Source: Cytophagales bacterium
GTDB taxonomy: Bacteria > Bacteroidota > Bacteroidia > Cytophagales > Cyclobacteriaceae
DNA length: 64,000 bases
Assembly (NCBI GenBank): GCA_017303805.1
Contig: JAFLBQ010000002.1
Coordinates: 124,001 to 188,000, forward strand
Direction: 5' to 3'
In this document: positions 1-64,000 of the stretch, in pieces
How the letters are laid out: the number at the start of each line of letters is the position of its first letter
Position numbering within the stretch: position 1 is the first letter of the stretch
Position numbers and translations under genes: made by a program
Notes under the pieces: model-generated
What the model was told of the DNA's origin: nothing
The model's input: the letters and a program-made list of their open reading frames with translations, nothing else
Databases searched by the model: none

Positions 1-339
1 GGTTTATCAACGCTTGCTGGCGTATATTTTCTTTCCGCATTCACTGTCAACAATCAACCCGACAACAAGCACTCACCACGTGCCTTGCTGGTTTTAAAGC
101 TGATTTTCATGGCTGCTTCGGTTGCGGTGATTGGAATCCTTTTCACCTTGTTAAACCTGGAAGGCAACCAGCAAATGTTGCTTATAGGTACCGGTGTGTT
201 GGGTATTGCTTCTATTGCCGGTGCAACTCTCATTGTTACTAACAACTCCAACCTGGCCATTCTGAAGCGCCCATTGATGGTTGGCATTCCCCTCTTTCTG
301 GTGGCATTGTATTTCATGTATAAGCTCTCGATAATCTAA
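1..339 (+). CDS. Partial integral membrane protein (C-terminal part)
   Basis: The reading frame is open from base 1 to the stop at 337-339, so this is the 3' end of a gene that begins outside the window. About 112 residues are visible. The visible part is hydrophobic, with roughly four membrane segments: one at the left edge, one in the stretch ending at ILFTLLNL, one around LLIGTGVLGIASIAGATLIV, and one near the C-terminus (VGIPLFLVALYFMYKL). I recognise no family motif. It ends 4 bases before the start of the PrsW-like gene and is probably cotranscribed with it. An internal Met at base 109 could be read as a start, but the frame continues upstream with the same hydrophobic character, so I treat it as a continuation. 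Confidence 0.6.
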   Translation, partial: GLSTLAGVYFLSAFTVNNQPDNKHSPRALLVLKLIFMAASVAVIGILFTLLNLEGNQQMLLIGTGVLGIASIAGATLIVTNNSNLAILKRPLMVGIPLFLVALYFMYKLSII

Positions 340-343
340 GGTT

Positions 344-1054
344 GTGTACGCGCTTATTCTTTTAGCCATTGCACTTGCACCCGGTGCTGCTATTGGTGTG
401 TATATCTATCTGAAAGATCATCACGAACGTGAGCCTATCGGGCTTTTAATGCGTGCCTTCCTATTTGGTGTACTTAGCGTAGTGGTTACATTATTTCTTA
501 GCGGCATCATCGATCAGTTTGTAAAAATTGACGAAAGCAGTTTAACCGAACAGGCTGTGCATGCTTTTATTATCGTGGCTCTGGTGGAAGAATTCAGTAA
601 ATTCATTTTTGTACGCGGTATCTTGTACCGTAGCAATCATTTTAACGAACCCTTCGATGGCATTGTGTACTCGGTAATGGTAAGCATGGGCTTTGCCACT
701 TTAGAAAATGTGTTGTATGCCTTTAACGGAGGCCTGGGCACTGCCATTATGCGCATGTTTACAGCGGTGCCCGCGCATGCAACCTTTGCTGTGCTTATGG
801 GCTTTTATTTAGGCAAGGCCAAGTTCGAACATAAGAAAGGATACTATGCGTTTCATGCGCTGGGTGTAGCTACTCTTTTTCATGGTGCCTACGATTATTG
901 TTTGTTTGTAGCATGGGTGCCCGGCATTGTACTGGGAGCGTTAGCTTCTTTGGTTATCGGCCTCTGGCTTTCGAAAAAAGCTATCCGCATTCATCAACTG
1001 GCTTCACCATTTAAAAATTCTGGTGCAGATATACCACAGGATTCACAATCCTGA
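344..1054 (+). CDS. PrsW-family intramembrane protease
   Basis: This 236-aa polytopic membrane protein matches the PrsW (RsiW site-1 protease, CPBP-related) family. The diagnostic pieces are in order: an N-terminal YIYLKDHHEREP segment, the VEEFSK motif near residue 82 carrying the paired glutamates, a FATLENVLY motif, a PAHATFAVLMGFYLG motif and a HGAYDY motif in a late helix. These Glu and His residues are the usual putative metal or catalytic residues. In Firmicutes PrsW cleaves an anti-sigma factor; the substrate here is unknown, and no sigma/anti-sigma pair lies in the window. I chose the GTG at 344 because it directly follows the previous stop (337-339), which suggests translational coupling. 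The 3' end may overlap a small convergent ORF. Confidence 0.85.
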   Translation: MYALILLAIALAPGAAIGVYIYLKDHHEREPIGLLMRAFLFGVLSVVVTLFLSGIIDQFVKIDESSLTEQAVHAFIIVALVEEFSKFIFVRGILYRSNHFNEPFDGIVYSVMVSMGFATLENVLYAFNGGLGTAIMRMFTAVPAHATFAVLMGFYLGKAKFEHKKGYYAFHALGVATLFHGAYDYCLFVAWVPGIVLGALASLVIGLWLSKKAIRIHQLASPFKNSGADIPQDSQS

Positions 1055-1248
1055 GCGTGGGCTGATTTAGGGCGAAGGATCTCGTAACTAAATTCCTGGG
1101 ATTCTTCGCTCAATTCCCCTTCGATCGAACTTGTATTTCGGGTTTCATACAAAACGTAGGCTAATAACCCGCTCAGGATTACAACGATTAGAAAAGACGG
1201 AATGCCTGCTTTGCGCAGGATTGGAGGTGCCGGAAGTAAATCAATCAA
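994..1248 (-). CDS. Possible small single-pass membrane protein
   Basis: This is a short frame, about 84 aa from a TTG at 1248; an upstream ATG at 1302 would give 102 aa. It has one clear membrane segment (IPSFLIVVILSGLLAYVLY) followed by an acidic, soluble C-terminal tail that contains a Cys-x-x-Cys. The TTG start would overlap the stop of the upstream CHY zinc-finger gene by 8 bases, consistent with coupling. Against it, the 3' end overlaps the 3' end of the PrsW gene by about 60 bases on the opposite strand, and no family is recognised. If it is not real, the 186 bases between 1055 and 1240 hold nothing I can identify. Confidence 0.35.
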   Translation of the reverse strand: MIDLLPAPPILRKAGIPSFLIVVILSGLLAYVLYETRNTSSIEGELSEESQEFSYEILRPKSAHAQDCESCGISAPEFLNGEAS

Positions 1249-1576
1249 TCTGAAAATACAGGGGGTAGTGGTTGCTACACCCAGGATTAAAAGGCGTTGC
1301 ACAATGTGGACAGGAATTGCGGCATTGCAAATATTCGCTAATTGTTAATTCATAGGCACATGCTCCACATAACACCGCCTTTTGATCAAACTCGTTTTTG
1401 GTCCACACAGTAGCTACATGGCCAGCCTCTTCAGCGTGGCAGGCATAACAAGGATAGTATTTTTGGCAACACTTAAACTTTATCGCAACTACATCCAATG
1501 GCGAGTGCCAATGCACACACCGGGTTTGGTTGTCGATAGCGTTGCCATAAACAGCAAGGTTGCCCACTTTAATCAT
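1241..1576 (-). CDS. CHY-type zinc-finger protein
   Basis: A 111-aa cytosolic protein with no signal peptide, rich in Cys and His with the spacing of the CHY zinc-finger family: C20, H22, H24, C36, C37, C43, C46, H47, C70, C73, C85, C89, C92, C100 and H103. The opening CVHWHSPLDVVAIKF and the YPCYACHAE element are typical of the family. CHY fingers in eukaryotic RCHY1/Pirh2 and in bacterial stand-alone proteins bind several zinc ions; the role of the bacterial versions is not established, though they have been linked to metal handling and mitochondrial-import-like (Hot13) chemistry. I chose the ATG at 1576 because the upstream residues (an alternative start at 1642) are unlike the family and the domain begins 20 residues after this Met. 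Confidence 0.8.
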   Translation of the reverse strand: MIKVGNLAVYGNAIDNQTRCVHWHSPLDVVAIKFKCCQKYYPCYACHAEEAGHVATVWTKNEFDQKAVLCGACAYELTISEYLQCRNSCPHCATPFNPGCSNHYPLYFQID

Positions 1577-1704
1577 GTTGCACTCATTTTGATAGTTACC
1601 CGGTTGCCCTGCGAAGAGCCTGACTAAATTAGGTCTCCCCAAACCGGAAAGATTCTTGCCCCATCAAAGACTTTGTTCGCTCCTTTGATCCAGATCGAAT
1701 GCGC

Positions 1705-4275
1705 TTACTCCTCTCCACCACCAAATCCACCACTCGTTATCAGGCCACCAAAGAAAAGCGCATTAAAGAATAATTTATTGGTGCCGTACCAATACCCGCG
1801 GAAGGCCGGGTCATCTACAAACAAAATCGCGCGGCCCTGCCCCACGTTGCTCACTTGCAACGAAACGGAGTTCTTGATCTTTTCCAGATTAGTGGGGTGA
1901 ATGTAGCCGCTAAGCAACGGGTTCGCGGTGTATTTAATCACGGTGTTGAACTGACTTTTTGATGGCTCAATAAAGACAGAAGTATTACGCCACACCGGTA
2001 ACTCGCGGCTGGTGTACCCAAACCCAAGCGGGTGAGTAATGTCGAGGTTAGCCTTATAAATTGAACCACCAATAGCGCGTGACCCCTGGTAATCGGCAGT
2101 CGTTACATAATCCAGTCGCTTATTGTTTTTAGCCTCCTCTTCTTTACGAAGTTGCTCCTCCACTACTTTGTTGTTGATAGCCCACGTTACTGCATTCTTC
2201 AACAGAATGAGTGTGCCCCCTTGTTGCACCCAGGTTTTAATCTTGGCCGCCCCGCTCTCTCCTAATGCCGTGTAGTTTCCAGATGGTAGTAGTAATGTTG
2301 TGTATTCGTGTAGGCGCAACTGGCCAAATTGCGAAGTGTTTACTTTAGTGATCGGCATGTTTATCTTAGAATCGAGCAAGTACCAGAGAGCGCCTGCATC
2401 GGTAGCTGCTACCCCATCGCCAATCAGCATTACCACTTTTGGCTGCGGTACCGTGCGGATGTTATTACTTCCTAAATCCACTCCTTCCAAACTGAAGCCG
2501 GTAGCTACCGGGTGTACTTCAACACCGGCAAGAGTGCTTGCTTCCTTTACAACTAAAAATAATTCATTCGCATTCAGGTTCTGATCTACTACCGGAATCA
2601 CCAACGTGCCATAACCAAAATTTTTCTTCGTAGTGTTTACGGTTGCCGTAAAAGGCTTGAAGGTGGTTTTTACAAACACACCCTTAGCCAATAAATAATA
2701 CAATGCTCTTGCAGCGTTGTATTCATTCCATTCAATTAAATAAGCATAGTTCGATTGCGCTACCGGTGGTGGAGCCAGCGTAAGATTAGCTTCCGTAACA
2801 CGCTCTCCTTTCGAAAACTTAACTGTTGCATTGAGTGCATCGTGGGGTAAGCCATAGGCCAGGGCCATCGTCCAGGTGCTGGCATCGTAAAACACACTGT
2901 CGTGGAAAGAAGTTACTTTTTCGAACATGCTACGCACCATGCGGTATTGGGTTTGATCCGTTGTAACCACAAACGCTTTTCCTTTCTCATACCTATTTGA
3001 TCCAACTGTCAGGTCAGCGCCTAGTTGATAGGTTTCAATTTTATGTTTCACCAGTAAATCGGCAAACGCTCGGGTGCGACTCACATCTTTGCTATCGCCA
3101 AACACGTATGCCTTTACGGCTGATTTTCTTCCATCATCCAATGCCGACTTAAAATATTCTTGCTGATGCTTTAACAACAACTCACGATTCTCAACGCCTG
3201 CTTTTACCGTTGCCAAACTGGTGCGCACGTGGTTGCGAATGGTAAAAGCAAAGGTTACTTCTTTGGTAGAACTTTTTTGCACATGCCCGCGCGAACTTGC
3301 TTGCTCAAATACCAACCCGAGCCCTCCGTGTATGTCGGGGTAGGTAGAGCCATAGCCCGGGTACGAGTTATCAAATGCTTCTTTCGAAAAATACAACGAC
3401 CCGATCTCATCCAATGCTTTCGAAAAATATTTTGCGAACAAGGGATTCAGCACATCGTAATTTGCGCGCGGCACCACGGGGTTTTCCGATCCATACGGTT
3501 TAGTAGGTTCAAAAAAATTAGTGGCATTGGTGCCCATCTCGTGGTAATCGGTGCATACATTCGGCAACCATTGATGAAAGAAGGCTACGCGATTCTGACT
3601 TTCAACATGCGCCAGCGGTAACCAATCGCGATTTAAATCGAACCAATAATGATTAAAGCGGCCTCCGGGCCACACTTCATTATGCTCCCGATCCATTGGG
3701 TCGGCCACGGGCGGAAACCCCTTGTGCATATTGGCCCAATTACTGTGACGATCGCGGCCATCCGGATTGTAATTCGGATCGATGTGAATAACTGCTTCCT
3801 TTAGCGTACGCTCTGCCTCGGCCCCTTGCGCAGCAACCAGGTAATACGCAGTCAGCATGGCGGCTTCGCTACTACTCGGCTCGTTGCCATGTACGTTGTA
3901 CCCATGTGTAATAATCACCGGCATGGCAGCTATGTTTACCGACTGCGAAGGGTCGGCCAGTTTTAAATGTTCCTTGCGAATGTCTTCGATGCGCGCATAG
4001 TTTTCCGGACTGGTGATGGTAAGCACTACTTGTGGTCTGCGCTCATTTGTATAGCCGATAATCTGAAAATGCGCTTTGGGCGATACGCTTGCCAATTCCT
4101 GAAAATAAGACACAATGCGATCGTGGCGCGTGTGCCAATCGCCAATAGAATAACCCAAAAATTGTTCGGGCGTGGGAATAGCCGGATCGAACGTTACCCC
4201 GGCTGGAAAGAAGTAATTGTTTTGAGCATACACGTGAGTGCTTAAAGCCAGCACCACCAGCAGGAGTTTTTTCAT
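1705..4275 (-). CDS. Secreted M14 zinc carboxypeptidase
   Basis: An 856-aa exported protein whose signal peptide (MKKLLLVVLALSTHVYAQ) identifies the ATG at 4275 as the start rather than one 33 bases upstream. The N-terminal half is an M14 metallocarboxypeptidase domain. The HGNE at about residues 129-132 gives the HxxE zinc pair, and DYHEMG carries the third ligand His. The NYNPDGR, DLNRDW and LVFEQASSRG segments match substrate-binding and catalytic motifs, the last one with the catalytic Glu. The C-terminal half (about 500-856) contains a region resembling a class-I-glutamine-amidotransferase-like fold (LLPSGNYTALGESGAAKIKTW), often appended to Bacteroidota M14 proteins. It probably degrades external peptides in the periplasm or at the surface. 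The Gly-rich tail (GGFGGGEE) is notable. Confidence 0.85.
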   Translation of the reverse strand: MKKLLLVVLALSTHVYAQNNYFFPAGVTFDPAIPTPEQFLGYSIGDWHTRHDRIVSYFQELASVSPKAHFQIIGYTNERRPQVVLTITSPENYARIEDIRKEHLKLADPSQSVNIAAMPVIITHGYNVHGNEPSSSEAAMLTAYYLVAAQGAEAERTLKEAVIHIDPNYNPDGRDRHSNWANMHKGFPPVADPMDREHNEVWPGGRFNHYWFDLNRDWLPLAHVESQNRVAFFHQWLPNVCTDYHEMGTNATNFFEPTKPYGSENPVVPRANYDVLNPLFAKYFSKALDEIGSLYFSKEAFDNSYPGYGSTYPDIHGGLGLVFEQASSRGHVQKSSTKEVTFAFTIRNHVRTSLATVKAGVENRELLLKHQQEYFKSALDDGRKSAVKAYVFGDSKDVSRTRAFADLLVKHKIETYQLGADLTVGSNRYEKGKAFVVTTDQTQYRMVRSMFEKVTSFHDSVFYDASTWTMALAYGLPHDALNATVKFSKGERVTEANLTLAPPPVAQSNYAYLIEWNEYNAARALYYLLAKGVFVKTTFKPFTATVNTTKKNFGYGTLVIPVVDQNLNANELFLVVKEASTLAGVEVHPVATGFSLEGVDLGSNNIRTVPQPKVVMLIGDGVAATDAGALWYLLDSKINMPITKVNTSQFGQLRLHEYTTLLLPSGNYTALGESGAAKIKTWVQQGGTLILLKNAVTWAINNKVVEEQLRKEEEAKNNKRLDYVTTADYQGSRAIGGSIYKANLDITHPLGFGYTSRELPVWRNTSVFIEPSKSQFNTVIKYTANPLLSGYIHPTNLEKIKNSVSLQVSNVGQGRAILFVDDPAFRGYWYGTNKLFFNALFFGGLITSGGFGGGEE

Positions 4276-4352
4276 AGTATTGGGGTTTGAGTTCGAAAAA
4301 ATACTCAAACAAATGGCAGGATAAAAAATATTTTGTGATAGAAGGTTAGTTC

Positions 4353-7300
4353 TTAAAAGCCATCGTCTTCTTCTTTCTTCTTCTCCGTTTTTTTCTTGGT
4401 GCCAGGCCCGGCCGAACTTAGATCGTACGGAGCTTCCAACCCGTAATAGTTCAGGCGGAATTTATTAATCCACGAAAGGGTTTCATCGATAGTGCCGGGT
4501 ATAAAGGCCAGTTCGCCAACTTTGGCTTTGCCGGCATTGGTCTTTTTGGCAACCAAATCGTTAATCGTTTGCAGCGAAGAGTGAATCATGAGGCGGTTAT
4601 CTTCTAAACCAAAGTAAAACCAGGCATCGGGCGATGCTTTGATAAAGAGGTGGAACACGGGAGCATCATCTTCATTCTTTCTAACTTCTACAAAGCCTTC
4701 AAAGGCTCCGTTTAAATCGGTGCGCTGCACGTGGCTTAAGCCCAGCAGCCCTTCGCTGTAAAACGATTTCCGTTCTTGCGACCATTTAAGATTTACATTC
4801 GAAAGCACCAATGGCTTTTGCATGCCCTGCACGGTGGGCAACGGCACATACTCCCGTAGCGAGCGTTGCTCATAATCCTTTACTACCCGTTCGCCTACCA
4901 GGTCGGCTATTTTGTAAAGCAGTTCAGTGTGGTCGCCCAGGCCTTCTTCTTTTACACCTTCATTTTTAATTACATCGGCTATGCTGGCGGCCATCAGTTG
5001 ATATACCGTAGTGGGTATATTCATATCCAACATAATGAAGGAGTTCATTTTAATTACATCGGTATCCAGGTTGCCGGAGCCAAGAGCCGAAGCAGTAATT
5101 TTAAAATCTTTGGCCGCGTCAAAAAATTTAACCGGTCCTTCAAAACGTACTTCCTGCTTGTCTTCATTATAGGCAAACACTTTACCCGATAATTTTTCGC
5201 CTGCAGATTTGGCGCGGTCTTCTATGCGAAACTCTTTGGTGTTCTCATCATAGAACAAAAAACCCGAGGGTAAGAAGAAATCATCATCGGCCGGATCTTT
5301 CTTATCGAATACAAACGTAATGTACAAGTCGTTGTCTTGGGCAAAGTGCAACCCCGCATCGGGCTTTCTGCCTTCTTCGGTAATGGCGTTATTAAAGTCC
5401 AGGTAAATTTCCTTTTCATCGCCACTTTGGGTGTACAGCAGCCATGTTTTGTAATCTTTAATTTTCTTCAGATCCAGTTTTACGAAGCCCTTCAATTGCA
5501 ATGCTGGCTTGGTGGCATACAACGTCATATCGCCTTTGTAGAAAATACGCGGAGCAACGCGAATGTTGCTGCTTTCGGTTACTGCTCCGTTTGCTACAGT
5601 TTGCATGGTAGCATTGCCGCGGTTACGCTTATTGCGCGTTTGTTCCGTAATGGGTTCCAGGTGGAAGTCGGTCATTTTTATGGCAAACGTATCGTTTACT
5701 GCATTTACATATTGGTAGGTAGCGTAGCCGGTAAACTCTTTGCGCGAAACAATATCTACCACGCCTTGCGTAAGGCGGTGGTACCCATTTAAGGTATCCA
5801 TTACGATGGTTGTATTCTTTAGCTGGCCGATTTTTGCATTTTCCAAAATAAGAACTTCGTTGTTCTCGGGGGTAATGCGGGCATCGGCAACGGTAATGTA
5901 AGGTATGCCGCTTACTTTAAGTTGTTGTGTTTGAATATCGTATTCTGCCCGGGTAGCATTAAAACTAAGTGAATCCAACTCTTTGCGCGTTGTATAAAAA
6001 TAGGAATCAGCCAAGGGCACATCTGGCGCTTTGTTCATTACAATTTTTTGAGTGGTTAGATCCCACCGGGCTTCGGGTATCGAGGTTTTAAATTGTGCAT
6101 ACGGAAAATCGATGGCTGCTACCCCGGCTACTTCGGGGCTAATGGTTGCAAAATTTTTCTCGAGGTTAAAATTCAGTTTTACATCGCGGCCAGCCAGTGC
6201 AGGTTTGTTGGGATTGCCTGTTTTCACTTCGAAGCGTGCATGCCGGGCATTAAAATCTTTGGCTGAGAACGAGAGCTCTTTGGATCGCACTTCCGACCCG
6301 CGGGTTGTTAACTTGCCATTAGCGCCCACACCACTTTTAGAAACAATCAGGCTGCCATCTAACGTTGCCGTGTTCTGGTACAGGCTAAAGGGCTCTTTCA
6401 TGTTTTTGATGTTCATCTTATCCTGCTTGGGTAGCCACTTCAAGCGGTAATCGTTTAGTTTTACTTGCGGAAAGTAAACTGAACCGAATAGCTTCTCTCG
6501 AATTTCGCCCACGCTGCCGCGGCCCACTACCGAATCGGGATAAAAAATAAAATCGCGAGACTCTACGGTGGCTGCCAGGTAATCGATTTTTCCGGCCGCC
6601 CGAATACCGGCATTATCCAACGTCATGCCGCCATACAATTTCCCATCGCCCTGAAAAAGCTGATAGCCCGAAGTGGGGATGGTGTGTTTAAAGCCCAACG
6701 ATTTATCGGGCATGGTGTGCAGCTTTTCCTTAAAGGAAGGGAACATGCCACTGGTAATAAAGGTGCCTTCAAAATTGATCGAGCCCGGATCGGCATCGTT
6801 CAAACTATCGAGCTTAAATGGTGGTACTACAAAAAAGACCGATCGGTCGTATGCGCCATTCAGCACTTCGCTTCTGTCGAAGTAAATCACACCTCCGGCT
6901 GTGGCATCCAGGCGTGGGTAGTTGGGCAATTTTTCTTTACCAGATTTATTGTTGGGGCGGTTAATAAATAACGTACCCGATGTTTTGTTGGCAGACGCCT
7001 GCATGCCACTGGCGGCTTGTGCGGTTGAGTCGGCTCCAACCATGGCATTGTTTACCCTTCTGCGGGTGCCATTCTTTTCTGTTACATAAAACCGTATCGA
7101 ATCGATATGATTCATATTGATGAAAAAGCTATCGTACTTCAGGGTAAAGTCGCGACCCGAAATTTCAAAGTTGCCGGCATTGATGGTTCCATTAAATTTG
7201 ATATCGCGGTTTTGTAAAAAAGTTATCCGGCTGCTATCGGGCTTAATCACCACGTTAAGCGAATCGCTCACATTAAACTCTTCTACACCATATACATTCA

Positions 7301-9029
7301 TACGCCCTTGTTTAAAGTTGATAAAGGCATTGGCAATGGTATCGGTAAGGGAATGTATTTTAAGGTTATCGTAGTCAGAAAGGCCTTTGGCCGATTGTAG
7401 AAAATTAACCGCTTTATCCTTCACATGGATTCTGCCAGAGCGGGCGTCATAGTCGATCATGCCGGTTTGCATTAAAAACTCGGCTGCCATGCGCGCCACT
7501 GCCAGGCTGCGGCCTTCTTCTACCAGATCGAACACGTAAAAGTCGCTACTGCCAATGGCATTGGCATAGTTTACCACCAAGGCCAGCGGATGAAAATTAA
7601 ATCCTTTGCCGCGCAGTTCGCGGTAGCCTTCGGGGTCATAAAAATCGTTTGACTCAATTACCATGGGCGCCACTTTGCCACTACCCAGCACCCACATCTT
7701 CAGGCTATCTGATTTAAGGTTCCAATCCAGCCGGTCGGCAGTAAACTCAATCTGAAAAAAAGAAGAGGCGAGCGGAGCTTTGCGTTGTGCGCTTTTATCT
7801 TTATTGAGTGTGAGGCGCTGCCGCCCATAGTCGTAGCGCAGTTCCATGGCGGGGTGGGTAATCGAATCGTTTTGATGATAGATGGTTACCCGGGCTTGTG
7901 GCGAAACGACTAACGAATCTTTAAAACCAAAAGTAGAAGCAACTGCCCTGAATTTGCGTGCTACATCACCCATCACTTCTACAGTAGCCAGGTTGCCGCT
8001 AACTGTATTTGAGTTAATGGCTGCGCCTTGTAAGCCAAAGCCGCCCCGGTAATTTATATTCAGGCTTTCGAGCCCCGCCAATTTAATGTTGGCTTCGTAC
8101 GATTTGAAACGCGGATAGGTAGCTGTTTGCGGAGATTTATGGTTAACGCTCCGAAACTCGAAAACACCGGGCACGGTACCTTGCACCTTACCAACATATA
8201 CAAGCCGCGCCTGTTCTGCCTTTAAATAGGGCTGGGTAGTTTTAAAGTTGTACTTATTTAAATCACAATAAACCGAATCGGGCGAAAGCCCTGCGGCTGT
8301 CCAATCGAAACGGCCACCTTCGCCCACAAACAATTTATCGCGCAAAGAAAAGATTCCTTTCGTGTTGGTGAGATTTACTGAATCGTAAGCGGTGCTTATG
8401 TGCAACGATACTTTATTGAAGACGATTACCGGCCCCCACACATCGGGTTGCACAATGGGCTGTTGCCAGGCCGGAGTAGTATAGGCGCTGGTGTCGATGG
8501 CCGCATCGTAATTATAGTTATAATATTGGGTTGTATCCAGCGGGGGTGGTTCCTGATAGTCGAACGAATACGAATCATCTTTGGCTACCAGGCGCAAAGC
8601 CTTATCGTAATTCAGTGCATGATGTTCAAAGAAATCGCGAGCTAACTGAAAAAACAAATTGGCTTGCAGGGCATTGTCTTTGGCCAGCACCTTATCGGCC
8701 ACAGCCAAAAAACTGCTAAGGGTGGCGGGGTCGGCTTGTTCAATATTTACGGCTGCGGCCACCGCTCCGTAATAGTTTATAAAATGCGGGCGCAACCGAA
8801 AGCCCTTCTTCTTCATAATGCGGGCTTGCGATCTTATTTTAAATTGCTGGTCGGGGCCGGTGGCATTCCAGGCCGTACCAAATGCAGCCCCAATGGCAAG
8901 CGCATCGTTGGCTTTCGTGTTTTCAAGCACCAGGCGCACGCTGTCCTGAAAACTGTAGGGGCCTCCGTTTTGGCCAAACAGGCTGGTGGAAATACAAAGG
9001 ATGGCAATATGGGCAAGTACCAGTTTCAA
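4353..9029 (-). CDS. Giant secreted protein of unknown function (1558 aa)
   Basis: The protein starts with a signal peptide (MKLVLAHIAILCISTSLFGQ) and has no later membrane helix that I can see. The body is a long run of short alternating polar/hydrophobic segments typical of beta structure, with recurring patterns such as FNGTINAGNFEISG, RLDATAGGVIYFD and FEGPVKFFDAAKDFKI, many Asp/Asn turns and few Cys. The C-terminus is a charged Lys/Glu/Asp tail (about residues 1543-1558). I do not recognise a catalytic motif or named domain. The overall look (long periplasmic beta-rich scaffold) recalls OstA/LptD-N or AsmA/TamB-type proteins, but that is only an impression. It lies upstream of no obvious partner; prmA is about 130 bases away on the same strand. 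It probably acts in the periplasm or outer membrane. Confidence 0.8.
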   Translation of the reverse strand: MKLVLAHIAILCISTSLFGQNGGPYSFQDSVRLVLENTKANDALAIGAAFGTAWNATGPDQQFKIRSQARIMKKKGFRLRPHFINYYGAVAAAVNIEQADPATLSSFLAVADKVLAKDNALQANLFFQLARDFFEHHALNYDKALRLVAKDDSYSFDYQEPPPLDTTQYYNYNYDAAIDTSAYTTPAWQQPIVQPDVWGPVIVFNKVSLHISTAYDSVNLTNTKGIFSLRDKLFVGEGGRFDWTAAGLSPDSVYCDLNKYNFKTTQPYLKAEQARLVYVGKVQGTVPGVFEFRSVNHKSPQTATYPRFKSYEANIKLAGLESLNINYRGGFGLQGAAINSNTVSGNLATVEVMGDVARKFRAVASTFGFKDSLVVSPQARVTIYHQNDSITHPAMELRYDYGRQRLTLNKDKSAQRKAPLASSFFQIEFTADRLDWNLKSDSLKMWVLGSGKVAPMVIESNDFYDPEGYRELRGKGFNFHPLALVVNYANAIGSSDFYVFDLVEEGRSLAVARMAAEFLMQTGMIDYDARSGRIHVKDKAVNFLQSAKGLSDYDNLKIHSLTDTIANAFINFKQGRMNVYGVEEFNVSDSLNVVIKPDSSRITFLQNRDIKFNGTINAGNFEISGRDFTLKYDSFFINMNHIDSIRFYVTEKNGTRRRVNNAMVGADSTAQAASGMQASANKTSGTLFINRPNNKSGKEKLPNYPRLDATAGGVIYFDRSEVLNGAYDRSVFFVVPPFKLDSLNDADPGSINFEGTFITSGMFPSFKEKLHTMPDKSLGFKHTIPTSGYQLFQGDGKLYGGMTLDNAGIRAAGKIDYLAATVESRDFIFYPDSVVGRGSVGEIREKLFGSVYFPQVKLNDYRLKWLPKQDKMNIKNMKEPFSLYQNTATLDGSLIVSKSGVGANGKLTTRGSEVRSKELSFSAKDFNARHARFEVKTGNPNKPALAGRDVKLNFNLEKNFATISPEVAGVAAIDFPYAQFKTSIPEARWDLTTQKIVMNKAPDVPLADSYFYTTRKELDSLSFNATRAEYDIQTQQLKVSGIPYITVADARITPENNEVLILENAKIGQLKNTTIVMDTLNGYHRLTQGVVDIVSRKEFTGYATYQYVNAVNDTFAIKMTDFHLEPITEQTRNKRNRGNATMQTVANGAVTESSNIRVAPRIFYKGDMTLYATKPALQLKGFVKLDLKKIKDYKTWLLYTQSGDEKEIYLDFNNAITEEGRKPDAGLHFAQDNDLYITFVFDKKDPADDDFFLPSGFLFYDENTKEFRIEDRAKSAGEKLSGKVFAYNEDKQEVRFEGPVKFFDAAKDFKITASALGSGNLDTDVIKMNSFIMLDMNIPTTVYQLMAASIADVIKNEGVKEEGLGDHTELLYKIADLVGERVVKDYEQRSLREYVPLPTVQGMQKPLVLSNVNLKWSQERKSFYSEGLLGLSHVQRTDLNGAFEGFVEVRKNEDDAPVFHLFIKASPDAWFYFGLEDNRLMIHSSLQTINDLVAKKTNAGKAKVGELAFIPGTIDETLSWINKFRLNYYGLEAPYDLSSAGPGTKKKTEKKKEEDDGF

Positions 9030-9161
9030 GGGCGAAAAACCTTCAAATTCGCAAAAATCAGGCTAATGTACTAATTACCGCATTACTGGTTACAGGTAGC
9101 TGGTTAGCGGCTGTTGAATCGCAGTAAAAATGGTTTGATGTATAACTTACTACCGGTTTAA

Positions 9162-9992
9162 TTATTGCTTTTGTAACAGCAGGCAGGCCCAGGTTTCCCG
9201 TTCCTTATGCAGCATTTCTTTTAATCCGTAGCGGGCTGCTTCTGTGGTGAGATCAGGAAGATCTTTTTCATAGAACCCGCTTAACAAGAGCTGGCCAGCG
9301 GGTTTTAAGTAGTGAGCATATTGCTGCATTTCGGCCAGCAAAATGTTTTTGTTGATGTTGGCCAGAATGATCTCAAAGGTTCCGTTAAGTTTTACCTCGT
9401 TAATCTTTCCCAACTGAATATGAATGTTGTGGCAGGTGTTGGTAGCTGCATTTTCGTTTCCATTCTCCACACTCCACTCGTCAATGTCGAACGCCTCTAC
9501 TTCTTTTGCGCCCAACTTGCTGGCCATAATTGAAAGGATGGCCGTACCACAGCCGGCATCCATCACGCGCTTGCCTTTATGATCCATTTTCAACTGTGCA
9601 CTCAACATCAGGTGTGTGGTTTGATGATGGCCTGTACCAAAACTCATTTTGGGTGTGATGATGATTTCGTAAGGGTACGGCTTATCTATTTTATGAAAGG
9701 CCGCCCGCACCAGGCAGTGCTCATCTACAATAATGGGCTCCACATTTTTTTCCCAGGCTTCATTCCAGTTTTGCTTTTCCAACTCACTAAACTGAAATGT
9801 AAGCCGAGTTGCCGGCCCATACTTTTCTTTTATTTCTTCCAGCAGTTGTTTATCCACTGCGGGGTTTTCCGAATACGCTTCGAAGCCGGTTTCAGTTTCC
9901 ATAAAGGTATCAAAGCCTCCCTCCGCTATTTCAGCCATCAGGATTTCAGAAAAATCCGGACTGCACGTTACTGTTAGTTGTAGGGTTTTCAT
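9162..9992 (-). CDS. prmA: Ribosomal protein L11 methyltransferase
   Basis: This 276-aa enzyme transfers methyl groups from S-adenosylmethionine to ribosomal protein L11. The N-terminal part (about 1-95) is the PrmA substrate-recognition domain. The MSFGTGHHQTT segment (about 116-126) is the family hallmark preceding the SAM domain. DAGCGTAILSI (about 145-155) is the glycine-rich SAM-binding motif I, and LANINKNI is the NPPY-like motif IV position, here in the PrmA form. Length and domain order are those of a full PrmA, and the ATG at 9992 aligns with the family N-terminus. It lies between the giant secreted protein and tpiA on the same strand, with gaps of 132 and 92 bases, so cotranscription is possible but not shown. 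Confidence 0.95.
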   Translation of the reverse strand: MKTLQLTVTCSPDFSEILMAEIAEGGFDTFMETETGFEAYSENPAVDKQLLEEIKEKYGPATRLTFQFSELEKQNWNEAWEKNVEPIIVDEHCLVRAAFHKIDKPYPYEIIITPKMSFGTGHHQTTHLMLSAQLKMDHKGKRVMDAGCGTAILSIMASKLGAKEVEAFDIDEWSVENGNENAATNTCHNIHIQLGKINEVKLNGTFEIILANINKNILLAEMQQYAHYLKPAGQLLLSGFYEKDLPDLTTEAARYGLKEMLHKERETWACLLLQKQ

Positions 9993-10084
9993 GGTTATAT
10001 CAGGAGTTTATCTCACTACCCTTCAAAGAAGATTCAACTAACCGGAAACCATTCGAATTGTGCTCCCGCCTCACCAATTTGTTC

Positions 10085-10843
10085 TTAAATTGATTTGATA
10101 ATTTCAGTAAACTCCCTGCTCTTAAGCGAAGCGCCTCCTACCAAACCACCATCTACATCGGGGTTGGCAAAAAGTTCTTTTGCATTGGCTGCATTTACAC
10201 TACCGCCATAAAGAATTGAAATTTCATTGGCAACCGATGTGCCGTACTTGCCCGCCAGGTGTTTACGAATAACGGCATGCATGGCCTGCGCCTGTGCTGC
10301 TGTAGCTGTTTTACCCGTGCCAATAGCCCACACCGGCTCATAGGCAATTACTACTTTCTGAATTGTTTCGGCCAATAAATGAAACAAGGCCTCCTCCACT
10401 TGCTGCTTTACTAATTGCTCGTGGCCATTTTTTTCACGCACCTCCAATGGTTCGCCACAACAAAAGATGGGTGTAAGCCCGTTCGCTAACGCGATGTCAG
10501 TCTTTTTCACCAACAACTTTGAGTCCTCGCCAAAATATTGTCTGCGCTCACTGTGTCCAAGAATTACATACGGTACATTCATTGACTTCAGCATCGCTGC
10601 CGAAGTCTCGCCCGTGTAGGCCCCCGAGGCATGTTCGCTGCAGTTTTGCGCGCCAACCGCTATGCGGGTAGCGCCTAGTTGTTGCTTTACCGGGTACAAA
10701 TAGGGAAAGGGCGTGCACAACACCACCTTTACATCGCCCTTCACTTCATCGGCAATCATGCCCAGCAGTTCGGAAGTAAGCGTTTGAGCTTCTTCCAGGG
10801 TTTTATTCATTTTCCAGTTACCGGCTACAATTTTTGAACGCAT
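10085..10843 (-). CDS. tpiA: Triose-phosphate isomerase
   Basis: This 252-aa glycolytic enzyme interconverts dihydroxyacetone phosphate and glyceraldehyde-3-phosphate in the cytoplasm. All active-site elements are present: GNWKMN with N9 and K11, ILGHSERR with the electrophile H97, AYEPVWAIGTG with the catalytic base E169 and loop 6, and the phosphate-binding YGGSV and GGLVGGASL segments near the C-terminus. The length is normal for the family and the start at 10843 aligns with the usual N-terminus. It sits on the minus strand between prmA and a DUF6702-type gene. Confidence 0.97.
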   Translation of the reverse strand: MRSKIVAGNWKMNKTLEEAQTLTSELLGMIADEVKGDVKVVLCTPFPYLYPVKQQLGATRIAVGAQNCSEHASGAYTGETSAAMLKSMNVPYVILGHSERRQYFGEDSKLLVKKTDIALANGLTPIFCCGEPLEVREKNGHEQLVKQQVEEALFHLLAETIQKVVIAYEPVWAIGTGKTATAAQAQAMHAVIRKHLAGKYGTSVANEISILYGGSVNAANAKELFANPDVDGGLVGGASLKSREFTEIIKSI

Positions 10844-10932
10844 CGTTGGTTAAATTTTTCTCGCAAAGTCGCAAAGTGTGCTAAGATTAGCAAAGAAGAT
10901 TTTGAAAAGTGAACCCGGCCTTAGGTGCGTTT

Positions 10933-11409
10933 TTAATTGAAGGTAATTTCTTCGCTTGGCTTGCTGCGCAGCAACCGGAAACTTTTTACAGGGCCTTTGT
11001 AGGTAACGTGCACAATGTTGGATTGATCGTGGTGCAAATCCATAATTACTTCATTGCGTACTTCTATCGTCTTAAACTTTTTTACATTTTCGATTTCAAG
11101 GTAGCATACCACTGCCGGGTCTTCTTCCTCAAAACCCAAAAAATTCAGTCGCTGCATTTTGCCATCCAGCTTTACCGAGATGGTTTTCTGAAGATATTCT
11201 TTTATAAGTTGTTGGGAGGTAATGCCTTTGGGGTTCAGCAAATCCAGTGCGGGCTCGTTTCGTTGGTTGCGGATGCTCTCTTCCAGGTCATCTAAAAAAA
11301 TCCGTGCCGTTATTTGCAGGGCTTTGTCTTTTTCGCTGTAGGTAATTTCTGTAACCGAAAGATGTACCGGGTGCAGGGCCAGCAGGCAGGCGTAAAGAAT
11401 TGAAATCAT
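10933..11409 (-). CDS. DUF6702-type secreted protein
   Basis: A 158-aa protein with a short N-terminal hydrophobic segment (MISILYACLLALHPVHLS), followed by a beta-rich domain containing VTEITYSEKDKALQI, RIFLDDLE and a C-terminal HVTYKGPVKSFRL region. This is the pattern of the DUF6702 family common in Bacteroidota. The family has no assigned function. Such genes are frequently found next to HupE/UreJ-like membrane proteins, and here a HupE-like gene starts divergently 92 bases away. A perfect -7 box (TATTTTTG on the minus strand, 11438-11445) lies about 29 bases upstream of the start. Confidence 0.7.
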   Translation of the reverse strand: MISILYACLLALHPVHLSVTEITYSEKDKALQITARIFLDDLEESIRNQRNEPALDLLNPKGITSQQLIKEYLQKTISVKLDGKMQRLNFLGFEEEDPAVVCYLEIENVKKFKTIEVRNEVIMDLHHDQSNIVHVTYKGPVKSFRLLRSKPSEEITFN

Positions 11410-11437
11410 AGCAGGAGCAAAACGAAAACCGTGCCGT

Positions 11438-11445
11438 CAAAAATA
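11438..11445 (-). promoter_or_regulatory. Putative -7 box for the DUF6702 gene
   Basis: The minus strand reads TATTTTTG, a perfect match to the Bacteroidota -7 consensus TAnnTTTG, 29 bases before the ATG at 11409. No good TTG -33 element sits at the standard 19-20 base spacing. The box is interleaved with the opposing HupE promoter. Confidence 0.35.
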
Positions 11446-11452
11446 GTTGTAA

Positions 11453-11483
11453 TTGTCCTAAGTAAAAATTAAACCTATACTTG
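11453..11483 (+). promoter_or_regulatory. Putative promoter for the HupE-like gene
   Basis: A TTG at 11453-11455 is followed after 20 bases by TATACTTG (11476-11483), a one-mismatch TAnnTTTG box. The TTG start codon lies at 11501, so the leader would be only about 10 bases. Confidence 0.4.
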
Positions 11484-11500
11484 CGGCAAAACACGGTACG

Positions 11501-12085
11501 TTGAATAGTTTCACTCTATACTTTCAGGAAGGACTGGCGCATATTCTTGATTTTAACGGGTATGATCATATCCTGTTTGTGCTGGCACTTTGTGCTGTAT
11601 ACACCGCCCGCGACTGGCCCAGAGTACTTATTCTGGTAACTGCGTTTACCATCGGGCATTCGGTTACGTTGGCTATGGCCACATTGGGGCTGGTGCGCTA
11701 TCGCACCGATGTAATTGAGTTTCTTATTCCGCTCACCATTTTTATAACTGCCCTCACCAATCTGGTACGAAGGGAAAATCCCCACCCTAAAAGCCGCCTG
11801 CAACTTAACTACCTGCTCGCCTTGTTTTTTGGGTTAATTCATGGCCTTGGTTTTTCAAATTACTTGCGGGCCTTGTTGGGTAAAACCCAAAGCATTGTAT
11901 CACCGCTTTTTGCCTTTAATATCGGGCTGGAGGTAGGCCAGATAATTATTGTAGCCATTTTTCTGGTTGTAGCGTTTATTTTAACGCGTTACCTTCGCGC
12001 CTCCGCCAAAATAATCCGGATAGGACTTTCGGCATGCATTGCCTGCGTTGCCTTGTTTTTAATGTGGGAGCGCATTTTTTGGTAG
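11501..12085 (+). CDS. HupE/UreJ-family membrane protein
   Basis: A 194-aa polytopic inner-membrane protein with about six helices. It carries the family signature residues: GYDHILFVLAL (about 20-30), FTIGHSVTL (about 50-58), FFGLIHGLGFS (about 110-120) and FNIGLEVGQ (about 140-148). The conserved His and Asp within helices suggest metal handling; characterised HupE/UreJ members take up nickel for hydrogenase or urease. Neither hydrogenase nor urease genes are in the window, so the substrate is open. The start is a TTG at 11501, chosen because the family N-terminus aligns there and a promoter-like element lies just upstream. It faces the DUF6702 gene divergently, a pairing often seen in this phylum. 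Confidence 0.8.
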   Translation: MNSFTLYFQEGLAHILDFNGYDHILFVLALCAVYTARDWPRVLILVTAFTIGHSVTLAMATLGLVRYRTDVIEFLIPLTIFITALTNLVRRENPHPKSRLQLNYLLALFFGLIHGLGFSNYLRALLGKTQSIVSPLFAFNIGLEVGQIIIVAIFLVVAFILTRYLRASAKIIRIGLSACIACVALFLMWERIFW

Positions 12086-12126
12086 TTGTAGCATTATTGA
12101 ACCGTAAAATTTTAAAACACTTAATT

Positions 12127-14361
12127 ATGAAGCAGGTTTTGATAGGTTGTCTTTTACAGATTGGCCTTACCGCCTACGCACAGCAGCCCACCTGGAAAGG
12201 TAAGTTTGAACAGTTAGATCAGTTGTTGCCCACACCCAACGAATACCGCTCGGGGTCTGGTGCCCCCGGCCCAAAGTATTGGCAGCAACAAGCCGACTAT
12301 GTAATTGATGCCGAGCTAAACGATGAAAAGCAAAGCATTACCGGTGCCGAAACCATTACCTACCACAACAACTCGCCCGATGCGCTTACTTATTTATGGT
12401 TGCAGTTAGATCAAAACATTAATGCCAAAGGCAACGCCACCGCCAAAACCTCTAACAACAACGTGCGCGATTCTATTGATGTGGGCACCTTTGCCTCGTC
12501 TATTGCCTTTACTGATTTTGATGGCGGCTTTAAAATAAAATCCGTGAAAGATGCCACGGGCAAAGCGTTGCCATACCTTATTAACCAAACCATGATGCGC
12601 GTGGATTTACCCAAAGCTCTTGGGCCCGGTCAGAAACTTTCGTTTTCAGTAGAATGGTCGTTCAACATCAACGATCGTGTAAAGAAAATGACCCCCAACG
12701 ATGGCCGCAGCGGCATGGAATATTTTCCGGAAGATGGCAACTACCTTTACATTATTGCGCAGTGGTTTCCACGCATGTGTGTGTACGATGATGTAGTGGG
12801 TTGGCAGAACAAACAGTTTATGGGCCAGGGCGAGTTTACCCTCACCTTCGGTAACTACAAGGTAAACCTTACTGTTCCGGCCGATCACGTTGTGGCCGGC
12901 ACCGGCATGGTATCTAACCTGAAAGAAGTACTAACAGCCGAACAATATGCGCGCTTTGAAAAAGCTAAAACTTCATTCGATAAACCGGTAATTATTTGTA
13001 CTCAGGCCGAGGCGGTGCAACGCGAAAAAACCAAATCGAAGGAAAAGAAAACCTGGCGCTTTGAAGCCGAAAATGTGCGCGACTTTGCCTTTGCCACCTC
13101 GCGCAAATTTATCTGGGATGCCCAAGCCGTAAAGGTGGGTGATAAAACACCCCTGGCAATGAGCTACTATCCAAAAGAAGGCAATCCGCTGTGGGAAGCC
13201 GAATCAACCAAAGCTGTGAAGAATACTCTCGCTACGTATTCAAAGTATTCTATCAACTATCCGTATCCGCAGGCTACTTCGGTGCATGCAGCATCGTTGG
13301 GAATGGAGTACCCTATGATCTGCTTCAACTTTGGCCGACCCCTGAAAGATGGAACCACACCCGACCGTGTTAAGTGGGGAATGATTGGCGTAATCATTCA
13401 CGAAGTAGGGCATAATTTTTATCCCATGATTATCAACAACGATGAGCGCCAATGGACCTGGATGGATGAAGGGTTAAATACTTTTGTTCAATACCGAACT
13501 GAGCAAGAGAATTACCCCGATAAACCCGTGGGCCGTGGGCCGGCTGCCAACATTGTGCCGTACATGAAAGGCAACCCGGACTTGCAGCGCCCTTTAATGG
13601 TAAACTCCGAATCGGTAGTGCGTTCTAATTTTGGCAACGAACAATATGCCAAGTGCGCAACGGCCCTCAACATTTTGCGCGAAACAGTTATGGGCCCCGA
13701 ACTGTTTGATAAGGCTTTTAAAGAATATGCCGAACGATGGGCCTTTAAACATCCTAAGCCTGCCGATTTTTTCCGCACCATGGAAGACGCCAGCGCAGTT
13801 GACCTCGACTGGTTTTGGCGCGGTTGGTTTTACTCTACCGATTACAACGATGTTTCGTTAGATGATGTAAAGTGGTTTAAAGTAAAGAAGACGCAGGCAA
13901 CGGTTGAAACCAAAGGGAAGAATGCAACCAAAGGTGACCTGGCAACAAAAACCGATGGCAAACCAGCCGACTTTAGCCAGGGTCCGCAGTACTTCAACGT
14001 TATCCCCACCGATGATCGCTTTTATGGCGACTTCCGCAATCGCCTGGACGACAAGGCGGTGATTTCGCAAATGGAGACTAAAAACTTTTACGAGATTACA
14101 TTAAGCAATAAAGGCGGCCTGGTAATGCCCGTAATAATTGAATGGACCTTTAAAGATGGCAGCAAAGAAATTGAACGCCTGCCGGCCGAAATCTGGCGCA
14201 TTAACGAAACAAAAGTAACCAAGGTGTTTGCCAAAGATAAAGAGGTGGTAAATGTGGTTATTGATCCGCTGAAAGAAACTGCCGACATTACTCTTGACAA
14301 TAATGTGTTTCCTAAAAAACCACAACCCAACAAGTTTGATGAGTTGAAAAAGGGAAAGTAA
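12127..14361 (+). CDS. Secreted M1-family metallopeptidase, first paralogue
   Basis: A 744-aa exported zinc aminopeptidase-like protein starting at the ATG at 12127 (signal MKQVLIGCLLQIGLTAYAQ). The zinc site is complete: HEVGH at residues 425-429 and the third ligand Glu at 448 in WMDEGL, giving HExxH-x18-E. The M1 exopeptidase motif GxMEN is replaced by GMEYP at about residue 396, a common variant in large Bacteroidota M1 proteins and possibly a sign of a different N-terminal-binding mode. The N-terminal domain is beta-rich; a Lys/Thr-rich linker near 590-620 precedes a C-terminal beta domain. It probably degrades peptides in the periplasm or outside the cell. It is followed, 24 bases later, by a close paralogue. 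Confidence 0.9.
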   Translation: MKQVLIGCLLQIGLTAYAQQPTWKGKFEQLDQLLPTPNEYRSGSGAPGPKYWQQQADYVIDAELNDEKQSITGAETITYHNNSPDALTYLWLQLDQNINAKGNATAKTSNNNVRDSIDVGTFASSIAFTDFDGGFKIKSVKDATGKALPYLINQTMMRVDLPKALGPGQKLSFSVEWSFNINDRVKKMTPNDGRSGMEYFPEDGNYLYIIAQWFPRMCVYDDVVGWQNKQFMGQGEFTLTFGNYKVNLTVPADHVVAGTGMVSNLKEVLTAEQYARFEKAKTSFDKPVIICTQAEAVQREKTKSKEKKTWRFEAENVRDFAFATSRKFIWDAQAVKVGDKTPLAMSYYPKEGNPLWEAESTKAVKNTLATYSKYSINYPYPQATSVHAASLGMEYPMICFNFGRPLKDGTTPDRVKWGMIGVIIHEVGHNFYPMIINNDERQWTWMDEGLNTFVQYRTEQENYPDKPVGRGPAANIVPYMKGNPDLQRPLMVNSESVVRSNFGNEQYAKCATALNILRETVMGPELFDKAFKEYAERWAFKHPKPADFFRTMEDASAVDLDWFWRGWFYSTDYNDVSLDDVKWFKVKKTQATVETKGKNATKGDLATKTDGKPADFSQGPQYFNVIPTDDRFYGDFRNRLDDKAVISQMETKNFYEITLSNKGGLVMPVIIEWTFKDGSKEIERLPAEIWRINETKVTKVFAKDKEVVNVVIDPLKETADITLDNNVFPKKPQPNKFDELKKGK

Positions 14362-14385
14362 TTGAATTCTGAAAATCGATACCGA

Positions 14386-16605
14386 ATGAAAAAAGTCCTC
14401 TTCACGCTACTTCTGCTTGCTACCTTACCAGCCTTTGCTCAGCAAAAGTGGCAAGGTAAGTTCGAGCAACTTGACCAAACCTTACCTACACCAAATAGCT
14501 ACCGCAGCGCTTCCGGTGCACCGGGTGCAAATTACTGGCAACAACGTGCCGACTACGATATAGATGTGGATCTTAATGAAGACACTCAGGTTATCACCGG
14601 TAAGGAAACTATTACATATTACAATAACTCTCCGGAAACCCTGCGCTACCTTTGGTTGCAGTTGGATCAGAACAATCTCGCGAGCGGAAGTTTAACTGCC
14701 AAAACAGAAACAAACCGCGTGCGCGATTCTATCCCTGTTAAATTTTTTCCGCTGGCTGGCGATGCGCTCAACTATACAGGCGGCTTTAAAATAAAATCGG
14801 TTAAAGATGCTTCCGGTAAGGATCTACCTTTTACTATTAATTTCACCATGATGCGTGTGGACCTCCCCACGCCTATGAAACCTGGCGACAAGTATGCGTT
14901 TAGTGTTGAGTGGAGCTATGTAGAAAAAGACCGGATGAAGTTTGGACAGCGCGGTGGGTACGAAATCTTTCCGGAAGATGGCAACGCACTCTACACCATC
15001 GCCCAGTGGTTTCCGCGCATGTGCGTGTTCGATGATTACGAGGGCTGGCAGAATAAACAGTTTATTGGCCAGGGCGAGTATGCCCTGGTATTTGGAAATT
15101 ACCGGGTACGCATTACGGTACCTGCCGATCATATTGTGGGTGCTACCGGTATGTTACAAAACCCGAAAGACGTTTTAACCAAAGAACAGATTGAACGTTT
15201 TGAAAGAGCTAAGAAAACCTTTGACGCCCCTGTATTTATAGTTACCGAAGCCGAAGCGCGTAAAAAGGAAAAGGAACGCGCAAAGAAAAAAAGTACCTGG
15301 GATTTTTATGCCGAAAATGTACGCGACTTCGCATTTGCCACTTCGCGTAAATTTATTTGGGATGCGCAGGCCGTAAAAGTAGGTGACAAAACGCCACTAG
15401 CGCAGTCGCTCTACCCAAAAGAAGGCAACCCGTTGTGGGCGAAAGAATCCACCAAAGCAATAAAGAATACGTTGGAAGTTTATTCAGCCCGCACGTTTGA
15501 TTACCCTTACCCCACTGCGTATTCGGTACACACAGCCAACCAGGGTATGGAGTACCCCATGATTTGCTTTAACGGTGGCCGGCCAAAACCCGATGGCACA
15601 TGGTCGCATCGCACCTACGAAGGCATGGTAGGAGTTATCGTACACGAAGTAGGTCATAACTTTTTTCCGATGATCGTAAACTCAGACGAACGCCAATGGA
15701 GCTGGATGGACGAAGGGCTGAATTCGTTTCTGGAAAGAGAAGTGAAACGCGAGCGCTACCCCGACATCGGGATTAGCTGGGGCTCGCCTAAAGGCATGGC
15801 CGGTTACATGCGTGGCGATAAAAATATGATGCGCCCCATTATGTGGCATTCGGATAATATCCCGCAAGGCGATTTTGGCCCGAACGCATACGGCAAACCG
15901 GCAGCCGCATTAACGCTGCTGCGCGAAACCATTATGGGCCCCGAACTTTTTGACAAAGCATTTAAAGAATATTCGCTGCGCTGGATGTTCAAACATCCCA
16001 AACCTGCCGACTTCTTTCGCACCATGGAAGATGCCAGCGCAGTTGACTTGGATTGGTTTTGGCGCGGCTGGTTTTATACGGTTGACAACGTAGATGTAGA
16101 GCTTGACGAAGTGAAGTGGTTTAAGGTTAAAACCGAAACTAAATCGGTAGAGAACAAATCGCTAAAAGTTCAGAAAGGCGATCTGGCAACAGGCAACGCC
16201 AAAGGTAAAGCCACCGACTTTAGCAATGGCCCCCAGGAGTTTACTTTGCTTAACACACCCGATACCTACTATGGTGATTTTAGAAACCGCCTGGCTGATG
16301 CCGATGTAAAACAACAACTGGCCGAAAAAAACATTTACGAAATAACACTTAAAAACAAGGGCGGGCTGGTTACTCCTGTTATTGTTGAGTGGACCTTTAA
16401 AGATGGCACCAAAGAAATAGAAAACCTGCCGGCCGAGATCTGGCGATTGAATGAAACCGAGGTTAAAAAAGTTTTTGTGAAGGAGAAAGAAGTTACCCAC
16501 GTGGTAATTGACCCAACCGGTGAAACCGGAGAAGTGAACCCTGCCGACAATATTTTTCCTAAAAAACCAACTGAAAGCAAGTTCGATCAGTTGAAGAAGA
16601 ATTGA
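14386..16605 (+). CDS. Secreted M1-family metallopeptidase, second paralogue
   Basis: A 739-aa tandem paralogue of the preceding gene, similar along its whole length from the first mature residues (QGKFEQLDQTLPTPNSYRS) to the C-terminal KPTESKFDQLKK. The signal peptide MKKVLFTLLLLATLPAFAQ fixes the ATG at 14386. The zinc site is intact (HEVGH at 420-424, Glu 443 in WMDEGL), with the same GMEYP variant in place of GxMEN. Differences concentrate after the zinc site (residues about 450-490) and in the linker near 590-610, which suggests divergence in substrate range after duplication. It ends just before a strong bidirectional terminator. The two genes are most likely one transcription unit. Confidence 0.9.
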   Translation: MKKVLFTLLLLATLPAFAQQKWQGKFEQLDQTLPTPNSYRSASGAPGANYWQQRADYDIDVDLNEDTQVITGKETITYYNNSPETLRYLWLQLDQNNLASGSLTAKTETNRVRDSIPVKFFPLAGDALNYTGGFKIKSVKDASGKDLPFTINFTMMRVDLPTPMKPGDKYAFSVEWSYVEKDRMKFGQRGGYEIFPEDGNALYTIAQWFPRMCVFDDYEGWQNKQFIGQGEYALVFGNYRVRITVPADHIVGATGMLQNPKDVLTKEQIERFERAKKTFDAPVFIVTEAEARKKEKERAKKKSTWDFYAENVRDFAFATSRKFIWDAQAVKVGDKTPLAQSLYPKEGNPLWAKESTKAIKNTLEVYSARTFDYPYPTAYSVHTANQGMEYPMICFNGGRPKPDGTWSHRTYEGMVGVIVHEVGHNFFPMIVNSDERQWSWMDEGLNSFLEREVKRERYPDIGISWGSPKGMAGYMRGDKNMMRPIMWHSDNIPQGDFGPNAYGKPAAALTLLRETIMGPELFDKAFKEYSLRWMFKHPKPADFFRTMEDASAVDLDWFWRGWFYTVDNVDVELDEVKWFKVKTETKSVENKSLKVQKGDLATGNAKGKATDFSNGPQEFTLLNTPDTYYGDFRNRLADADVKQQLAEKNIYEITLKNKGGLVTPVIVEWTFKDGTKEIENLPAEIWRLNETEVKKVFVKEKEVTHVVIDPTGETGEVNPADNIFPKKPTESKFDQLKKN

Positions 16606-16611
16606 ATGGTT

Positions 16612-16656
16612 ACAAGTTGCCTGTTACGGGTAATCGGTAACAGGCAACTTGTTTTT
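16612..16656. terminator. Bidirectional intrinsic terminator
   Basis: A perfect 16-bp stem (16612-16627 with 16637-16652) closes a 9-base loop and is followed by a run of five T (16652-16656). It lies between the convergent M1 peptidase and YceI genes, ending within the YceI stop codon, and can serve both strands. Confidence 0.9.
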
Positions 16657-17320
16657 AACAGCCAGCAAAAAACTTCAGATCAAGCGTAATCTTAACCTCA
16701 TCTGAAATAACACCATCTTTTAAACTTTTAAAAACAGAGTTAGATTGGTGATTAACACCCCACTGCGTGCGGTCTATGGTAAGCTCGCCTTTCACCAGTA
16801 TGCTCTCCTTCTGTGTATTTAGAGTGCCTGAAAACTCTACCGCGTTTGTTATTCCTTTGATAGTTAACAACCCAAACACCTTTACGCGACCGACTGCTTT
16901 ATCGTTGGCAATTGCTGTAATCTTAAATTTAGCTTGTGGATATTTTGCAACCGAAAAGAAATCATCGCCCTTCAAATGAGTTTCCAGGTCGATGCCCCCA
17001 TCATCGGGTTGCATATCGGTGTTTTTAAGCGAATGCATATCCACTACCAAATCGCCCTGGTTAATCTGGCCGGTTGCAGAAGTTGTAATTGACCCCGACA
17101 AAAACTGAAGCGTACCTTCATGGCCATTGCCGGCAATGGGGCGGCCCGACCACAGAAGTTTGCTTTCTTTTAAATTTAATTCCCATCGGGTAGCCGAACT
17201 CAGGTCGGGTTGCGATTTCCAAAGCCCGCTTGTTCCAAAATCCGACAAAGGGATAATTTCGGGGCGGGGTTGGGCTTGCATTGCCCCGGCACAAATCAAC
17301 AAGAAAAGAATTGTTCTCAT
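16655..17320 (-). CDS. YceI-family periplasmic protein
   Basis: A 221-aa exported protein (signal MRTILFLLICAGAMQAQ) with a YceI-type lipocalin-like domain. The features visible are the start of the barrel with ESKLLWSGRPIAGNGHEGTL, the SGSITTSATGQINQGDLVVD strand pair, VDMHSLKNTDM, the HLKGDDFFSVAKYPQAKF motif, and a final KITLDLKFFAGC. YceI proteins bind long-chain isoprenoid or similar lipids in the periplasm; the ligand here is unknown. In Bacteroidota they are often induced by stress. A perfect -7-like box (CAAACCTA on plus, 17348-17355) lies 28 bases upstream of the start but lacks a clear -33. It diverges from the membrane-tethered regulator gene at 17455. Confidence 0.88.
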   Translation of the reverse strand: MRTILFLLICAGAMQAQPRPEIIPLSDFGTSGLWKSQPDLSSATRWELNLKESKLLWSGRPIAGNGHEGTLQFLSGSITTSATGQINQGDLVVDMHSLKNTDMQPDDGGIDLETHLKGDDFFSVAKYPQAKFKITAIANDKAVGRVKVFGLLTIKGITNAVEFSGTLNTQKESILVKGELTIDRTQWGVNHQSNSVFKSLKDGVISDEVKITLDLKFFAGC

Positions 17321-17417
17321 AAAGAAAGCTGGTTTTGTTTATCACAACAAACCTAACAGCAGCCGCAGCCAGCCATCGCATTTCAAGTGTAAAAAAGTGT
17401 TAAACGTGCGTAAATCT

Positions 17418-17449
17418 TTGTTAGCGCTTGTTTTACGCCACTACCTTTG
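17418..17449 (+). promoter_or_regulatory. Putative promoter of the tethered regulator
   Basis: A TTG at 17418-17420 and, 21 bases later, a perfect -7 box TACCTTTG (17442-17449). The ATG at 17455 follows only 5 bases after the box, so the transcript would be nearly or fully leaderless. Confidence 0.45.
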
Positions 17450-17454
17450 CCCGC

Positions 17455-18324
17455 ATGAAAAAACACGTGTTGATTGCAACCGGAATAATTGCTACCAGTA
17501 TTTTTTTACTTTCCGCTGGGTCTATCATTACCCGTCCTTCAACCTCGTTGCCCGAAAAAGAACTCGCCATTGCGTTGCGCAATGTGGGCCATCAGTTGCT
17601 GCTGCATGCCGGGGATTCTACTTCGCGCGTGCTGCCTGTTAAACAAGTGGATGCGGGCACCTACTCGCTAGCTTTTCAAAGTCCGTTTGCATTTGTCCCC
17701 GACTCGCTGGTACGCATTGTGCAAAAAAGCTTGGTAGCTACCGCGGTGCCGTTAAACTATACCGTTAATGTGTTGGAATGCGCTACCCAACAAATTGTGT
17801 ACGGCTTTCAGATAGGCGAGCGCGAACAAACAACCTTAGTGCCTTGCCTGGGGCGCGAACAACCAATGGGTTGCTATACTATAATGCTCTCGTTCCTGCA
17901 ACGGGATGGCGCGGTGGGGCAACACAAATTCTCTTTTGCATTGGCCGCAGTAAGCCTTGCATTTATGGCTTTTGTGGGCCGGGCGTTTTCGAAAAAGAAA
18001 ATCAAAACTACGGAAGCCGCAGCTATTCGTATTGGCCAATACGAGTTTTACGAGACAACACGCGTTCTTAAAATCGGGAAAGTCGCTACCGATTTATCCG
18101 ACAAGGAAGCACAACTACTCAAACTGTTTTCGAAACAGTGTAACCAACCGGTTGCCCGCGAATTGTTGATGCGAGACGTGTGGCAGGATAACGGGGCATT
18201 GGTAAGTCGCAGCCTCGATGTATTTGTTTCGCGCTTGCGTAAAAAATTAAAAGCCGATCCAACCATTCAGATTTTAAATGTGCACGGGGTGGGGTATAAA
18301 CTGGTGGTACGATCTTCGGAATAA
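17455..18324 (+). CDS. Membrane-tethered winged-helix transcriptional regulator
   Basis: A 289-aa protein with an unusual layout. An N-terminal signal or anchor helix (about 5-25) is followed by a roughly 130-residue extracytoplasmic domain. A second membrane helix lies near KFSFALAAVSLAFMAFVG (about 160-178). A cytoplasmic OmpR/PhoB-type winged-helix DNA-binding domain occupies about 188-289, with LSDKEAQLLKLF, LLMRDVW, SRSLDVFVSRLRKKL and the wing HGVGYKL. There is no receiver domain and no kinase gene beside it, so it looks like a one-component sensor, ToxR-like in principle but with the DNA-binding domain at the C-terminus. The sensor part holds several Cys (for instance in VLECATQ and LVPCLG), which might respond to redox state. 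The ATG at 17455 is chosen from the signal-like N-terminus. Confidence 0.82.
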   Translation: MKKHVLIATGIIATSIFLLSAGSIITRPSTSLPEKELAIALRNVGHQLLLHAGDSTSRVLPVKQVDAGTYSLAFQSPFAFVPDSLVRIVQKSLVATAVPLNYTVNVLECATQQIVYGFQIGEREQTTLVPCLGREQPMGCYTIMLSFLQRDGAVGQHKFSFALAAVSLAFMAFVGRAFSKKKIKTTEAAAIRIGQYEFYETTRVLKIGKVATDLSDKEAQLLKLFSKQCNQPVARELLMRDVWQDNGALVSRSLDVFVSRLRKKLKADPTIQILNVHGVGYKLVVRSSE

Positions 18325-18368
18325 TCAATTATTCTGATACCTTAGGGTTTGACCAACTTCCTATCGGC

Positions 18369-19799
18369 ATGAAAAAATTTCTGAAGCTGCTGGCAATCGC
18401 GGTAGTAGCATTTGTGCTTTTTGTACTACTCAAAACGCTTACTCTCACCTCAAAGTCCAGTGCCGTTGCGCAGGTAACCCCTATCGAAGTTCCGGATGAA
18501 GCCCTCGCCCGACTTCAAAAAACAATTCAGTTTAAAACAATTTCGTACTCTTATACTACACCGCACGATTCGATTGAGTTTACAGGGCTGCACCACCATT
18601 TCGCCAGCGTGTTTCCATTGGTTCATTCGCAACTCGAAAAGAAAACAATTCAATACAGTTTGTTATACAAATGGCCTGGAACCGATGCTTCGTTAAAGCC
18701 CGTTTTGTTGATGTCGCACCTTGATGTTGTACCTGTTGACGAGGGTACCCTGAAAGACTGGGAGGCTCCACCCTTTTCGGGTGAAATTAAAAATGGAAAC
18801 ATCTATGGCCGGGGCACAATGGATGATAAGGTAAGTGTAGTGGCCATTTTGGAAGCCGTTGAGACCGCATTAAAAGCAGGACTAAAGCCAAAGCGAACCC
18901 TCTATCTCGCTTTTGGGCACGATGAAGAAATTGGCGGGGAGCAAGGTGCCGGTGCCATTGCGCGGTATCTGCAAGAGCAAGGTGTGCAATTTGAATGCGT
19001 AATTGATGAAGGTGGTGAAATTGTGGAAGGCCTGGTGCCCGGATTAACGAAAGACCTCGCCATTATTAATGTAGCTGAAAAAGGGTACGTATCGTTCGAA
19101 TTGACAATAGCAACCAAAGGCGGGCACTCATCCATGCCAACAGCCGACAACACGATTGGCTCGCTTGCCAAAGCCATTACCAACTTAGAGGCCAATCAGT
19201 TTCCGTATAAAACCATTCCGCTTATCGACCGGCAAATTGAAATTATGGGACCGCACATGCCCTTTATTCAAAAAATGGCTTTTGCCAACACGTGGCTGTT
19301 CGGTTCAAAAATTTATGAAGCCCTGGGTACACATACCACCACTGCGCCCACCATCATTAAAGGTGGCGTAAAAGATAATGTGATTCCCACCAGCGCGAGT
19401 GTGGTAGTAAATTTTAGAGTAATGCCGGGTGAAACTACGGAAGATGTGCTACAGCATATTATTAAGACAGTAAATGATACCCGGATTACGGTTAAATCCA
19501 TTAGCAACCGAAACGAACCCTCACCGGTGTCGGACTATGAATCGGCCAGTTATAAAATAATTGAAAAGACTGTACTGCAATTGCTGCCTGGGGCCATAGT
19601 TACTCCGGGGTTGGTAAGTGGTGGCACCGACACAAAACATTATCAAACCATTAGCGAAAATGCATACCGGTTTTTTCCTATTCGGGTAAACGACACTAAT
19701 ATTACCGGCTTCCATGGTATTAACGAGCACCTCGCGGTAAGCAACTATAAAGAGATTGTACAGTTTTATTACCAACTCATTCAGAATTTGAACGAGTGA
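18369..19799 (+). CDS. M20-family metallopeptidase, PM20D1/carboxypeptidase S-like
   Basis: A 476-aa protein with a single N-terminal hydrophobic helix (about 5-25), so it is probably anchored in the inner membrane with the enzyme in the periplasm. The dinuclear zinc site of the M20 family is complete: H117 and D119 in SHLDVVP, D152 in GRGTMDDK, E186/E187 in GHDEEIGG, D213 in VIDEGG and a C-terminal His in FHGINEH. The lid domain lies about 230-350. Length and motifs resemble carboxypeptidase S and mammalian PM20D1, the latter known to condense or hydrolyse N-fatty-acyl amino acids. Carboxypeptidase activity on external dipeptides is the conservative guess. It follows the tethered regulator by 44 bases on the same strand and may be cotranscribed. 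Confidence 0.88.
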   Translation: MKKFLKLLAIAVVAFVLFVLLKTLTLTSKSSAVAQVTPIEVPDEALARLQKTIQFKTISYSYTTPHDSIEFTGLHHHFASVFPLVHSQLEKKTIQYSLLYKWPGTDASLKPVLLMSHLDVVPVDEGTLKDWEAPPFSGEIKNGNIYGRGTMDDKVSVVAILEAVETALKAGLKPKRTLYLAFGHDEEIGGEQGAGAIARYLQEQGVQFECVIDEGGEIVEGLVPGLTKDLAIINVAEKGYVSFELTIATKGGHSSMPTADNTIGSLAKAITNLEANQFPYKTIPLIDRQIEIMGPHMPFIQKMAFANTWLFGSKIYEALGTHTTTAPTIIKGGVKDNVIPTSASVVVNFRVMPGETTEDVLQHIIKTVNDTRITVKSISNRNEPSPVSDYESASYKIIEKTVLQLLPGAIVTPGLVSGGTDTKHYQTISENAYRFFPIRVNDTNITGFHGINEHLAVSNYKEIVQFYYQLIQNLNE

Positions 19800-19820
19800 G
19801 GTTATTGGCTTAAACTCCGC

Positions 19821-21386
19821 CTATCTACTCGCAATAAACTTAGGCGCCTGCCGATGGCGTGTGGCCTGTTCATAGCTGTAAGCAATCTCGATAAGTACGG
19901 GTTCTTGCCACGCGGTACTAAAAAAAGAAATCCCAACCGGCAACACATCTACAAAGCCCATGGGCACCGTAATAGATGGATAGCCGGCAATGGCTGCCAG
20001 CGAAGAGCTGCCACCCAAAAAATGATCGCCATCAATCCAATCGGTTTTCCAGGCCGGTGCCCCGGTAGGCGCTACCAGGGCATGCAGGTTGTTCTCTTTC
20101 AAAAGTTTGTCAATGCCGTTTTCTCGGGTTGCCTTTAGCATGGTTGCCAACGCATCCGTGTATTCCTTATCCAACAGGGTTCCTTTTTCTGATGCCAGCC
20201 GCACCAGGTTCTGATCGAAATGGTTCAACTCCACAGAATCACTTTTGTTAAACTCCATCAACTCTTTCAAATCTTTTACCCTTGCCGTGGGACCGAGGCT
20301 GGCAAAGTAGTTGGTAAGGCCATCTTTAAACTCGTAAAGCAGCACAGTGAAAGAGGCGCTTCCGGCACTCCGTTCCATGGTAAAATCCAACTCAACCACC
20401 TCAGCCCCCTGGGCACGTAAATCGGCAAGCGCTCGTTTCATTAACGTATCCACCCGGGCATGATACCCGCCAATGCTCTTTAGCCACCCAATGCGTTTAC
20501 CCTTTAATCCATCGGCTTTAAGATGGGAAGTATAATCCGTAAGGTAGTTGCCTTGTGCAGCCAAGGTCTTTTCATCCCGTGCATCTACTCCGGCTAAAAC
20601 TCCCAGGGTAATTGCTACATCGGTAACGGAGCGCCCCATGGGGCCTGCTGTATCTTGTGTAAACGAAATTGGAATTATCCCGCTTCTGCTTAATAACCCT
20701 ACTGTTGGCTTAAGGCCTACCAACCCGTTGGCATTGGAAGGACATACAATGGAGCCGTTGGTTTCGGTACCGATGGCTATTGCACAAAGACTTGCCGATG
20801 CAGCTACCCCTGAGCCTGAACTGGAGCCGCATGGATTACGATCTAAGACATACGGGTTTTTTGTTTGCCCCAACATGCCGCTCCAGCCGCTACTTGATTT
20901 GCTGGCTCTGAAGTTAGCCCACTCACTCAAATTGGCTTTGGCTATGATGATTGCCCCTGCCGTTTTCAGTTTTTTTACCAGGTGGCTGTCATCGGGCGGA
21001 TACGAATCGTGGAGCACGGTTGCGCCCGCAGTGGTAGGCATATCGGCCGTATTCAGATTATCTTTTACAATAACCGGTATGCCGTGCAGCGGGCCCCGGA
21101 TCTTACCGGCTTTCCATTCGCTATCCAACTCGCGGGCAAGTTCCAACGCGTGTGGGTTAACGTAAATAATCGAATTGAGTGCCGGCCCCTTTTTATCCAG
21201 GTCTTCTATGCGTTGCAGGTAATCTTTCACTACCTGTTCAATCGTATAGCTACCTTGTTCATAGCCCTGGCGTAATTGGGTTATTGAGATTTCTTGCAGG
21301 TATTGATGGGCCAAGTAGCTATTTGGGGTATCTGAAACACAACCGATAGCCAAGGATATAACCAGTACCATGAGCATGCTGCGCAT
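19821..21386 (-). CDS. Amidase-signature lipoprotein
   Basis: A 521-aa member of the amidase signature family with a lipobox (ISLAIGC, Cys 16), so it is lipid-anchored. The Ser-cisSer-Lys triad is intact: K108 in PVIVKDN, S188 in the CGSSSGSG loop and S212 in GTETNGSI, with the GatA-like 24-residue spacing between the two serines. GatA itself is cytoplasmic and works with GatB; a lipoprotein amidase of this size instead hydrolyses small amides or peptide amides outside the cytoplasm. The substrate cannot be told from sequence. It converges with the M20 gene and points away from the ATP-grasp pair, whose start lies about 215 bases away. Confidence 0.88.
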   Translation of the reverse strand: MRSMLMVLVISLAIGCVSDTPNSYLAHQYLQEISITQLRQGYEQGSYTIEQVVKDYLQRIEDLDKKGPALNSIIYVNPHALELARELDSEWKAGKIRGPLHGIPVIVKDNLNTADMPTTAGATVLHDSYPPDDSHLVKKLKTAGAIIIAKANLSEWANFRASKSSSGWSGMLGQTKNPYVLDRNPCGSSSGSGVAASASLCAIAIGTETNGSIVCPSNANGLVGLKPTVGLLSRSGIIPISFTQDTAGPMGRSVTDVAITLGVLAGVDARDEKTLAAQGNYLTDYTSHLKADGLKGKRIGWLKSIGGYHARVDTLMKRALADLRAQGAEVVELDFTMERSAGSASFTVLLYEFKDGLTNYFASLGPTARVKDLKELMEFNKSDSVELNHFDQNLVRLASEKGTLLDKEYTDALATMLKATRENGIDKLLKENNLHALVAPTGAPAWKTDWIDGDHFLGGSSSLAAIAGYPSITVPMGFVDVLPVGISFFSTAWQEPVLIEIAYSYEQATRHRQAPKFIASR

Positions 21387-21526
21387 AACATTGTTAGTTT
21401 AAAATCTACTGCAAGGTACTATGCAACTATGTACTGTTTGGGCTTTTTATCTTAACGGAATTAGCCGGCAGCTTTAATGGCTATAGAAAATTTTTAAGAA
21501 TAAATATTGAATTGTGCTTTACTTTA

Positions 21527-21540
21527 ATAATAATTATTAT
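21527..21540. repeat. AT-rich palindrome upstream of the ATP-grasp pair
   Basis: ATAATAATTATTAT is a perfect 14-bp palindrome inside the 214-base gap between the amidase and the first ATP-grasp gene. It could be an operator, but its composition makes chance likely. The rest of the gap holds only very short frames and no convincing -7 box. Confidence 0.25.
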
Positions 21541-21556
21541 AGAAATTGCATAAGCT

Positions 21557-21595
21557 ATGGCAAATAGTATTTACTGCAACACCTACGGGTGGTAG
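21557..21595 (+). other. 12-codon micro-ORF before the ATP-grasp genes
   Basis: An ATG at 21557 opens a frame of 12 codons (MANSIYCNTYGW) ending with TAG at 21593-21595, 5 bases before the ATG of the first ATP-grasp gene. It could be a leader peptide that couples translation, a ligase substrate, or chance. No ribosome-binding site is evident. The call rests on position only. Confidence 0.15.
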
Positions 21596-21600
21596 GGTTT

Positions 21601-22701
21601 ATGGCATTACCTGATCCAATTACCACCTACAAAGTCTGGATTTTTGCTCCATACCTGGAGACGGAAGACCCTACTCTAAAATTTTACTACGACTACACCC
21701 AAAGCATTGCCGAATACACGAAAGTGTTTTCTGAAATTAACTGCGAGTGGGAGTGGGTTAATGTAACCTTGCAAAATATTGATACCTGCATTGACCGGGT
21801 AAAAAATCATTCCGGCAAACCGAGCATTGTATTAAATCTTTGCGATGGGGATGAGATCAATGAGGTGCCTGGCATTTCCGTTATCCATGCACTGGATAAG
21901 AGCGGCATTACCTATACAGGTTCCGATTCTTACTTCTACCGGATGACCACCTCTAAAATTACCATGAAGGAGGCTTTTGGTAAAGCCGGTGTATCGATGC
22001 CCGGCTGGAAGAAAGTGAATACCCGAATCGACTCAAGCTTCTTTAAGAAAGTAGGCGATACCATAATTGTGAAACCTGCAGTATCGGCAGGAAGTATGGG
22101 TATTAGTGTAAAAAATGTAGTAAGCGATAAAGAGCAACTTAAAGAAGTAGTGCGCAACATGCGCGAAGGCTTTAAAGGGTGGAAGTTGGATGGAGCCGGC
22201 ATTCTGGCCGAGCAATACATTATAGGCCGCGAGTTTACCACGTTGTTGGTTGGTTCGCACCAGCACCCCGATCGCATTAAGTTTTATCAACCTATAGAAC
22301 GCGTATTTCACGAGTCGCTCCCTGAAACTGAACAATTCCTTTCTTTCGACCGGCTTTGGGAATCGTACGAAGAAGAAACCCCAATGCCCGACAATGGTTT
22401 TTTCTATGAATACGAACAGGTAACAGATCCCGAACTGATTGAGCGGCTTAAAGCATTGAGCATTGATGCCTTTAAAGCAGTAAAGGGTACCGGTTATGCC
22501 CGGTTAGATTTCCGGCAAGACAAACATACCGGCCAGCTGTTTGTATTAGAGATAAATGCCCAATGCGGACTAAGCGATGATGAAAACTATACATCTATCG
22601 GGGCAATTCTTCGCGTAAGCAATAAAACCTTTACCAACCTAATAGTAGAAGTACTGGAAGATGCCTTGCATCGCCACACCCGGTTAAAACAATACGTCTA
22701 A
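21601..22701 (+). CDS. D-Ala-D-Ala-ligase-like ATP-grasp enzyme
   Basis: A 366-aa cytosolic protein with the ATP-grasp fold in the D-Ala-D-Ala ligase style. A pre-ATP-grasp domain covers about 1-115. The ATP-binding Lys 158 is followed by the glycine/serine loop (KPAVSAGSMGIS). E204 lies in AEQYIIGREFT; D303 (RLDFR) and E317/N319 (LEINA) are the magnesium ligands. Such enzymes activate a carboxylate as acyl-phosphate and ligate it to an amine. It is unlikely to be the housekeeping Ddl, because it forms a tandem with a second ATP-grasp enzyme carrying a SET domain, and its N-terminal half departs from Ddl. The ATG at 21601 is preferred to a GTG 12 bases upstream. The spacing to the next gene is 37 bases, so the two are probably one operon. 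Confidence 0.85.
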   Translation: MALPDPITTYKVWIFAPYLETEDPTLKFYYDYTQSIAEYTKVFSEINCEWEWVNVTLQNIDTCIDRVKNHSGKPSIVLNLCDGDEINEVPGISVIHALDKSGITYTGSDSYFYRMTTSKITMKEAFGKAGVSMPGWKKVNTRIDSSFFKKVGDTIIVKPAVSAGSMGISVKNVVSDKEQLKEVVRNMREGFKGWKLDGAGILAEQYIIGREFTTLLVGSHQHPDRIKFYQPIERVFHESLPETEQFLSFDRLWESYEEETPMPDNGFFYEYEQVTDPELIERLKALSIDAFKAVKGTGYARLDFRQDKHTGQLFVLEINAQCGLSDDENYTSIGAILRVSNKTFTNLIVEVLEDALHRHTRLKQYV

Positions 22702-22738
22702 CCTCCCACCCCCATATTAAAAACTTAAAGCGCCCGGC

Positions 22739-24184
22739 ATGAAGGTTTGTGTGTTGCAACCCGATTATAGGACTACCGATGTAGATTATAAAAATTACGA
22801 TCCGCCTCGCAACCTGGCCCCCTTACTCCCCAACGATCAGGTAGATCATGTTTTTCTTAACAAGCTTACCACGTACAAACAACTTAAGGAACTCCGCAAG
22901 CAGAAATACGATATCTATGTAAACCTCTGCGAGGGATATCTGGACTGGTCTGTTCCTTCCATTGATGTAATCCATTCGATGGATGCGCTTAACCTTCCGT
23001 ACACCGGCCCCAATGCAATTTTGTACGATCCGGCCAAGCCCTTGATGAAGTACGTGGCTTATTGTGCAGGTGTAAAATCACCATTATTTGCAGAGGTAAA
23101 CAACGCCAGCAACCTGGCGGCAAAAGTAAAACACTTAACCTTTCCGTTGTTTGTAAAGCCGGCAAAAGCGGGCGATAGTCTGGGTGTGGATGAAGAATCG
23201 CTGGCAAAAGATCTGCCGCATCTTCAACACAAAGTAGAAACGCTGCTGGCAGAAGGGTACGAAGATATTTTGATTGAAGAATACATTGCCGGGCAGGAGT
23301 TTACGGTATTGGTAGCCGCTAATATTGCCCCGGCAAAAGGTGCGCGGGCTTTCAAACCAGTTGAATATAAATTCCCGAAAGGCTATGCATTTAAAACCTA
23401 TGCATTAAAAACTTCGGAGCTGCATACCGATGTAAACAAACCCTGCACTGACGCGGCCCTGGAAATGCGGCTGAAAGCTGCGGCCGAAAAAATCTTTACC
23501 GGCTTTTCGGGTGTTGGGTATGCCCGGCTTGATTTTAGGGTAAACGAAAAACAGGAAATCTATTTTTTGGAAATCAACTTTACCTGTTCGGTATTTTACC
23601 AGGATGGCTACGAAGGTTCTGCTGACTACATTTTGCAGTTTGACCCGATTGGTAAAGCCGGGTTTCTACAACATATTATACAGGAGGGTCTTGCCCGCCA
23701 TGCCGCAAGGCAAAAGAAACACCGCGTAAAAGGCAATGCCATAAACGGCTATGGTATTGTGGCTCAGAAAACAATCCGCAAAGGCGAAACCATTTTTAAG
23801 TTCGAAGGCTCGGCCCAGCGCATCATTACCAAACGATACGTAGAACAAAACTGGACGCCTGAACAGATTGAAGAATTTCGGCATTATGCCTACCCGATTT
23901 CTGATGAGGTGTATATTTTATGGGACAACAAGCCCGAAAACTGGGCGCCCCAAAATCATAGCTGCGCACCCAACACCCTTTACGATGGGCTTAATCTTAT
24001 TGCCTTGCGCGATATTGAGGCCGAAGAAGAACTAACCCTGGATTATGCCGACCTGCTGGACGATAATATTCAATCATTCGTATGTACCTGCGGCCATCCC
24101 AATTGCCGCAAGGTTGTTTCCGGCCGTGCCGAAAATTCAATTACCCAGCGCGAGAAGATTCAGGTAAACCCACCACAGCGCTAG
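22739..24184 (+). CDS. ATP-grasp ligase fused to a SET methyltransferase domain
   Basis: A 481-aa two-domain protein. Residues 1-325 are a D-Ala-D-Ala-ligase-like ATP-grasp enzyme: K140 with loop PAKAGDSLGV, E180/E181 in LIEEYIAGQEFTV, D265 in RLDFR, and E278/N280 in FLEIN. Residues about 330-465 are a SET domain with all hallmark elements: NGYGIVA (337-342), the SAM/pseudoknot motif NHSCAPN (406-412), the catalytic Tyr 436 in ELTLDYAD, and a post-SET zinc cluster CTCGHPNC (C449, C451, C456), which with C409 would bind zinc. The SET domain therefore looks active as a lysine or amine methyltransferase. The natural reading is that the ligase makes a peptide-like product or modifies a protein, and the SET domain methylates it. 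The paired ATP-grasp gene precedes it by 37 bases. Confidence 0.9.
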   Translation: MKVCVLQPDYRTTDVDYKNYDPPRNLAPLLPNDQVDHVFLNKLTTYKQLKELRKQKYDIYVNLCEGYLDWSVPSIDVIHSMDALNLPYTGPNAILYDPAKPLMKYVAYCAGVKSPLFAEVNNASNLAAKVKHLTFPLFVKPAKAGDSLGVDEESLAKDLPHLQHKVETLLAEGYEDILIEEYIAGQEFTVLVAANIAPAKGARAFKPVEYKFPKGYAFKTYALKTSELHTDVNKPCTDAALEMRLKAAAEKIFTGFSGVGYARLDFRVNEKQEIYFLEINFTCSVFYQDGYEGSADYILQFDPIGKAGFLQHIIQEGLARHAARQKKHRVKGNAINGYGIVAQKTIRKGETIFKFEGSAQRIITKRYVEQNWTPEQIEEFRHYAYPISDEVYILWDNKPENWAPQNHSCAPNTLYDGLNLIALRDIEAEEELTLDYADLLDDNIQSFVCTCGHPNCRKVVSGRAENSITQREKIQVNPPQR

Positions 24185-24284
24185 TATTTACAGTACCGGT
24201 TTCCCGTTTTAAATTCAAATCCTGTAACTTTCCTAACCAAGTTGAATTTCAATTCGGGAATTAATTTTCTGCCTCGTTCGCACC

Positions 24285-26969
24285 ATGAAAAAAATCACTT
24301 ACCTGCTTGCCATTCTTATTTCGCTGGCAGCGCTTTGGTACTTCATGCCCGCGCAAAAGATTGACTATAATACACAGGTAAAACCCATCTTTAATAAAAA
24401 GTGCATCTCGTGCCATGGCGGTGTAAAGCGCGAGGCAGAGTTTAGTTTGTTATTCAGGCAAGAGGCGCTGGCCAAAGCCGAATCGGGCAAGTATGCCATT
24501 GTGCCGGGTGATGCCGCCCATAGCGAATTGGTGAGGCGCATTTCCACTACCGATCCGGAAGAACGTATGCCTTACAAAAAAGAGCCCCTAACACAAGAGG
24601 AGATTGACATACTTACGCAATGGATTGAAGAAGGAGCCGCGTGGGGCGATCATTGGGCTTACGTTGCAGTAAAAGCGCAAACTGTACCCACTAAAAATGA
24701 ATGGACAAAAAATGATGTCGATGCCTTCATCTATCAAAAACTTCAAGCCCATTCGTTAAAGCCCTCCGCTTCCGCAGATAAAGCCACCTTGTTGCGCAGA
24801 GTAAGCCTTGACCTGATTGGCATGCCCGCGCCAGCACCCATTGCGCAACGCTTTCTTGCAAACGAAGACTCAAAAGCATTTGAACTGCTGGTGGACGAGC
24901 TGCTCGCCTCGAAACACTTTGGCGAACGTTGGGCCAGCGTATGGTTAGATCTTGCGCGCTATGCCGACACGAAGGGTTATGAACGCGATGACAGTCGCGC
25001 CATTTGGCGTTACCGCGATTGGGTAATCAACGCCTTTAATGCCGGCATGCCCTACAATCAGTTTCTTACAGAACAACTTGCGGGCGACTTACTCGAAAAC
25101 CCTACCGATGATCAATATATCGCCACTGCGTTTCATCGCAACACCATGACCAACGATGAGGGCGGCACCGACAATGAAGAATTTCGCACGGCTGCCGTGC
25201 TGGATCGTGTAAACACAACGTGGGAAGCGCTGATGGGAACCACCTTTGCCTGTGTGCAATGCCACAGCCATCCGTACGATCCGTTTACACACGATGAGTA
25301 TTACAAATTCATGGCCTTCTTCAACAACACCCGCGATGAAGACACAGAAGCCGAATATCCGTTACTGCGGCACTTCGAAAAGGAAGATGCCGAAAAGCTA
25401 ACCACTCTCACCAATTGGATTACCAACAACATTTCTGCTGAAAAAGCTACCGAAGTGTATCGCTTTGCCAAAACGTGGCAACCCAGTATCAATTCGATAC
25501 AAGCCGATGAGTTTGTGAACAGTGAACTTACCGATACCAAGTGGTTAATCTTTCGCAACCAGGCACAATGCCGGTTGCCCCATGTAACACTTACCGGCAG
25601 CAACCGGCTGATTTATCGCTACAGTAGTTGGGTGAATGACGGGGTTTGGAAAATTTATTTAGATAGCCCCACAGGGCCATTGCTTAAAACCATCGAAGTA
25701 AAAAATACCAAAAACAACTGGCAGATTGTAGATTTTACAGTCGCTCCTATTAACGGAGTGCATGATTTATATTTCACGTATTCCAGTCCGCAACTTAAAA
25801 ACCCAGACGCCAGCGGAATGATTTTCGATTGGTTTTACTTTACGGACAACTGGGACACTAACCATCCGGAAATGAGTAAAACATTTTGGGAGCTGGTGCG
25901 CAAAGAACCCCCTACCACTCCCATCATGTTCGATAACCCCGAGAAGATGAAACGCACCACCCATATTTTTGAGCGCGGCAATTGGTTGGTAAAAGGCGAT
26001 GAAGTAGAAGTGGCTGTTCCGCATATGCTCACTGCTTATCCAGACAAGGCCCCAAAAAATCGGTTAGGCCTTGCTCAGTGGATGACAGACCCGGCACATC
26101 CACTAACTGCGCGTACAATCGTAAACCGGGTTTGGGAACAACTCTTTGGTATTGGCCTGGCCGAAACGGTGGAAGATCTCGGCACGCAGGGAATACCGCC
26201 CACACATCCGGAGTTGCTGGATCACCTGGCGTGGAAGTTGGTGCACGACTACAACTGGAGTTTAAAAAAACTAATGCGCGAAATTGTGCTGTCGGCAACT
26301 TACCAGCAAAGTTCAGATGTAAATGAAGAGTTGCTGGAGAAAGATCCGCTCAATAAATTGTATACACGTGCCCCCCGCGTTCGCCTTTCGGCCGAGCAAT
26401 TGCGCGACCAGGCCCTGGCAGTTAGTGGTTTGTTAAGCACTAAAATGTATGGCCCCAGTGTAATGCCGTATCAACCTGCTGGCATCTGGAAATCGCCCTG
26501 GAACGGACAAGACTGGAAACTGAGTGCAGGCGAGGACCGGCATCGCAGATCGTTGTACACCTATTTAAAACGCACCGCTCCGTATCCTTCCATGCTTACG
26601 TTCGATGGAGCATCGCGTGAAGTATGCACCGCCAGGCGCATTCGCACCAACACGCCCTTGCAGGCATTGGTAACGCTAAACGATTCGGTTTATGTAGAAG
26701 CTGCTGCGCACCTTGCCCAAAAGATGCAAGCTCACCCACAGGCACGCGATCAGGTGGCAGCCGGTTACGAATTAGCAACCGGGCAAAAGATTTCCGAACA
26801 AAAACTTGTTGCCTTGATGAAGTTATACGAGGGCGCATTAGCCCGGTTTAAGAATGGCAATAGCATAAAAGTATCTACCAGTAAAGAAGTCCCTTGGCCA
26901 CAGCAGCAGGCGTTGAGTTTAGTGGCAACAGCCATTTTAAATCTGGATGAAATGATAACCCGAAATTGA
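24285..26969 (+). CDS. PSCyt1/DUF1549/DUF1553 cytochrome-like protein
   Basis: An 894-aa exported protein with an N-terminal signal or anchor helix ([20 protein letters not shown]). The order of domains is the planctomycete-type one: a PSCyt1 c-type cytochrome module with heme motif CISCH (C40, C43, H44); DUF1549 (PSCyt2, about 140-350), which contains a second CxxCH (CVQCH, C323-H327); a beta-rich carbohydrate-binding-like region (about 390-530); and DUF1553 (PSD1, about 600-860). Such proteins are thought to take part in extracellular oxidation or breakdown of complex polysaccharides. They are usually followed by a Tat-exported DUF1501 protein; here no DUF1501 gene is adjacent, the next gene being on the opposite strand. 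The start follows the ATP-grasp/SET gene by 100 bases. Confidence 0.88.
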
Positions 26970-26976
26970 TTGGGGG

Positions 26977-29223
26977 TTAGACCAGTTTAATTGGTAGTTC
27001 CCGGTATCGTTTTCCGGTTGCAGCAAAAATGGCATTGGCTAACGCAGGCGCTACCGGGGGCACAGGCGGTTCGCCTACTCCGGTTGGCTTTTCATCGCTC
27101 TCTATTAAATGCACCTGTAACACGTTGGGTGTATCGGTCATTCTGGCCACACCGTACTTATCAAAATTGGTTTGCATACTGGCGCCATCCTGAAATGAGA
27201 TGCTTCCCTTTAAAGCACCACTTAACGAAAACACGAAGCCGCCTTCAAACTGGTTGATTACCGAATTACGGTTTACCACTTGCCCGCAATCTACCGCGTA
27301 ATGTGCTTCTTCTACAGTAACCTTACCCGTATCATTTACAGACACCCGCACCACACACGCTACATACGTTAGAAAACTCTTATGTGCACAAATGCCCATG
27401 CCTTGTCCGCTGGGCAGTGCTTTTCCCCAACCCGATTTTTCAGCCACCACTTCAATTACCTTGCGCAAACGCGCAGTACTCCACGGAAATTTTTCCAAGG
27501 GTTCACCATAGTTTTCAAACCCAGCAATGTATTCGTTAAACGGAATTGTTCTGTCTGGGCCAAGCAACTCCAACAGGTTCTTTACCGGATCTACATTACG
27601 GTAGGTGGCTATTTCGTCTAACATGCTGCCAACTGCAAATGCATGTTGAATATTGCTTACAGAGCGCAGCCATCCGATACGCGTTTTTGCCGGGGCTTCA
27701 ATTGCTTCGATGGAAATATTCGGAACGTTATATGGAAAATCTATCGCGCCCAAACCTAATTCGCCTGTACTCGGAAAAATTTCTTTTGTAGTGGTAGTTC
27801 CACCAATAGGTGGAAAAGCGCTGCGGTGGTTCCAGGCGGTTACGTGATGTTCTTTGTCAAAGCCAACCCGAATCTGTTGTACGCTGCACGCATGGTAAAA
27901 GTCGTGCGTCAAATCATCCTCGCGCGTCCAGGTAACTTTAATCGGAATACCGGCCATTTCCTTTGCTATTAAGGCTGCTTCTACGGCAAAGTCGGGTTTG
28001 GATTTGCGGCCAAAGGCTCCGCCTAACAAAGTTACATTAACGGTTACATCAGCAGCATCCATACCTAAGTTGGCGGCTACGCTATCGCGAATCCACTGTG
28101 GTGATTGTACCGGGGCCCACATCTCCAACTTTCCATTTTTAAAAACTGCCGTTGCATTGGGCGGTTCCATTGGTGCGTGTGCAAGGTGCTGGGTTGTAAA
28201 GGTGGCCTCCAACACGTGGGCTGCTTGTTGCAGCGCTTTGTCTGCATCGCCATTGGCTCTGCGCACATCGCCTTTCTTCTTTACCTTCTTTGATAAGTCA
28301 ATAAGGTAATCGTCCGAATTGTAATCCAGGTTTACACCGTAGTCCCACTCTACTTCCAGCGCTTTTCGGGCTGTAATTGCAGCCCAGGTTGATTCTGCAA
28401 CAACTACAATGCCGCCCTGGGGGGCATCAAATCCTGCCGGAAAACCGGAAGCCTTCAATTCAAAAACTTTAACAACCCCGGGCACTTGCATGGCTGCATT
28501 TGAAGAATAGGTGGCGGCTTTTCCACCGGCAACGGGGCAACGCAAAATTACTGCGTATTTCATTCCCGGTTTTACCACATCAATACCATATACGGCCTTG
28601 CCCTTTATAATATCGGGTGTATCGAACAGGTTAATTTTTTTTCCGATGTACTTCCAATCGGCTTTTTGCTTTAGAAGAATTTTATCGTCTGCGGGCACCT
28701 CCAGCTTCGAAGCAATTTCAGTTAAGGCGCCATAGCCAATTCTTTTTCCGTTCGTGCTAATTACTTCGTGGTTTTGCGCCTTGCACTCGCTTACGTCTAT
28801 TCCCCACTTTTGTGCGGCTGCTTGCTCTAACATCATCCGGGCCGAAGCTCCTGCTTTGCGCATGGGCTCAAAAAACATGCGGATAGAAAATGAACCGTCT
28901 GTATTTTGATTGCCATATTTTTTTTCATCGCCCACAGCCTGTTGTAAAGTAACCCGGCTCCAATCAGCCTCCAATTCATCGGCCAGCACCATTGGAAGGC
29001 CGGTACGAATACCGGTGCCCATCTCTTGCCGGTGCGCTACAATAAGTACGGAGCCATCGCTATTGATGGTGAGGTACACATTCGGGGCAAATGAAACATT
29101 GGGTTGATCGGGCGAACAGGCCCACTGCAAGCCCAAAACCAGTCCCGATGCTGTAATGCCGGTAGCCTTTAGAAAGGTTCGTCTGTCCAGCTTTTTTATG
29201 GAAGGAATTTCAGGTTGAGCCAT
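26977..29223 (-). CDS. Tat-exported molybdenum hydroxylase large subunit (IorB-like)
   Basis: A 748-aa xanthine-oxidase-family protein of the isoquinoline 1-oxidoreductase beta-subunit type. It has a twin-arginine signal (LDRRTFLKATG) followed by a lipobox-like WACS, so it is exported folded with its cofactor. Molybdopterin-binding segments include EMGTGIRTGLPMVLADELEADW, GGAFGRK and the C-terminal GVGEPPVPPVAPALANAIF, which carries the catalytic Glu. Aldehydes or N-heterocycles are the usual substrates. The partner [2Fe-2S] small subunit (IorA) and a cytochrome are not found next to it. The gene ends 7 bases from the convergent DUF1553 gene. The window encodes TatC (33628-34473), which the signal needs. 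Confidence 0.88.
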   Translation of the reverse strand: MAQPEIPSIKKLDRRTFLKATGITASGLVLGLQWACSPDQPNVSFAPNVYLTINSDGSVLIVAHRQEMGTGIRTGLPMVLADELEADWSRVTLQQAVGDEKKYGNQNTDGSFSIRMFFEPMRKAGASARMMLEQAAAQKWGIDVSECKAQNHEVISTNGKRIGYGALTEIASKLEVPADDKILLKQKADWKYIGKKINLFDTPDIIKGKAVYGIDVVKPGMKYAVILRCPVAGGKAATYSSNAAMQVPGVVKVFELKASGFPAGFDAPQGGIVVVAESTWAAITARKALEVEWDYGVNLDYNSDDYLIDLSKKVKKKGDVRRANGDADKALQQAAHVLEATFTTQHLAHAPMEPPNATAVFKNGKLEMWAPVQSPQWIRDSVAANLGMDAADVTVNVTLLGGAFGRKSKPDFAVEAALIAKEMAGIPIKVTWTREDDLTHDFYHACSVQQIRVGFDKEHHVTAWNHRSAFPPIGGTTTTKEIFPSTGELGLGAIDFPYNVPNISIEAIEAPAKTRIGWLRSVSNIQHAFAVGSMLDEIATYRNVDPVKNLLELLGPDRTIPFNEYIAGFENYGEPLEKFPWSTARLRKVIEVVAEKSGWGKALPSGQGMGICAHKSFLTYVACVVRVSVNDTGKVTVEEAHYAVDCGQVVNRNSVINQFEGGFVFSLSGALKGSISFQDGASMQTNFDKYGVARMTDTPNVLQVHLIESDEKPTGVGEPPVPPVAPALANAIFAATGKRYRELPIKLV

Positions 29224-29284
29224 GTGCTTGAAAGGTTTGGGTAATGAAAGTTAACCTTTCCTGTGCATTAGTTATCCCGTTGCG

Positions 29285-29806
29285 CTAAAAAACAATTACG
29301 TTGGGCTGCCACGTAACCGGATCGCCCGAGAGCATGCGGTTGTAGTCGATTATTTCAAGGCGGGAAGGAATTACTTTAATCAACACACAGGCGTTCCGGT
29401 TGCGGTAAAAGCGATCCCATTCCGGTTTCCAATGCAAATCAAACTGCATAGTGTCGCGCACCAGTTCGGCCTGGCCATAAAGCGATACATAGCCGTTATG
29501 GGAAGCATCTACATAGTGTAATACTACGTTGGGGTTGGTATAAAGATGCTCTACTTTACGGCTTAGTGGATTGGTAGCGAGCCATACCACAAAGTTTTCA
29601 TCAGGAAATAATGGATCCATTACGCGGGCGTATGGTTTTGCATGCTGATCCACCGTTACCAACGTGCAGGAACTGCCTTGCATTATTTTACGGGCTGCCT
29701 GCAATGTAGCCATAGTGCCAATGGCTGCCTCCGGTTTTTGTTCGGGTTGCGGTTGGCATCTGATAAAAATCAACAGCAGCAGGATTGGGTAAATGAATTT
29801 ATTCAT
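29285..29806 (-). CDS. PNPOx-fold lipoprotein (pyridoxamine oxidase-like)
   Basis: A 173-aa protein with a lipobox (LLLIFIRC), so it is lipid-anchored. The rest is a split-barrel flavin-binding domain of the pyridoxamine 5'-phosphate oxidase/general stress protein 26 kind: ARKIMQGSSCTLVTVD, NFVVWLATNPLSRKVEHLYTNPNVVLHYVD, and YVSLYGQAELV. The flavin or heme ligand and substrate are unknown; extracytoplasmic members are uncommon. The ATG at 29806 is chosen; a TTG 6 bases upstream would overlap the palindromic promoter at 29810-29826. It is divergent from the GH16 gene, with starts only 37 bases apart. Confidence 0.8.
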   Translation of the reverse strand: MNKFIYPILLLLIFIRCQPQPEQKPEAAIGTMATLQAARKIMQGSSCTLVTVDQHAKPYARVMDPLFPDENFVVWLATNPLSRKVEHLYTNPNVVLHYVDASHNGYVSLYGQAELVRDTMQFDLHWKPEWDRFYRNRNACVLIKVIPSRLEIIDYNRMLSGDPVTWQPNVIVF

Positions 29807-29809
29807 GCT

Positions 29810-29826
29810 CAAATTTTATAAATTTG
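29810..29826. promoter_or_regulatory. Palindromic -7 region between PNPOx and GH16 genes
   Basis: The sequence is a perfect palindrome of 7-bp arms (CAAATTT and AAATTTG) around TAT. The plus strand contains TAAATTTG (29819-29826), a perfect TAnnTTTG box 17 bases before the ATG at 29844. The mirror copy on minus has one extra base in the box and overlaps the start of the PNPOx gene. Confidence 0.35.
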
Positions 29827-29843
29827 AATAAATCAAAAAAATT

Positions 29844-30995
29844 ATGAGACTAAGCTATGGGGTAATCGTCTTGCTTACGGTTTTAATTAGTTGCAAAGAA
29901 GACGAGTCGGAAACAACTCAAATAAACGGCTTGTGGCTGGATGATTTCAATATTTCTGAAGGAAATTCTAATTCCACAAAAAATCTGCTCGTAAGGGTTG
30001 AGGGCTCGGTTGCGGAAACAACAACCATTGCTTATATGGTTAAAGAAGGAAAAGCAAAATTTGGAACCGATTTGTTGCCAGGTTCTGGTTCGGTAACTCT
30101 GGAGCCGGGGCAAAGTAATTTCCAAATTCCTGTTCAGCTAATCGGAGATGAGCACCTCGAAATAACGGAAGCTTTTACAGTAGAGTTAACGGTAAATGGG
30201 AATACATTCACCATACAGCCTGCTATTGTGGACGATGATAATGTAGAAGCAATTCTTTCTGATGAAGATGGTTTTTATACTTCGGCCGAACATCCTTCTA
30301 TGCAGTTGGTGTGGCGAGACGAATTTAACGGGAATTCATTAAATGCAGAATATTGGTCCTATGAATTAGGCAATGGGTGTAGCATCGGCATTTGTGGTTG
30401 GGGAAATAATGAACTTCAAACCTACACCAACAACGAAGCTAACGTAAAAGTTGAAAATGGAAATTTAATCATAACAGCCATTAATAATTTAGGTAGCTAT
30501 ACATCCGCTCGAATTAAAACTCAAAATAAAATTAAACCTCAATTTGGCCGGATAGACGTGCGTGCCCGGTTACCCAAAGGCCAGGGAATATGGCCGGCAA
30601 TATGGATGCTGGGAGAGAACATAACCTCTATAAATTGGCCGGGCTGTGGTGAAATTGATATTATGGAGTTGGTTGGGCATGAACCTGCCAAAAGCCATGG
30701 CACTGTTCACTTTGACCAAGGAGGCTATAAAAGCTCAACCGGTAGCACTACCCTGAGCAGTGGTGATTTCTCCGAAGCCTACCACGTGTTTAGCCTGGTG
30801 TGGGACAAAAATAGTATTACCTGGTATGTCGATAATCAGGCTTTCAAATCATTCAGTCACCAGGAGTCTGAGTTTAATCTTCCCTTCTTTTTTCTTATGA
30901 ACGTGGCCGTAGGCGGAAACTGGCCTGGATCGCCAAATGCAAGTACAGTGTTTCCACAAAGTATGGTAGTGGACTACATCCGGGTATTTCAATAA
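29844..30995 (+). CDS. GH16 beta-glucanase lipoprotein with Calx-beta domain
   Basis: A 383-aa lipoprotein (lipobox VLISC, Cys 17). Residues about 30-135 form a Calx-beta-like domain, ending in the VDDDN calcium-type motif. Residues about 150-383 are a glycoside hydrolase family 16 catalytic domain with the signature GEIDIMELVGHE: nucleophile E270, D272 and acid/base E275. The WGNNELQTYT and GIWPAIWML segments line the glucan cleft. Family GH16 members with this look hydrolyse beta-1,3 or mixed beta-glucans such as laminarin. No SusC/SusD pair is nearby, so this is not a full polysaccharide utilisation locus. The DUF1080 gene follows after 8 bases and is probably cotranscribed. Confidence 0.93.
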   Translation: MRLSYGVIVLLTVLISCKEDESETTQINGLWLDDFNISEGNSNSTKNLLVRVEGSVAETTTIAYMVKEGKAKFGTDLLPGSGSVTLEPGQSNFQIPVQLIGDEHLEITEAFTVELTVNGNTFTIQPAIVDDDNVEAILSDEDGFYTSAEHPSMQLVWRDEFNGNSLNAEYWSYELGNGCSIGICGWGNNELQTYTNNEANVKVENGNLIITAINNLGSYTSARIKTQNKIKPQFGRIDVRARLPKGQGIWPAIWMLGENITSINWPGCGEIDIMELVGHEPAKSHGTVHFDQGGYKSSTGSTTLSSGDFSEAYHVFSLVWDKNSITWYVDNQAFKSFSHQESEFNLPFFFLMNVAVGGNWPGSPNASTVFPQSMVVDYIRVFQ

Positions 30996-31003
30996 AACCA
31001 ACC

Positions 31004-31684
31004 ATGAACAGAGTTTCCTTTCTGGCAATTGTCTTGCTCTTCGCTTGCAAAGACTCTGCGCCCAAGAAATTCTTGAGTTTATTTAACGGCACCGACTTAA
31101 GTGGTTGGCATTGGGACGTGCCCGCACTCGATAGCCTGCCTCAAACTCCACCTCCCTTTGTGGTGCGCCAGGGGTTACTGGTAAGCCTGGGCGAACCGAG
31201 TGGTCATTTACTTACCGATTCCATTTTTGAAAACTACCAACTCGATTTAGCTTACCGATTTGCCGGTGCCGCGGGAAACTGCGGGGTGTTGGTACACGCC
31301 TCCACCCCACGTGCTTTGTACAAAATGTTTCCGCAGTCAATAGAAGTGCAATTGATGCATGAAAATGCGGGCGACTTTTGGTGTATTGTAGAAAATATTG
31401 AAACTCCCGACATGGAGACGAGGCGAGGCCCAAAAGAAAAATGGGGCATTACCGAAGGCATGGAACGAAGAATTAAAAACTTAACCGATGGAACCGAGAA
31501 TCCATTAGGCGAATGGAATACCCTGCGCATCCAGTGCCACCGCGACACGATCTCCGTTTGGGTAAACGAAGTGCTTGTAAACAAGGGTTGGCATGCTACA
31601 GCCCAAAAGGGACGCATTGCGTTGCAAGCCGAAGGAGCTGAAGTAGAGTTTAAGGATATAACCTTAACCGCGCTGCAAGAATAG
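31004..31684 (+). CDS. DUF1080 (3-keto-disaccharide hydrolase-like) lipoprotein
   Basis: A 226-aa lipoprotein (lipobox VLLFAC). It carries the DUF1080 jelly-roll pattern: FLSLFNGTDLSGW, YQLDLAYRFAGAAGNCGVLVHA, SIEVQLMHENAGDFW, EWNTLRIQCHRDTISVWVNEVLVN and KGRIALQAEGAEVEFKDITL. The domain is lectin/concanavalin-like and is named after a 3-keto-glucoside hydrolase activity found in some members. Together with the GH16 enzyme 8 bases upstream it suggests external glucan or glycoside processing. It converges with the paralogous secreted proteins, leaving only 2 bases between the stops. Confidence 0.85.
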   Translation: MNRVSFLAIVLLFACKDSAPKKFLSLFNGTDLSGWHWDVPALDSLPQTPPPFVVRQGLLVSLGEPSGHLLTDSIFENYQLDLAYRFAGAAGNCGVLVHASTPRALYKMFPQSIEVQLMHENAGDFWCIVENIETPDMETRRGPKEKWGITEGMERRIKNLTDGTENPLGEWNTLRIQCHRDTISVWVNEVLVNKGWHATAQKGRIALQAEGAEVEFKDITLTALQE

Positions 31685-31686
31685 TT

Positions 31687-32286
31687 CTATTGAGCTACCT
31701 GTACAATTTTAGCCAATGCTATTGAATTGGCAACATTCGTAATTTCCGACTCCGATGAATCGTCTATACGAAGTGTAAGCAAGGTGTTGTTCATTGGAAT
31801 CTGTAAATCGTAATTGGTTTTTCCTGTTTCGCTATTTACCGATTTATTAAGTATTGCCTTATAGCCCTGCACGCGCACTATCTTTTGGTTTTCATCGCGC
31901 ACCATACCGCCAATTACCGGCATGCTTAAGATGGCATTGAGAGAATTAATAAGTGGCGAGTTATTGATTATTTCGATCGTGCCCCGTTTGGCGTCAGCTC
32001 CATAATTACGATTTACATAAAGACCCGTGTAGGCTCCTGTGCCGGTAACGTTGTCTTCTTTTTCAAGGTAGGTTAGGGCCCCAATTTTAGTTGGAAGAAG
32101 TTTCAACACCTCTTTGCCGATGGCTATGTCCAGGTCGCGCAGGATTTGCTCCATAGCAAAGCGTGAGTCTTGCAGGTGCCCCGATGAATAGGAAACGCGT
32201 GCGGTGGAAATATTTTTATCGAAGTCTTGTGCCAGTACAGATACGGTAAGCATGCACAAGGGTAGAATAAATAGATTCTTTCTCAT
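31687..32286 (-). CDS. Secreted protein of unknown function, paralogue A
   Basis: A 199-aa exported protein (signal MRKNLFILPLCMLTVSVLAQ). It has a helical segment RFAMEQILRDLDIAIGKEVLKLLPTKIGAL, then a beta-rich part with NRNYGADAKRGTIEIINNSPLINSLNAIL and VQGYKAIL. The same elements appear in the gene just upstream (32298-33101), so the two are paralogues arranged as an operon with 11 bases between them. I recognise no named domain. The helical part might be a pairing or peptide-binding surface, but nothing catalytic is visible. Confidence 0.75.
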   Translation of the reverse strand: MRKNLFILPLCMLTVSVLAQDFDKNISTARVSYSSGHLQDSRFAMEQILRDLDIAIGKEVLKLLPTKIGALTYLEKEDNVTGTGAYTGLYVNRNYGADAKRGTIEIINNSPLINSLNAILSMPVIGGMVRDENQKIVRVQGYKAILNKSVNSETGKTNYDLQIPMNNTLLTLRIDDSSESEITNVANSIALAKIVQVAQ

Positions 32287-32297
32287 GGTTAGATCGA

Positions 32298-33101
32298 TTA
32301 CTGTTCGCCTAATTCTTTTTTGATTTCATCGAGGTTGAAAGTCTCCGCGGCTTTCATCATATCGCCTTCGGTAGCAAAGCTTACGCCTTCAAAAACTATA
32401 AGCGATGATTGGCCCAGCGGCACACTTAGCTTATAGCCACTGCTTTCATTAAATTCAATAATAGCCCGATAGCCCTTCACTTTGGTTTGCTTCCAGTTTT
32501 GCTGGCCATTGGTTTGTTGTGCATAACCTCCGGCCAGGTAAGCATTCACACCGGCCATCCATACCGAGTTGTTGGCAATGGTTACTCTGAATTCCTTGTC
32601 CTTGGTTGAATATTCTCTATGAATAGTTAGCCCCGCCCAACCCCAGCCGGTACTGGTTACCTGATCGGATTGAGCTTCTTTATTTAAACCAGCAACCGTT
32701 TCGGGTAACGACTTCAAAACTTTATTACCAATTTCTAACTCAACACCCAGCATGGCCTGTTGTACCGCATACCGGGCCTCGCCATAACTGTTCTTCCTGT
32801 AGGCCGCTTCGGCATCGGCCAGGTTTTGCTTCACATCGGGTGGCGTAGAAATTAAGCCTCCACCCTGATTAGAAGGGTTATTGCCACCGCCTGCATTTCC
32901 CGAATTAGTTGTTCCGCCTTGTCCTTGCTGCGAATTTTGATTCTGATTTTTGTCTTTACCAGTAAACAGTTTATCTATTTCTTTTCCGGCCTTTTGTTCG
33001 GCATTATTTTCTACGCGTTGCTTCAGCCGGTTTAGTACCTGCGCCTGGGCCATCGTAAAACAACAAAGCAAGCCTATGAGTGTCAATAAGCTGGTTTTCA
33101 T
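32298..33101 (-). CDS. Secreted protein of unknown function, paralogue B
   Basis: A 267-aa exported protein (signal MKTSLLTLIGLLCCFTMAQAQ). An amphipathic helix (VLNRLKQRVENNAEQKAGK) is followed by a low-complexity Gln/Gly/Asn linker at about 52-85. The conserved domain is shared with the downstream gene: YGEARYAVQQAMLGVELEIGNKVLKSLPETVAGL, then IHREYSTKDKEFRVTIANNSVWM and VKGYRAIIEF. The linker and extra N-terminal helix are the main differences from paralogue A. The function is unknown. Confidence 0.75.
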   Translation of the reverse strand: MKTSLLTLIGLLCCFTMAQAQVLNRLKQRVENNAEQKAGKEIDKLFTGKDKNQNQNSQQGQGGTTNSGNAGGGNNPSNQGGGLISTPPDVKQNLADAEAAYRKNSYGEARYAVQQAMLGVELEIGNKVLKSLPETVAGLNKEAQSDQVTSTGWGWAGLTIHREYSTKDKEFRVTIANNSVWMAGVNAYLAGGYAQQTNGQQNWKQTKVKGYRAIIEFNESSGYKLSVPLGQSSLIVFEGVSFATEGDMMKAAETFNLDEIKKELGEQ

Positions 33102-33191
33102 ACGAAATGAGTTTGGTAGTTGTATGCTGAAAATTCTTCTGATAAAACTAATCGAAACTAAAGCAAAGTCAAAAAAGTACTGGCTTTAAAA

Positions 33192-33620
33192 TCAACAGCT
33201 AATTTTAGAAACCCGGTTATTGTGGCGGCCACCTTCAAAGGGTGTGGCAAGAAAAATTTCTACCATGCGTGCCGCTTCGGTTGCCGTAACAAATCGGGCC
33301 GGTATGCAAATAACGTTGGCATTGTTGTGTTGGCGTGCCAGGGCCGCTAACTCGGGCAACCAGCAAATGGCCGCACGAATGCCCTGGTGTTTGTTAGCGG
33401 TAATGGCTACTCCGTTGGCGCTTCCGCAGATAAGAATGCCCAGTTCATTTTGCTTGGACTCAACACTTGCTGCAACCGGGTGTGCAAAATCCGGGTAATC
33501 TACCGAATCGGTTGAATGGGTGCCAAAATCCGAAACGGTATGGCCCTGCGCTTGCAGTTGCGAAAGCAACTCTTGTTTATATTCAAACCCGGCATGGTCG
33601 GCTCCAATAGCAATTTTCAT
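33192..33620 (-). CDS. rpiB: Ribose-5-phosphate isomerase B
   Basis: A 142-aa cytosolic enzyme of the RpiB/LacAB family that interconverts ribose-5-phosphate and ribulose-5-phosphate in the pentose phosphate pathway. The N-terminal IAIGADHAGFEYK gives D8 and H9 of the active site; ILICGSANG contains the catalytic Cys 65 in the CGSANG form; HNNANVICIPAR and the C-terminal GGRHNNRV segment bind phosphate. Length and start are normal. It is the last gene of a glyA-tatC-rpiB string, with 7 bases between tatC and rpiB. Confidence 0.95.
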   Translation of the reverse strand: MKIAIGADHAGFEYKQELLSQLQAQGHTVSDFGTHSTDSVDYPDFAHPVAASVESKQNELGILICGSANGVAITANKHQGIRAAICWLPELAALARQHNNANVICIPARFVTATEAARMVEIFLATPFEGGRHNNRVSKISC

Positions 33621-33627
33621 TTTGCAC

Positions 33628-34473
33628 TTAATTGGTTGATGATTGCTGGTCGGCTCGCAGTTCTTCCAACTCGCGTTTCTCTTTTCGTTTTAGCTCTACA
33701 GCCGAAATAAAAATACTGATTTCGTATAAAATGTAAAGAGGAATAGAAATGAGTGATAAACTCAAAGGATCGGAGCTGGGCGTTATCACCGCACCAATTA
33801 TCAAAATTGCCACCACTGCATGCTTGCGATAGTTGCGCAATAACTTAGGTGTAACAATGCCCACTTTTGTAAGGAAGAAGATAATTACCGGCAACTGAAA
33901 AAGAATACCGCTGCTGAGAACGAGTATGGAAATAGTGGAAACGTAGGAGGTGATATCAAACTCGTTCGAGATCATGTCGCTAATAGAATAATTAGCCAAA
34001 AAAGCGATGGTCATGGGGCTGAGAATGAAATAACCAAAAGAGATCCCCAATAAAAAAAGGATAGTGATGGACAACACCGCGCCCCGCGAACCCCTTTTTT
34101 CATTGAAGCGTAAGCCGGGTTTAATAAAGCGCCAGAACTCCCACACTACGTATGGAAAAGCAACTACCAACCCGATTACAAAGGAGGCCGTGAGTTGCAT
34201 GGTGAATTGCCCCATCAAAAAACGGCTTTGAATCTTCATGGGAATTTCTTTGATGCACAATTCGTCAAAGCCGGTGCTTGCACCCAAATCGCACAACCAC
34301 CGAAAGGTTATAAAATCTACTCTGCCCGGAGCAAACACGATGTACTCAAAAATTTCGCGCGTAAATACAAAGGCCAGAATCATCATGGCAAATATCACAG
34401 CCACCGAACGCACCACATGCCAACGCAACTCTTCCAGGTGCTCCAAAAACGACATCTCTTTTTCCTCTGCCAT
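33628..34473 (-). CDS. tatC: Sec-independent protein translocase TatC
   Basis: A 281-aa inner-membrane protein with about six helices and the TatC N-terminal signature MSFLEHLEELRWHVVRS. It recognises twin-arginine signal peptides and, with TatA/B, moves folded proteins across the membrane. The periplasmic loop between helices 1 and 2 is longer than in E. coli (it includes FAPGRVDFITFRWLCD), as is usual in Bacteroidota. No tatA gene lies next to it. At least two proteins of this window carry Tat signals (26977-29223 and 54183-55460). It is 39 bases downstream of glyA and 7 upstream of rpiB. Confidence 0.96.
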   Translation of the reverse strand: MAEEKEMSFLEHLEELRWHVVRSVAVIFAMMILAFVFTREIFEYIVFAPGRVDFITFRWLCDLGASTGFDELCIKEIPMKIQSRFLMGQFTMQLTASFVIGLVVAFPYVVWEFWRFIKPGLRFNEKRGSRGAVLSITILFLLGISFGYFILSPMTIAFLANYSISDMISNEFDITSYVSTISILVLSSGILFQLPVIIFFLTKVGIVTPKLLRNYRKHAVVAILIIGAVITPSSDPLSLSLISIPLYILYEISIFISAVELKRKEKRELEELRADQQSSTN

Positions 34474-34512
34474 TACAAATTTTTAGAATTCAAAAAACGG
34501 TTGCTGTTTTAC

Positions 34513-35784
34513 TCAGGCATAGAGTGGAAATTTTTTCATGAGCGCATTTACTTTGCGCTTTACCGCCTTCAGATGTTTTTCATCGCCTGGCTTTTGAAGG
34601 GCTTCGTCTATCAGTTCCACTACCTTAACCACGTCTTTCTCTTTTAGTCCGCGTGTAGTTATGGCCGGTGTGCCAATGCGCATGCCCGATGTTACCATTG
34701 GCGATTGGGTATCGAACGGCACCATATTTTTATTGATGGTGATGTCTGCTTTTATAAGCGCTTCTTCCGCCAGCTTCCCGGTTAAATTTTTCGAGCGCAA
34801 GTCAATTAACATTAAATGATTGTCGGTACCACCCGAAATAATCTTATACCCTTTTTGCACAAATGCATCGGCCATAGCCTTGGCATTTTTTGCTACCTGT
34901 ACAATGTACGATAAGTAGTCATCGCTCAACGCCTCGCCAAAAGCAACAGCCTTAGCTGCAATTACATGCTCTAACGGGCCGCCTTGGGTACCCGGAAATA
35001 CGCCCGAATCCAACACAGAAGACATCTTACGCAACTCTCCCTTTGGAGTTTTTAATCCAAAAGGATTGTCGAAGTTTTTGCCCAATAAAATTAACCCTCC
35101 GCGGGGGCCACGCAAGGTTTTGTGCGTAGTGGTAGTTACGATGTGGCAATGTTCCATTGGGTCGTTGAGCAAGCCACGCGCAATTAAACCGGCCGGGTGC
35201 GAAATATCGGCCAATAGCAATGCGCCCACCGCATCTGCTGCAGCGCGCAGTTTAGCATAATCCCAATCGCGGCTGTAAGCCGAAGCTCCACAAATAATCA
35301 TCCTGGGCTTTTCGCGTAAAGCCGTTTCTAAAACCTTATCAAAATCGATCAGGCCGGTTTCTTGTTCTACGCCATAGAAAGCCGGCACATATAATTTTCC
35401 TGAAAAATTTACGGGCGAACCATGGGTAAGGTGGCCTCCATGCGATAGGTCGAATCCTAAAATTTTATCGCCCGGTTTTAGGCATGCCAGCATAACGGCT
35501 GCATTTGCCTGCGCCCCCGAATGCGGTTGCACATTCGCCCACTCCGCACCAAAAAGTTCTTTGATGCGATCTATTGCCAGTTGCTCTACTTCATCTACTA
35601 CTTCGCAACCACCGTAATAGCGTTTGCCGGGTAGGCCCTCGGCATATTTGTTGGTGAGCACTGAACCCTGGGCTTTCATTACCTGGGGCGACACAAAATT
35701 TTCGGAGGCTATCAGTTCAATTCCGTGTTCTTGCCTTTCTTTCTCTTTTTCTATCAGGTCAAAAACAATTTTGTCGCGCTTCAT
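34513..35784 (-). CDS. glyA: Serine hydroxymethyltransferase
   Basis: A 423-aa PLP enzyme that converts serine and tetrahydrofolate to glycine and 5,10-methylene-tetrahydrofolate. The PLP Lys is K222 in the canonical [14 protein letters not shown]. Other fingerprints are [35 protein letters not shown], and D193/H196 in LADISHPAG. Length is full. It heads the glyA-tatC-rpiB unit. A perfect minus-strand -7 box (35804-35811) lies 19 bases before the start. Confidence 0.97.
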
Positions 35785-35803
35785 AGGTACCTATTTAAGG
35801 CGT

Positions 35804-35811
35804 CAAAAATA
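35804..35811 (-). promoter_or_regulatory. Putative -7 box of the glyA operon
   Basis: The minus strand reads TATTTTTG, a perfect TAnnTTTG box 19 bases from the glyA ATG. Nineteen bases further upstream stands GTG, one base off the TTG -33 element. Confidence 0.45.
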
Positions 35812-35876
35812 AGGTAATCCGGGCACGCTGCACAGGTAGTTATTAAAAAAGAAAGAATTTTAGTACCCGTTAGCCG

Positions 35877-37304
35877 TTACGGATTGCTTAGCCGCAGAAA
35901 GTCTTGATTGGGCGCTTCCAAAATCAACACGTTGCTGCGCCTTTTCAGGTCGAGTGTGTGGCCCACTTCTGCACCCCAGGTTTTAGAAGGGCGCACTCGG
36001 CCGGGGTCTGTTATTCCGGTTATCTCTTGTAAGGCTCTTTTTAGGAGTAGTTCGCGCACATCGCCCAGCGGATATACAAGCAGGTGATTATCGGTTACCG
36101 GAATTTGTGGCGTAAATCCATTGCTGTAATCTGATTCGCGTAAGCTATTGAGCGATTTGGCTACAATGGGTTGCATGCCCCAGGTATTGCGTGTATCGTT
36201 TTTTTCGTATAGCGATATGGAGCCAACATTTTTACCTACGGTGGTGTTGCCTATCAGCACTACCTCCATATACGGCCGCAAGCCGTTAATCAGCAACTCG
36301 CTGGCCGAAGCTGTGCGTGTGCCGGTAAGAATGTACACGCGACTATTGGTTAACTGGCTTCCGAGATTCTGTTCCTTCGTTAAAAACTCTACCGATAAAA
36401 AGTCTTCGCCCAGGTTTGGGTCTTTTTTTATCTCGGCTGTTACCTTCGCGTTGTACTCGCGAATTGTAAATACTTTCGTATTGTTTACACCTTTGCCAAT
36501 CAAGCTGGCCAGGTTGGTGGTGGCTGCTTCGGCACCGCCACTGTTGTAGCGCAAATCCACAATCAAATCGGTAATGCCGGCCGCCTTAAAACCGGCAAAG
36601 ATCTGGTCCATTTCGGCATTGTAGGAGGTGTTGCCTTGTTCCGGCCCGGTAGAAAAAAGATTGTACACATAGTAGCCGATCTTTCTATCGTTTATAGTAA
36701 ACACTTTATGCAGAAAGTTGGGGTTTTCGGAATAGACTATTGTGGCAAGAGTCCGGCTCTGCAACTCGGTTTGCAAAGCGCCCCCTTCCACATCTAGAGC
36801 CCGATAGGTAATGGTATGGTCGCTACTGGTTGCACCCAACAGGGTTCTGTAATTATCGGTAGTTAGTTGCTGGCCGTTTATCTGCACAATTACATCGCCA
36901 CGTTTCAGGCCTGCCGCTTCGGCTGGCGATACCGGCTTTATGTAAACAATCTGGGCTATTACTACATTATTGTCAGGGCTTTCGCGAAAGAGAGCCAACT
37001 CGTAACCAGCTTCTCTGTTTACGCCTTGCAACGAGTTCAACAACTCCTGGTAGTTTTCCTGAATCCACGAAAACCGGTCGGCACTGTTGAGCAGGCTTTT
37101 AAAGAAACCATCAGGGGCTTGGGTTTTATCCGGACTTGGAGGCAATGTGGTATTCCAGTAATACCAAAAACTCATGTTGGCTTTAATCCAATTGTTTACA
37201 TACTCGTTGGGATGTTCTTCGTCTTCGTGGCAGGCAACCAGCAATAAAAGGGTGGCCAGTAAGAAGGCGGAAACTGCAAGGGATAATCTTCTGAGTGTAT
37301 TCAT
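35877..37304 (-). CDS. S41-family C-terminal-processing-like protease, lipoprotein
   Basis: A 475-aa lipoprotein (lipobox LLLVAC, Cys 25). A degenerate N-terminal domain (about 33-100) is followed by a PDZ domain (about 112-180, IKPVSPAEAAGLKRGDVIVQINGQ) and the S41 catalytic domain (about 200-400). The nucleophile Ser 333 in TASASELL and the general base Lys 358 in TVGKNVG are 25 residues apart, as in the Prc/CtpB family. It cleaves proteins in the periplasm or at the outer-membrane face. It is a stand-alone gene, 57 bases upstream-separated from the NIPSNAP gene on the same strand. Confidence 0.9.
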   Translation of the reverse strand: MNTLRRLSLAVSAFLLATLLLLVACHEDEEHPNEYVNNWIKANMSFWYYWNTTLPPSPDKTQAPDGFFKSLLNSADRFSWIQENYQELLNSLQGVNREAGYELALFRESPDNNVVIAQIVYIKPVSPAEAAGLKRGDVIVQINGQQLTTDNYRTLLGATSSDHTITYRALDVEGGALQTELQSRTLATIVYSENPNFLHKVFTINDRKIGYYVYNLFSTGPEQGNTSYNAEMDQIFAGFKAAGITDLIVDLRYNSGGAEAATTNLASLIGKGVNNTKVFTIREYNAKVTAEIKKDPNLGEDFLSVEFLTKEQNLGSQLTNSRVYILTGTRTASASELLINGLRPYMEVVLIGNTTVGKNVGSISLYEKNDTRNTWGMQPIVAKSLNSLRESDYSNGFTPQIPVTDNHLLVYPLGDVRELLLKRALQEITGITDPGRVRPSKTWGAEVGHTLDLKRRSNVLILEAPNQDFLRLSNP

Positions 37305-37361
37305 GCGGCACGGGTTATCAATAACGAAGATAAATACTTTAATACGCGGGTAGTGTAACTT

Positions 37362-38138
37362 CTACAAATCGGAATAAGTTGTGGGGCGCAGGAAAAAAAT
37401 TTCAATTTTCGAAACATTGTTCTTGTATTCGGGCATTGCCGAAAGGCTTTTCCATTGGGCATCGTCCACAAACGCCTTCCAGTGCGCATCGCGTGCTGCT
37501 TTGTTTTCGAAGGTGGTCAGGTACATGAGGTTGGGCATATTGTTGCCACTAATTACTTCGCCATAAAACACGGCATTAAAACCCAACCGTTTAAACAAAC
37601 CTATCTCATCGCCCCCGTTAAACATTTCTACTTTGTTGCGATAAATTTTCTCGGTGTGCCCCTCGTAGCTGCGCAGTTCATACACGCGCTCGGCTGCCGG
37701 GGTTTTCAAATCGGGCTTTGCCGCCAACGGCATTCCCGCAAAGGCTTTTAATAAGATGGTTTGTATGCGTGCATAAGGCGGATTGGTGTGGGCTGCATCC
37801 AGGTAATCTTTGCCGCTGTCGCGATAAGTTTTGTCTTTAACCAATACCTGCTCGGTGCTTTCGAATGCTGCCAGTGTTTTATGCGGTATAAGCACATATA
37901 GTTTTTTTCCAAAAGCAGAATCGGTTTCGATGGGTTTAAAAATTCCCACGCGCAAATTTCCCAGGCGGTGCAAGGCCGGTAACAAAGCGTTTTGCAAATA
38001 CGCTTCGGTGCGCTCTTGCTGCGCCACAGAATTAAACGTGTAAATTCTAAGCTCGTAAAACTCAGGCTTGGGGGCGGCCTGCACACCCCAGGCTATCAGA
38101 AAAGCACAACTGAAAACCAGTAAATTCAAAAACTTCAT
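37362..38138 (-). CDS. NIPSNAP-family secreted protein
   Basis: A 258-aa exported protein (signal MKFLNLLVFSCAFLIAWGVQA) with two NIPSNAP-type ferredoxin-like dimeric alpha-beta-barrel repeats: YELRIYTFNSVAQQERTEAYLQNALLPALHRLG and VYELRSYEGHTEKIYRNKVEMFNGGDEIGLFKRLGFNAVFYGEV. Bacterial NIPSNAP proteins of this size are common but unassigned. The ATG at 38138 is taken (one lies 6 bases upstream). A perfect -7 box (TACCTTTG on minus, 38158-38165) lies 19 bases upstream of the start. It diverges from the DUF5916 gene. Confidence 0.82.
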   Translation of the reverse strand: MKFLNLLVFSCAFLIAWGVQAAPKPEFYELRIYTFNSVAQQERTEAYLQNALLPALHRLGNLRVGIFKPIETDSAFGKKLYVLIPHKTLAAFESTEQVLVKDKTYRDSGKDYLDAAHTNPPYARIQTILLKAFAGMPLAAKPDLKTPAAERVYELRSYEGHTEKIYRNKVEMFNGGDEIGLFKRLGFNAVFYGEVISGNNMPNLMYLTTFENKAARDAHWKAFVDDAQWKSLSAMPEYKNNVSKIEIFFLRPTTYSDL

Positions 38139-38157
38139 ACACAAAAATTTGGCTTAC

Positions 38158-38165
38158 CAAAGGTA
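38158..38165 (-). promoter_or_regulatory. Putative -7 box of the NIPSNAP gene
   Basis: The minus strand reads TACCTTTG, matching TAnnTTTG exactly, 19 bases before the start codon. No clear TTG is present at the -33 position. Confidence 0.35.
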
Positions 38166-38242
38166 ACTATTTTGTAAACCTGAAAAATAAAATAGCCACC
38201 TCTGTGCTTGTACCTCGCACAGCCTTTACTCATATTGCATCA

Positions 38243-40411
38243 ATGCGCCTGCCTGCCTTGCTTCTTTCTCTGCTTTGTGGTGTTTCACTTTTCGGTCAAA
38301 AAAAGAATGCTGCCTTTCAACTGCCAATTAAAAAGGCCGGCTCCCCAATTGTAATTGATGGCGAACTTACAGAAGCCGCCTGGTTAGAAAGTGCCGTAGC
38401 GTCTGATTTTTATATGGTGTTGCCAATGGATACCAGCAAGGCAAAAGTTAAAACCGAAGTAAGACTTACCTACGATGAAAACAACCTGTACCTGATGGCT
38501 GTGTGTTTTCATGCGTTGCCGGGCCCCTACGTGGTAGAGTCGTTGCGAAGAGATTTTGCCTTTGGCAAAAACGATAACTTCCTTTTGTTTATGGATACAT
38601 TTGATGACCAAACCAACGGATTTTCGTTTGGCGCAAATGCAGCCGGTGCCCAGTGGGACGGCCTGATGTACGAAGGAAGTAAGGTAGATTTGAATTGGGA
38701 TAACCAATGGACCTCGGTAGTGAAGAACTACGATGACCGCTGGATTTTTGAAGCCGCCATTCCATTTAAAACCATTCGATTTAAGGAAGGCATTGCCACC
38801 TGGGGCATCAACTTTAGCCGGTTGGATTTAAAGACAACCGAAAAATCCAGCTGGACTCCCGTACCACGGCAATTTCCAACGGCATCGCTTGCATTTAGCG
38901 GAACCCTGGTGTGGGATACGCCACCCAAAAAAACCGGAGCCAACATCTCTGTTATTCCTTACCTGCTTGGTGGCGTAACTCAAAATCGGGAACCTATTTC
39001 AACAACGCATCGGGCGGAAGCCGGACTTGATGTAAAAGTGGCTGTTACTTCTTCGCTTAATCTCGATCTTACTGTTAACCCCGACTTCTCGCAAGTAGAT
39101 GTAGATCGGCAAGTAACCAACCTCGATCGGTTTGAACTGTTCTTTCCGGAGCGCAGACAATTCTTTCTGGAGAATGGCGATATGTTTAACAACTTTGGAT
39201 ACAGCACCATCAGACCTTTTTTCTCCAGAAGAATTGGGTTGACAGCCCCTATACAAGCGGGGGCCCGGCTTAGCGGCAAACTGGATAAAAACTGGCGTAT
39301 CGCGGCCATGAATATGCAAACCGGCAAAGTGCAGGATAAAAATTTGCCGGCACAAAATTTTTCGGTGTTGGCCTTGCAACGCAAGGTGTTTGCACGTTCC
39401 AATGTGGGGTTATTGGTCATCAACAAAGAATCATTAAACTATTCCGTTCCGGAAAACTTTACCGGCACGGTGTATTCCCAATACAATCGCAACCTGGGGC
39501 TTGAGTATAACTTGGCTTCCGGCAACAACAAGTGGTTGGGTAAAGCTTTGTTGTTAAAATCCTTTACTCCCCAAAAACAAACGGCCGATTATGTGTACTC
39601 CGGGCACTTGCAATACGCAGGGCGAAGGTTTCAACTAAGCAATCAATACGAACACGTTGGCCAAGGGTACACGGCCGAGGTGGGGTATGTACCGCGCACC
39701 AATTACATTCGCCTTAATCCGCAGGCCTCGTATTTATTTTTCCCGAAAGGCAAACACATCTTAAGCCATGGCCCCAAAGCAGTAAGCAGTGTATTCTTTA
39801 CACCCGACTACAAGCAAACCGACAGCGAAAGCTACCTGGCGTACAACATCAACTTTAGGAAGTTAAGCACGCTGGTTGTGTGGATGGGTTATGATTATGT
39901 AAAACTGTTGCGCAAGTTTGACCCCACCAACTTTAACCTCGATAGTTTGGAGGCCGGCACAGAACACCATTGGCGATCGGTGGGAGGCGAATTTTTCTCC
40001 AGGCCTCAAAGCCGCTTTACTTACTCTTTAAGTACCCGCTATGGTGGCTATTATGCCGGTGGCACGCGTACATTTATCAGCAGCGAAATTGGTTATCGCT
40101 TTCAGCCCTACGTAAGTTTTGTACTAAGCTCCAGTTACAACGACATTCGGTTGCCGCAACCCTGGGGGCAAAATACGTTTTGGCTGGTTGGCCCGCGGTT
40201 GGATATCACCTTCACCAACAAAATTTTCTTTACCACTTTTATGCAGTATAACGAGCAACGCAACAACATTAATTTGAATACGCGCTTTCAGTGGCGCTAC
40301 CGGCCAGCCAGCGATTTGTTTATTGTTTATACCGATAATTATTTTCCCAACAGCCTGCTGGCGAAGAATCATGCGCTGGTTGTAAAGTTTACCTATTGGT
40401 GGAATGTGTAG
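38243..40411 (+). CDS. DUF5916 outer-membrane protein with family-9-like binding domain
   Basis: A 722-aa exported protein starting at the ATG at 38243 (signal MRLPALLLSLLCGVSLFGQ). Residues about 25-210 resemble a carbohydrate-binding family-9-like domain (IVIDGELTEAAWLES, DENNLYLMAVCFHA, WIFEAAIPFKTIRF). The rest is DUF5916: VTSSLNLDLTVNPDFSQVDVDRQVTNLDRFELFFPERRQFFLEN, then many alternating strands ending in an aromatic C-terminus (KFTYWWNV), as expected of an outer-membrane beta-barrel. The function is unknown; transport or surface binding of glycans or peptides is a guess from the domain type. It diverges from the NIPSNAP gene. Confidence 0.87.
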   Translation: MRLPALLLSLLCGVSLFGQKKNAAFQLPIKKAGSPIVIDGELTEAAWLESAVASDFYMVLPMDTSKAKVKTEVRLTYDENNLYLMAVCFHALPGPYVVESLRRDFAFGKNDNFLLFMDTFDDQTNGFSFGANAAGAQWDGLMYEGSKVDLNWDNQWTSVVKNYDDRWIFEAAIPFKTIRFKEGIATWGINFSRLDLKTTEKSSWTPVPRQFPTASLAFSGTLVWDTPPKKTGANISVIPYLLGGVTQNREPISTTHRAEAGLDVKVAVTSSLNLDLTVNPDFSQVDVDRQVTNLDRFELFFPERRQFFLENGDMFNNFGYSTIRPFFSRRIGLTAPIQAGARLSGKLDKNWRIAAMNMQTGKVQDKNLPAQNFSVLALQRKVFARSNVGLLVINKESLNYSVPENFTGTVYSQYNRNLGLEYNLASGNNKWLGKALLLKSFTPQKQTADYVYSGHLQYAGRRFQLSNQYEHVGQGYTAEVGYVPRTNYIRLNPQASYLFFPKGKHILSHGPKAVSSVFFTPDYKQTDSESYLAYNINFRKLSTLVVWMGYDYVKLLRKFDPTNFNLDSLEAGTEHHWRSVGGEFFSRPQSRFTYSLSTRYGGYYAGGTRTFISSEIGYRFQPYVSFVLSSSYNDIRLPQPWGQNTFWLVGPRLDITFTNKIFFTTFMQYNEQRNNINLNTRFQWRYRPASDLFIVYTDNYFPNSLLAKNHALVVKFTYWWNV

Positions 40412-40442
40412 CGTTAAACCGGCAGTGGTACCCTAAAAAAAT

Positions 40443-41357
40443 TTACCAGCTACCGCTGCTGCCACCACCGCCAAAACTGCCTCCACCACCCGAAAAACTA
40501 CTGCCACCTCCCCAACTGCTGGAGCTGGAAGAACCCCAACTGCTGCCACTGCTCCAACCACCACCCGAACCTCCGGAACCTCCTTCGGCAAACTTCTTTG
40601 CAAGCTTTTTACCCCATGCCGTTTGGTTTACTAACCATTTAATAATGGGAAAGCCAATTATGAATAACAACCCTGGCACAAACCACCATTTTGCCGGAAA
40701 CACAAAGGCTGGAAAAATTGAAAAGAAGGGGATAAGAAAAAGGTACATAAACCAGCCCCAACTTCCTTTAATAAACAAACCGAAGAATGCGAAGATGCTA
40801 AGGAATGCATAGATGCCGAGCCCAATAAGAATACGGGCTGTGGTGGAAAGCTCCAGTAGCTCATTGCTGTCAGTAGCCGTGTACTCGCCACCAATGGCCT
40901 TGGTAATAGCGTTGATTGCCGCAGTTACACCGCTATCAAAATCTGCCCTTCGAAAAGCCGGTGCCATTTCGTTGCGAATTATTCTATTGCAGAGTGCATC
41001 CGTTAATGCGCCTTCCAATCCTTGGCCCACTTCTATTCGCATTTCATGATCGTCCACTGCAATGAGCAGCAATACGCCATTGTCTTTCTCCTTTTTACCG
41101 AGCTTCCAGTTTTCGGCTACGCGTAAAGAATAGGTTTCGATTGGTTCGCCTTCCAGCGAAGCTATGGTAAGAATGGCAATCTGATTGGAGGTTGAATCTT
41201 CGTAGGCCTTCAGTTGTGCTTCAAGGGTTTCTACGGTTTCGTGCGTTAGTACCCGGGCATCGTCATGCACGCGCACTCCCCACAACTCGGGCACCGGTTT
41301 TTGAGCAAGCGCCCCACTACCAACAACCAGCAAAAGAAAAAAAAGAGTCCGCTTCAT
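40443..41357 (-). CDS. TPM-domain (YgcG-like) membrane protein, first
   Basis: A 304-aa exported protein (signal MKRTLFFLLLVVGSGALAQ). The TPM domain (about 28-150) contains VHDDARVLTHETVETLEAQL, IAILTIASLEGEPIE, NWKLGKKEKDNGVLLLIAVDDHEMRIEVGQGLEGALTDAL and RNEMAPAFRRADFDSGV. It is followed by two or three helices (about 170-245) and a Gly/Ser/Trp-rich tail ending SSGSW. Bacterial TPM proteins are membrane-linked, and TPM in plant chloroplasts (TLP18.3) acts in photosystem II repair; the bacterial role is unknown, perhaps in envelope stress. It is the last of three consecutive TPM genes on this strand. Confidence 0.88.
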   Translation of the reverse strand: MKRTLFFLLLVVGSGALAQKPVPELWGVRVHDDARVLTHETVETLEAQLKAYEDSTSNQIAILTIASLEGEPIETYSLRVAENWKLGKKEKDNGVLLLIAVDDHEMRIEVGQGLEGALTDALCNRIIRNEMAPAFRRADFDSGVTAAINAITKAIGGEYTATDSNELLELSTTARILIGLGIYAFLSIFAFFGLFIKGSWGWFMYLFLIPFFSIFPAFVFPAKWWFVPGLLFIIGFPIIKWLVNQTAWGKKLAKKFAEGGSGGSGGGWSSGSSWGSSSSSSWGGGSSFSGGGGSFGGGGSSGSW

Positions 41358-41379
41358 TCCAATCTAAAATTGCATAGCC

Positions 41380-42117
41380 TTACCAGGAAGAACTTGAGCC
41401 CCCGCCTCCCGAAAATCCACCTCCGCCAAAGTCGCCACCCCACGAACCACCACCTGAAGACCCGCGGCCGCCCAGCATGCTACCCATCATGGCGGCCGTC
41501 CAATAGCCGCCCGCACCACCACCTCTGTTTCTGCGCGACATAATAATTATCAGCAGCACAATAAAGAGGAGTGTACTCCACGAAGATTTCTTGCTGCGCT
41601 TAGTTGTAACGGGAGCCTCGTTTTTATACTCACCGGCAATTGCTTTAATGATGGCAAGTACACCCGTCTGAATGCCGGCTTCATAATTTCCTTGCCGGAA
41701 GTAAGGGGCTACTTCGTTGCGATTGATGCGATTGCTGAGGGCATCGGTTAATACGCCTTCCAGGCCGTATCCCACCTCAATACGCATTTGGCGTTCTTGC
41801 ATCGATATTAAAAACAACACGCCATTATCTTTTCCTTTCTGTCCCAGTTTCCAGTTTTCGAATACGCGCACGGCATAGCCATCGATATCATCGCCATTTA
41901 AAGAGGGTATGATTAATACAGCAATCTGGTTGGAGGTAGAATCGCGATGCGCTTGTAAGATTGCTTCGAGTTGGTTTTTAGTGGCAGGCGAAAGCACACG
42001 GGCTTCGTCATGCACCCATATGCCATTGTGTGGCGGAACGGCCCGCTGCGCCAACGCGAATTGGGTTGCCATTGCTACCAGGGCAATACTTAATACCAGA
42101 TTAAAGCGTGTGTGCAT
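41380..42117 (-). CDS. TPM-domain (YgcG-like) membrane protein, second
   Basis: A 245-aa paralogue of the preceding TPM protein (signal MHTRFNLVLSIALVAMATQFALAQ). The TPM domain matches in order: WVHDEARVLSPATKNQLEAIL, IAVLIIPSLNGDDIDGYAVRVFENWKLGQKGKDNGVL, MRIEVGYGLEGVLTDALSNRI and RNEVAPYFRQGNYEAGI. A single helix (about 182-196, STLLFIVLLIIIM) is followed by a Gly/Ser-rich tail ending SSSSW. The start overlaps the third TPM gene region closely (1 base between stop and start), so the three are a translationally linked operon. Confidence 0.88.
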   Translation of the reverse strand: MHTRFNLVLSIALVAMATQFALAQRAVPPHNGIWVHDEARVLSPATKNQLEAILQAHRDSTSNQIAVLIIPSLNGDDIDGYAVRVFENWKLGQKGKDNGVLFLISMQERQMRIEVGYGLEGVLTDALSNRINRNEVAPYFRQGNYEAGIQTGVLAIIKAIAGEYKNEAPVTTKRSKKSSWSTLLFIVLLIIIMSRRNRGGGAGGYWTAAMMGSMLGGRGSSGGGSWGGDFGGGGFSGGGGSSSSW

Positions 42118-42118
42118 G

Positions 42119-42769
42119 TTACTCTAACCGTAAATCGTCTCGCAGTTCGTTCACATCATCGGGTGTAACCACAAACCCCTTCTCGAGTAAGAGCTCCCCA
42201 CACCGTTTTATAGCCAGCACCATGCCTTCGGTAATGCGGTCTTGTTTTACGTTCTCGATAATTACTTTCACCATGCCATCCCACTCTTTTTGCTCCACTA
42301 CTTTGCTAATTCCTTTATCGGCCATCACAATTACTTCGTGTTCAAAAAACGAAACGAAGATCATAATGCCGGTGCGTTGGCGGGTGTTAAATACTTCTTC
42401 TTCTAAAAATGCGGTTTGCGCGCGCTTAAAAGTGGCAGCATCCATATAGGTTTGGCTCACCATCATGCGCTTAACAAAATTTAAATAGTTTGCTTTGATG
42501 GCCCCGGCCAGCCCGCCCAAACTTACCAATGTAAAAATGAGTACGGGGTCATACACGGCCAGCCGCGGTATGTACCGATCGAAAATAATGATGAGTACAA
42601 ACACCAATGCCGCCCCGATTAGTGCTGCGCGGTAATTGGCAATTGTGTAGTGGCTGCTTTTTTCAACAAACACCGGAACAATTTCGCCCGAAATTTTACT
42701 TTCGGCATCCTTTACAGCATCTTTTATGCGCTGCAGGTCTTGCTGGCTAAATCGATCTTGAATAGACAT
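42119..42769 (-). CDS. TPM-domain protein, third (no signal peptide, membrane helices)
   Basis: A 216-aa protein with the TPM domain divided by membrane helices. The N-terminal half begins FSQQDLQRIKDAVKDAESKISGEIVPVFVEKS. Then come two hydrophobic helices (about 46-66 and 74-88), followed by the second half of the TPM pattern: RAQTAFLEEEVFNTRQRTGIMIFVSFFEHEVIVMADKGISKVV, and a C-terminal amphipathic part. It lacks a cleavable signal, unlike the two genes downstream, and faces the cytoplasm differently. It heads the operon; a perfect -7 box lies 20 bases upstream (42789-42796). The LemA gene that often precedes such operons is missing. Confidence 0.85.
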   Translation of the reverse strand: MSIQDRFSQQDLQRIKDAVKDAESKISGEIVPVFVEKSSHYTIANYRAALIGAALVFVLIIIFDRYIPRLAVYDPVLIFTLVSLGGLAGAIKANYLNFVKRMMVSQTYMDAATFKRAQTAFLEEEVFNTRQRTGIMIFVSFFEHEVIVMADKGISKVVEQKEWDGMVKVIIENVKQDRITEGMVLAIKRCGELLLEKGFVVTPDDVNELRDDLRLE

Positions 42770-42788
42770 GGCAATGTATTGAGAGAAA

Positions 42789-42796
42789 CAAAGATA
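42789..42796 (-). promoter_or_regulatory. Putative -7 box of the TPM operon
   Basis: The minus strand reads TATCTTTG, matching TAnnTTTG exactly, 20 bases before the start of the first TPM gene. No good -33 element is visible. Confidence 0.4.
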
Positions 42797-42849
42797 GCGG
42801 AAAACAAACTCATCCGGCCAGAACGATGTAAATAATCAGTTAGCGCCAA

Positions 42850-43164
42850 TCAAAGTAAAGGACCTACAGGGCCTTGCGGAAGGTTTCGACAAACTGCTAC
42901 TCTAGCGTTATAGTTCGCTAGAGCAAAACCTACTAAAACAGAGTAGATGCCTTCGGTGGGTGGCTGATTAAAAACTGATGCTTGCATTATTTCCACACTA
43001 AGCAATGCAGCTGCTCCGTCAATACAACCTTGGACTGGACTATTGTATCTTTCAGCATACATCTTTTCATTACAAACAGTATTACATTCATCTGTAACAT
43101 TCGATGAAGCTATCCCAAAAGTCATGAATGTTAATGTAGTTAAAGCGACTATTTTCTTTTTCAT
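42850..43164 (-). CDS. Small secreted protein with conserved-looking cysteines
   Basis: A 104-aa protein with a signal peptide (MKKKIVALTTLTFMTFGIASS) and a mature part with four Cys: CNTVC (28-32), GCIDG and VCRN. The pattern could give two disulfides. I recognise no family. Its codons and flanks are more AT-rich than its neighbours, and the upstream 60 bases are strongly AT-rich, which hints at recent acquisition. It lies divergent to the ABC permease gene, with starts 56 bases apart. Confidence 0.6.
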   Translation of the reverse strand: MKKKIVALTTLTFMTFGIASSNVTDECNTVCNEKMYAERYNSPVQGCIDGAAALLSVEIMQASVFNQPPTEGIYSVLVGFALANYNARVAVCRNLPQGPVGPLL

Positions 43165-43169
43165 AAGGT

Positions 43170-43177
43170 TATATTTG
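43170..43177 (+). promoter_or_regulatory. Putative -7 box of the ABC permease gene
   Basis: TATATTTG is a perfect TAnnTTTG box, 42 bases before the TTG start at 43220. No clear TTG is found at the -33 position. Confidence 0.35.
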
Positions 43178-43219
43178 AATTGTCTTCAAAATGTTATTTT
43201 ACATTTAAATATAATTAAA

Positions 43220-44695
43220 TTGAATTTCTTACTCTTAAACGGCTGGAAAAAATCTGTGCGCTCGGTAGCATTCGAAAAAGAATTGGCCACCCACATTTTT
43301 CTGGGCCTTATCGCCATTATGGTTTTTGGGTATTCCATTGCGCTGGGTTTCTTTCTGGAAAAAATTATAACCACTGGATTTAACCAACCCGATAGCGTAA
43401 AGTTTGTAAGTGGTTTGCTACTTTACTATTTCTGGTTTGAATTTATGCTTCGCTACTTTATGCAAAGCACGGCTTCGCTGGAAATACAGCCTTACCTGCA
43501 CCTGCCCATTAGTCGCAAGTATCTGGTGCATTACCTGCTTATAAAATCTGTTTTACACTTACTCAACTTTCTGTCGCTCGTATTATTTGCTCCTTTTGCC
43601 TTTACGGCTGTGGCCCGGCAAGTGGGAACATCGGCATGGGTGTGGTTACTGTCTATTTATCTTATCAGTCTGAGCCTGCATTACATCGTATTGATTTTTA
43701 AAAAAGGTTTGGACGACACTGTTGTTGGGTTTCTCGCCCTTACCGGGGGAATGGGTTTGCTCGCGTTAGCTGATTATTATAATTGGTTCCGGTTATCCGA
43801 TGCCTCTACCGTATTCTTTGAATTTATTCTCCGCAATCCGTTGGTGCTGGTGGGTTTACTTGCCTGGTTATTATTGATTTACTTTTTCAATTTTAATTAC
43901 TTTCTACGGGGCATGTACCCCGAAGAACTTGCTCCGCACAAAAATTCTAAGGAAAGTTCTATACAAAACCTGGCATTGCTACAAAACCTGGGCATGCTTG
44001 GCGAATGGGTTAATCTCGAGTTAAAACTTATTATGCGCAACAAACGCACCCGCAGCGTGCTCTTTCTAAGTGGTTTCTTTTTGCTTTACGGATTGATTTT
44101 TTATACGAACAAAACCTATACGCAGGATATGCCCGGCTTTCTTTTGTTTGTGGCCATTTTTATCACCGGCATCTTTATGATTAACTATGGCCAGTTTCTA
44201 TTTAGCTGGCAGAGTGTGCATTTCGATTTTACATTAACCCAGCCCGGCTCTATAGCCCAGGTGGTTGCATCCAAATACTGGTTGCTGTGTGGCATTACCA
44301 TTATCTGCTTCATTCTTAGCATACCCTATGTGTACTTTGGATGGCATATTTTACTGATACACGGGGCCGCCACTTTATTTAATATCGGAGTAAATGTTTT
44401 TGTTATTATGAATATGGCGTTGTGGGATCCGAAAAAAATTGATTTAAGTAAAAGCAGTATGATGAACTACCAGGGAGTAGGTGCAGCACAATGGGTAATG
44501 GGCATTCCTATTCTGGTAGCTCCGTATGTATTTTATTTACCCTTTAGTATTGGGGGTTACCCCACATGGGGCTTATTGGCCGTGGGTATGGTTGGCTTAT
44601 TAGGGTTAATTTTCCGAACTCAGTTACTAACGCTTACAACCAACAGACTGCAAGCCCGCAAGTATGCAATAGCTGCCGGCTTCCGTAAAGAATAA
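43220..44695 (+). CDS. DUF5687-type ABC transporter permease
   Basis: A 491-aa polytopic inner-membrane protein (about ten to twelve helices) of the DUF5687 family. In Bacteroidota this family pairs with an ABC ATPase, as it does here (the ATPase starts 4 bases later). I place the start at the TTG at 43220, giving MNFLLLNGWKKSVRS. Family members typically begin a few residues before such a Trp, and the longer ATG frame from 43043 would run antisense through the neighbouring gene. The middle (about 225-260) is a soluble stretch, YPEELAPHKNSKESS. The substrate is unknown; an exporter is likely by the small size of the ATPase partner. Confidence 0.85.
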   Translation: MNFLLLNGWKKSVRSVAFEKELATHIFLGLIAIMVFGYSIALGFFLEKIITTGFNQPDSVKFVSGLLLYYFWFEFMLRYFMQSTASLEIQPYLHLPISRKYLVHYLLIKSVLHLLNFLSLVLFAPFAFTAVARQVGTSAWVWLLSIYLISLSLHYIVLIFKKGLDDTVVGFLALTGGMGLLALADYYNWFRLSDASTVFFEFILRNPLVLVGLLAWLLLIYFFNFNYFLRGMYPEELAPHKNSKESSIQNLALLQNLGMLGEWVNLELKLIMRNKRTRSVLFLSGFFLLYGLIFYTNKTYTQDMPGFLLFVAIFITGIFMINYGQFLFSWQSVHFDFTLTQPGSIAQVVASKYWLLCGITIICFILSIPYVYFGWHILLIHGAATLFNIGVNVFVIMNMALWDPKKIDLSKSSMMNYQGVGAAQWVMGIPILVAPYVFYLPFSIGGYPTWGLLAVGMVGLLGLIFRTQLLTLTTNRLQARKYAIAAGFRKE

Positions 44696-44699
44696 TTTT

Positions 44700-45392
44700 A
44701 TGATTTCCATTTCTTCTCTGACAAAAACCTATGGCCGCGAGCCAGTGGTAAACATTTCAAACCTTACCATCCGCAAAGGCGAAAGTTTTGGATTAGTGGG
44801 TAACAACGGAGCCGGTAAAACCACTCTCTTCCGGATGTTGCTCGATTTGATTCGCCCCACGCAAGGCACCGTTACCCTAAATGGCAAGAACGTGCAGGGG
44901 CAAGATGATTGGAAAAAGTATGTGGGCTCTTACTTAGACGAAAGTTTTCTGATTCCGTACCTGACCCCCGATGAGTATTTTAAGTTTGTTGGAATGCTGC
45001 ATCAGTATAGCGATGCAGACCTCCACCAATTTTTGCAGAACTTCGAAGAGTTGTTCAATGACGAAATTACCGGCAAGCAAAAGCGCATTGGCGAACTATC
45101 GAAAGGAAATTTGAAAAAGGTGGGCATTGCGGCTGCATTTATTGGCAACCCCGCGGTGGTAATACTGGACGAACCTTTTGAAAACCTGGACCCTACTTCA
45201 CAAATCCGATTGAAGCGATTGCTGCAACGGGAAAAAGAAAGGCGTGCTATTACTTACCTGATCTCCAGCCATGATTTAAACCACGTAACCGAAATTTGCG
45301 GTCGCATTGTTATTCTTGAAAAAGGTATGGTAGTGAAAGACATTGTTGGTGATGACTTGCTGCCCCAGCTTGAGGAGTATTTTAAAGCCTGA
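44700..45392 (+). CDS. ABC transporter ATP-binding protein
   Basis: A 230-aa ATPase of the ABC superfamily. Walker A is GNNGAGKTT (34-42), the signature is LSKGN (133-137), and Walker B is VVILDEP (153-159), followed by the D-loop ENLDP and the switch His in SSHDLNHV. The length is that of a CcmA/export-type ATPase. It binds the DUF5687-type permease encoded 4 bases upstream; together they form an exporter of unknown substrate. It converges with the MBL-fold hydrolase gene with only 7 bases between stops. Confidence 0.95.
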   Translation: MISISSLTKTYGREPVVNISNLTIRKGESFGLVGNNGAGKTTLFRMLLDLIRPTQGTVTLNGKNVQGQDDWKKYVGSYLDESFLIPYLTPDEYFKFVGMLHQYSDADLHQFLQNFEELFNDEITGKQKRIGELSKGNLKKVGIAAAFIGNPAVVILDEPFENLDPTSQIRLKRLLQREKERRAITYLISSHDLNHVTEICGRIVILEKGMVVKDIVGDDLLPQLEEYFKA

Positions 45393-45399
45393 TCGCACC

Positions 45400-46509
45400 T
45401 CAACGAACCTCATTCCACCAACGGGTTTGTGGCAGCGGTTTATCTAAAAATACCGGCTCGCCAATCCGGGGAGTAGTTGTAATTACCTGCAACTCGTTTG
45501 CTTTAGCAATGGCTCTTTCAATCGGATCTTTCCAGGTATGGTTGGCCAGCACAAACTTTCCCCAGTGCACGGGCATTAAAACTTTCGCTTTCAAATCCAG
45601 GCTGGCTTGCACGGTTTGTTCGGGCATCATGTGGATGTTGGGCCACTGCCGGTCGTACTGGCCACACTCCAACAACGCAAGATCAAACGGGCCAAGTTTT
45701 TCGCCAATACTTTTAAATGCCGTATCGTACCCGGAATCTCCGCCCAGGAACAGACTATGGGTATCTGTTTTTAAAGCATAAGAAGCCCATAAAGTTTTGT
45801 TGCGTGTAAATCCGCGCCCTGAAAAATGCCGCGCAGGTGTTGCAGTAAGTTGAATGCCCTCCAGCACAGTTAGCGAATCCCACCAGTCCAGTTCGGTAAT
45901 TGCATTTGCCGGAACTCCCCAATACTCCAGGTGCTCGCCCACGCCCAATGGTGCAACAAACCTGGTGGTTTTTAGTGCAAGGGCCGCAATGGTATTGTAA
46001 TCGAGGTGATCGTAATGGTCGTGCGTGAGTAAAATTAAATCGAGTGGTGGAAAATCTTCGGGGCTAAATGCCCTTGCGCCTTTAAAAGATTTTGTGCCCA
46101 GGTATTGGACAGGCGAGGGCCGGTCGCTGAAAACGGGATCTACTAAAATTCTTTTGCCCTGCAACAGCAACATGTAACTTGAATGTCCAAACCAGATAAT
46201 CACCGGGCTATCCGTTGCAATGGTGGCAAGGTTTGTTTTTACGGTGGGCACTGAGTCGTTCGGATAGCGCCCGGGTTTATCTTTAATAAACTCCCGCATC
46301 ATCGAAAAGTAGGAGGCATCTTCGGCCAGCATAGTAGTGGGCGTAAGGTTTTGAAAACTTCCGGAGCGATAGTTGGGCGATTGTTCAATTCGTTGCAGGC
46401 GTTTGCCGCGCGGAAGTTTGCCAAATGATTTTTGTTGCATAAATAGTAAAGTAACTATACAAAGCAGAAAGGTAACTGCCAGTAACCACCCGCCAATTTT
46501 TTTTATCAT
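45400..46509 (-). CDS. MBL-fold metallohydrolase, NAPE-PLD-like
   Basis: A 369-aa protein with one N-terminal membrane helix (about 5-24), so it is probably anchored with the enzyme in the periplasm. The metallo-beta-lactamase fold is clear: WFGHSSYMLLL (107-117), ILVDPVFSDRPSP, the zinc motif THDHYDHLD (H163, H165, D167, H168), LFLGGDSGYD and VLMPVHWGKF. The GHSS and GRGFTRNKTLWASY segments are those of the NAPE-hydrolysing phospholipase D/UlaG-like clade. The substrate is unknown; a phosphodiester lipid is possible. Confidence 0.87.
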   Translation of the reverse strand: MIKKIGGWLLAVTFLLCIVTLLFMQQKSFGKLPRGKRLQRIEQSPNYRSGSFQNLTPTTMLAEDASYFSMMREFIKDKPGRYPNDSVPTVKTNLATIATDSPVIIWFGHSSYMLLLQGKRILVDPVFSDRPSPVQYLGTKSFKGARAFSPEDFPPLDLILLTHDHYDHLDYNTIAALALKTTRFVAPLGVGEHLEYWGVPANAITELDWWDSLTVLEGIQLTATPARHFSGRGFTRNKTLWASYALKTDTHSLFLGGDSGYDTAFKSIGEKLGPFDLALLECGQYDRQWPNIHMMPEQTVQASLDLKAKVLMPVHWGKFVLANHTWKDPIERAIAKANELQVITTTPRIGEPVFLDKPLPQTRWWNEVR

Positions 46510-46565
46510 AGCCAGAGAGTCGCAACCTGCAAGAATTTAGTGTAGGCTTTGCAATCCTTTTAAGA

Positions 46566-48509
46566 TTAATCAGAAACCTGAATTGTTCTTTCCAGGTAAA
46601 CGGGTTCGTTTTGGTGGGTTACGCCCTGCACTACAATGCGAAATTTGCCGGGCATATCAGAAGTAAAAAACGAAAAACCATAACCGGTTACAGGCGAATA
46701 GGCTAATTCCGGATTCCAATACAGTGTGGAGCGATAATCGGTAATAGATTTCTCCTGCAACGGGTTGTTGTAATCGGGGTTAACAAAGTTCATAGGGCGG
46801 GTAAAGCCCATTAATTCAAAACTCGGTGTAATATCTTCGGGCCGGCTAAAGCGTGTAAAGCCTTCCTTTAAATACACCGCTATTATTCCATTGCGTCCCT
46901 GATCGCCATACAGCACATTCACTCTACCGCTAAATTCAATTCGCTCAACCATGTTGATGTCTATATTTTGTAACGTTACGCCTGCAGAGCCACCCACCGG
47001 GGTATCGTTTATCAATACAAGCGGTTCGGTGCTTGCGCTAATAGAGCCCCCGGCCGCCCTGCTAAAGCGCACTTCGCATGGGGCTACTGCACAGTTAATA
47101 GTCAAGCCAGGTATTTTTCCTTGCAGGGATAGTAAAAGGTTTCCGAAGTTGAGCAGGCTTTCTGCCTTAACTACTTTATCGGCCCCACCTCTAATCCCTT
47201 TGTAGGGTGAGTTTTCGATTCGGCTGGCGCGAACCTCTACTTCCTCCAGCATTTTTACTTCGGGTGGTGCCAGGTAAGTAGCCAACATACGCTGACTGCC
47301 TTGTGCTGATTCGGTTATGAACCAATAACCCGGAACGACTAGTTGGGGCACGGGTTCATTTTCTTGTGCCAGTTGTACCCGGCCGAAAAATTCGTTTCCT
47401 TTTTTGCCCCGCTTGGCTTTATAGAAATAGGAAATAGAATCGTAAAATTTAAGTCCGTTAACCTGAAACCAACCTTTTTCATCGGTAGTAAATTCCAAGG
47501 CTTCTGTCAAGTCTTGCTTAAATAGCGATAGCACAACTTGCTTTCCGGTTCTGTATTCCGAAACAAACTGGCCGGTAAAGCGTACCCCTTTCTCTACAAT
47601 CTGATCTATAGCCACCGGAGGAACTTTTGCTAACCCGGGTTCGAAGTTCCAGCATTGCGTAATATTTTGTTGAGGAATTGGTACTACCTGATTTAAATCT
47701 GTTACCGATACTGCGTAGTTCCCTTTGGGGAGTTTAGGAAGCAGTACTTCGGCTCGTTCGCGCAAGCCATAGCCATTTTTAGAAGTTACTATTTCGTTGG
47801 TTGCTGTAGGTGCATCTTCGTTGATAGCTATTGGCAGCACCCGTTCCGATGTTTTTAAAATTGGGATGCTTTTATAGAAAAATTGATCGGCACCAAAATT
47901 ATACATGAAGCGGCTGTACGCACGCAACACGTAATTGCCATCGGGTAATTTATTGGGTATGATCATACTGCCCGCCAGACGCCCGCTATCCAGCGATAAG
48001 ATGTGCCTGATTTTTATTTTCGACTTTTTATCCACTAACTCAACATATACTACGCGGCTCAGCGAATCCCTTTTGCTGAGATCAATATAATTAACAAAAC
48101 CCTTCATCCAGATTATTTCTCCGGGATAGTAATAAGGCTTATCTGTAGTCACAAAAATTTTCTCCCGGTATAGATTTAATTCCGCCTGAAAAGAAGTTAG
48201 CGCTGGAAGCTGCTCTTCTTCCAACTTGACGGTAATGACATTAACCGGATTTTTAAGATTAACCTTTAATGTTACAAATGCATAGCCCGGGCTGGTAACT
48301 TTCAGTTCTAGTTCGCCAGCAGGCAAACCGGGCAGGTCAAACACGCCCACCGAATTTGTTACCGCTTCCAACGGAATGTACAGGGGTTGGATGTGTGCAT
48401 GGGCAATTGGTTTTTGAGTAGCTGCATCCACTACTCTGCCCTTAACCTGAATTTGGCCAACTGCAGCGTACGCGGTAACGAGCAGCCAAAAAAATATTCT
48501 TATTAACAT
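46566..48509 (-). CDS. Surface protein with CarboxypepD_reg, macroglobulin-like and plug domains
   Basis: A 647-aa exported protein. The ATG at 48509 (MLIRIFFWLLVTAYAAVGQ) is chosen over an upstream ATG at 48677 because it begins a signal peptide. The domains in order: a carboxypeptidase regulatory-like domain (about 20-105, VKGRVVDAATQKPIAHAHI); a macroglobulin MG2-like part (YREKIFVTTDKPYYYPGEIIW, about 118-230); further beta domains; and near about 420-560 a TonB-dependent receptor plug-like domain (SLLNFGNLLLSLQGKIPGLTI, LVLINDTPVGG, INMVERIEFS). No 22-strand barrel follows, so this is a plug without a receptor barrel, as seen in a Bacteroidota family of unknown function. Confidence 0.8.
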   Translation of the reverse strand: MLIRIFFWLLVTAYAAVGQIQVKGRVVDAATQKPIAHAHIQPLYIPLEAVTNSVGVFDLPGLPAGELELKVTSPGYAFVTLKVNLKNPVNVITVKLEEEQLPALTSFQAELNLYREKIFVTTDKPYYYPGEIIWMKGFVNYIDLSKRDSLSRVVYVELVDKKSKIKIRHILSLDSGRLAGSMIIPNKLPDGNYVLRAYSRFMYNFGADQFFYKSIPILKTSERVLPIAINEDAPTATNEIVTSKNGYGLRERAEVLLPKLPKGNYAVSVTDLNQVVPIPQQNITQCWNFEPGLAKVPPVAIDQIVEKGVRFTGQFVSEYRTGKQVVLSLFKQDLTEALEFTTDEKGWFQVNGLKFYDSISYFYKAKRGKKGNEFFGRVQLAQENEPVPQLVVPGYWFITESAQGSQRMLATYLAPPEVKMLEEVEVRASRIENSPYKGIRGGADKVVKAESLLNFGNLLLSLQGKIPGLTINCAVAPCEVRFSRAAGGSISASTEPLVLINDTPVGGSAGVTLQNIDINMVERIEFSGRVNVLYGDQGRNGIIAVYLKEGFTRFSRPEDITPSFELMGFTRPMNFVNPDYNNPLQEKSITDYRSTLYWNPELAYSPVTGYGFSFFTSDMPGKFRIVVQGVTHQNEPVYLERTIQVSD

Positions 48510-48580
48510 AACCAGACTTGTTATGTTACTAAGATACAAAAGTTTAAAAATCTTTTTTGCACTACCCGCGCACACTTTTA

Positions 48581-49918
48581 TCAAATCTCCTTGCCCTTCC
48601 AGCGGCCCGACCTCATATAGAAAAATGCCATCGAAAACATGCTGAGCCAATACACCCACTCGCTTACCCAACCCCACGCTACCGATAAGTTCAGGTATTC
48701 CAGCACTACATATACATATACAATGTAAATTACTATGGTAACTAACTCGATCAGCAAATTAACACGCGAATTACCCGTACCCGTTACTGCGTTTAGCCAA
48801 ATCGTGCCAAACGACATCATCAATAATGCAAACGAAACAATGCGTACAATCGGAACGGCCTCGGCAATAAATGCATCGCCCTGGCTGTAAAACGAAAGGA
48901 ACCACTCCGGAATAAGGTTAAGGATTACAAACACAAAAAAACTTATGCCCAAACTAAGACGCACCACCTTGCGGACTAATGGCAGCACTTCGTTGGTTCT
49001 TCCCTGCCCAATAATATTGCTCACCATGGTGTTGGTGGTTGCCGCAAACGCCCAGCAAAAAACACCAAACAACCCAAAAATATTTCGCATGGTATTGCTA
49101 ATAGCCAGGGCACGCGGCCCGTGGTGCTCTACCAGAATATAAAAATACTCCCACGTGGCAATGCTAATGGCAAACTGTACAATTAACGGAGCCGAAATGG
49201 TGAGTATGAGTTTTACCACCGAGGTATCGATACGGGTTTGATCAAAAAAAGCAAACGTTTTATGAATGCCCTTAAAGTGGATTACCAGATAGATTACCAA
49301 TAGCCCCGAAGCCTCGGCAATAATAGAGGCATAGGCTGCTCCATTAAATCCCAGGGCTGCAAAACCAAAGTGCCCAAAAATCATGGCATAGTCTAATGCA
49401 ATGTTCACTAACGCTTCGGTAAGTGTACCCCAAATTAAAAACCGGGTTTGGTTAGTGCCTACCAGCAACGCATTGCGCATTACGTACAAATACAAAAACG
49501 GCAAGCCCCAGATGCGGATGAGCAAAAAGTTTATAACCTGGTCGGCAATGGTACTGTCATGAATAAATGCCCGCATAACGAAGGGCGCAAACAAATACGT
49601 GATGGCTATGCCCAACGCTGCAATTGCCAACGCCACCCATACCCCATTGTAAAATAACCGCCCGATTTCTTTTGGCAGATTTTGCCCGGCCCTGCGCGCT
49701 ATTAATGCCTGCAGCCCATTGTTAAGTCCATTTCCAATTACTGCAAAGATTAAATAATACACCCCGGTTATGCCCGCACTCGCCAACTGCTGCTCGCCCA
49801 GCATACCTAAAAAAACATTGTTGGTAATAAAATTAATCTGGGGCACCAGCATGGCCAGCGAAATGGGCATGGCCATTAAAAGAATTTGGCGGTAGCCGGT
49901 ATTTAATCGTAGTTCCAT
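48581..49918 (-). CDS. MATE-family efflux transporter
   Basis: A 445-aa inner-membrane transporter with about twelve helices. The MATE fold is supported by the QILLMAMPISLAMLVPQINFITNNVFLG start, the pseudo-repeat between helices 1-6 and 7-12, and typical residues such as GNGLNNGLQALIARRAGQ in the first half and NTMVSNIIGQGRTNEVLPLVRKV in the second. It exports drugs or metabolites using a sodium or proton gradient. The ATG at 49918 begins the native N-terminus; an earlier ATG at 49972 would lie inside the palindromic region. It diverges from the DUF885 gene across two palindromes. Confidence 0.88.
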   Translation of the reverse strand: MELRLNTGYRQILLMAMPISLAMLVPQINFITNNVFLGMLGEQQLASAGITGVYYLIFAVIGNGLNNGLQALIARRAGQNLPKEIGRLFYNGVWVALAIAALGIAITYLFAPFVMRAFIHDSTIADQVINFLLIRIWGLPFLYLYVMRNALLVGTNQTRFLIWGTLTEALVNIALDYAMIFGHFGFAALGFNGAAYASIIAEASGLLVIYLVIHFKGIHKTFAFFDQTRIDTSVVKLILTISAPLIVQFAISIATWEYFYILVEHHGPRALAISNTMRNIFGLFGVFCWAFAATTNTMVSNIIGQGRTNEVLPLVRKVVRLSLGISFFVFVILNLIPEWFLSFYSQGDAFIAEAVPIVRIVSFALLMMSFGTIWLNAVTGTGNSRVNLLIELVTIVIYIVYVYVVLEYLNLSVAWGWVSEWVYWLSMFSMAFFYMRSGRWKGKEI

Positions 49919-49954
49919 TTGGCGGGGCGAAGGTAACAATCTTCTGCGGGGCGC

Positions 49955-49986
49955 GCGGTAATTACCGCCCACATTATTATAATGTG
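49955..49986. repeat. Two abutting palindromes in the MATE/DUF885 divergent region
   Basis: GCGGTAATTACCGC (49955-49968) is a perfect 14-bp palindrome. One base later stands CACATTATTATAATGTG (49970-49986), with 7-bp arms around TTA. The second touches the -33 position of the putative DUF885 promoter. Such paired sites look like operators for a dimeric regulator. Confidence 0.5.
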
Positions 49987-50005
49987 ATTATCTCCCCAAA
50001 CTTTT

Positions 50006-50013
50006 TACCTTTC
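50006..50013 (+). promoter_or_regulatory. Putative -7 box of the DUF885 gene
   Basis: TACCTTTC differs from TAnnTTTG by one base, 21 bases before the ATG at 50035. Nineteen bases upstream is GTG (49984-49986), one base off TTG and inside a palindrome. Confidence 0.3.
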
Positions 50014-50034
50014 TTCACATAACCTTCAATCCTC

Positions 50035-51726
50035 ATGCGCCTTACTATTCTGCTTCTTGTTATAAGTCTTACAGCCTTCGGCCAGGCTGTTGAAAACCCC
50101 AGCGAGGTTTACCCACTGATCACTCAATACGAGGCCGACCGTGGAAGTTTACAACGCTTCTACTTTGTGCAAGGCTCGCCCGAACGGAGAGAGCGATTTA
50201 CCCAGTTTTATAAAGACTACCTGGCACGCTTGCAGCAATTGCCTTTCGAAAGTTTTTCTACCGGGGGCAAGGTGGACTTTATTATGATGAAGCGCACGTT
50301 CGAAAATGAATTAACGCTGCTGGCGCAGGAAGAAAAAGAAGCCACCCAGGTTACTAAGCTTACTGCCTATGCTAACCCGGTTTATGAACTTGAAAAAAAA
50401 CGCAGGCGCGGATTACACTTAAAAAGCGATGAGGTAGCCCAGCAACTCAACGACATTAAAAAGAACGTGCAAGCTGCGCAGCAAAAACTGGCGCAAGAAC
50501 CCAACCTAACCGTTGCATTGGCCAACCGGGCGGTAGAAATTATTGGTGGCCAGCAGGCAGCACTCAAAAGTGTTTATGAGTTTTACGATGGGTACGATCC
50601 GCAGTTTACCTGGTGGGTTAAGCGCCCCTATCAGCAACTGGATAGCGTGCTGGGCAAATATGCGGGCGCACTAAAAAACAAAATTGATGCCGCCACGCGC
50701 CCAAAAGATGATGGCAGCGGAATTATCGGCAACCCCATCGGGCGCGATGAACTGCTGCGCTTGTTGCAATTGGAAATGATTCCATACTCGCCCGAAGAGT
50801 TGGTGAATATTGCCAACAAAGAATTTGCGTGGTGCGATGCCGAGCTTCTGAAAGCTTCGCGCGAAATGGGCTTTGGCGACAACTGGAAGGCAGCCCAGGA
50901 AAAAGTAAAACAAGCCTACGTGCCCGAAGGCCAACAGCCCGAAGCCATGCTAAAGCTATACGATGAGTCGATTGCCTTCTTAAAGAAAAATGACTTGCTT
51001 ACTATTCCACCCATTGCCGAAGAAACCTGGCGCATGCGCATGATTCCGCCACGGCAACAGTTAATCAGCCCGTTCTTTTTGGGTGGCGAGGTACTCCAGA
51101 TTTCATATCCTACCGATGCCATGGATCATGAAGCCAAACTGATGAGCATGCGCGGCAACAATCCGCACTTTTCTCGCGCAACGGTACACCACGAATTAAT
51201 TGCCGGCCATCACCTGCAAGGGTTTATGAATAATCGCTACAAAGCCTACCGCCACTACCGCACTCCTTTTTGGACCGAAGGGTGGGCCTTGTATTGGGAA
51301 TTAATTTTGTGGGACATGAATTTTCCGCGTGGGCCCGAAGATAAAATCGGCATGTTGTTTTGGCGCATGCATCGCTGTGCGCGGATAATCTTCTCGCTTA
51401 ATTATCACTTAGGTAAATGGACTCCGCAACAGTGTATCGATTTTCTGGTTGACCGCGTGGGCTTTGAACGAGCCAATGCCGAAGGTGAAGTGCGCAGAAG
51501 CTTTACCGCCAACTACGGCCCCTTGTACCAACTGGCCTACATGACAGGCGGCTTCCAGTTTTATGCACTTAAAAAAGAATTGGTGGACAGCGGTAAAATG
51601 ACCTACAAACAATTTCACGATGCCGTGCTACGCGAAAACAGCATGCCCGTAGAAATGGTGCGGGCCCTTTTAACCAACCAACCGCTTACGCGCGATTTTA
51701 AAACAAGCTGGAAGTTCTATAAGTAG
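50035..51726 (+). CDS. Secreted DUF885-family metallopeptidase-like protein
   Basis: A 563-aa exported protein (signal MRLTILLLVISLTAFGQ). Mostly helical DUF885, with the zinc motif HHELIAGHHLQ (the family form is HExxPGH) at about residue 385 and the second Glu in FWTEGWALYWE at about 413. The C-terminal GGFQFYALKKELVDSGKMTYKQFHDAVLREN is the usual end. Characterised relatives are dipeptidyl carboxypeptidase- or aminopeptidase-like, and some act on peptidoglycan or toxin peptides; the substrate here is unknown. It is followed by a bidirectional terminator. Confidence 0.9.
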   Translation: MRLTILLLVISLTAFGQAVENPSEVYPLITQYEADRGSLQRFYFVQGSPERRERFTQFYKDYLARLQQLPFESFSTGGKVDFIMMKRTFENELTLLAQEEKEATQVTKLTAYANPVYELEKKRRRGLHLKSDEVAQQLNDIKKNVQAAQQKLAQEPNLTVALANRAVEIIGGQQAALKSVYEFYDGYDPQFTWWVKRPYQQLDSVLGKYAGALKNKIDAATRPKDDGSGIIGNPIGRDELLRLLQLEMIPYSPEELVNIANKEFAWCDAELLKASREMGFGDNWKAAQEKVKQAYVPEGQQPEAMLKLYDESIAFLKKNDLLTIPPIAEETWRMRMIPPRQQLISPFFLGGEVLQISYPTDAMDHEAKLMSMRGNNPHFSRATVHHELIAGHHLQGFMNNRYKAYRHYRTPFWTEGWALYWELILWDMNFPRGPEDKIGMLFWRMHRCARIIFSLNYHLGKWTPQQCIDFLVDRVGFERANAEGEVRRSFTANYGPLYQLAYMTGGFQFYALKKELVDSGKMTYKQFHDAVLRENSMPVEMVRALLTNQPLTRDFKTSWKFYK

Positions 51727-51739
51727 AGCCGCCCGAATA

Positions 51740-51780
51740 AAAATTCACGCGGTGGTAGCGCAAACCCCCGCGTGAATTTT
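51740..51780. terminator. Bidirectional intrinsic terminator
   Basis: A perfect 13-bp stem (51740-51752 with 51768-51780) closes a 15-base loop, with A- and T-rich ends on both sides. It separates the convergent DUF885 and M20 genes and can stop transcription from either side. Confidence 0.8.
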
Positions 51781-51789
51781 ACCTACTGC

Positions 51790-53235
51790 TTAATTCTTCC
51801 CCACCGGTGGCGGGCCATCCGGAATTAGACCTTTATATACGTGGTCGCCTTTGCCTTTTGCAAACTCGGCTTTAACAGCTTCAACTTTTTTAGGGTCTTC
51901 AAATAAATCAACCATCGTCATGGCTAAGGTTTTGGATGCATGCAACATTCCTTTGTGCCCGATAGACATTCCTCCACAAGCCACCACTGCCCATGAGTGC
52001 CACGGAGTTCCAACAGGTGCTGTAGCTACACTTAACCGAATGGTGGGCACCACCCAACTTACATCGCCCACATCGGTAGAACCACCACCGGCATTGGGAT
52101 TGGTTTCTTCCAACGGTTCTACTTTTGTATGCAAGCCTACTTGCGGTTTGCCGGTGCTCTCCTGAATCTTCTTCGCAAACGCAACTTCATCATCGGTATA
52201 ACTCATGGGGCCCAGCAGTGCTAAATTTTTGGTAACGTAATCCGCACCCGTGCGATTTACCAGCACCTCGTAAATACCCGAAACCAATGAAATCTTGTAA
52301 TCCACATTAGCCATAATAGCTGCTCCTTCGGCCATTTTCTTTACACGCTCATACACCTCATTCATACCATCGCGTTTTACATCGCGCACCCGCACCCACA
52401 GGCGCGAGTAGTCCGGAACAACATTTACCACCTGGCCCCCATCTTGAATGTGATAGTGAATCCGCACACTCGGTTTGATGTGTTCGCGCAAGTAGTTTAT
52501 ACCGGTTGTATATAACTCCAGCGCATCGCTGGCGCTTCTTCCATTCCACGGATCGCCCGAAGCATGCGCGGCCTGCCCATGAAACTCTACAATAAAATCT
52601 ACCAACGCGAGACCGGTTTGCACCGCGGCCTTCGTCTCAGCACCCGGATGCCAGTCCATCACCACATCCACTCCATTGAATAAGCCGGCCCGTATCATCC
52701 ACAGTTTACCAAAGAATTTTTCTTCGGCCGGGGTGCCAAAAAATTTAATGGTGCCTTTCAGTTTGCCTTGCTCAATCAATTGCTTGATCGACACCGCTGC
52801 CCCTAAGCTTGCGGTACCAAACAGGTTATGTCCACAACCGTGTCCGGGCTCGCCTGCATGCAGGGGGTCTTTGGTGGGTACTGCTTTTTGCGACAGCCCC
52901 GGTAACGCATCAAACTCCCCCAAAATTCCAATTACCGGGCTACCACTGCCATACGTTGCCACAAATGCCGTGGGCATTTCGGCCACTCCGCGTTCTACTT
53001 TAAATCCGTTGGCCTCGGCATAGTCGGCCAACAGCTTCGCAGACGTGTGTTCATTGAAAGCCGTTTCTTCCGCAGCCCAGATCTTATCGCTAATGCTGGT
53101 AAGGTTGGCAGCCTGGCCATTTATATTTTCGATGATTGCCTTCTTGCTTGCTGTAAGTACGGGTGCGGGCTGCTTTTTCTGAGCGAATGCACTTAGTGTT
53201 ACACAAAATGCAGTGAGTAAGGGTATGATTTTCAT
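51790..53235 (-). CDS. Exported M20 amidohydrolase, AbgB-like
   Basis: A 481-aa exported metallohydrolase (signal MKIIPLLTAFCVTLSAFAQ) of the AbgB/p-aminobenzoyl-glutamate hydrolase type. The metal site shows GHGCGHN (C134, H136), E171/E172 in TPAEEKF, H196 in DWHPGAE and a C-terminal SIGHKGMLHASK. The dimerisation or lid domain spans about 210-330. It probably cleaves N-acyl amino acids or amidated amino acids in the periplasm. The Cys in GCGH is the AbgB/hippurase variant. The next gene upstream (PIG-L) is 19 bases away on the same strand, so they may be cotranscribed. Confidence 0.9.
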   Translation of the reverse strand: MKIIPLLTAFCVTLSAFAQKKQPAPVLTASKKAIIENINGQAANLTSISDKIWAAEETAFNEHTSAKLLADYAEANGFKVERGVAEMPTAFVATYGSGSPVIGILGEFDALPGLSQKAVPTKDPLHAGEPGHGCGHNLFGTASLGAAVSIKQLIEQGKLKGTIKFFGTPAEEKFFGKLWMIRAGLFNGVDVVMDWHPGAETKAAVQTGLALVDFIVEFHGQAAHASGDPWNGRSASDALELYTTGINYLREHIKPSVRIHYHIQDGGQVVNVVPDYSRLWVRVRDVKRDGMNEVYERVKKMAEGAAIMANVDYKISLVSGIYEVLVNRTGADYVTKNLALLGPMSYTDDEVAFAKKIQESTGKPQVGLHTKVEPLEETNPNAGGGSTDVGDVSWVVPTIRLSVATAPVGTPWHSWAVVACGGMSIGHKGMLHASKTLAMTMVDLFEDPKKVEAVKAEFAKGKGDHVYKGLIPDGPPPVGKN

Positions 53236-53254
53236 AGTAGAATGGGTATAGAAA

Positions 53255-54052
53255 TTAAAACAACGAATTCTTTTCGATTGATGAAACTGCTACCGGCATA
53301 AAATACGCGGTGCTTTTCAACGAAGCTTTCAAAAGCTGGTGCATGCCTTCAATGCTTTGGGGCGTGTATTGACTTTTATGGCAATGCCATGAGGCCAATG
53401 CTTTTTCATAATCACTTTCCGAAACCGGAATCTTTACTGATAGAAAGGAAGAGTCCACAGTAGCCAATTGCATGGAACTGTTGGCGGGCAAATTACCGGT
53501 TGGAATGGCACTGAAGTAAAGTTGAACGGGCTTGTTCCATTTCTGCGTTTGAAAAACTTCTGTTACCACCGTACTTACCAACCGATGATCGTGATGGCCG
53601 GTCCAGCCGGAAGCGCCCCACGTAATTACCACATCGGGCTTTAAGGAAGTAAATAGTTCAGCAATGCGTGTGCGCATGGTATTCAGTTGCTCATTCAATG
53701 GCCCCATGCCTTCGCCCATTTTTAATTGATCGTGCAATCCAAACAAGATGGGCGGTTGAATCCCTAATTTTTCGGCAGCACATTTTGCTTCTTCCCTTCT
53801 TACGGTAGCCAGACTATCGCCAGCCGGAATTTTGGCATGATCGGTAACTCCATAGCGGCCATCAGTGGCTATGGCAAGGTAAACCGTTACCCCTGCGGCT
53901 GCATATTTTGCAAGCACCGGGCTTACCGTGGCTTCGTCATCGGGGTGCGCAAAAATGGCTAATAATGTGCGCGGAGTTGTTGAAGAAGTTTGTTGCTCGG
54001 GTGGAGCGCATTGAGTAAGCAAACAAATAAGGAGCAGGGCAAGCCAACGCAT
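53255..54052 (-). CDS. PIG-L-family N-deacetylase lipoprotein
   Basis: A 265-aa lipoprotein (lipobox LLTQC, Cys 15), starting at the ATG at 54052. It has the PIG-L/LmbE zinc motif AHPDDE (35-40) and the second metal-binding segment GWTGHHDHR, together with the LATDGRYG and REEAKCAAEKLGI segments. PIG-L enzymes remove acetyl groups from N-acetylglucosamine-type substrates; the product here is external and unknown. The upstream ATG at 54322 runs antisense through the Gfo/Idh gene and is rejected. It is divergent to the oxidoreductase, with starts about 130 bases apart. Confidence 0.88.
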   Translation of the reverse strand: MRWLALLLICLLTQCAPPEQQTSSTTPRTLLAIFAHPDDEATVSPVLAKYAAAGVTVYLAIATDGRYGVTDHAKIPAGDSLATVRREEAKCAAEKLGIQPPILFGLHDQLKMGEGMGPLNEQLNTMRTRIAELFTSLKPDVVITWGASGWTGHHDHRLVSTVVTEVFQTQKWNKPVQLYFSAIPTGNLPANSSMQLATVDSSFLSVKIPVSESDYEKALASWHCHKSQYTPQSIEGMHQLLKASLKSTAYFMPVAVSSIEKNSLF

Positions 54053-54182
54053 AGCCGGAAGGTTAGTTTGATTGGTAAGGTATTGAATTTTTTGAGCAGC
54101 TGAATACAGATTTTTGTGGCAGGCCCGATACCCGTTTGTCGGTTGATTTTTAGTAGTTTCGTTTGCATAACTTTTCAAAATC

Positions 54183-55460
54183 ATGAGCCTGAACAGACGT
54201 GAATTTATTAAGAAGAGTGCCCTGGGTACACTGGGCCTTACCATTTTGCCTTCGCTTATCAGTCGTGGATCAATAAATGACCGCGTAAGAATAGCCCACA
54301 TTGGCTTGGGTGGTATGGGCAATCAACACATGGAGTGGTTTGCCAATTTACCGGGTGCCGAAGTGGTGGCGCTGTGCGATGTGGATCAGAATCATTTAGC
54401 TGCCACGCTGGAGTCTCTGAAAAAAATCAATCCCGGAACAACGGCCTCTGCCTATGAGGATTTTCGTAAGGTTTTGGATCGGAAAGACATTGATGCCGTT
54501 ACCATTGCCACGCCCGATCATTGGCATGCGCAAATTGCATCGCTGGCATTTCAGGCGGGTAAAGATGTATATGGCGAAAAACCACTTTCGTACAGTGTGC
54601 AGGAAGGTAAAACCATGTTGGTAAATCAAGCCAAATACAATCGTGTATTTCAGTTAGGTACTCAAATTCATGCAGGCGATAACTATCATCGGGTGGTCGA
54701 AATAATCAAGAGCGGTGCTATTGGCAAAGTACATACTGTTCGCTTATGGAAAGACTCTTATTCCCCCGGTTTGGGCGAAGCAAAAGTTCAGGCACCACCC
54801 GCTGGTTTAAATTGGGATATGTGGCTGGGCCCGGCACCTTATGTAGCATACGTGCCGGAGCGTTGCCATTTTACCTATCGTTATTTTCTGGATTACTCCG
54901 GAGGCGTGTTTGCAGATTTCTGGTGCCACATTGCCGATATTGTTTGGTGGGCAATTGAACCTAAGGGCTTAAAAAGTGTTACCGCTCGCGGAGAAAAAAC
55001 CGATGGCCAGGCCGATGCCCCCAAGTGGCTGGATGCCGAGTTTGAATTCAAAGACCTGAAAATTTACTGGACAACAAAAGCCCCGAACGTACCCGGTGCA
55101 GCCGAGCGAAATATCGGGGCCTACTTTGAAGGCGATAAAGGCACTTTGATTTGTGATTATGGTACAATGGCCATTACCATCAATGGTGAAACTGTAACCG
55201 ATCTTCCTGCGGTGGCACAAAGCGTTCCGCGCTCACCCGGGCACCAACAAAATTTTATCGATGCTGTTAAGTCGCGCAAGCAGCCGGAATCTAATCTTGC
55301 ATACGCCCGCGAAATGACTTTGCCCATGCACCTTGCGTTAATCTCGTGGCGATTAAACCGCAGCTTACAATGGAATGCAAAAAAAGAAAAGTTTGCTGGC
55401 GATAAAGAGGCTGATTCCTATCTGGATCGGCCCTACAGAAAAGAATGGAAATTAATCTGA
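54183..55460 (+). CDS. Tat-exported Gfo/Idh/MocA-family oxidoreductase
   Basis: A 425-aa NAD(P)-dependent oxidoreductase with a twin-arginine signal (LNRREFIKKSALGTLGL). The Rossmann domain shows IAHIGLGGMGNQH and VVALCDVD; the EKPLSYSVQEG motif carries the conserved Lys of the family (EKP); a C-terminal alpha/beta domain follows with GGVFADFWCHIADI. Exported Gfo/Idh proteins of this kind are common in Bacteroidota and Planctomycetes and act on sugars or their amino derivatives. It faces the PIG-L lipoprotein divergently, which suggests a joint role on external amino sugars. Confidence 0.9.
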   Translation: MSLNRREFIKKSALGTLGLTILPSLISRGSINDRVRIAHIGLGGMGNQHMEWFANLPGAEVVALCDVDQNHLAATLESLKKINPGTTASAYEDFRKVLDRKDIDAVTIATPDHWHAQIASLAFQAGKDVYGEKPLSYSVQEGKTMLVNQAKYNRVFQLGTQIHAGDNYHRVVEIIKSGAIGKVHTVRLWKDSYSPGLGEAKVQAPPAGLNWDMWLGPAPYVAYVPERCHFTYRYFLDYSGGVFADFWCHIADIVWWAIEPKGLKSVTARGEKTDGQADAPKWLDAEFEFKDLKIYWTTKAPNVPGAAERNIGAYFEGDKGTLICDYGTMAITINGETVTDLPAVAQSVPRSPGHQQNFIDAVKSRKQPESNLAYAREMTLPMHLALISWRLNRSLQWNAKKEKFAGDKEADSYLDRPYRKEWKLI

Positions 55461-55500
55461 GTGCTTTCCTATCTGCAGCATTAAAAATAATCTCTTCGTT

Positions 55501-55538
55501 TAAGCTCAAGAAGTTGGGTTGATGTTGGATTGAGCTTA
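55501..55538. repeat. Inverted repeat after the oxidoreductase gene
   Basis: TAAGCTCAA (55501-55509) and TTGAGCTTA (55530-55538) are perfect 9-bp arms with a 20-base loop. It stands between the oxidoreductase and the YcaQ-like gene. No T-run follows, so it may be a hairpin or operator rather than a terminator. Confidence 0.35.
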
Positions 55539-55576
55539 GCTTTATGAGATTGCAGTTATATAGTTAGTGCGCCTTC

Positions 55577-56767
55577 ATGAAGAAGCTGATCCTTACAAAA
55601 TCCCAGACCCGAAAAATTATTCTTCACGCCACAGGCCTTTCGCGGTATGATCAATTTGGAAAAGGTAAACCGGCAGTCTATAAGGTGATTCAGCATTTGG
55701 GCTTTGTGCAGGTAGATACAAATTATACCGTTGAGCGCGCCCACCACCACACGCTGGCCGCACGTGTGCGTAACTACCAACCCAATTGGCTTAGCGAGCT
55801 TCAGGCAGAAAGTAGGATTTATGAATTCTGGACCCGCGACTCAGGGTTTATGCCCATGGATGAATTTCGGTTTTCGTTACCCATTCATGAAGCGTATCGC
55901 AGTAAATGGAAAAATTATTCGAGCACGGAAGTAAACCTGATGAACCAGGTGTTGAATAGGATTGCACGCGAAGGCCCCTTGCGTGCAAAAGATTTTGATA
56001 ACGACCGGGTAACCAAAAGTTCGGGCTGGTGGGATTGGCGCCCTTCAAAAGTGGCATTAGAAAGGTTACACGTTGCCGGAAAGTTGTTAGCTACCCGGCT
56101 CAAAGATTTTCATAAACTCTACGATCTGACTGATAACATTATACCGCAGGACGTGAACCGGGAAATGCCAACACCAGAAGCATTAGCGCAACATTTGATT
56201 TTTCGATCACTTAACTCAATAGGCCTTGCTTCGGTGCAGGAAATTGCATGGAGCGGTAGGTTAGCAAAGCCGCCTGTTAAAGAAGAATTGAAAAAGTTGG
56301 TAGCGGTAGGCGATGTGTGCCTGGTTAACATAGCCGGCTTGAAAGGAGATTGGTATATGTTACCCGCGAATGAGAAGAAAAAAATTACCCTTTCAGGCGA
56401 TGTGTTTATTCTCTCTCCGTTCGATCCGCTCAACGTGTACAGGCGCAGGCTCAAAGAAATTTTTGATTTTGATTACATGGTTGAATGTTTCGTGCCCGAA
56501 GCCAAACGGAAATACGGATACTTCGCACTTCCTGTTTTGGCCGGAGAAACTTTTATTGCCCGAATGGATGCTAAGGCCGATCGGAAGACCAACACACTCC
56601 TCATCCACAACCTTCACTTCGAGCCAGTAAAAATCACAACTACAATACTCAGCAAATTAGGCAAAGCCATCATGGCATTTGCCAAATTCAACGGCTGTAA
56701 TCAAATTACACTGGTGCACTCAAACAACAAGGCGTGGGCAAAAGCTTTGGTCAAAATGGTGCGTTAG
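55577..56767 (+). CDS. Winged-helix YcaQ-like DNA glycosylase family protein
   Basis: A 396-aa cytosolic protein of the winged-helix YcaQ (HTH_42) family. It starts with the LTKSQTRKIILHATGL helix. The HLGFVQVDTNY segment carries the QxD motif used by YcaQ for catalysis (Gln, Asp). The FEFWTRDSG-like region YEFWTRDSGFMPMDEF follows, then tandem winged helices up to FILSPFDPLNVYRRRLKEIFDFDYMVE. E. coli YcaQ unhooks interstrand crosslinks. It ends with a 4-base overlap with the convergent membrane protein. The start at 55577 is an ATG without a strong ribosome site. Confidence 0.85.
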   Translation: MKKLILTKSQTRKIILHATGLSRYDQFGKGKPAVYKVIQHLGFVQVDTNYTVERAHHHTLAARVRNYQPNWLSELQAESRIYEFWTRDSGFMPMDEFRFSLPIHEAYRSKWKNYSSTEVNLMNQVLNRIAREGPLRAKDFDNDRVTKSSGWWDWRPSKVALERLHVAGKLLATRLKDFHKLYDLTDNIIPQDVNREMPTPEALAQHLIFRSLNSIGLASVQEIAWSGRLAKPPVKEELKKLVAVGDVCLVNIAGLKGDWYMLPANEKKKITLSGDVFILSPFDPLNVYRRRLKEIFDFDYMVECFVPEAKRKYGYFALPVLAGETFIARMDAKADRKTNTLLIHNLHFEPVKITTTILSKLGKAIMAFAKFNGCNQITLVHSNNKAWAKALVKMVR

Positions 56768-58170
56768 CGGAGTTGCGTTGAAGCGTTGAGATAATAGGTA
56801 TCGCCTTGTTGTGTATAGCTTTTACCAAGTGCGGGCAGGCGTTTAAAAACAGTAGCCATTACGCGGTGCGGATCAACAATCACCTCGGGTAACTCTTGCT
56901 CAAACGCATTGTTGATCAATACTACGCTTTGAAAATAATCTGTTTCGGTGAAATACTGCCGCGCGATTTCCCAATCGTAAAAGCCAGTAGCCGGTTTGTT
57001 ATTTTCGAAGTAACCCCATTGTTCATCTAAAACTAAAATGCGCTTGTTTACTGGCGTGGTTGGCACATGGCTAACAAACATTTTAGAATAGTCTATTTTT
57101 TTAACCTGGTTGTAGCGTGCCACGTAGGCAACGGTAACAATACCTCCTGCAAACAACCACAACATTAGTTCTGCAAGCCATTTTCTTCGCACCAAAAGTA
57201 TGAAGTGACTGATGAAGTATGCCAGAGAGGGAGCCAGCGTAATTACCCGGTGCGGGGCCATTCTGCCGGCAACCGTAATTTCAACAGCAGCAAGCAGAAG
57301 CCACAAAAACATGATTTGCAAAAGTTGCGATTGATATTTGGTAAGGTGGGCCTCGCGGTTAAGCATAACCAACGAAAAAATAAAATAGAGAATAGGAATT
57401 GCTGAAAGGTACAGCATCGAGGCCAGCGAAAGTTGATTTTCAACAAACCACCGGGCGCTTTCGTAATAGCAGCGCCACAAAAAAGAAAGATTACCAAAAA
57501 AGTAGTACGCAACCAGCAGCAGCAGATGTGGCAGTACAAAACCAAAAACAAGCAGCAATGCCTTGCGAAGCGATAGGCGTGTAAAGATGGTAAGAATAAT
57601 GAGCACCCCCGGTAGAAAAACCACGTAGCTAAAAACAAACTGCGAGGCCAGCCCCAGGTAAAATCCAAGCTTTAATAGCGTGTCATCGCGCTGCACCCGA
57701 AACTCTACTTCTTTAAAGAGATTATTCAATGCCAGTAACACTAAAGAAGAAGCCAGCAATTCGGGCGATAGCGTAAGCAGATCAAACGAGAAACAGCAAA
57801 CTACACAATAAAGAAAGGCGGGCAGGTAGGTGCTTTCGCTTTGCGCCTTGTTATTGATAAGCAGCATGGCAAAGTACGCTCCTTGCACAAATATGAGCAG
57901 CAACGCCACCACATGGCGGGCCGTAAGCGAGCGCCCGAAAAACCACTCCGACCAGCCTGCAAACCAGGCCGCTAACGGGGGGGCCGCGGTATGAACTTGG
58001 GCGTAAAGGGTTTTTCCCGAGTTGAGTGTTTCGCCCAACACCATTGATTTCAATTCCGTTAAGGTTAATCCTACCGGGTCTATAAAAAACCCAAGCGCAA
58101 TCACTATTAACAAAATAAAAACAGCCAGCAGCCGGTAGGGGTCGTTAATACGGAAAAAGCGAAGCAGCAC
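56764..58170 (-). CDS. Polytopic membrane protein, glycosyltransferase-like
   Basis: A 468-aa integral membrane protein with about ten to twelve helices. The N-terminal luminal segment (GETLNSGKTLYAQVHTAAPPLAAWFAGW) and general plan resemble GT-C mannosyltransferase-like (ArnT/PMT) or Bacteroidota DUF6427-type proteins. The soluble tail (about 360-468) contains a conserved-looking KRILVLDEQWGYFENNKPATGFYDW. I do not see a definite DxD motif, so the transferase assignment is weak. It diverges from rbfA and overlaps the YcaQ-like gene by 4 bases at its 3' end. Confidence 0.65.
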   Translation of the reverse strand: MLLRFFRINDPYRLLAVFILLIVIALGFFIDPVGLTLTELKSMVLGETLNSGKTLYAQVHTAAPPLAAWFAGWSEWFFGRSLTARHVVALLLIFVQGAYFAMLLINNKAQSESTYLPAFLYCVVCCFSFDLLTLSPELLASSLVLLALNNLFKEVEFRVQRDDTLLKLGFYLGLASQFVFSYVVFLPGVLIILTIFTRLSLRKALLLVFGFVLPHLLLLVAYYFFGNLSFLWRCYYESARWFVENQLSLASMLYLSAIPILYFIFSLVMLNREAHLTKYQSQLLQIMFLWLLLAAVEITVAGRMAPHRVITLAPSLAYFISHFILLVRRKWLAELMLWLFAGGIVTVAYVARYNQVKKIDYSKMFVSHVPTTPVNKRILVLDEQWGYFENNKPATGFYDWEIARQYFTETDYFQSVVLINNAFEQELPEVIVDPHRVMATVFKRLPALGKSYTQQGDTYYLNASTQLR

Positions 58171-58240
58171 GCTAAATGAAATAGATTAAGCGCACAAATA
58201 AACAAAAAGTTGCCGTACTGCTTAAATGCAATTCAACCGT

Positions 58241-58248
58241 TATCTTTG
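58241..58248 (+). promoter_or_regulatory. Putative -7 box immediately before rbfA
   Basis: TATCTTTG matches TAnnTTTG exactly and ends 4 bases before the rbfA ATG. A CTG 20 bases upstream (58218-58220) is one base off TTG. The transcript would be nearly leaderless. Confidence 0.4.
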
Positions 58249-58252
58249 CTGC

Positions 58253-58621
58253 ATGAGTGGCACGGTACGACAGCAGAAATACAACAAACTGATTCAAAAA
58301 GAACTAAGCGATATCTTTCTGAAAGACAAACGCAGCATTTTAGGCAATGCGTTTATCACTATAGCCGAGGTGCGGATAAGTACAGACCTGAGTGTAGCCA
58401 AAGTGTACCTGAGCATGACTTTGGCCAAAGACAAAAAGGCCGTACTGCACAACATCGAACTTCACAAGAGTGAAATCCGTAAAGCCCTGGGCGATCGCAT
58501 TCGTAACCAGGCCCGCATTGTGCCCAACCTGGTATTTTTTATTGATGAGGTTGAAGAAAACGCTCAACGAATTGAAGACCTGATCAAGAGCTTGAACATT
58601 CCAAAAGAAGAAAAAGAATAA
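58253..58621 (+). CDS. rbfA: 30S ribosome-binding factor A
   Basis: A 122-aa cytosolic protein of the RbfA family. It binds the 30S subunit and helps 16S rRNA maturation at the 5' end. The KH-like fold is visible: RQQKYNKLIQKELSDIFLKD, ITIAEVRISTDLSVAKVYLSM, and IRKALGDRIRNQARIVPNLVFFIDE. I chose the ATG at 58253 rather than an in-frame upstream ATG at 58226 because it follows a TATCTTTG box by 4 bases and gives the family length. The LolC/E-like permease follows 12 bases later. Confidence 0.93.
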   Translation: MSGTVRQQKYNKLIQKELSDIFLKDKRSILGNAFITIAEVRISTDLSVAKVYLSMTLAKDKKAVLHNIELHKSEIRKALGDRIRNQARIVPNLVFFIDEVEENAQRIEDLIKSLNIPKEEKE

Positions 58622-58633
58622 ACCGGCAGCCCG

Positions 58634-59857
58634 TTGAACCTTCCGTTATTTATTGCCAGGCGCTACTTCTTTTCCGGAAGAAAAAAGAATTTTATCAACA
58701 TCATTTCGGGCCTTTCCATAGCGGGCATTGCATTTTCTACCGCTGCGCTTATTATCGTGCTCTCTGTATTTAACGGGTTAGAGGCGTTATTAACTTCGCT
58801 CTACACTTCGTTCGATCCGGAGTTAAAAATTGAATTGAAAAAAGGAAAATCCTTTGAGTTTGACCGAAGCCTGATTGAGCAACTGGAGCGCGTGCCGGGC
58901 GTGCACATCATAACCGAAGTAATTGAAGATTATGCCTACATCCGCTACCGCGATGCCGACATGGTAGTTACACTTAAAGGTGTAAGCGAAAATTTTTTAG
59001 AGCAACACCGGTTGGACGCCAATCGTACCGATGGGCGATTGGTTTTTTCTGAAAAAGGAATTGACTACGCCATTGTAGGAAAGGGGGTACAGTATGCCCT
59101 CTCGTTAAGCGTAACCGAGTCGGTTTTCCCCTTACAGGTATTTTATATTAAAGATGCCCGCGCAGGCACTCTTAATCCCTCGCAACTCTACACTACGCGC
59201 AGCATTAGCCCCGGGGGTGTTTTCTCCATCGAAAAAAACTACGATGACAATTACATTTTTGTGCCGCTGCATTTTGCACAAGAACTACTTAACTACGGCA
59301 ACAAACGCACCAGCCTCGAAATTCAAACCACGGGCACCGTGCCCCTGCAGCAGGTTAAAACCGAACTATTGAAAACACTGGGGGCTGACTTTAAAGTGCT
59401 TACCAACCAGGAACAACACCAGGATTTGTACCGCCTGCTTAAAATTGAAAAACTCTTCACCTTTATTGCGCTTACGCTGCTTATTCTTGTTGCCTCTATA
59501 AACATCTTTTTTTCTTTAATGATGTTGGTGCTGGACAAGAAGAAAGATATTTCGGTGCTCTTTGCGATGGGTAGTAGCCCAAGCCTGGTACGCGAAATCT
59601 TCTTAAGCGAAGGGGCCTTAATTGCTTTTACGGGCGCTGTTGCCGGGCTGCTGCTTGGGGCCACTATTTGCTGGTTGCAAGACACCTTCGGGTTGGTAGG
59701 CATGGGAATGGAAAATGCCATTATCTCCAGCTATCCGGTAAAAATGAATGTTACCGATTTTCTTTCGACCGCGCTGGTTATTGTGGTTATCACCATGCTG
59801 GTGTCGTTTTATCCAGCCCGGCTGGCCGCCCGGTCGTATGCCCTTCAAAATCTGTAA
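58634..59857 (+). CDS. LolC/E-FtsX-type ABC permease
   Basis: A 407-aa inner-membrane protein with a TTG start at 58634 (family-like MNLPLFIARRYFFSG). One N-terminal helix (about 22-45) is followed by a large periplasmic domain (about 50-260) and three C-terminal helices (about 275-400, FTFIALTLLILVASINIFFSLMMLVLD, and others). The architecture is that of LolC/E and other MacB/FtsX-type permeases. LolC/E extracts lipoproteins from the inner membrane together with LolD; no LolD-like ATPase is adjacent here. It is 12 bases downstream of rbfA, a conserved Bacteroidota arrangement. Confidence 0.9.
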   Translation: MNLPLFIARRYFFSGRKKNFINIISGLSIAGIAFSTAALIIVLSVFNGLEALLTSLYTSFDPELKIELKKGKSFEFDRSLIEQLERVPGVHIITEVIEDYAYIRYRDADMVVTLKGVSENFLEQHRLDANRTDGRLVFSEKGIDYAIVGKGVQYALSLSVTESVFPLQVFYIKDARAGTLNPSQLYTTRSISPGGVFSIEKNYDDNYIFVPLHFAQELLNYGNKRTSLEIQTTGTVPLQQVKTELLKTLGADFKVLTNQEQHQDLYRLLKIEKLFTFIALTLLILVASINIFFSLMMLVLDKKKDISVLFAMGSSPSLVREIFLSEGALIAFTGAVAGLLLGATICWLQDTFGLVGMGMENAIISSYPVKMNVTDFLSTALVIVVITMLVSFYPARLAARSYALQNL

Positions 59858-60019
59858 GCATGTAATTATCAGGCATGTTTTAGTCTAAAATTTTAAAAAA
59901 AGAAAAGCCCAAATTTTATAATTTGCGAATCTGCTTAGTGTGTAAAATTCCAAAAACCGGGGTTTTAGCCAGCTAATGAAAGTAATTAAAGCGGCAGAAT
60001 GTAAATTTTAACAGGGCTC

Positions 60020-62968
60020 ATGAAGGTATCGGCTGCACAACCGTTTCAAATCATCTACTCGCTTTACCAGCACGAGTACCTGGGCTATACGTTCGAGTCG
60101 TTTATTGTACACCTGGACGACAAAGGCAAGCTCACCTATCAGCATCAAAATATTTCGCACAAAAATGCGCGTGAGTTTTCTAAAGGCCTGGACGACCGCG
60201 ATTTTGAATTGATTGAGTTAATGGACAGCATGAGCCAGGATGCCGTACTCAAGCACTTCTCGAAAAAAACCATGAAACCCGATGAGTTCTTTAGTCGGGT
60301 TTTTAAAAAAGACAAGGGAGACGAACTGTTGCAGGAGCAGATTGAAGCCTATATGGAAAAACGCAGGGCTGCCATTCTGGAAAAACTAAAAGGCAAACGT
60401 CTTTTTGAAATGGGCAACGATGGCGAGCCTACCTGGCGCAAAGTTGAAGTGCTGGACCAGCGCGCCACCGTACAGTTTCATTTTAACCGCAGCGATAGTA
60501 CAACGGTTTATTATCCTACCATTTCGTATGCGGGTAAAAAACTGGAGCTGCCCAACCCCGCAGCTTATCTTATTTGCAAGCAGCCTGCATGGATTGTAGT
60601 TAATGGCAAACTTTATGGTTTCGAAAAAGTAGTGGACGGCCGAAAGCTCATTCCCTTCTTTAGTAAAAAGAATGTGGTGATTCCTAAAAATCTGGAAGAG
60701 ACTTACTACACCCGTTTTATTGCACCGCTCATCGCTTCGTTTGAAGACATTGAAGCGCACGGGTTCGAAATTAACAAAACCGAATACGACCCACACCCGC
60801 TGCTCAGCATTTCCGAACTGCCACCAGCCAACGTAAAAAATGTGCCTACGTTATTTGGTAGTTCCGATTTACCCGATGGGCCGGGCGATGATGAGGCCGG
60901 AAAAATTGTGTTTGATCTCTCCTTTAAATATGGTAAGCATCGCTTTCGCGGAGATGCATTTGGCCCTGTTAGTGTTACTGTAGAAAAGAAAGACACCGAT
61001 TACATCTTTCATCGCGTAAAGCGCCAGGTGGAAGCCGAAAAAAAATATTCGCAAACCCTTACCAAATTAGGGTTGCCCATACGGGGCTTTCGTACCGCAG
61101 TAGAAAAAGCCCAGGCCTTTTCGTGGCTTAACGAAAACCGGGTAAACCTGCTTAACATGGGCTTTGAAGTAAGCCAACCCGAAAACCGCGATAAAAAATA
61201 TTTTGTAGGCAAAGCGGTGATTGAATTAGAAGTGAAGGAGAATATCGACTGGTTTGATATTCATGCAAAAATCCGCTTTGGCGAGTATGAAATTTCGTTT
61301 AAAGAATTGCGGAAACTCATTATCAAAAAGAAGGTAGAGTTTAAATTACCTAATGGCGAAATAGCAATTATTCCGGAAGCGTGGCTTGTGAAATACAACG
61401 ACTTGTTTGCGTTAAGCGAAACGCAAGGCGACAACGAAAAACCGGTTTTGAAAAAGCATCACATTAGCTTACTCAAAGAACTGGAAGAAGGCAACCTGGC
61501 CAAAGTGCACATGAGCGAACGCCTGCGCAACCTGCAAACCTTTAGCGGCATTCGCGATTACCCCTTGCCCGAACATTTTGATGGCACCTTGCGCCCCTAC
61601 CAAAAAGCCGGCTACAATTGGCTGCGGTTTTTAAACGAGTTTCATTTGGGTGGCTGCCTGGCCGATGACATGGGCCTTGGTAAAACCGTGCAAACACTGG
61701 CTCTGCTGCAAGCCGAAAAAGAGAAAGGCAATAGCGGCACTTCGTTGCTTATTATGCCCACTTCGCTGGTTTACAACTGGGAAATGGAGGCTTCTAAATT
61801 TACACCCGACCTGAAAATACTTACCTACACAGGCACCTTGCGCAACAAAGACATAAAACGGTTTAGCAAGTACGATGTGGTTTTAACCAGCTACGGCATT
61901 ACGCGTCTGGATATTGATTTACTCAAACAATTTTATTTTAATTATATCATTCTGGACGAGGCGCAGGTAATTAAGAACCCAACCTCAAACATTGCCAAGG
62001 CTGTAATGGAGTTAAAGTCCCGGTATCGGTTAACACTAACCGGTACACCTTTGGAAAACACCACCCTGGATTTATGGTCGCAAATGACATTTATTAACCC
62101 CGGCCTGTTGGGTGGCCAAACTTTTTTTAAGAACGAATACCAACAACCTATTGAAAAGAAGCGCGATGAAGCCAAGACAAAAAAGCTCAACGCGATTATC
62201 AAACCCTTTATTTTGCGCAGGTTAAAATCGCAGGTGGCTACCGATTTGCCCGAAAAGGTTGAAAATGTGTACTACACCAACATGACCACCGAGCAAGAAG
62301 AGAAATACGAAGAAGCGAAGTCTTTCTACAGGCATAAAATTTTAGACCTGATCGACAAAGAGGGTATTAACAACACCCGCATGATGATTCTGGAAGGGCT
62401 TACCAAGTTGCGCCAGATCTCGAATCATCCTAAAATGATCGACACACATTACAAAGGGGCCTCGGGCAAACTGGAAGATGTATCGCACATGCTGGAGAAC
62501 GCGCTGTTGGAAGGTCACAAGGTTTTAGTGTTTAGTCAGTTTGTGAAGCATCTTGAAATTGTAAAGAATTTATTGACAGAACAGAAAATTCCGTTTGCCT
62601 ACCTGGATGGCTCCAGCACCGATCGCAAAGAACAGGTAGAAAAATTTAATAAAGACCCGAACCTGAAAGTGTTTCTTATTTCTATTAAAGCGGGTGGGCT
62701 TGGTCTTAATCTAACGGAGGCTGACTATGTGTTTATTCTCGACCCTTGGTGGAACCCAGCCGTAGAAGCGCAGGCTACAGACCGGGCACACCGCATTGGC
62801 CAGAAAAAGAAAGTGTTCAGCTATAAGTTTATTACCCGCAATACGGTTGAAGAAAAAATTCTAACACTTCAAAAACACAAACTAAAACTCTCTGAAAACC
62901 TTATCCAATCAGAAGAAAGTGTAATCAAGTCGCTTTCGCGCGAAGACATTGAAATGCTGTTGAACTAA
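60020..62968 (+). CDS. SNF2-family DNA/RNA helicase
   Basis: A 982-aa cytosolic helicase. The N-terminal half (about 1-510) is a non-catalytic region of unknown fold that is typical of Bacteroidota SNF2 proteins. The C-terminal half is the SNF2 motor: Walker A DDMGLGKT near residue 548; motif II DEAQ near 646; TGTPLENTTLDLWS; then the helicase C domain with VFSQFVKHLEIV, DGSSTDRKEQV, SIKAGGLGLNLTEADYVFILDPWWNPAVE and ATDRAHRIGQ. It remodels nucleic acid-protein complexes with ATP; the target is unknown. The 162 bases upstream are AT-rich and contain only an imperfect TATAATTTG-like box. Confidence 0.93.
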   Translation: MKVSAAQPFQIIYSLYQHEYLGYTFESFIVHLDDKGKLTYQHQNISHKNAREFSKGLDDRDFELIELMDSMSQDAVLKHFSKKTMKPDEFFSRVFKKDKGDELLQEQIEAYMEKRRAAILEKLKGKRLFEMGNDGEPTWRKVEVLDQRATVQFHFNRSDSTTVYYPTISYAGKKLELPNPAAYLICKQPAWIVVNGKLYGFEKVVDGRKLIPFFSKKNVVIPKNLEETYYTRFIAPLIASFEDIEAHGFEINKTEYDPHPLLSISELPPANVKNVPTLFGSSDLPDGPGDDEAGKIVFDLSFKYGKHRFRGDAFGPVSVTVEKKDTDYIFHRVKRQVEAEKKYSQTLTKLGLPIRGFRTAVEKAQAFSWLNENRVNLLNMGFEVSQPENRDKKYFVGKAVIELEVKENIDWFDIHAKIRFGEYEISFKELRKLIIKKKVEFKLPNGEIAIIPEAWLVKYNDLFALSETQGDNEKPVLKKHHISLLKELEEGNLAKVHMSERLRNLQTFSGIRDYPLPEHFDGTLRPYQKAGYNWLRFLNEFHLGGCLADDMGLGKTVQTLALLQAEKEKGNSGTSLLIMPTSLVYNWEMEASKFTPDLKILTYTGTLRNKDIKRFSKYDVVLTSYGITRLDIDLLKQFYFNYIILDEAQVIKNPTSNIAKAVMELKSRYRLTLTGTPLENTTLDLWSQMTFINPGLLGGQTFFKNEYQQPIEKKRDEAKTKKLNAIIKPFILRRLKSQVATDLPEKVENVYYTNMTTEQEEKYEEAKSFYRHKILDLIDKEGINNTRMMILEGLTKLRQISNHPKMIDTHYKGASGKLEDVSHMLENALLEGHKVLVFSQFVKHLEIVKNLLTEQKIPFAYLDGSSTDRKEQVEKFNKDPNLKVFLISIKAGGLGLNLTEADYVFILDPWWNPAVEAQATDRAHRIGQKKKVFSYKFITRNTVEEKILTLQKHKLKLSENLIQSEESVIKSLSREDIEMLLN

Positions 62969-62985
62969 CCTGGCCTTTATATAAT

Positions 62986-63825
62986 TCATTTACGGTCTTT
63001 CCACCGGTTGTGCGACCATAACCACCCGCCCGGTTGTGCCTGGATAATTTTCTCTGTTGCTTTTACATAATTGTCAATAATCCGATCGCTTCCCTTTTCG
63101 TACGGAGGTTCATCAATTAGTTCGTACTCGGCTTCGTAATATCCGCGTTTAACTTTGCGCACACCCATAAAAAGAACGGGGCACTGCAGCAGAACTGCCA
63201 GTTGACTAATGGCCTGGTAAAATGCGGTGCGTTGATTCAAAAAGGTTGTCCAGTATTTTTTATCATAGCCCATTCCCGGAAACTGATCGGCCACCAGGGC
63301 TATCCCACGCACAAGAGATTTGCGGGTTATCGATTCGCGGCCTACCATCTGGCGTTTGATGGGATACGCACCAAAGCGCGTGCGCCCTGCCAGCGAAAAA
63401 GCATTGAACAGGGCGCTGCTCTGCGGCTGGTAAACAAAGTCCAATACCGTAAAGTAGTTTGAACCGGCTGCCAGCAACCACTCCCAGTTAAACTGATGCG
63501 AAGCCAGCATGAGCACCGTTTTCCCTTCCGAAATTAGTTTTTGAGGTATCTCAGGGTTTACAAACTTGACGCGCGCAAGCAAATCGTCTTTTTGAATTGT
63601 AAGTAGTTTTAAAGTCTCAACAGCATAGTCGCAAAGGTTATGGTAAAACTGTTTTTCAATTTGTCTTATCTCTGCTTCACTCTTCTGCGGAAACGAGTTT
63701 TTAAGATTTTTGCGAACCAATTTTTTACGGTACCCCACCAGGTAATAACTAACCACAAACAATAAGTCGGAAAAGAGATAAAGTATAAAAAGCGGAGTGC
63801 GCGAAAGGATTCTCAGCAACAGCAT
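62986..63825 (-). CDS. Lysophospholipid/lipid A acyltransferase (LpxL/HtrB-like)
   Basis: A 279-aa inner-membrane-associated acyltransferase with one N-terminal helix (about 10-30). The HX4E acyltransferase motif is HQFNWE (H110, E115). Other LpxL-family segments are NSFPQKSEAEI, VADQFPGMG, and the final GGWLWSHNRWK. It transfers an acyl chain to a lipid A precursor or related lipid on the cytoplasmic face. The family in Bacteroidota is often annotated as lysophospholipid acyltransferase. The start faces an SDR gene divergently; a minus-strand TATTTTTG box lies 8 bases upstream (63833-63840). Confidence 0.88.
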   Translation of the reverse strand: MLLLRILSRTPLFILYLFSDLLFVVSYYLVGYRKKLVRKNLKNSFPQKSEAEIRQIEKQFYHNLCDYAVETLKLLTIQKDDLLARVKFVNPEIPQKLISEGKTVLMLASHQFNWEWLLAAGSNYFTVLDFVYQPQSSALFNAFSLAGRTRFGAYPIKRQMVGRESITRKSLVRGIALVADQFPGMGYDKKYWTTFLNQRTAFYQAISQLAVLLQCPVLFMGVRKVKRGYYEAEYELIDEPPYEKGSDRIIDNYVKATEKIIQAQPGGWLWSHNRWKDRK

Positions 63826-63832
63826 GGCGGTT

Positions 63833-63840
63833 CAAAAATA
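63833..63840 (-). promoter_or_regulatory. Putative -7 box of the acyltransferase gene
   Basis: The minus strand reads TATTTTTG, a perfect TAnnTTTG match, 7 bases before the acyltransferase start. It is interleaved with the opposing box at 63852-63859. Confidence 0.35.
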
Positions 63841-63851
63841 GAATGTTTTAG

Positions 63852-63859
63852 TACTTTTG
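63852..63859 (+). promoter_or_regulatory. Putative -7 box of the SDR gene
   Basis: TACTTTTG is a perfect TAnnTTTG match, 10 bases before the ATG at 63870. A TTC 18 bases upstream (63831-63833) is one base off TTG. Confidence 0.4.
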
Positions 63860-63869
63860 CGCGCAACGT

Positions 63870-64000
63870 ATGCATAACAAAGTAGTAATAATTACCGGGG
63901 GCTCTTCGGGTATTGGGTTGGCTTTAGCCGAGCGCTTTGGCCGGGCCGGCTCTAAACTTTTTATTACCGGTCGCAATGCCACTGATTTGAACGCGGCCGT
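63870..64000 (+). CDS. Short-chain dehydrogenase/reductase, 5' part only
   Basis: The first 43 residues of a gene that continues beyond the window. The N-terminal Rossmann fingerprint is unambiguous: VVIITGGSSGIGLALAERF, followed by KLFITGRN, which is the NAD(P)-binding TGxxxGxG region and the next strand. The start ATG at 63870 follows a TACTTTTG box by 10 bases. The GGSSGIG form is common in 3-ketosphinganine-reductase-type SDRs, but the fragment is too short to name a substrate. Confidence 0.8.
   Translation, partial: MHNKVVIITGGSSGIGLALAERFGRAGSKLFITGRNATDLNAA

Follow-up and report, generated by a model that had tools for sequence, protein, structure and literature searches.

The gene described here joins a D-Ala-D-Ala ligase (Ddl)-like ATP-grasp ligase to a SET methyltransferase domain on one polypeptide, and it is one gene of a small conserved cassette rather than an odd isolated fusion. 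Besides the fusion, the cassette comprises a second Ddl-like ATP-grasp ligase, here termed AG2, and a small SET protein (about 165 residues). With its two SET domains and its pair of peptide-type ligases, this conserved set occurs in Bacteroidota, in Rhodocyclaceae and in a Fibrobacteres MAG. Its function is a prediction: we lean, with modest confidence, towards a pathway complete in itself whose product, made from free amino acids, is a small methylated peptide or amide.

Architecture of the fusion gene

Within the window, that is, the whole 64,000-nucleotide stretch analysed, a single open frame of 481 aa on the forward strand spans the whole fusion (22739..24184, +). Residues 1-325 (22739..23713, +) form the ligase part, with a Pfam match to the D-Ala-D-Ala-ligase-like ATP-grasp domain at residues 124-280 (7e-19), and residues 326-470 (23714..24148, +) form the SET part, with a match to the SET domain at 337-436 (1e-12). 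The single frame and the two matches confirm the claim of a previous sequence-only reading that an ATP-grasp ligase is fused directly to an intact SET domain. In the ligase part, K140, E180, E187, K224, R263, D265, E278 and N280 stand at conserved ATP-grasp positions and include the Lys, Glu, Asp and ExN ligands noticed by that reading; in ATP-grasp enzymes, Lys and Glu residues at such positions bind ATP, and Asp, Glu and Asn residues bind Mg. The SET part contains all of the motifs previously listed for it, namely NGYGI (336-340), NHSCAPN (406-412), the catalytic Tyr (Y436) and a three-Cys post-SET cluster (C449/C451/C456), as well as a distinctive helical insert at about 361-400 that terminates in NWAPQNHSC.

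When the model of the whole fusion was compared with known structures, ligase matches occupied the entire list and no SET structure was among the matches listed; the SET part was therefore modelled separately. Both a Ddl fold and a SET fold are predicted by the models. The predicted Ddl fold is accompanied by the presumed ATP-binding Lys/Glu and Mg-binding Asp/Glu/Asn residues that mark Ddl-like ATP-grasp enzymes, and the predicted SET fold by the NHSC-type motif, catalytic Tyr and post-SET Cys cluster of the SET superfamily. Among 64 copies (that of the window and those of 63 related loci, the basis of all counts out of 64), the signature residues for ATP, Mg and the SET domain show no variation in any copy that covers them, with the exception of E278, which is Asp in three copies. 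Many copies carry NHSCxAN or differ just upstream of NHSC.

This conservation bears on the idea that one activity of the fusion is silent and that the SET or the ligase is a mere binding or oligomerisation module, to which we assign a very small probability. Both activities are indeed predictions, and there is a precedent in TTLL12, a eukaryotic protein with a SET-like region at 91-249 and a TTL-like region at 353-642, both of which are reported to lack critical residues, and which is described as inactive in vitro (PMC3520985). Unlike in TTLL12, the catalytic positions of the fusion are kept across the copies from Bacteroidota, Rhodocyclaceae and Fibrobacteres, as assigned by record title.

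Distribution of the fusion

A peptide-pattern scan of the genome collection revealed 63 loci that encode relatives of the fusion, 59 of them near full length and four cut (L014, L017, L062 and L066). This count is too low, because the scan requires an exact short match. By record title, the carriers are mostly Bacteroidota (Cyclobacteriaceae, Chitinophagaceae, Saprospiraceae and others), joined by two Rhodocyclaceae (L057, L059) and one Fibrobacteres MAG (L060). The copy of a record titled Williamsia (L020) shares 64% identity with that of the window, and its contig may be mis-binned. Among 194 genomes drawn from the window's order, a full-length fusion was present in the window's own genome only and was not found in three other genomes of the same genus; among 395 genomes drawn from the class, four carried it (two class searches of 395 genomes each, with identical handles, were treated as one draw). 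The fusion is a patchy, accessory trait.

Partial matches occurred in 13 plasmid records, none of which covers 80% of the fusion. A phage origin was rejected, since viral contigs gave 18 pattern matches but no encoded relative at any of them, and a role in anti-phage defence was rejected as PADLOC-DB yielded no family for the fusion, AG2 or the small SET protein. NCBIfam yielded no family for the small SET protein and none for the fusion as such. In the open-access literature, a scope that takes in few of the subscription papers, we found no description of a bacterial ATP-grasp and SET fusion; the two papers that mention both domain types, one on TTLL12 (see above) and one on drug side effects, appear not to deal with bacteria. 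Domain databases may list the architecture.

The second ligase

AG2 is encoded at 21601..22701 on the + strand and ends 37 nt before the fusion. Its frame was listed from a GTG at 21589, and the ATG at 21601 is the likelier start because several near relatives align from residue 5, which corresponds to this ATG. With gaps computed from the first possible start codons, AG2 precedes the fusion by at most 300 nt in 54 of 64 loci, with a median gap of about 13 nt and a 4-nt overlap in nine. AG2 or a fragment of it was present in 61 of 64 genomes: 56 have it within the locus, L044 and L045 show a fragment at the contig end, and for L054, L060 and L066 it lies in another part of the genome. Of the three remaining cases, the contigs of L014 and L017 start inside the fusion, and in the third genome (G216, locus L056; 9.0 Mb) neither AG2 nor the small SET protein was found. 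The ATP-grasp residues K123, K162, E208, E215, R305, D307, E321 and N323 of AG2 are invariant in the 42 rows aligned, out of 58 found. Duplicated forms were also encountered: the genome of L060 encodes two AG2-type ligases head to tail in one frame of 718 residues (L131, G223:C47:671-2665), and L057 contains two AG2 genes side by side.

By sequence and fold, the ligase families nearest to the cassette ligases are the Ddl and Van ligases. Against TIGR01205 (cut-off 245.65) the fusion scored 76.9 bits and AG2 69.6 bits, compared with 320.8 bits for the genome's own Ddl. Identity as a Ddl or Van ligase was rejected on account of these scores far under the curated cut-offs and of the separate Ddl. 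BacD is a weak match of AG2. In the ligase tree, for which the program warns of long branches, AG2 groups with the fusion ligase in one clade that excludes Ddl (100/96), and among the rows used each of the two forms a clade of its own (99/96 and 100/100, respectively). As judged by eye, the omega-loop Tyr and the N-terminal amine-binding motif of Ddl are not kept in the cassette ligases; these differences suggest that the substrates of both AG2 and the fusion ligase are probably other than D-Ala.

The same comparisons address a function in the cell envelope, with the ligases making a D-amino-acid dipeptide or depsipeptide variant for peptidoglycan that is methylated by the SET domains. The proximity of Ddl and Van ligases agrees with such a function, but the low TIGR01205 scores and the presence of a dedicated Ddl argue against it, and no mur or van gene was recognised among the recurring neighbours, most clusters of which were judged by eye or left without identification. 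We regard an envelope function as quite improbable.

A separate fusion was observed in L070 (1381-3318, G072:C7), a protein of 646 aa in which a class I methyltransferase, hence another methyltransferase fold, is fused to a Ddl-like ATP-grasp domain; its neighbours, inspected by eye, gave no clue to function.

The small SET protein and its co-occurrence with the fusion

Of the 64 fusion genomes, 54 have the small SET protein, 34 of them within the locus itself and 20 elsewhere. A search of 29 further fusion genomes yielded 18 near full-length small SET proteins (E 4e-58 or better), one split gene and ten genomes with none. The small SET protein of L057 was placed by genome search, and the short row of L045 is an AG2 fragment that was excluded from these counts. 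In 29 of the 34 loci that hold it, the small SET gene lies within 60 nt of AG2; a tight run of small SET, AG2 and fusion, the last following within 300 nt, occurs in 27 of 64 loci (L035 and L049 being the exceptions among the 29). In the window's genome the small SET gene is located on another contig (G000:C11), flanked by genes that by eye resemble aconitase and Nudix hydrolase, so that the set is complete but dispersed. In G217, it resides on the fusion's contig at about 5 kb from the fusion's SET. A permuted order of AG2, fusion, ABC membrane protein and small SET in L154 (G335), and an adjacent pair of small SET and AG2 on a contig other than the fusion's in G215, indicate that membership of the set outlives gene order. 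The set is not strictly obligatory, as ten of 64 fusion genomes show no small SET protein, among them the draft of the cultured Ferruginibacter paludis (G214, 6.9 Mb), and G216 seems to lack AG2 as well. In G210, the genome of L042 (record titled chromosome), the small SET gene is in two pieces in different frames (L096/L107), which may reflect decay or a sequencing error.

Among the 193 other genomes of the order draw, no match to the small SET protein was better than 1e-20, with weak relatives at about that value in the fusion-less G047 and G102. In the class draw, where scoring was limited to the top candidates from each genome, a small SET protein at E<=1e-50 was present in all four fusion genomes and in one of 391 others (G524). 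The Fisher test gave p 5e-9, or 2e-7 when five weaker relatives in non-fusion genomes (G258, G321, G352, G382 and G437; 1e-32 to 1e-37) were counted, values that overstate independence, because three of the four fusion genomes belong to one family, the locus of G450 is the same as L039, which was already in the model, and the fourth genome is the window's own. The protein of G524 (3e-56) occurs in a genome with no fusion and with no ligase within the surrounding 16 kb. The distant relatives in G352, G437 and G382 (L151-L153) adjoin genes that by eye resemble ABC ATPase, SDR and MFS transporter genes, and no AG2 or fusion match was found in these stretches.

The sequence-only reading had placed the fusion in a dedicated pathway without mention of the adjoining AG2. 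The survey of gene neighbourhoods that it proposed as a check returned both AG2 and the small SET protein, and with these two partners the pathway claim is firmer.

Genes outside the core set

An ABC transporter membrane region (PF13748 in L030, 5002-5931) that has no ATPase domain adjoins the fusion in L030 and 19 other loci; in 19 of these 20 of the 64 loci its gene follows the fusion directly on the same strand, and in L056 it is on the opposite strand. A family search detected it in two of 17 genomes, mostly chosen because their loci were without it, and not in the window's genome. As it is confined to a subset of loci and absent from the window's genome, the ABC membrane protein was rejected as a core part. 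The divergent amidase upstream of AG2 and the fusion (19821-21386) recurs in 11 loci and the PSCyt1/PSCyt2/PSD1 protein downstream (24285-26969) in seven. The amidase and the three downstream neighbour clusters were rejected as pathway parts and represent local synteny, because they are common only to near relatives of the window.

ATP-grasp ligases are also reported to tailor ribosomal peptides of the graspetide type (PMC8939145), and the cassette could in principle act on a precursor peptide encoded elsewhere. Within 1.5 kb of the 64 cassettes, 477 small ORFs (20-100 aa) gave no widely conserved candidate, with the proviso that BLAST can overlook relatives among ORFs this short. The largest sets of similar ORFs comprised 6, 4, 4 and 4 loci of near relatives, one of them overlapping the AG2 start and others on the opposite strand. 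These narrow sets and the Ddl-like character of the cassette ligases make graspetide-like tailoring the least probable of the alternatives.

Relationships of the two SET types

The nearest solved relative of the small SET protein, by a clear margin, is BurB (structures 9l4t and 9l4v): its profile reached 6e-19 with BurB, and MLL1 came next among the structures at 1.5e-8. BurB is a SET methionine S-methyltransferase of the DMSP/malleicyprol pathway that acts on free methionine (PMC12542666). For the fusion SET, the profile gave 2e-13 for BurB, with an alignment only from HSC onward, versus 2e-12 for histone SETs, and the predicted structure gave a tie between BurB and ASH1L. The lead of BurB over histone SETs is thus slight, and the fusion SET is not clearly BurB-like. 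In the SET tree, fusion SETs (99/99) and small SETs (100/98) each form one clade among the rows used, and the small SETs fall with a BurB orthologue, four other single SETs and L112 into a weakly supported group (90/87), in which BurB is a long branch. The copies from Rhodocyclaceae and Fibrobacteres group together in all four sequence sets of the two trees, as is expected if the set was inherited together.

Of 49 well-conserved columns of the small SET protein, 23 are identical in the BurB orthologue of Eleftheria terrae and 26 differ. The common columns include the equivalents of BurB Thr73, Gln75 and His81, the Ser and the Glu that follow the catalytic Tyr, and the tail motif I-x-GA; the small SET protein has Asn before HSC and FF before the catalytic Tyr, where BurB has Leu and MD, respectively. 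BurB binds methionine via main chains only, with Thr73 contacting its amine in this manner (PMC12542666), and since the contacts are of this kind, common side chains are no proof of a common substrate. We consider the small SET protein a probable BurB-like enzyme, for which methionine S-methylation is one possible activity.

The Eleftheria terrae orthologue itself (L140, plasmid NZ_CP106953.1, 1-16186; gene at 7722-8243, E 1.7e-73 to BurB) is annotated as a protein lysine methyltransferase. It is preceded by a type I PKS and followed by a dioxygenase, an aminotransferase and an aldehyde dehydrogenase, and L140 is a bur-like cluster outside Burkholderia. Two further SET architectures were observed: in Paraburkholderia phenoliruptrix pSYMBR3459 a SET domain is fused with a hydrolase of the HAD type, and aminotransferase and transporter genes lie next to it (L141, 3875-5419), and a protein of 534 residues in G068 (L158, 4202-5806) has a C-terminal SET domain after about 390 residues with no Pfam match.

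The best-known role of SET domains is the methylation of protein lysines. The cassette might accordingly modify proteins, with ligases that attach amino acids to the tail or a side chain of a protein and SETs that methylate protein lysines, as the eukaryotic TTL-family ligases and lysine methyltransferases do. The retained NHSC, Tyr and post-SET Cys of the fusion SET, its equally good superposition on ASH1L and the existence of TTLL12 are all compatible with this. Characterised relatives of Ddl, the family nearest to the cassette ligases, join free amino acids or dipeptides, however; no gene for a substrate protein recurs beside the cassette across lineages, and the nearest solved relative of the small SET protein acts on a free amino acid. 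Protein modification is for these reasons unlikely.

Discussion

The make-up of the cassette, with two ligases of one lineage, two SET units and in some loci an ABC protein, and the lack of a conserved precursor among the small ORFs found are consistent with a small-molecule pathway fed by free amino acids, ATP and SAM. In such a pathway, the small SET protein would methylate a free amino acid on sulfur or on the amine. AG2 would activate a carboxylate as acyl phosphate with ATP and couple it with the amino group of another amino acid, and the ligase of the fusion would add another unit or make a second amide. The SET domain on the same polypeptide would then methylate the product, which may be exported in the lineages with the ABC protein. 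Family placement and co-occurrence are observed parts of this scheme; substrates, product and order of steps are inferred. The sequence-only reading had proposed ligation followed by N-methylation of a small peptide or protein tail. Its dedicated pathway stands, but N-methylation, ligation as the first step and a protein tail as target are no more than possibilities. By sequence, both SET types have BurB as their nearest solved relative, and since BurB S-methylates free methionine, a small-molecule target and even S-methylation are possible too.

SET enzymes are by default read as protein lysine methyltransferases, and bacterial SET proteins are annotated in this way, even a BurB orthologue; perhaps a group of them is mis-annotated. 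Should the small-molecule pathway be correct, the cassette would join BurB as a further case of SET chemistry in small-molecule metabolism and would predict a metabolite that can be sought directly. We tentatively suggest a new class of biosynthetic assembly, in which SET enzymes, known as histone methyltransferases, and paired ATP-grasp ligases would together make an undiscovered peptide metabolite with a sulfonium or N-methyl group, and in which a single chain would couple the ligation step with methylation.

The small SET protein resembles BurB in being closest to this solved structure, that of a bacterial SET protein acting on a free amino acid. We know of no case in which BurB works with ATP-grasp ligases. 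The reported partners of BurB are BurI, BurD and BurE (PMC12542666), whereas the cassette SETs pair with such ligases. On the ligase side, the cassette resembles the natural-product ATP-grasp ligases BacD and MysD, which join free amino acids without ribosome or NRPS; to our knowledge, ligases of this type have no SET partner. From Ddl, the fusion ligase differs by its fused SET domain and by its occurrence in a host with a separate Ddl. TTLL12 likewise unites domains of the SET type and the ATP-grasp type in a single chain, although it has a TTL-type ligase and the order SET-like then TTL-like (PMC3520985). The bacterial fusion shows the reverse order, in which a Ddl-like ligase precedes the SET domain.
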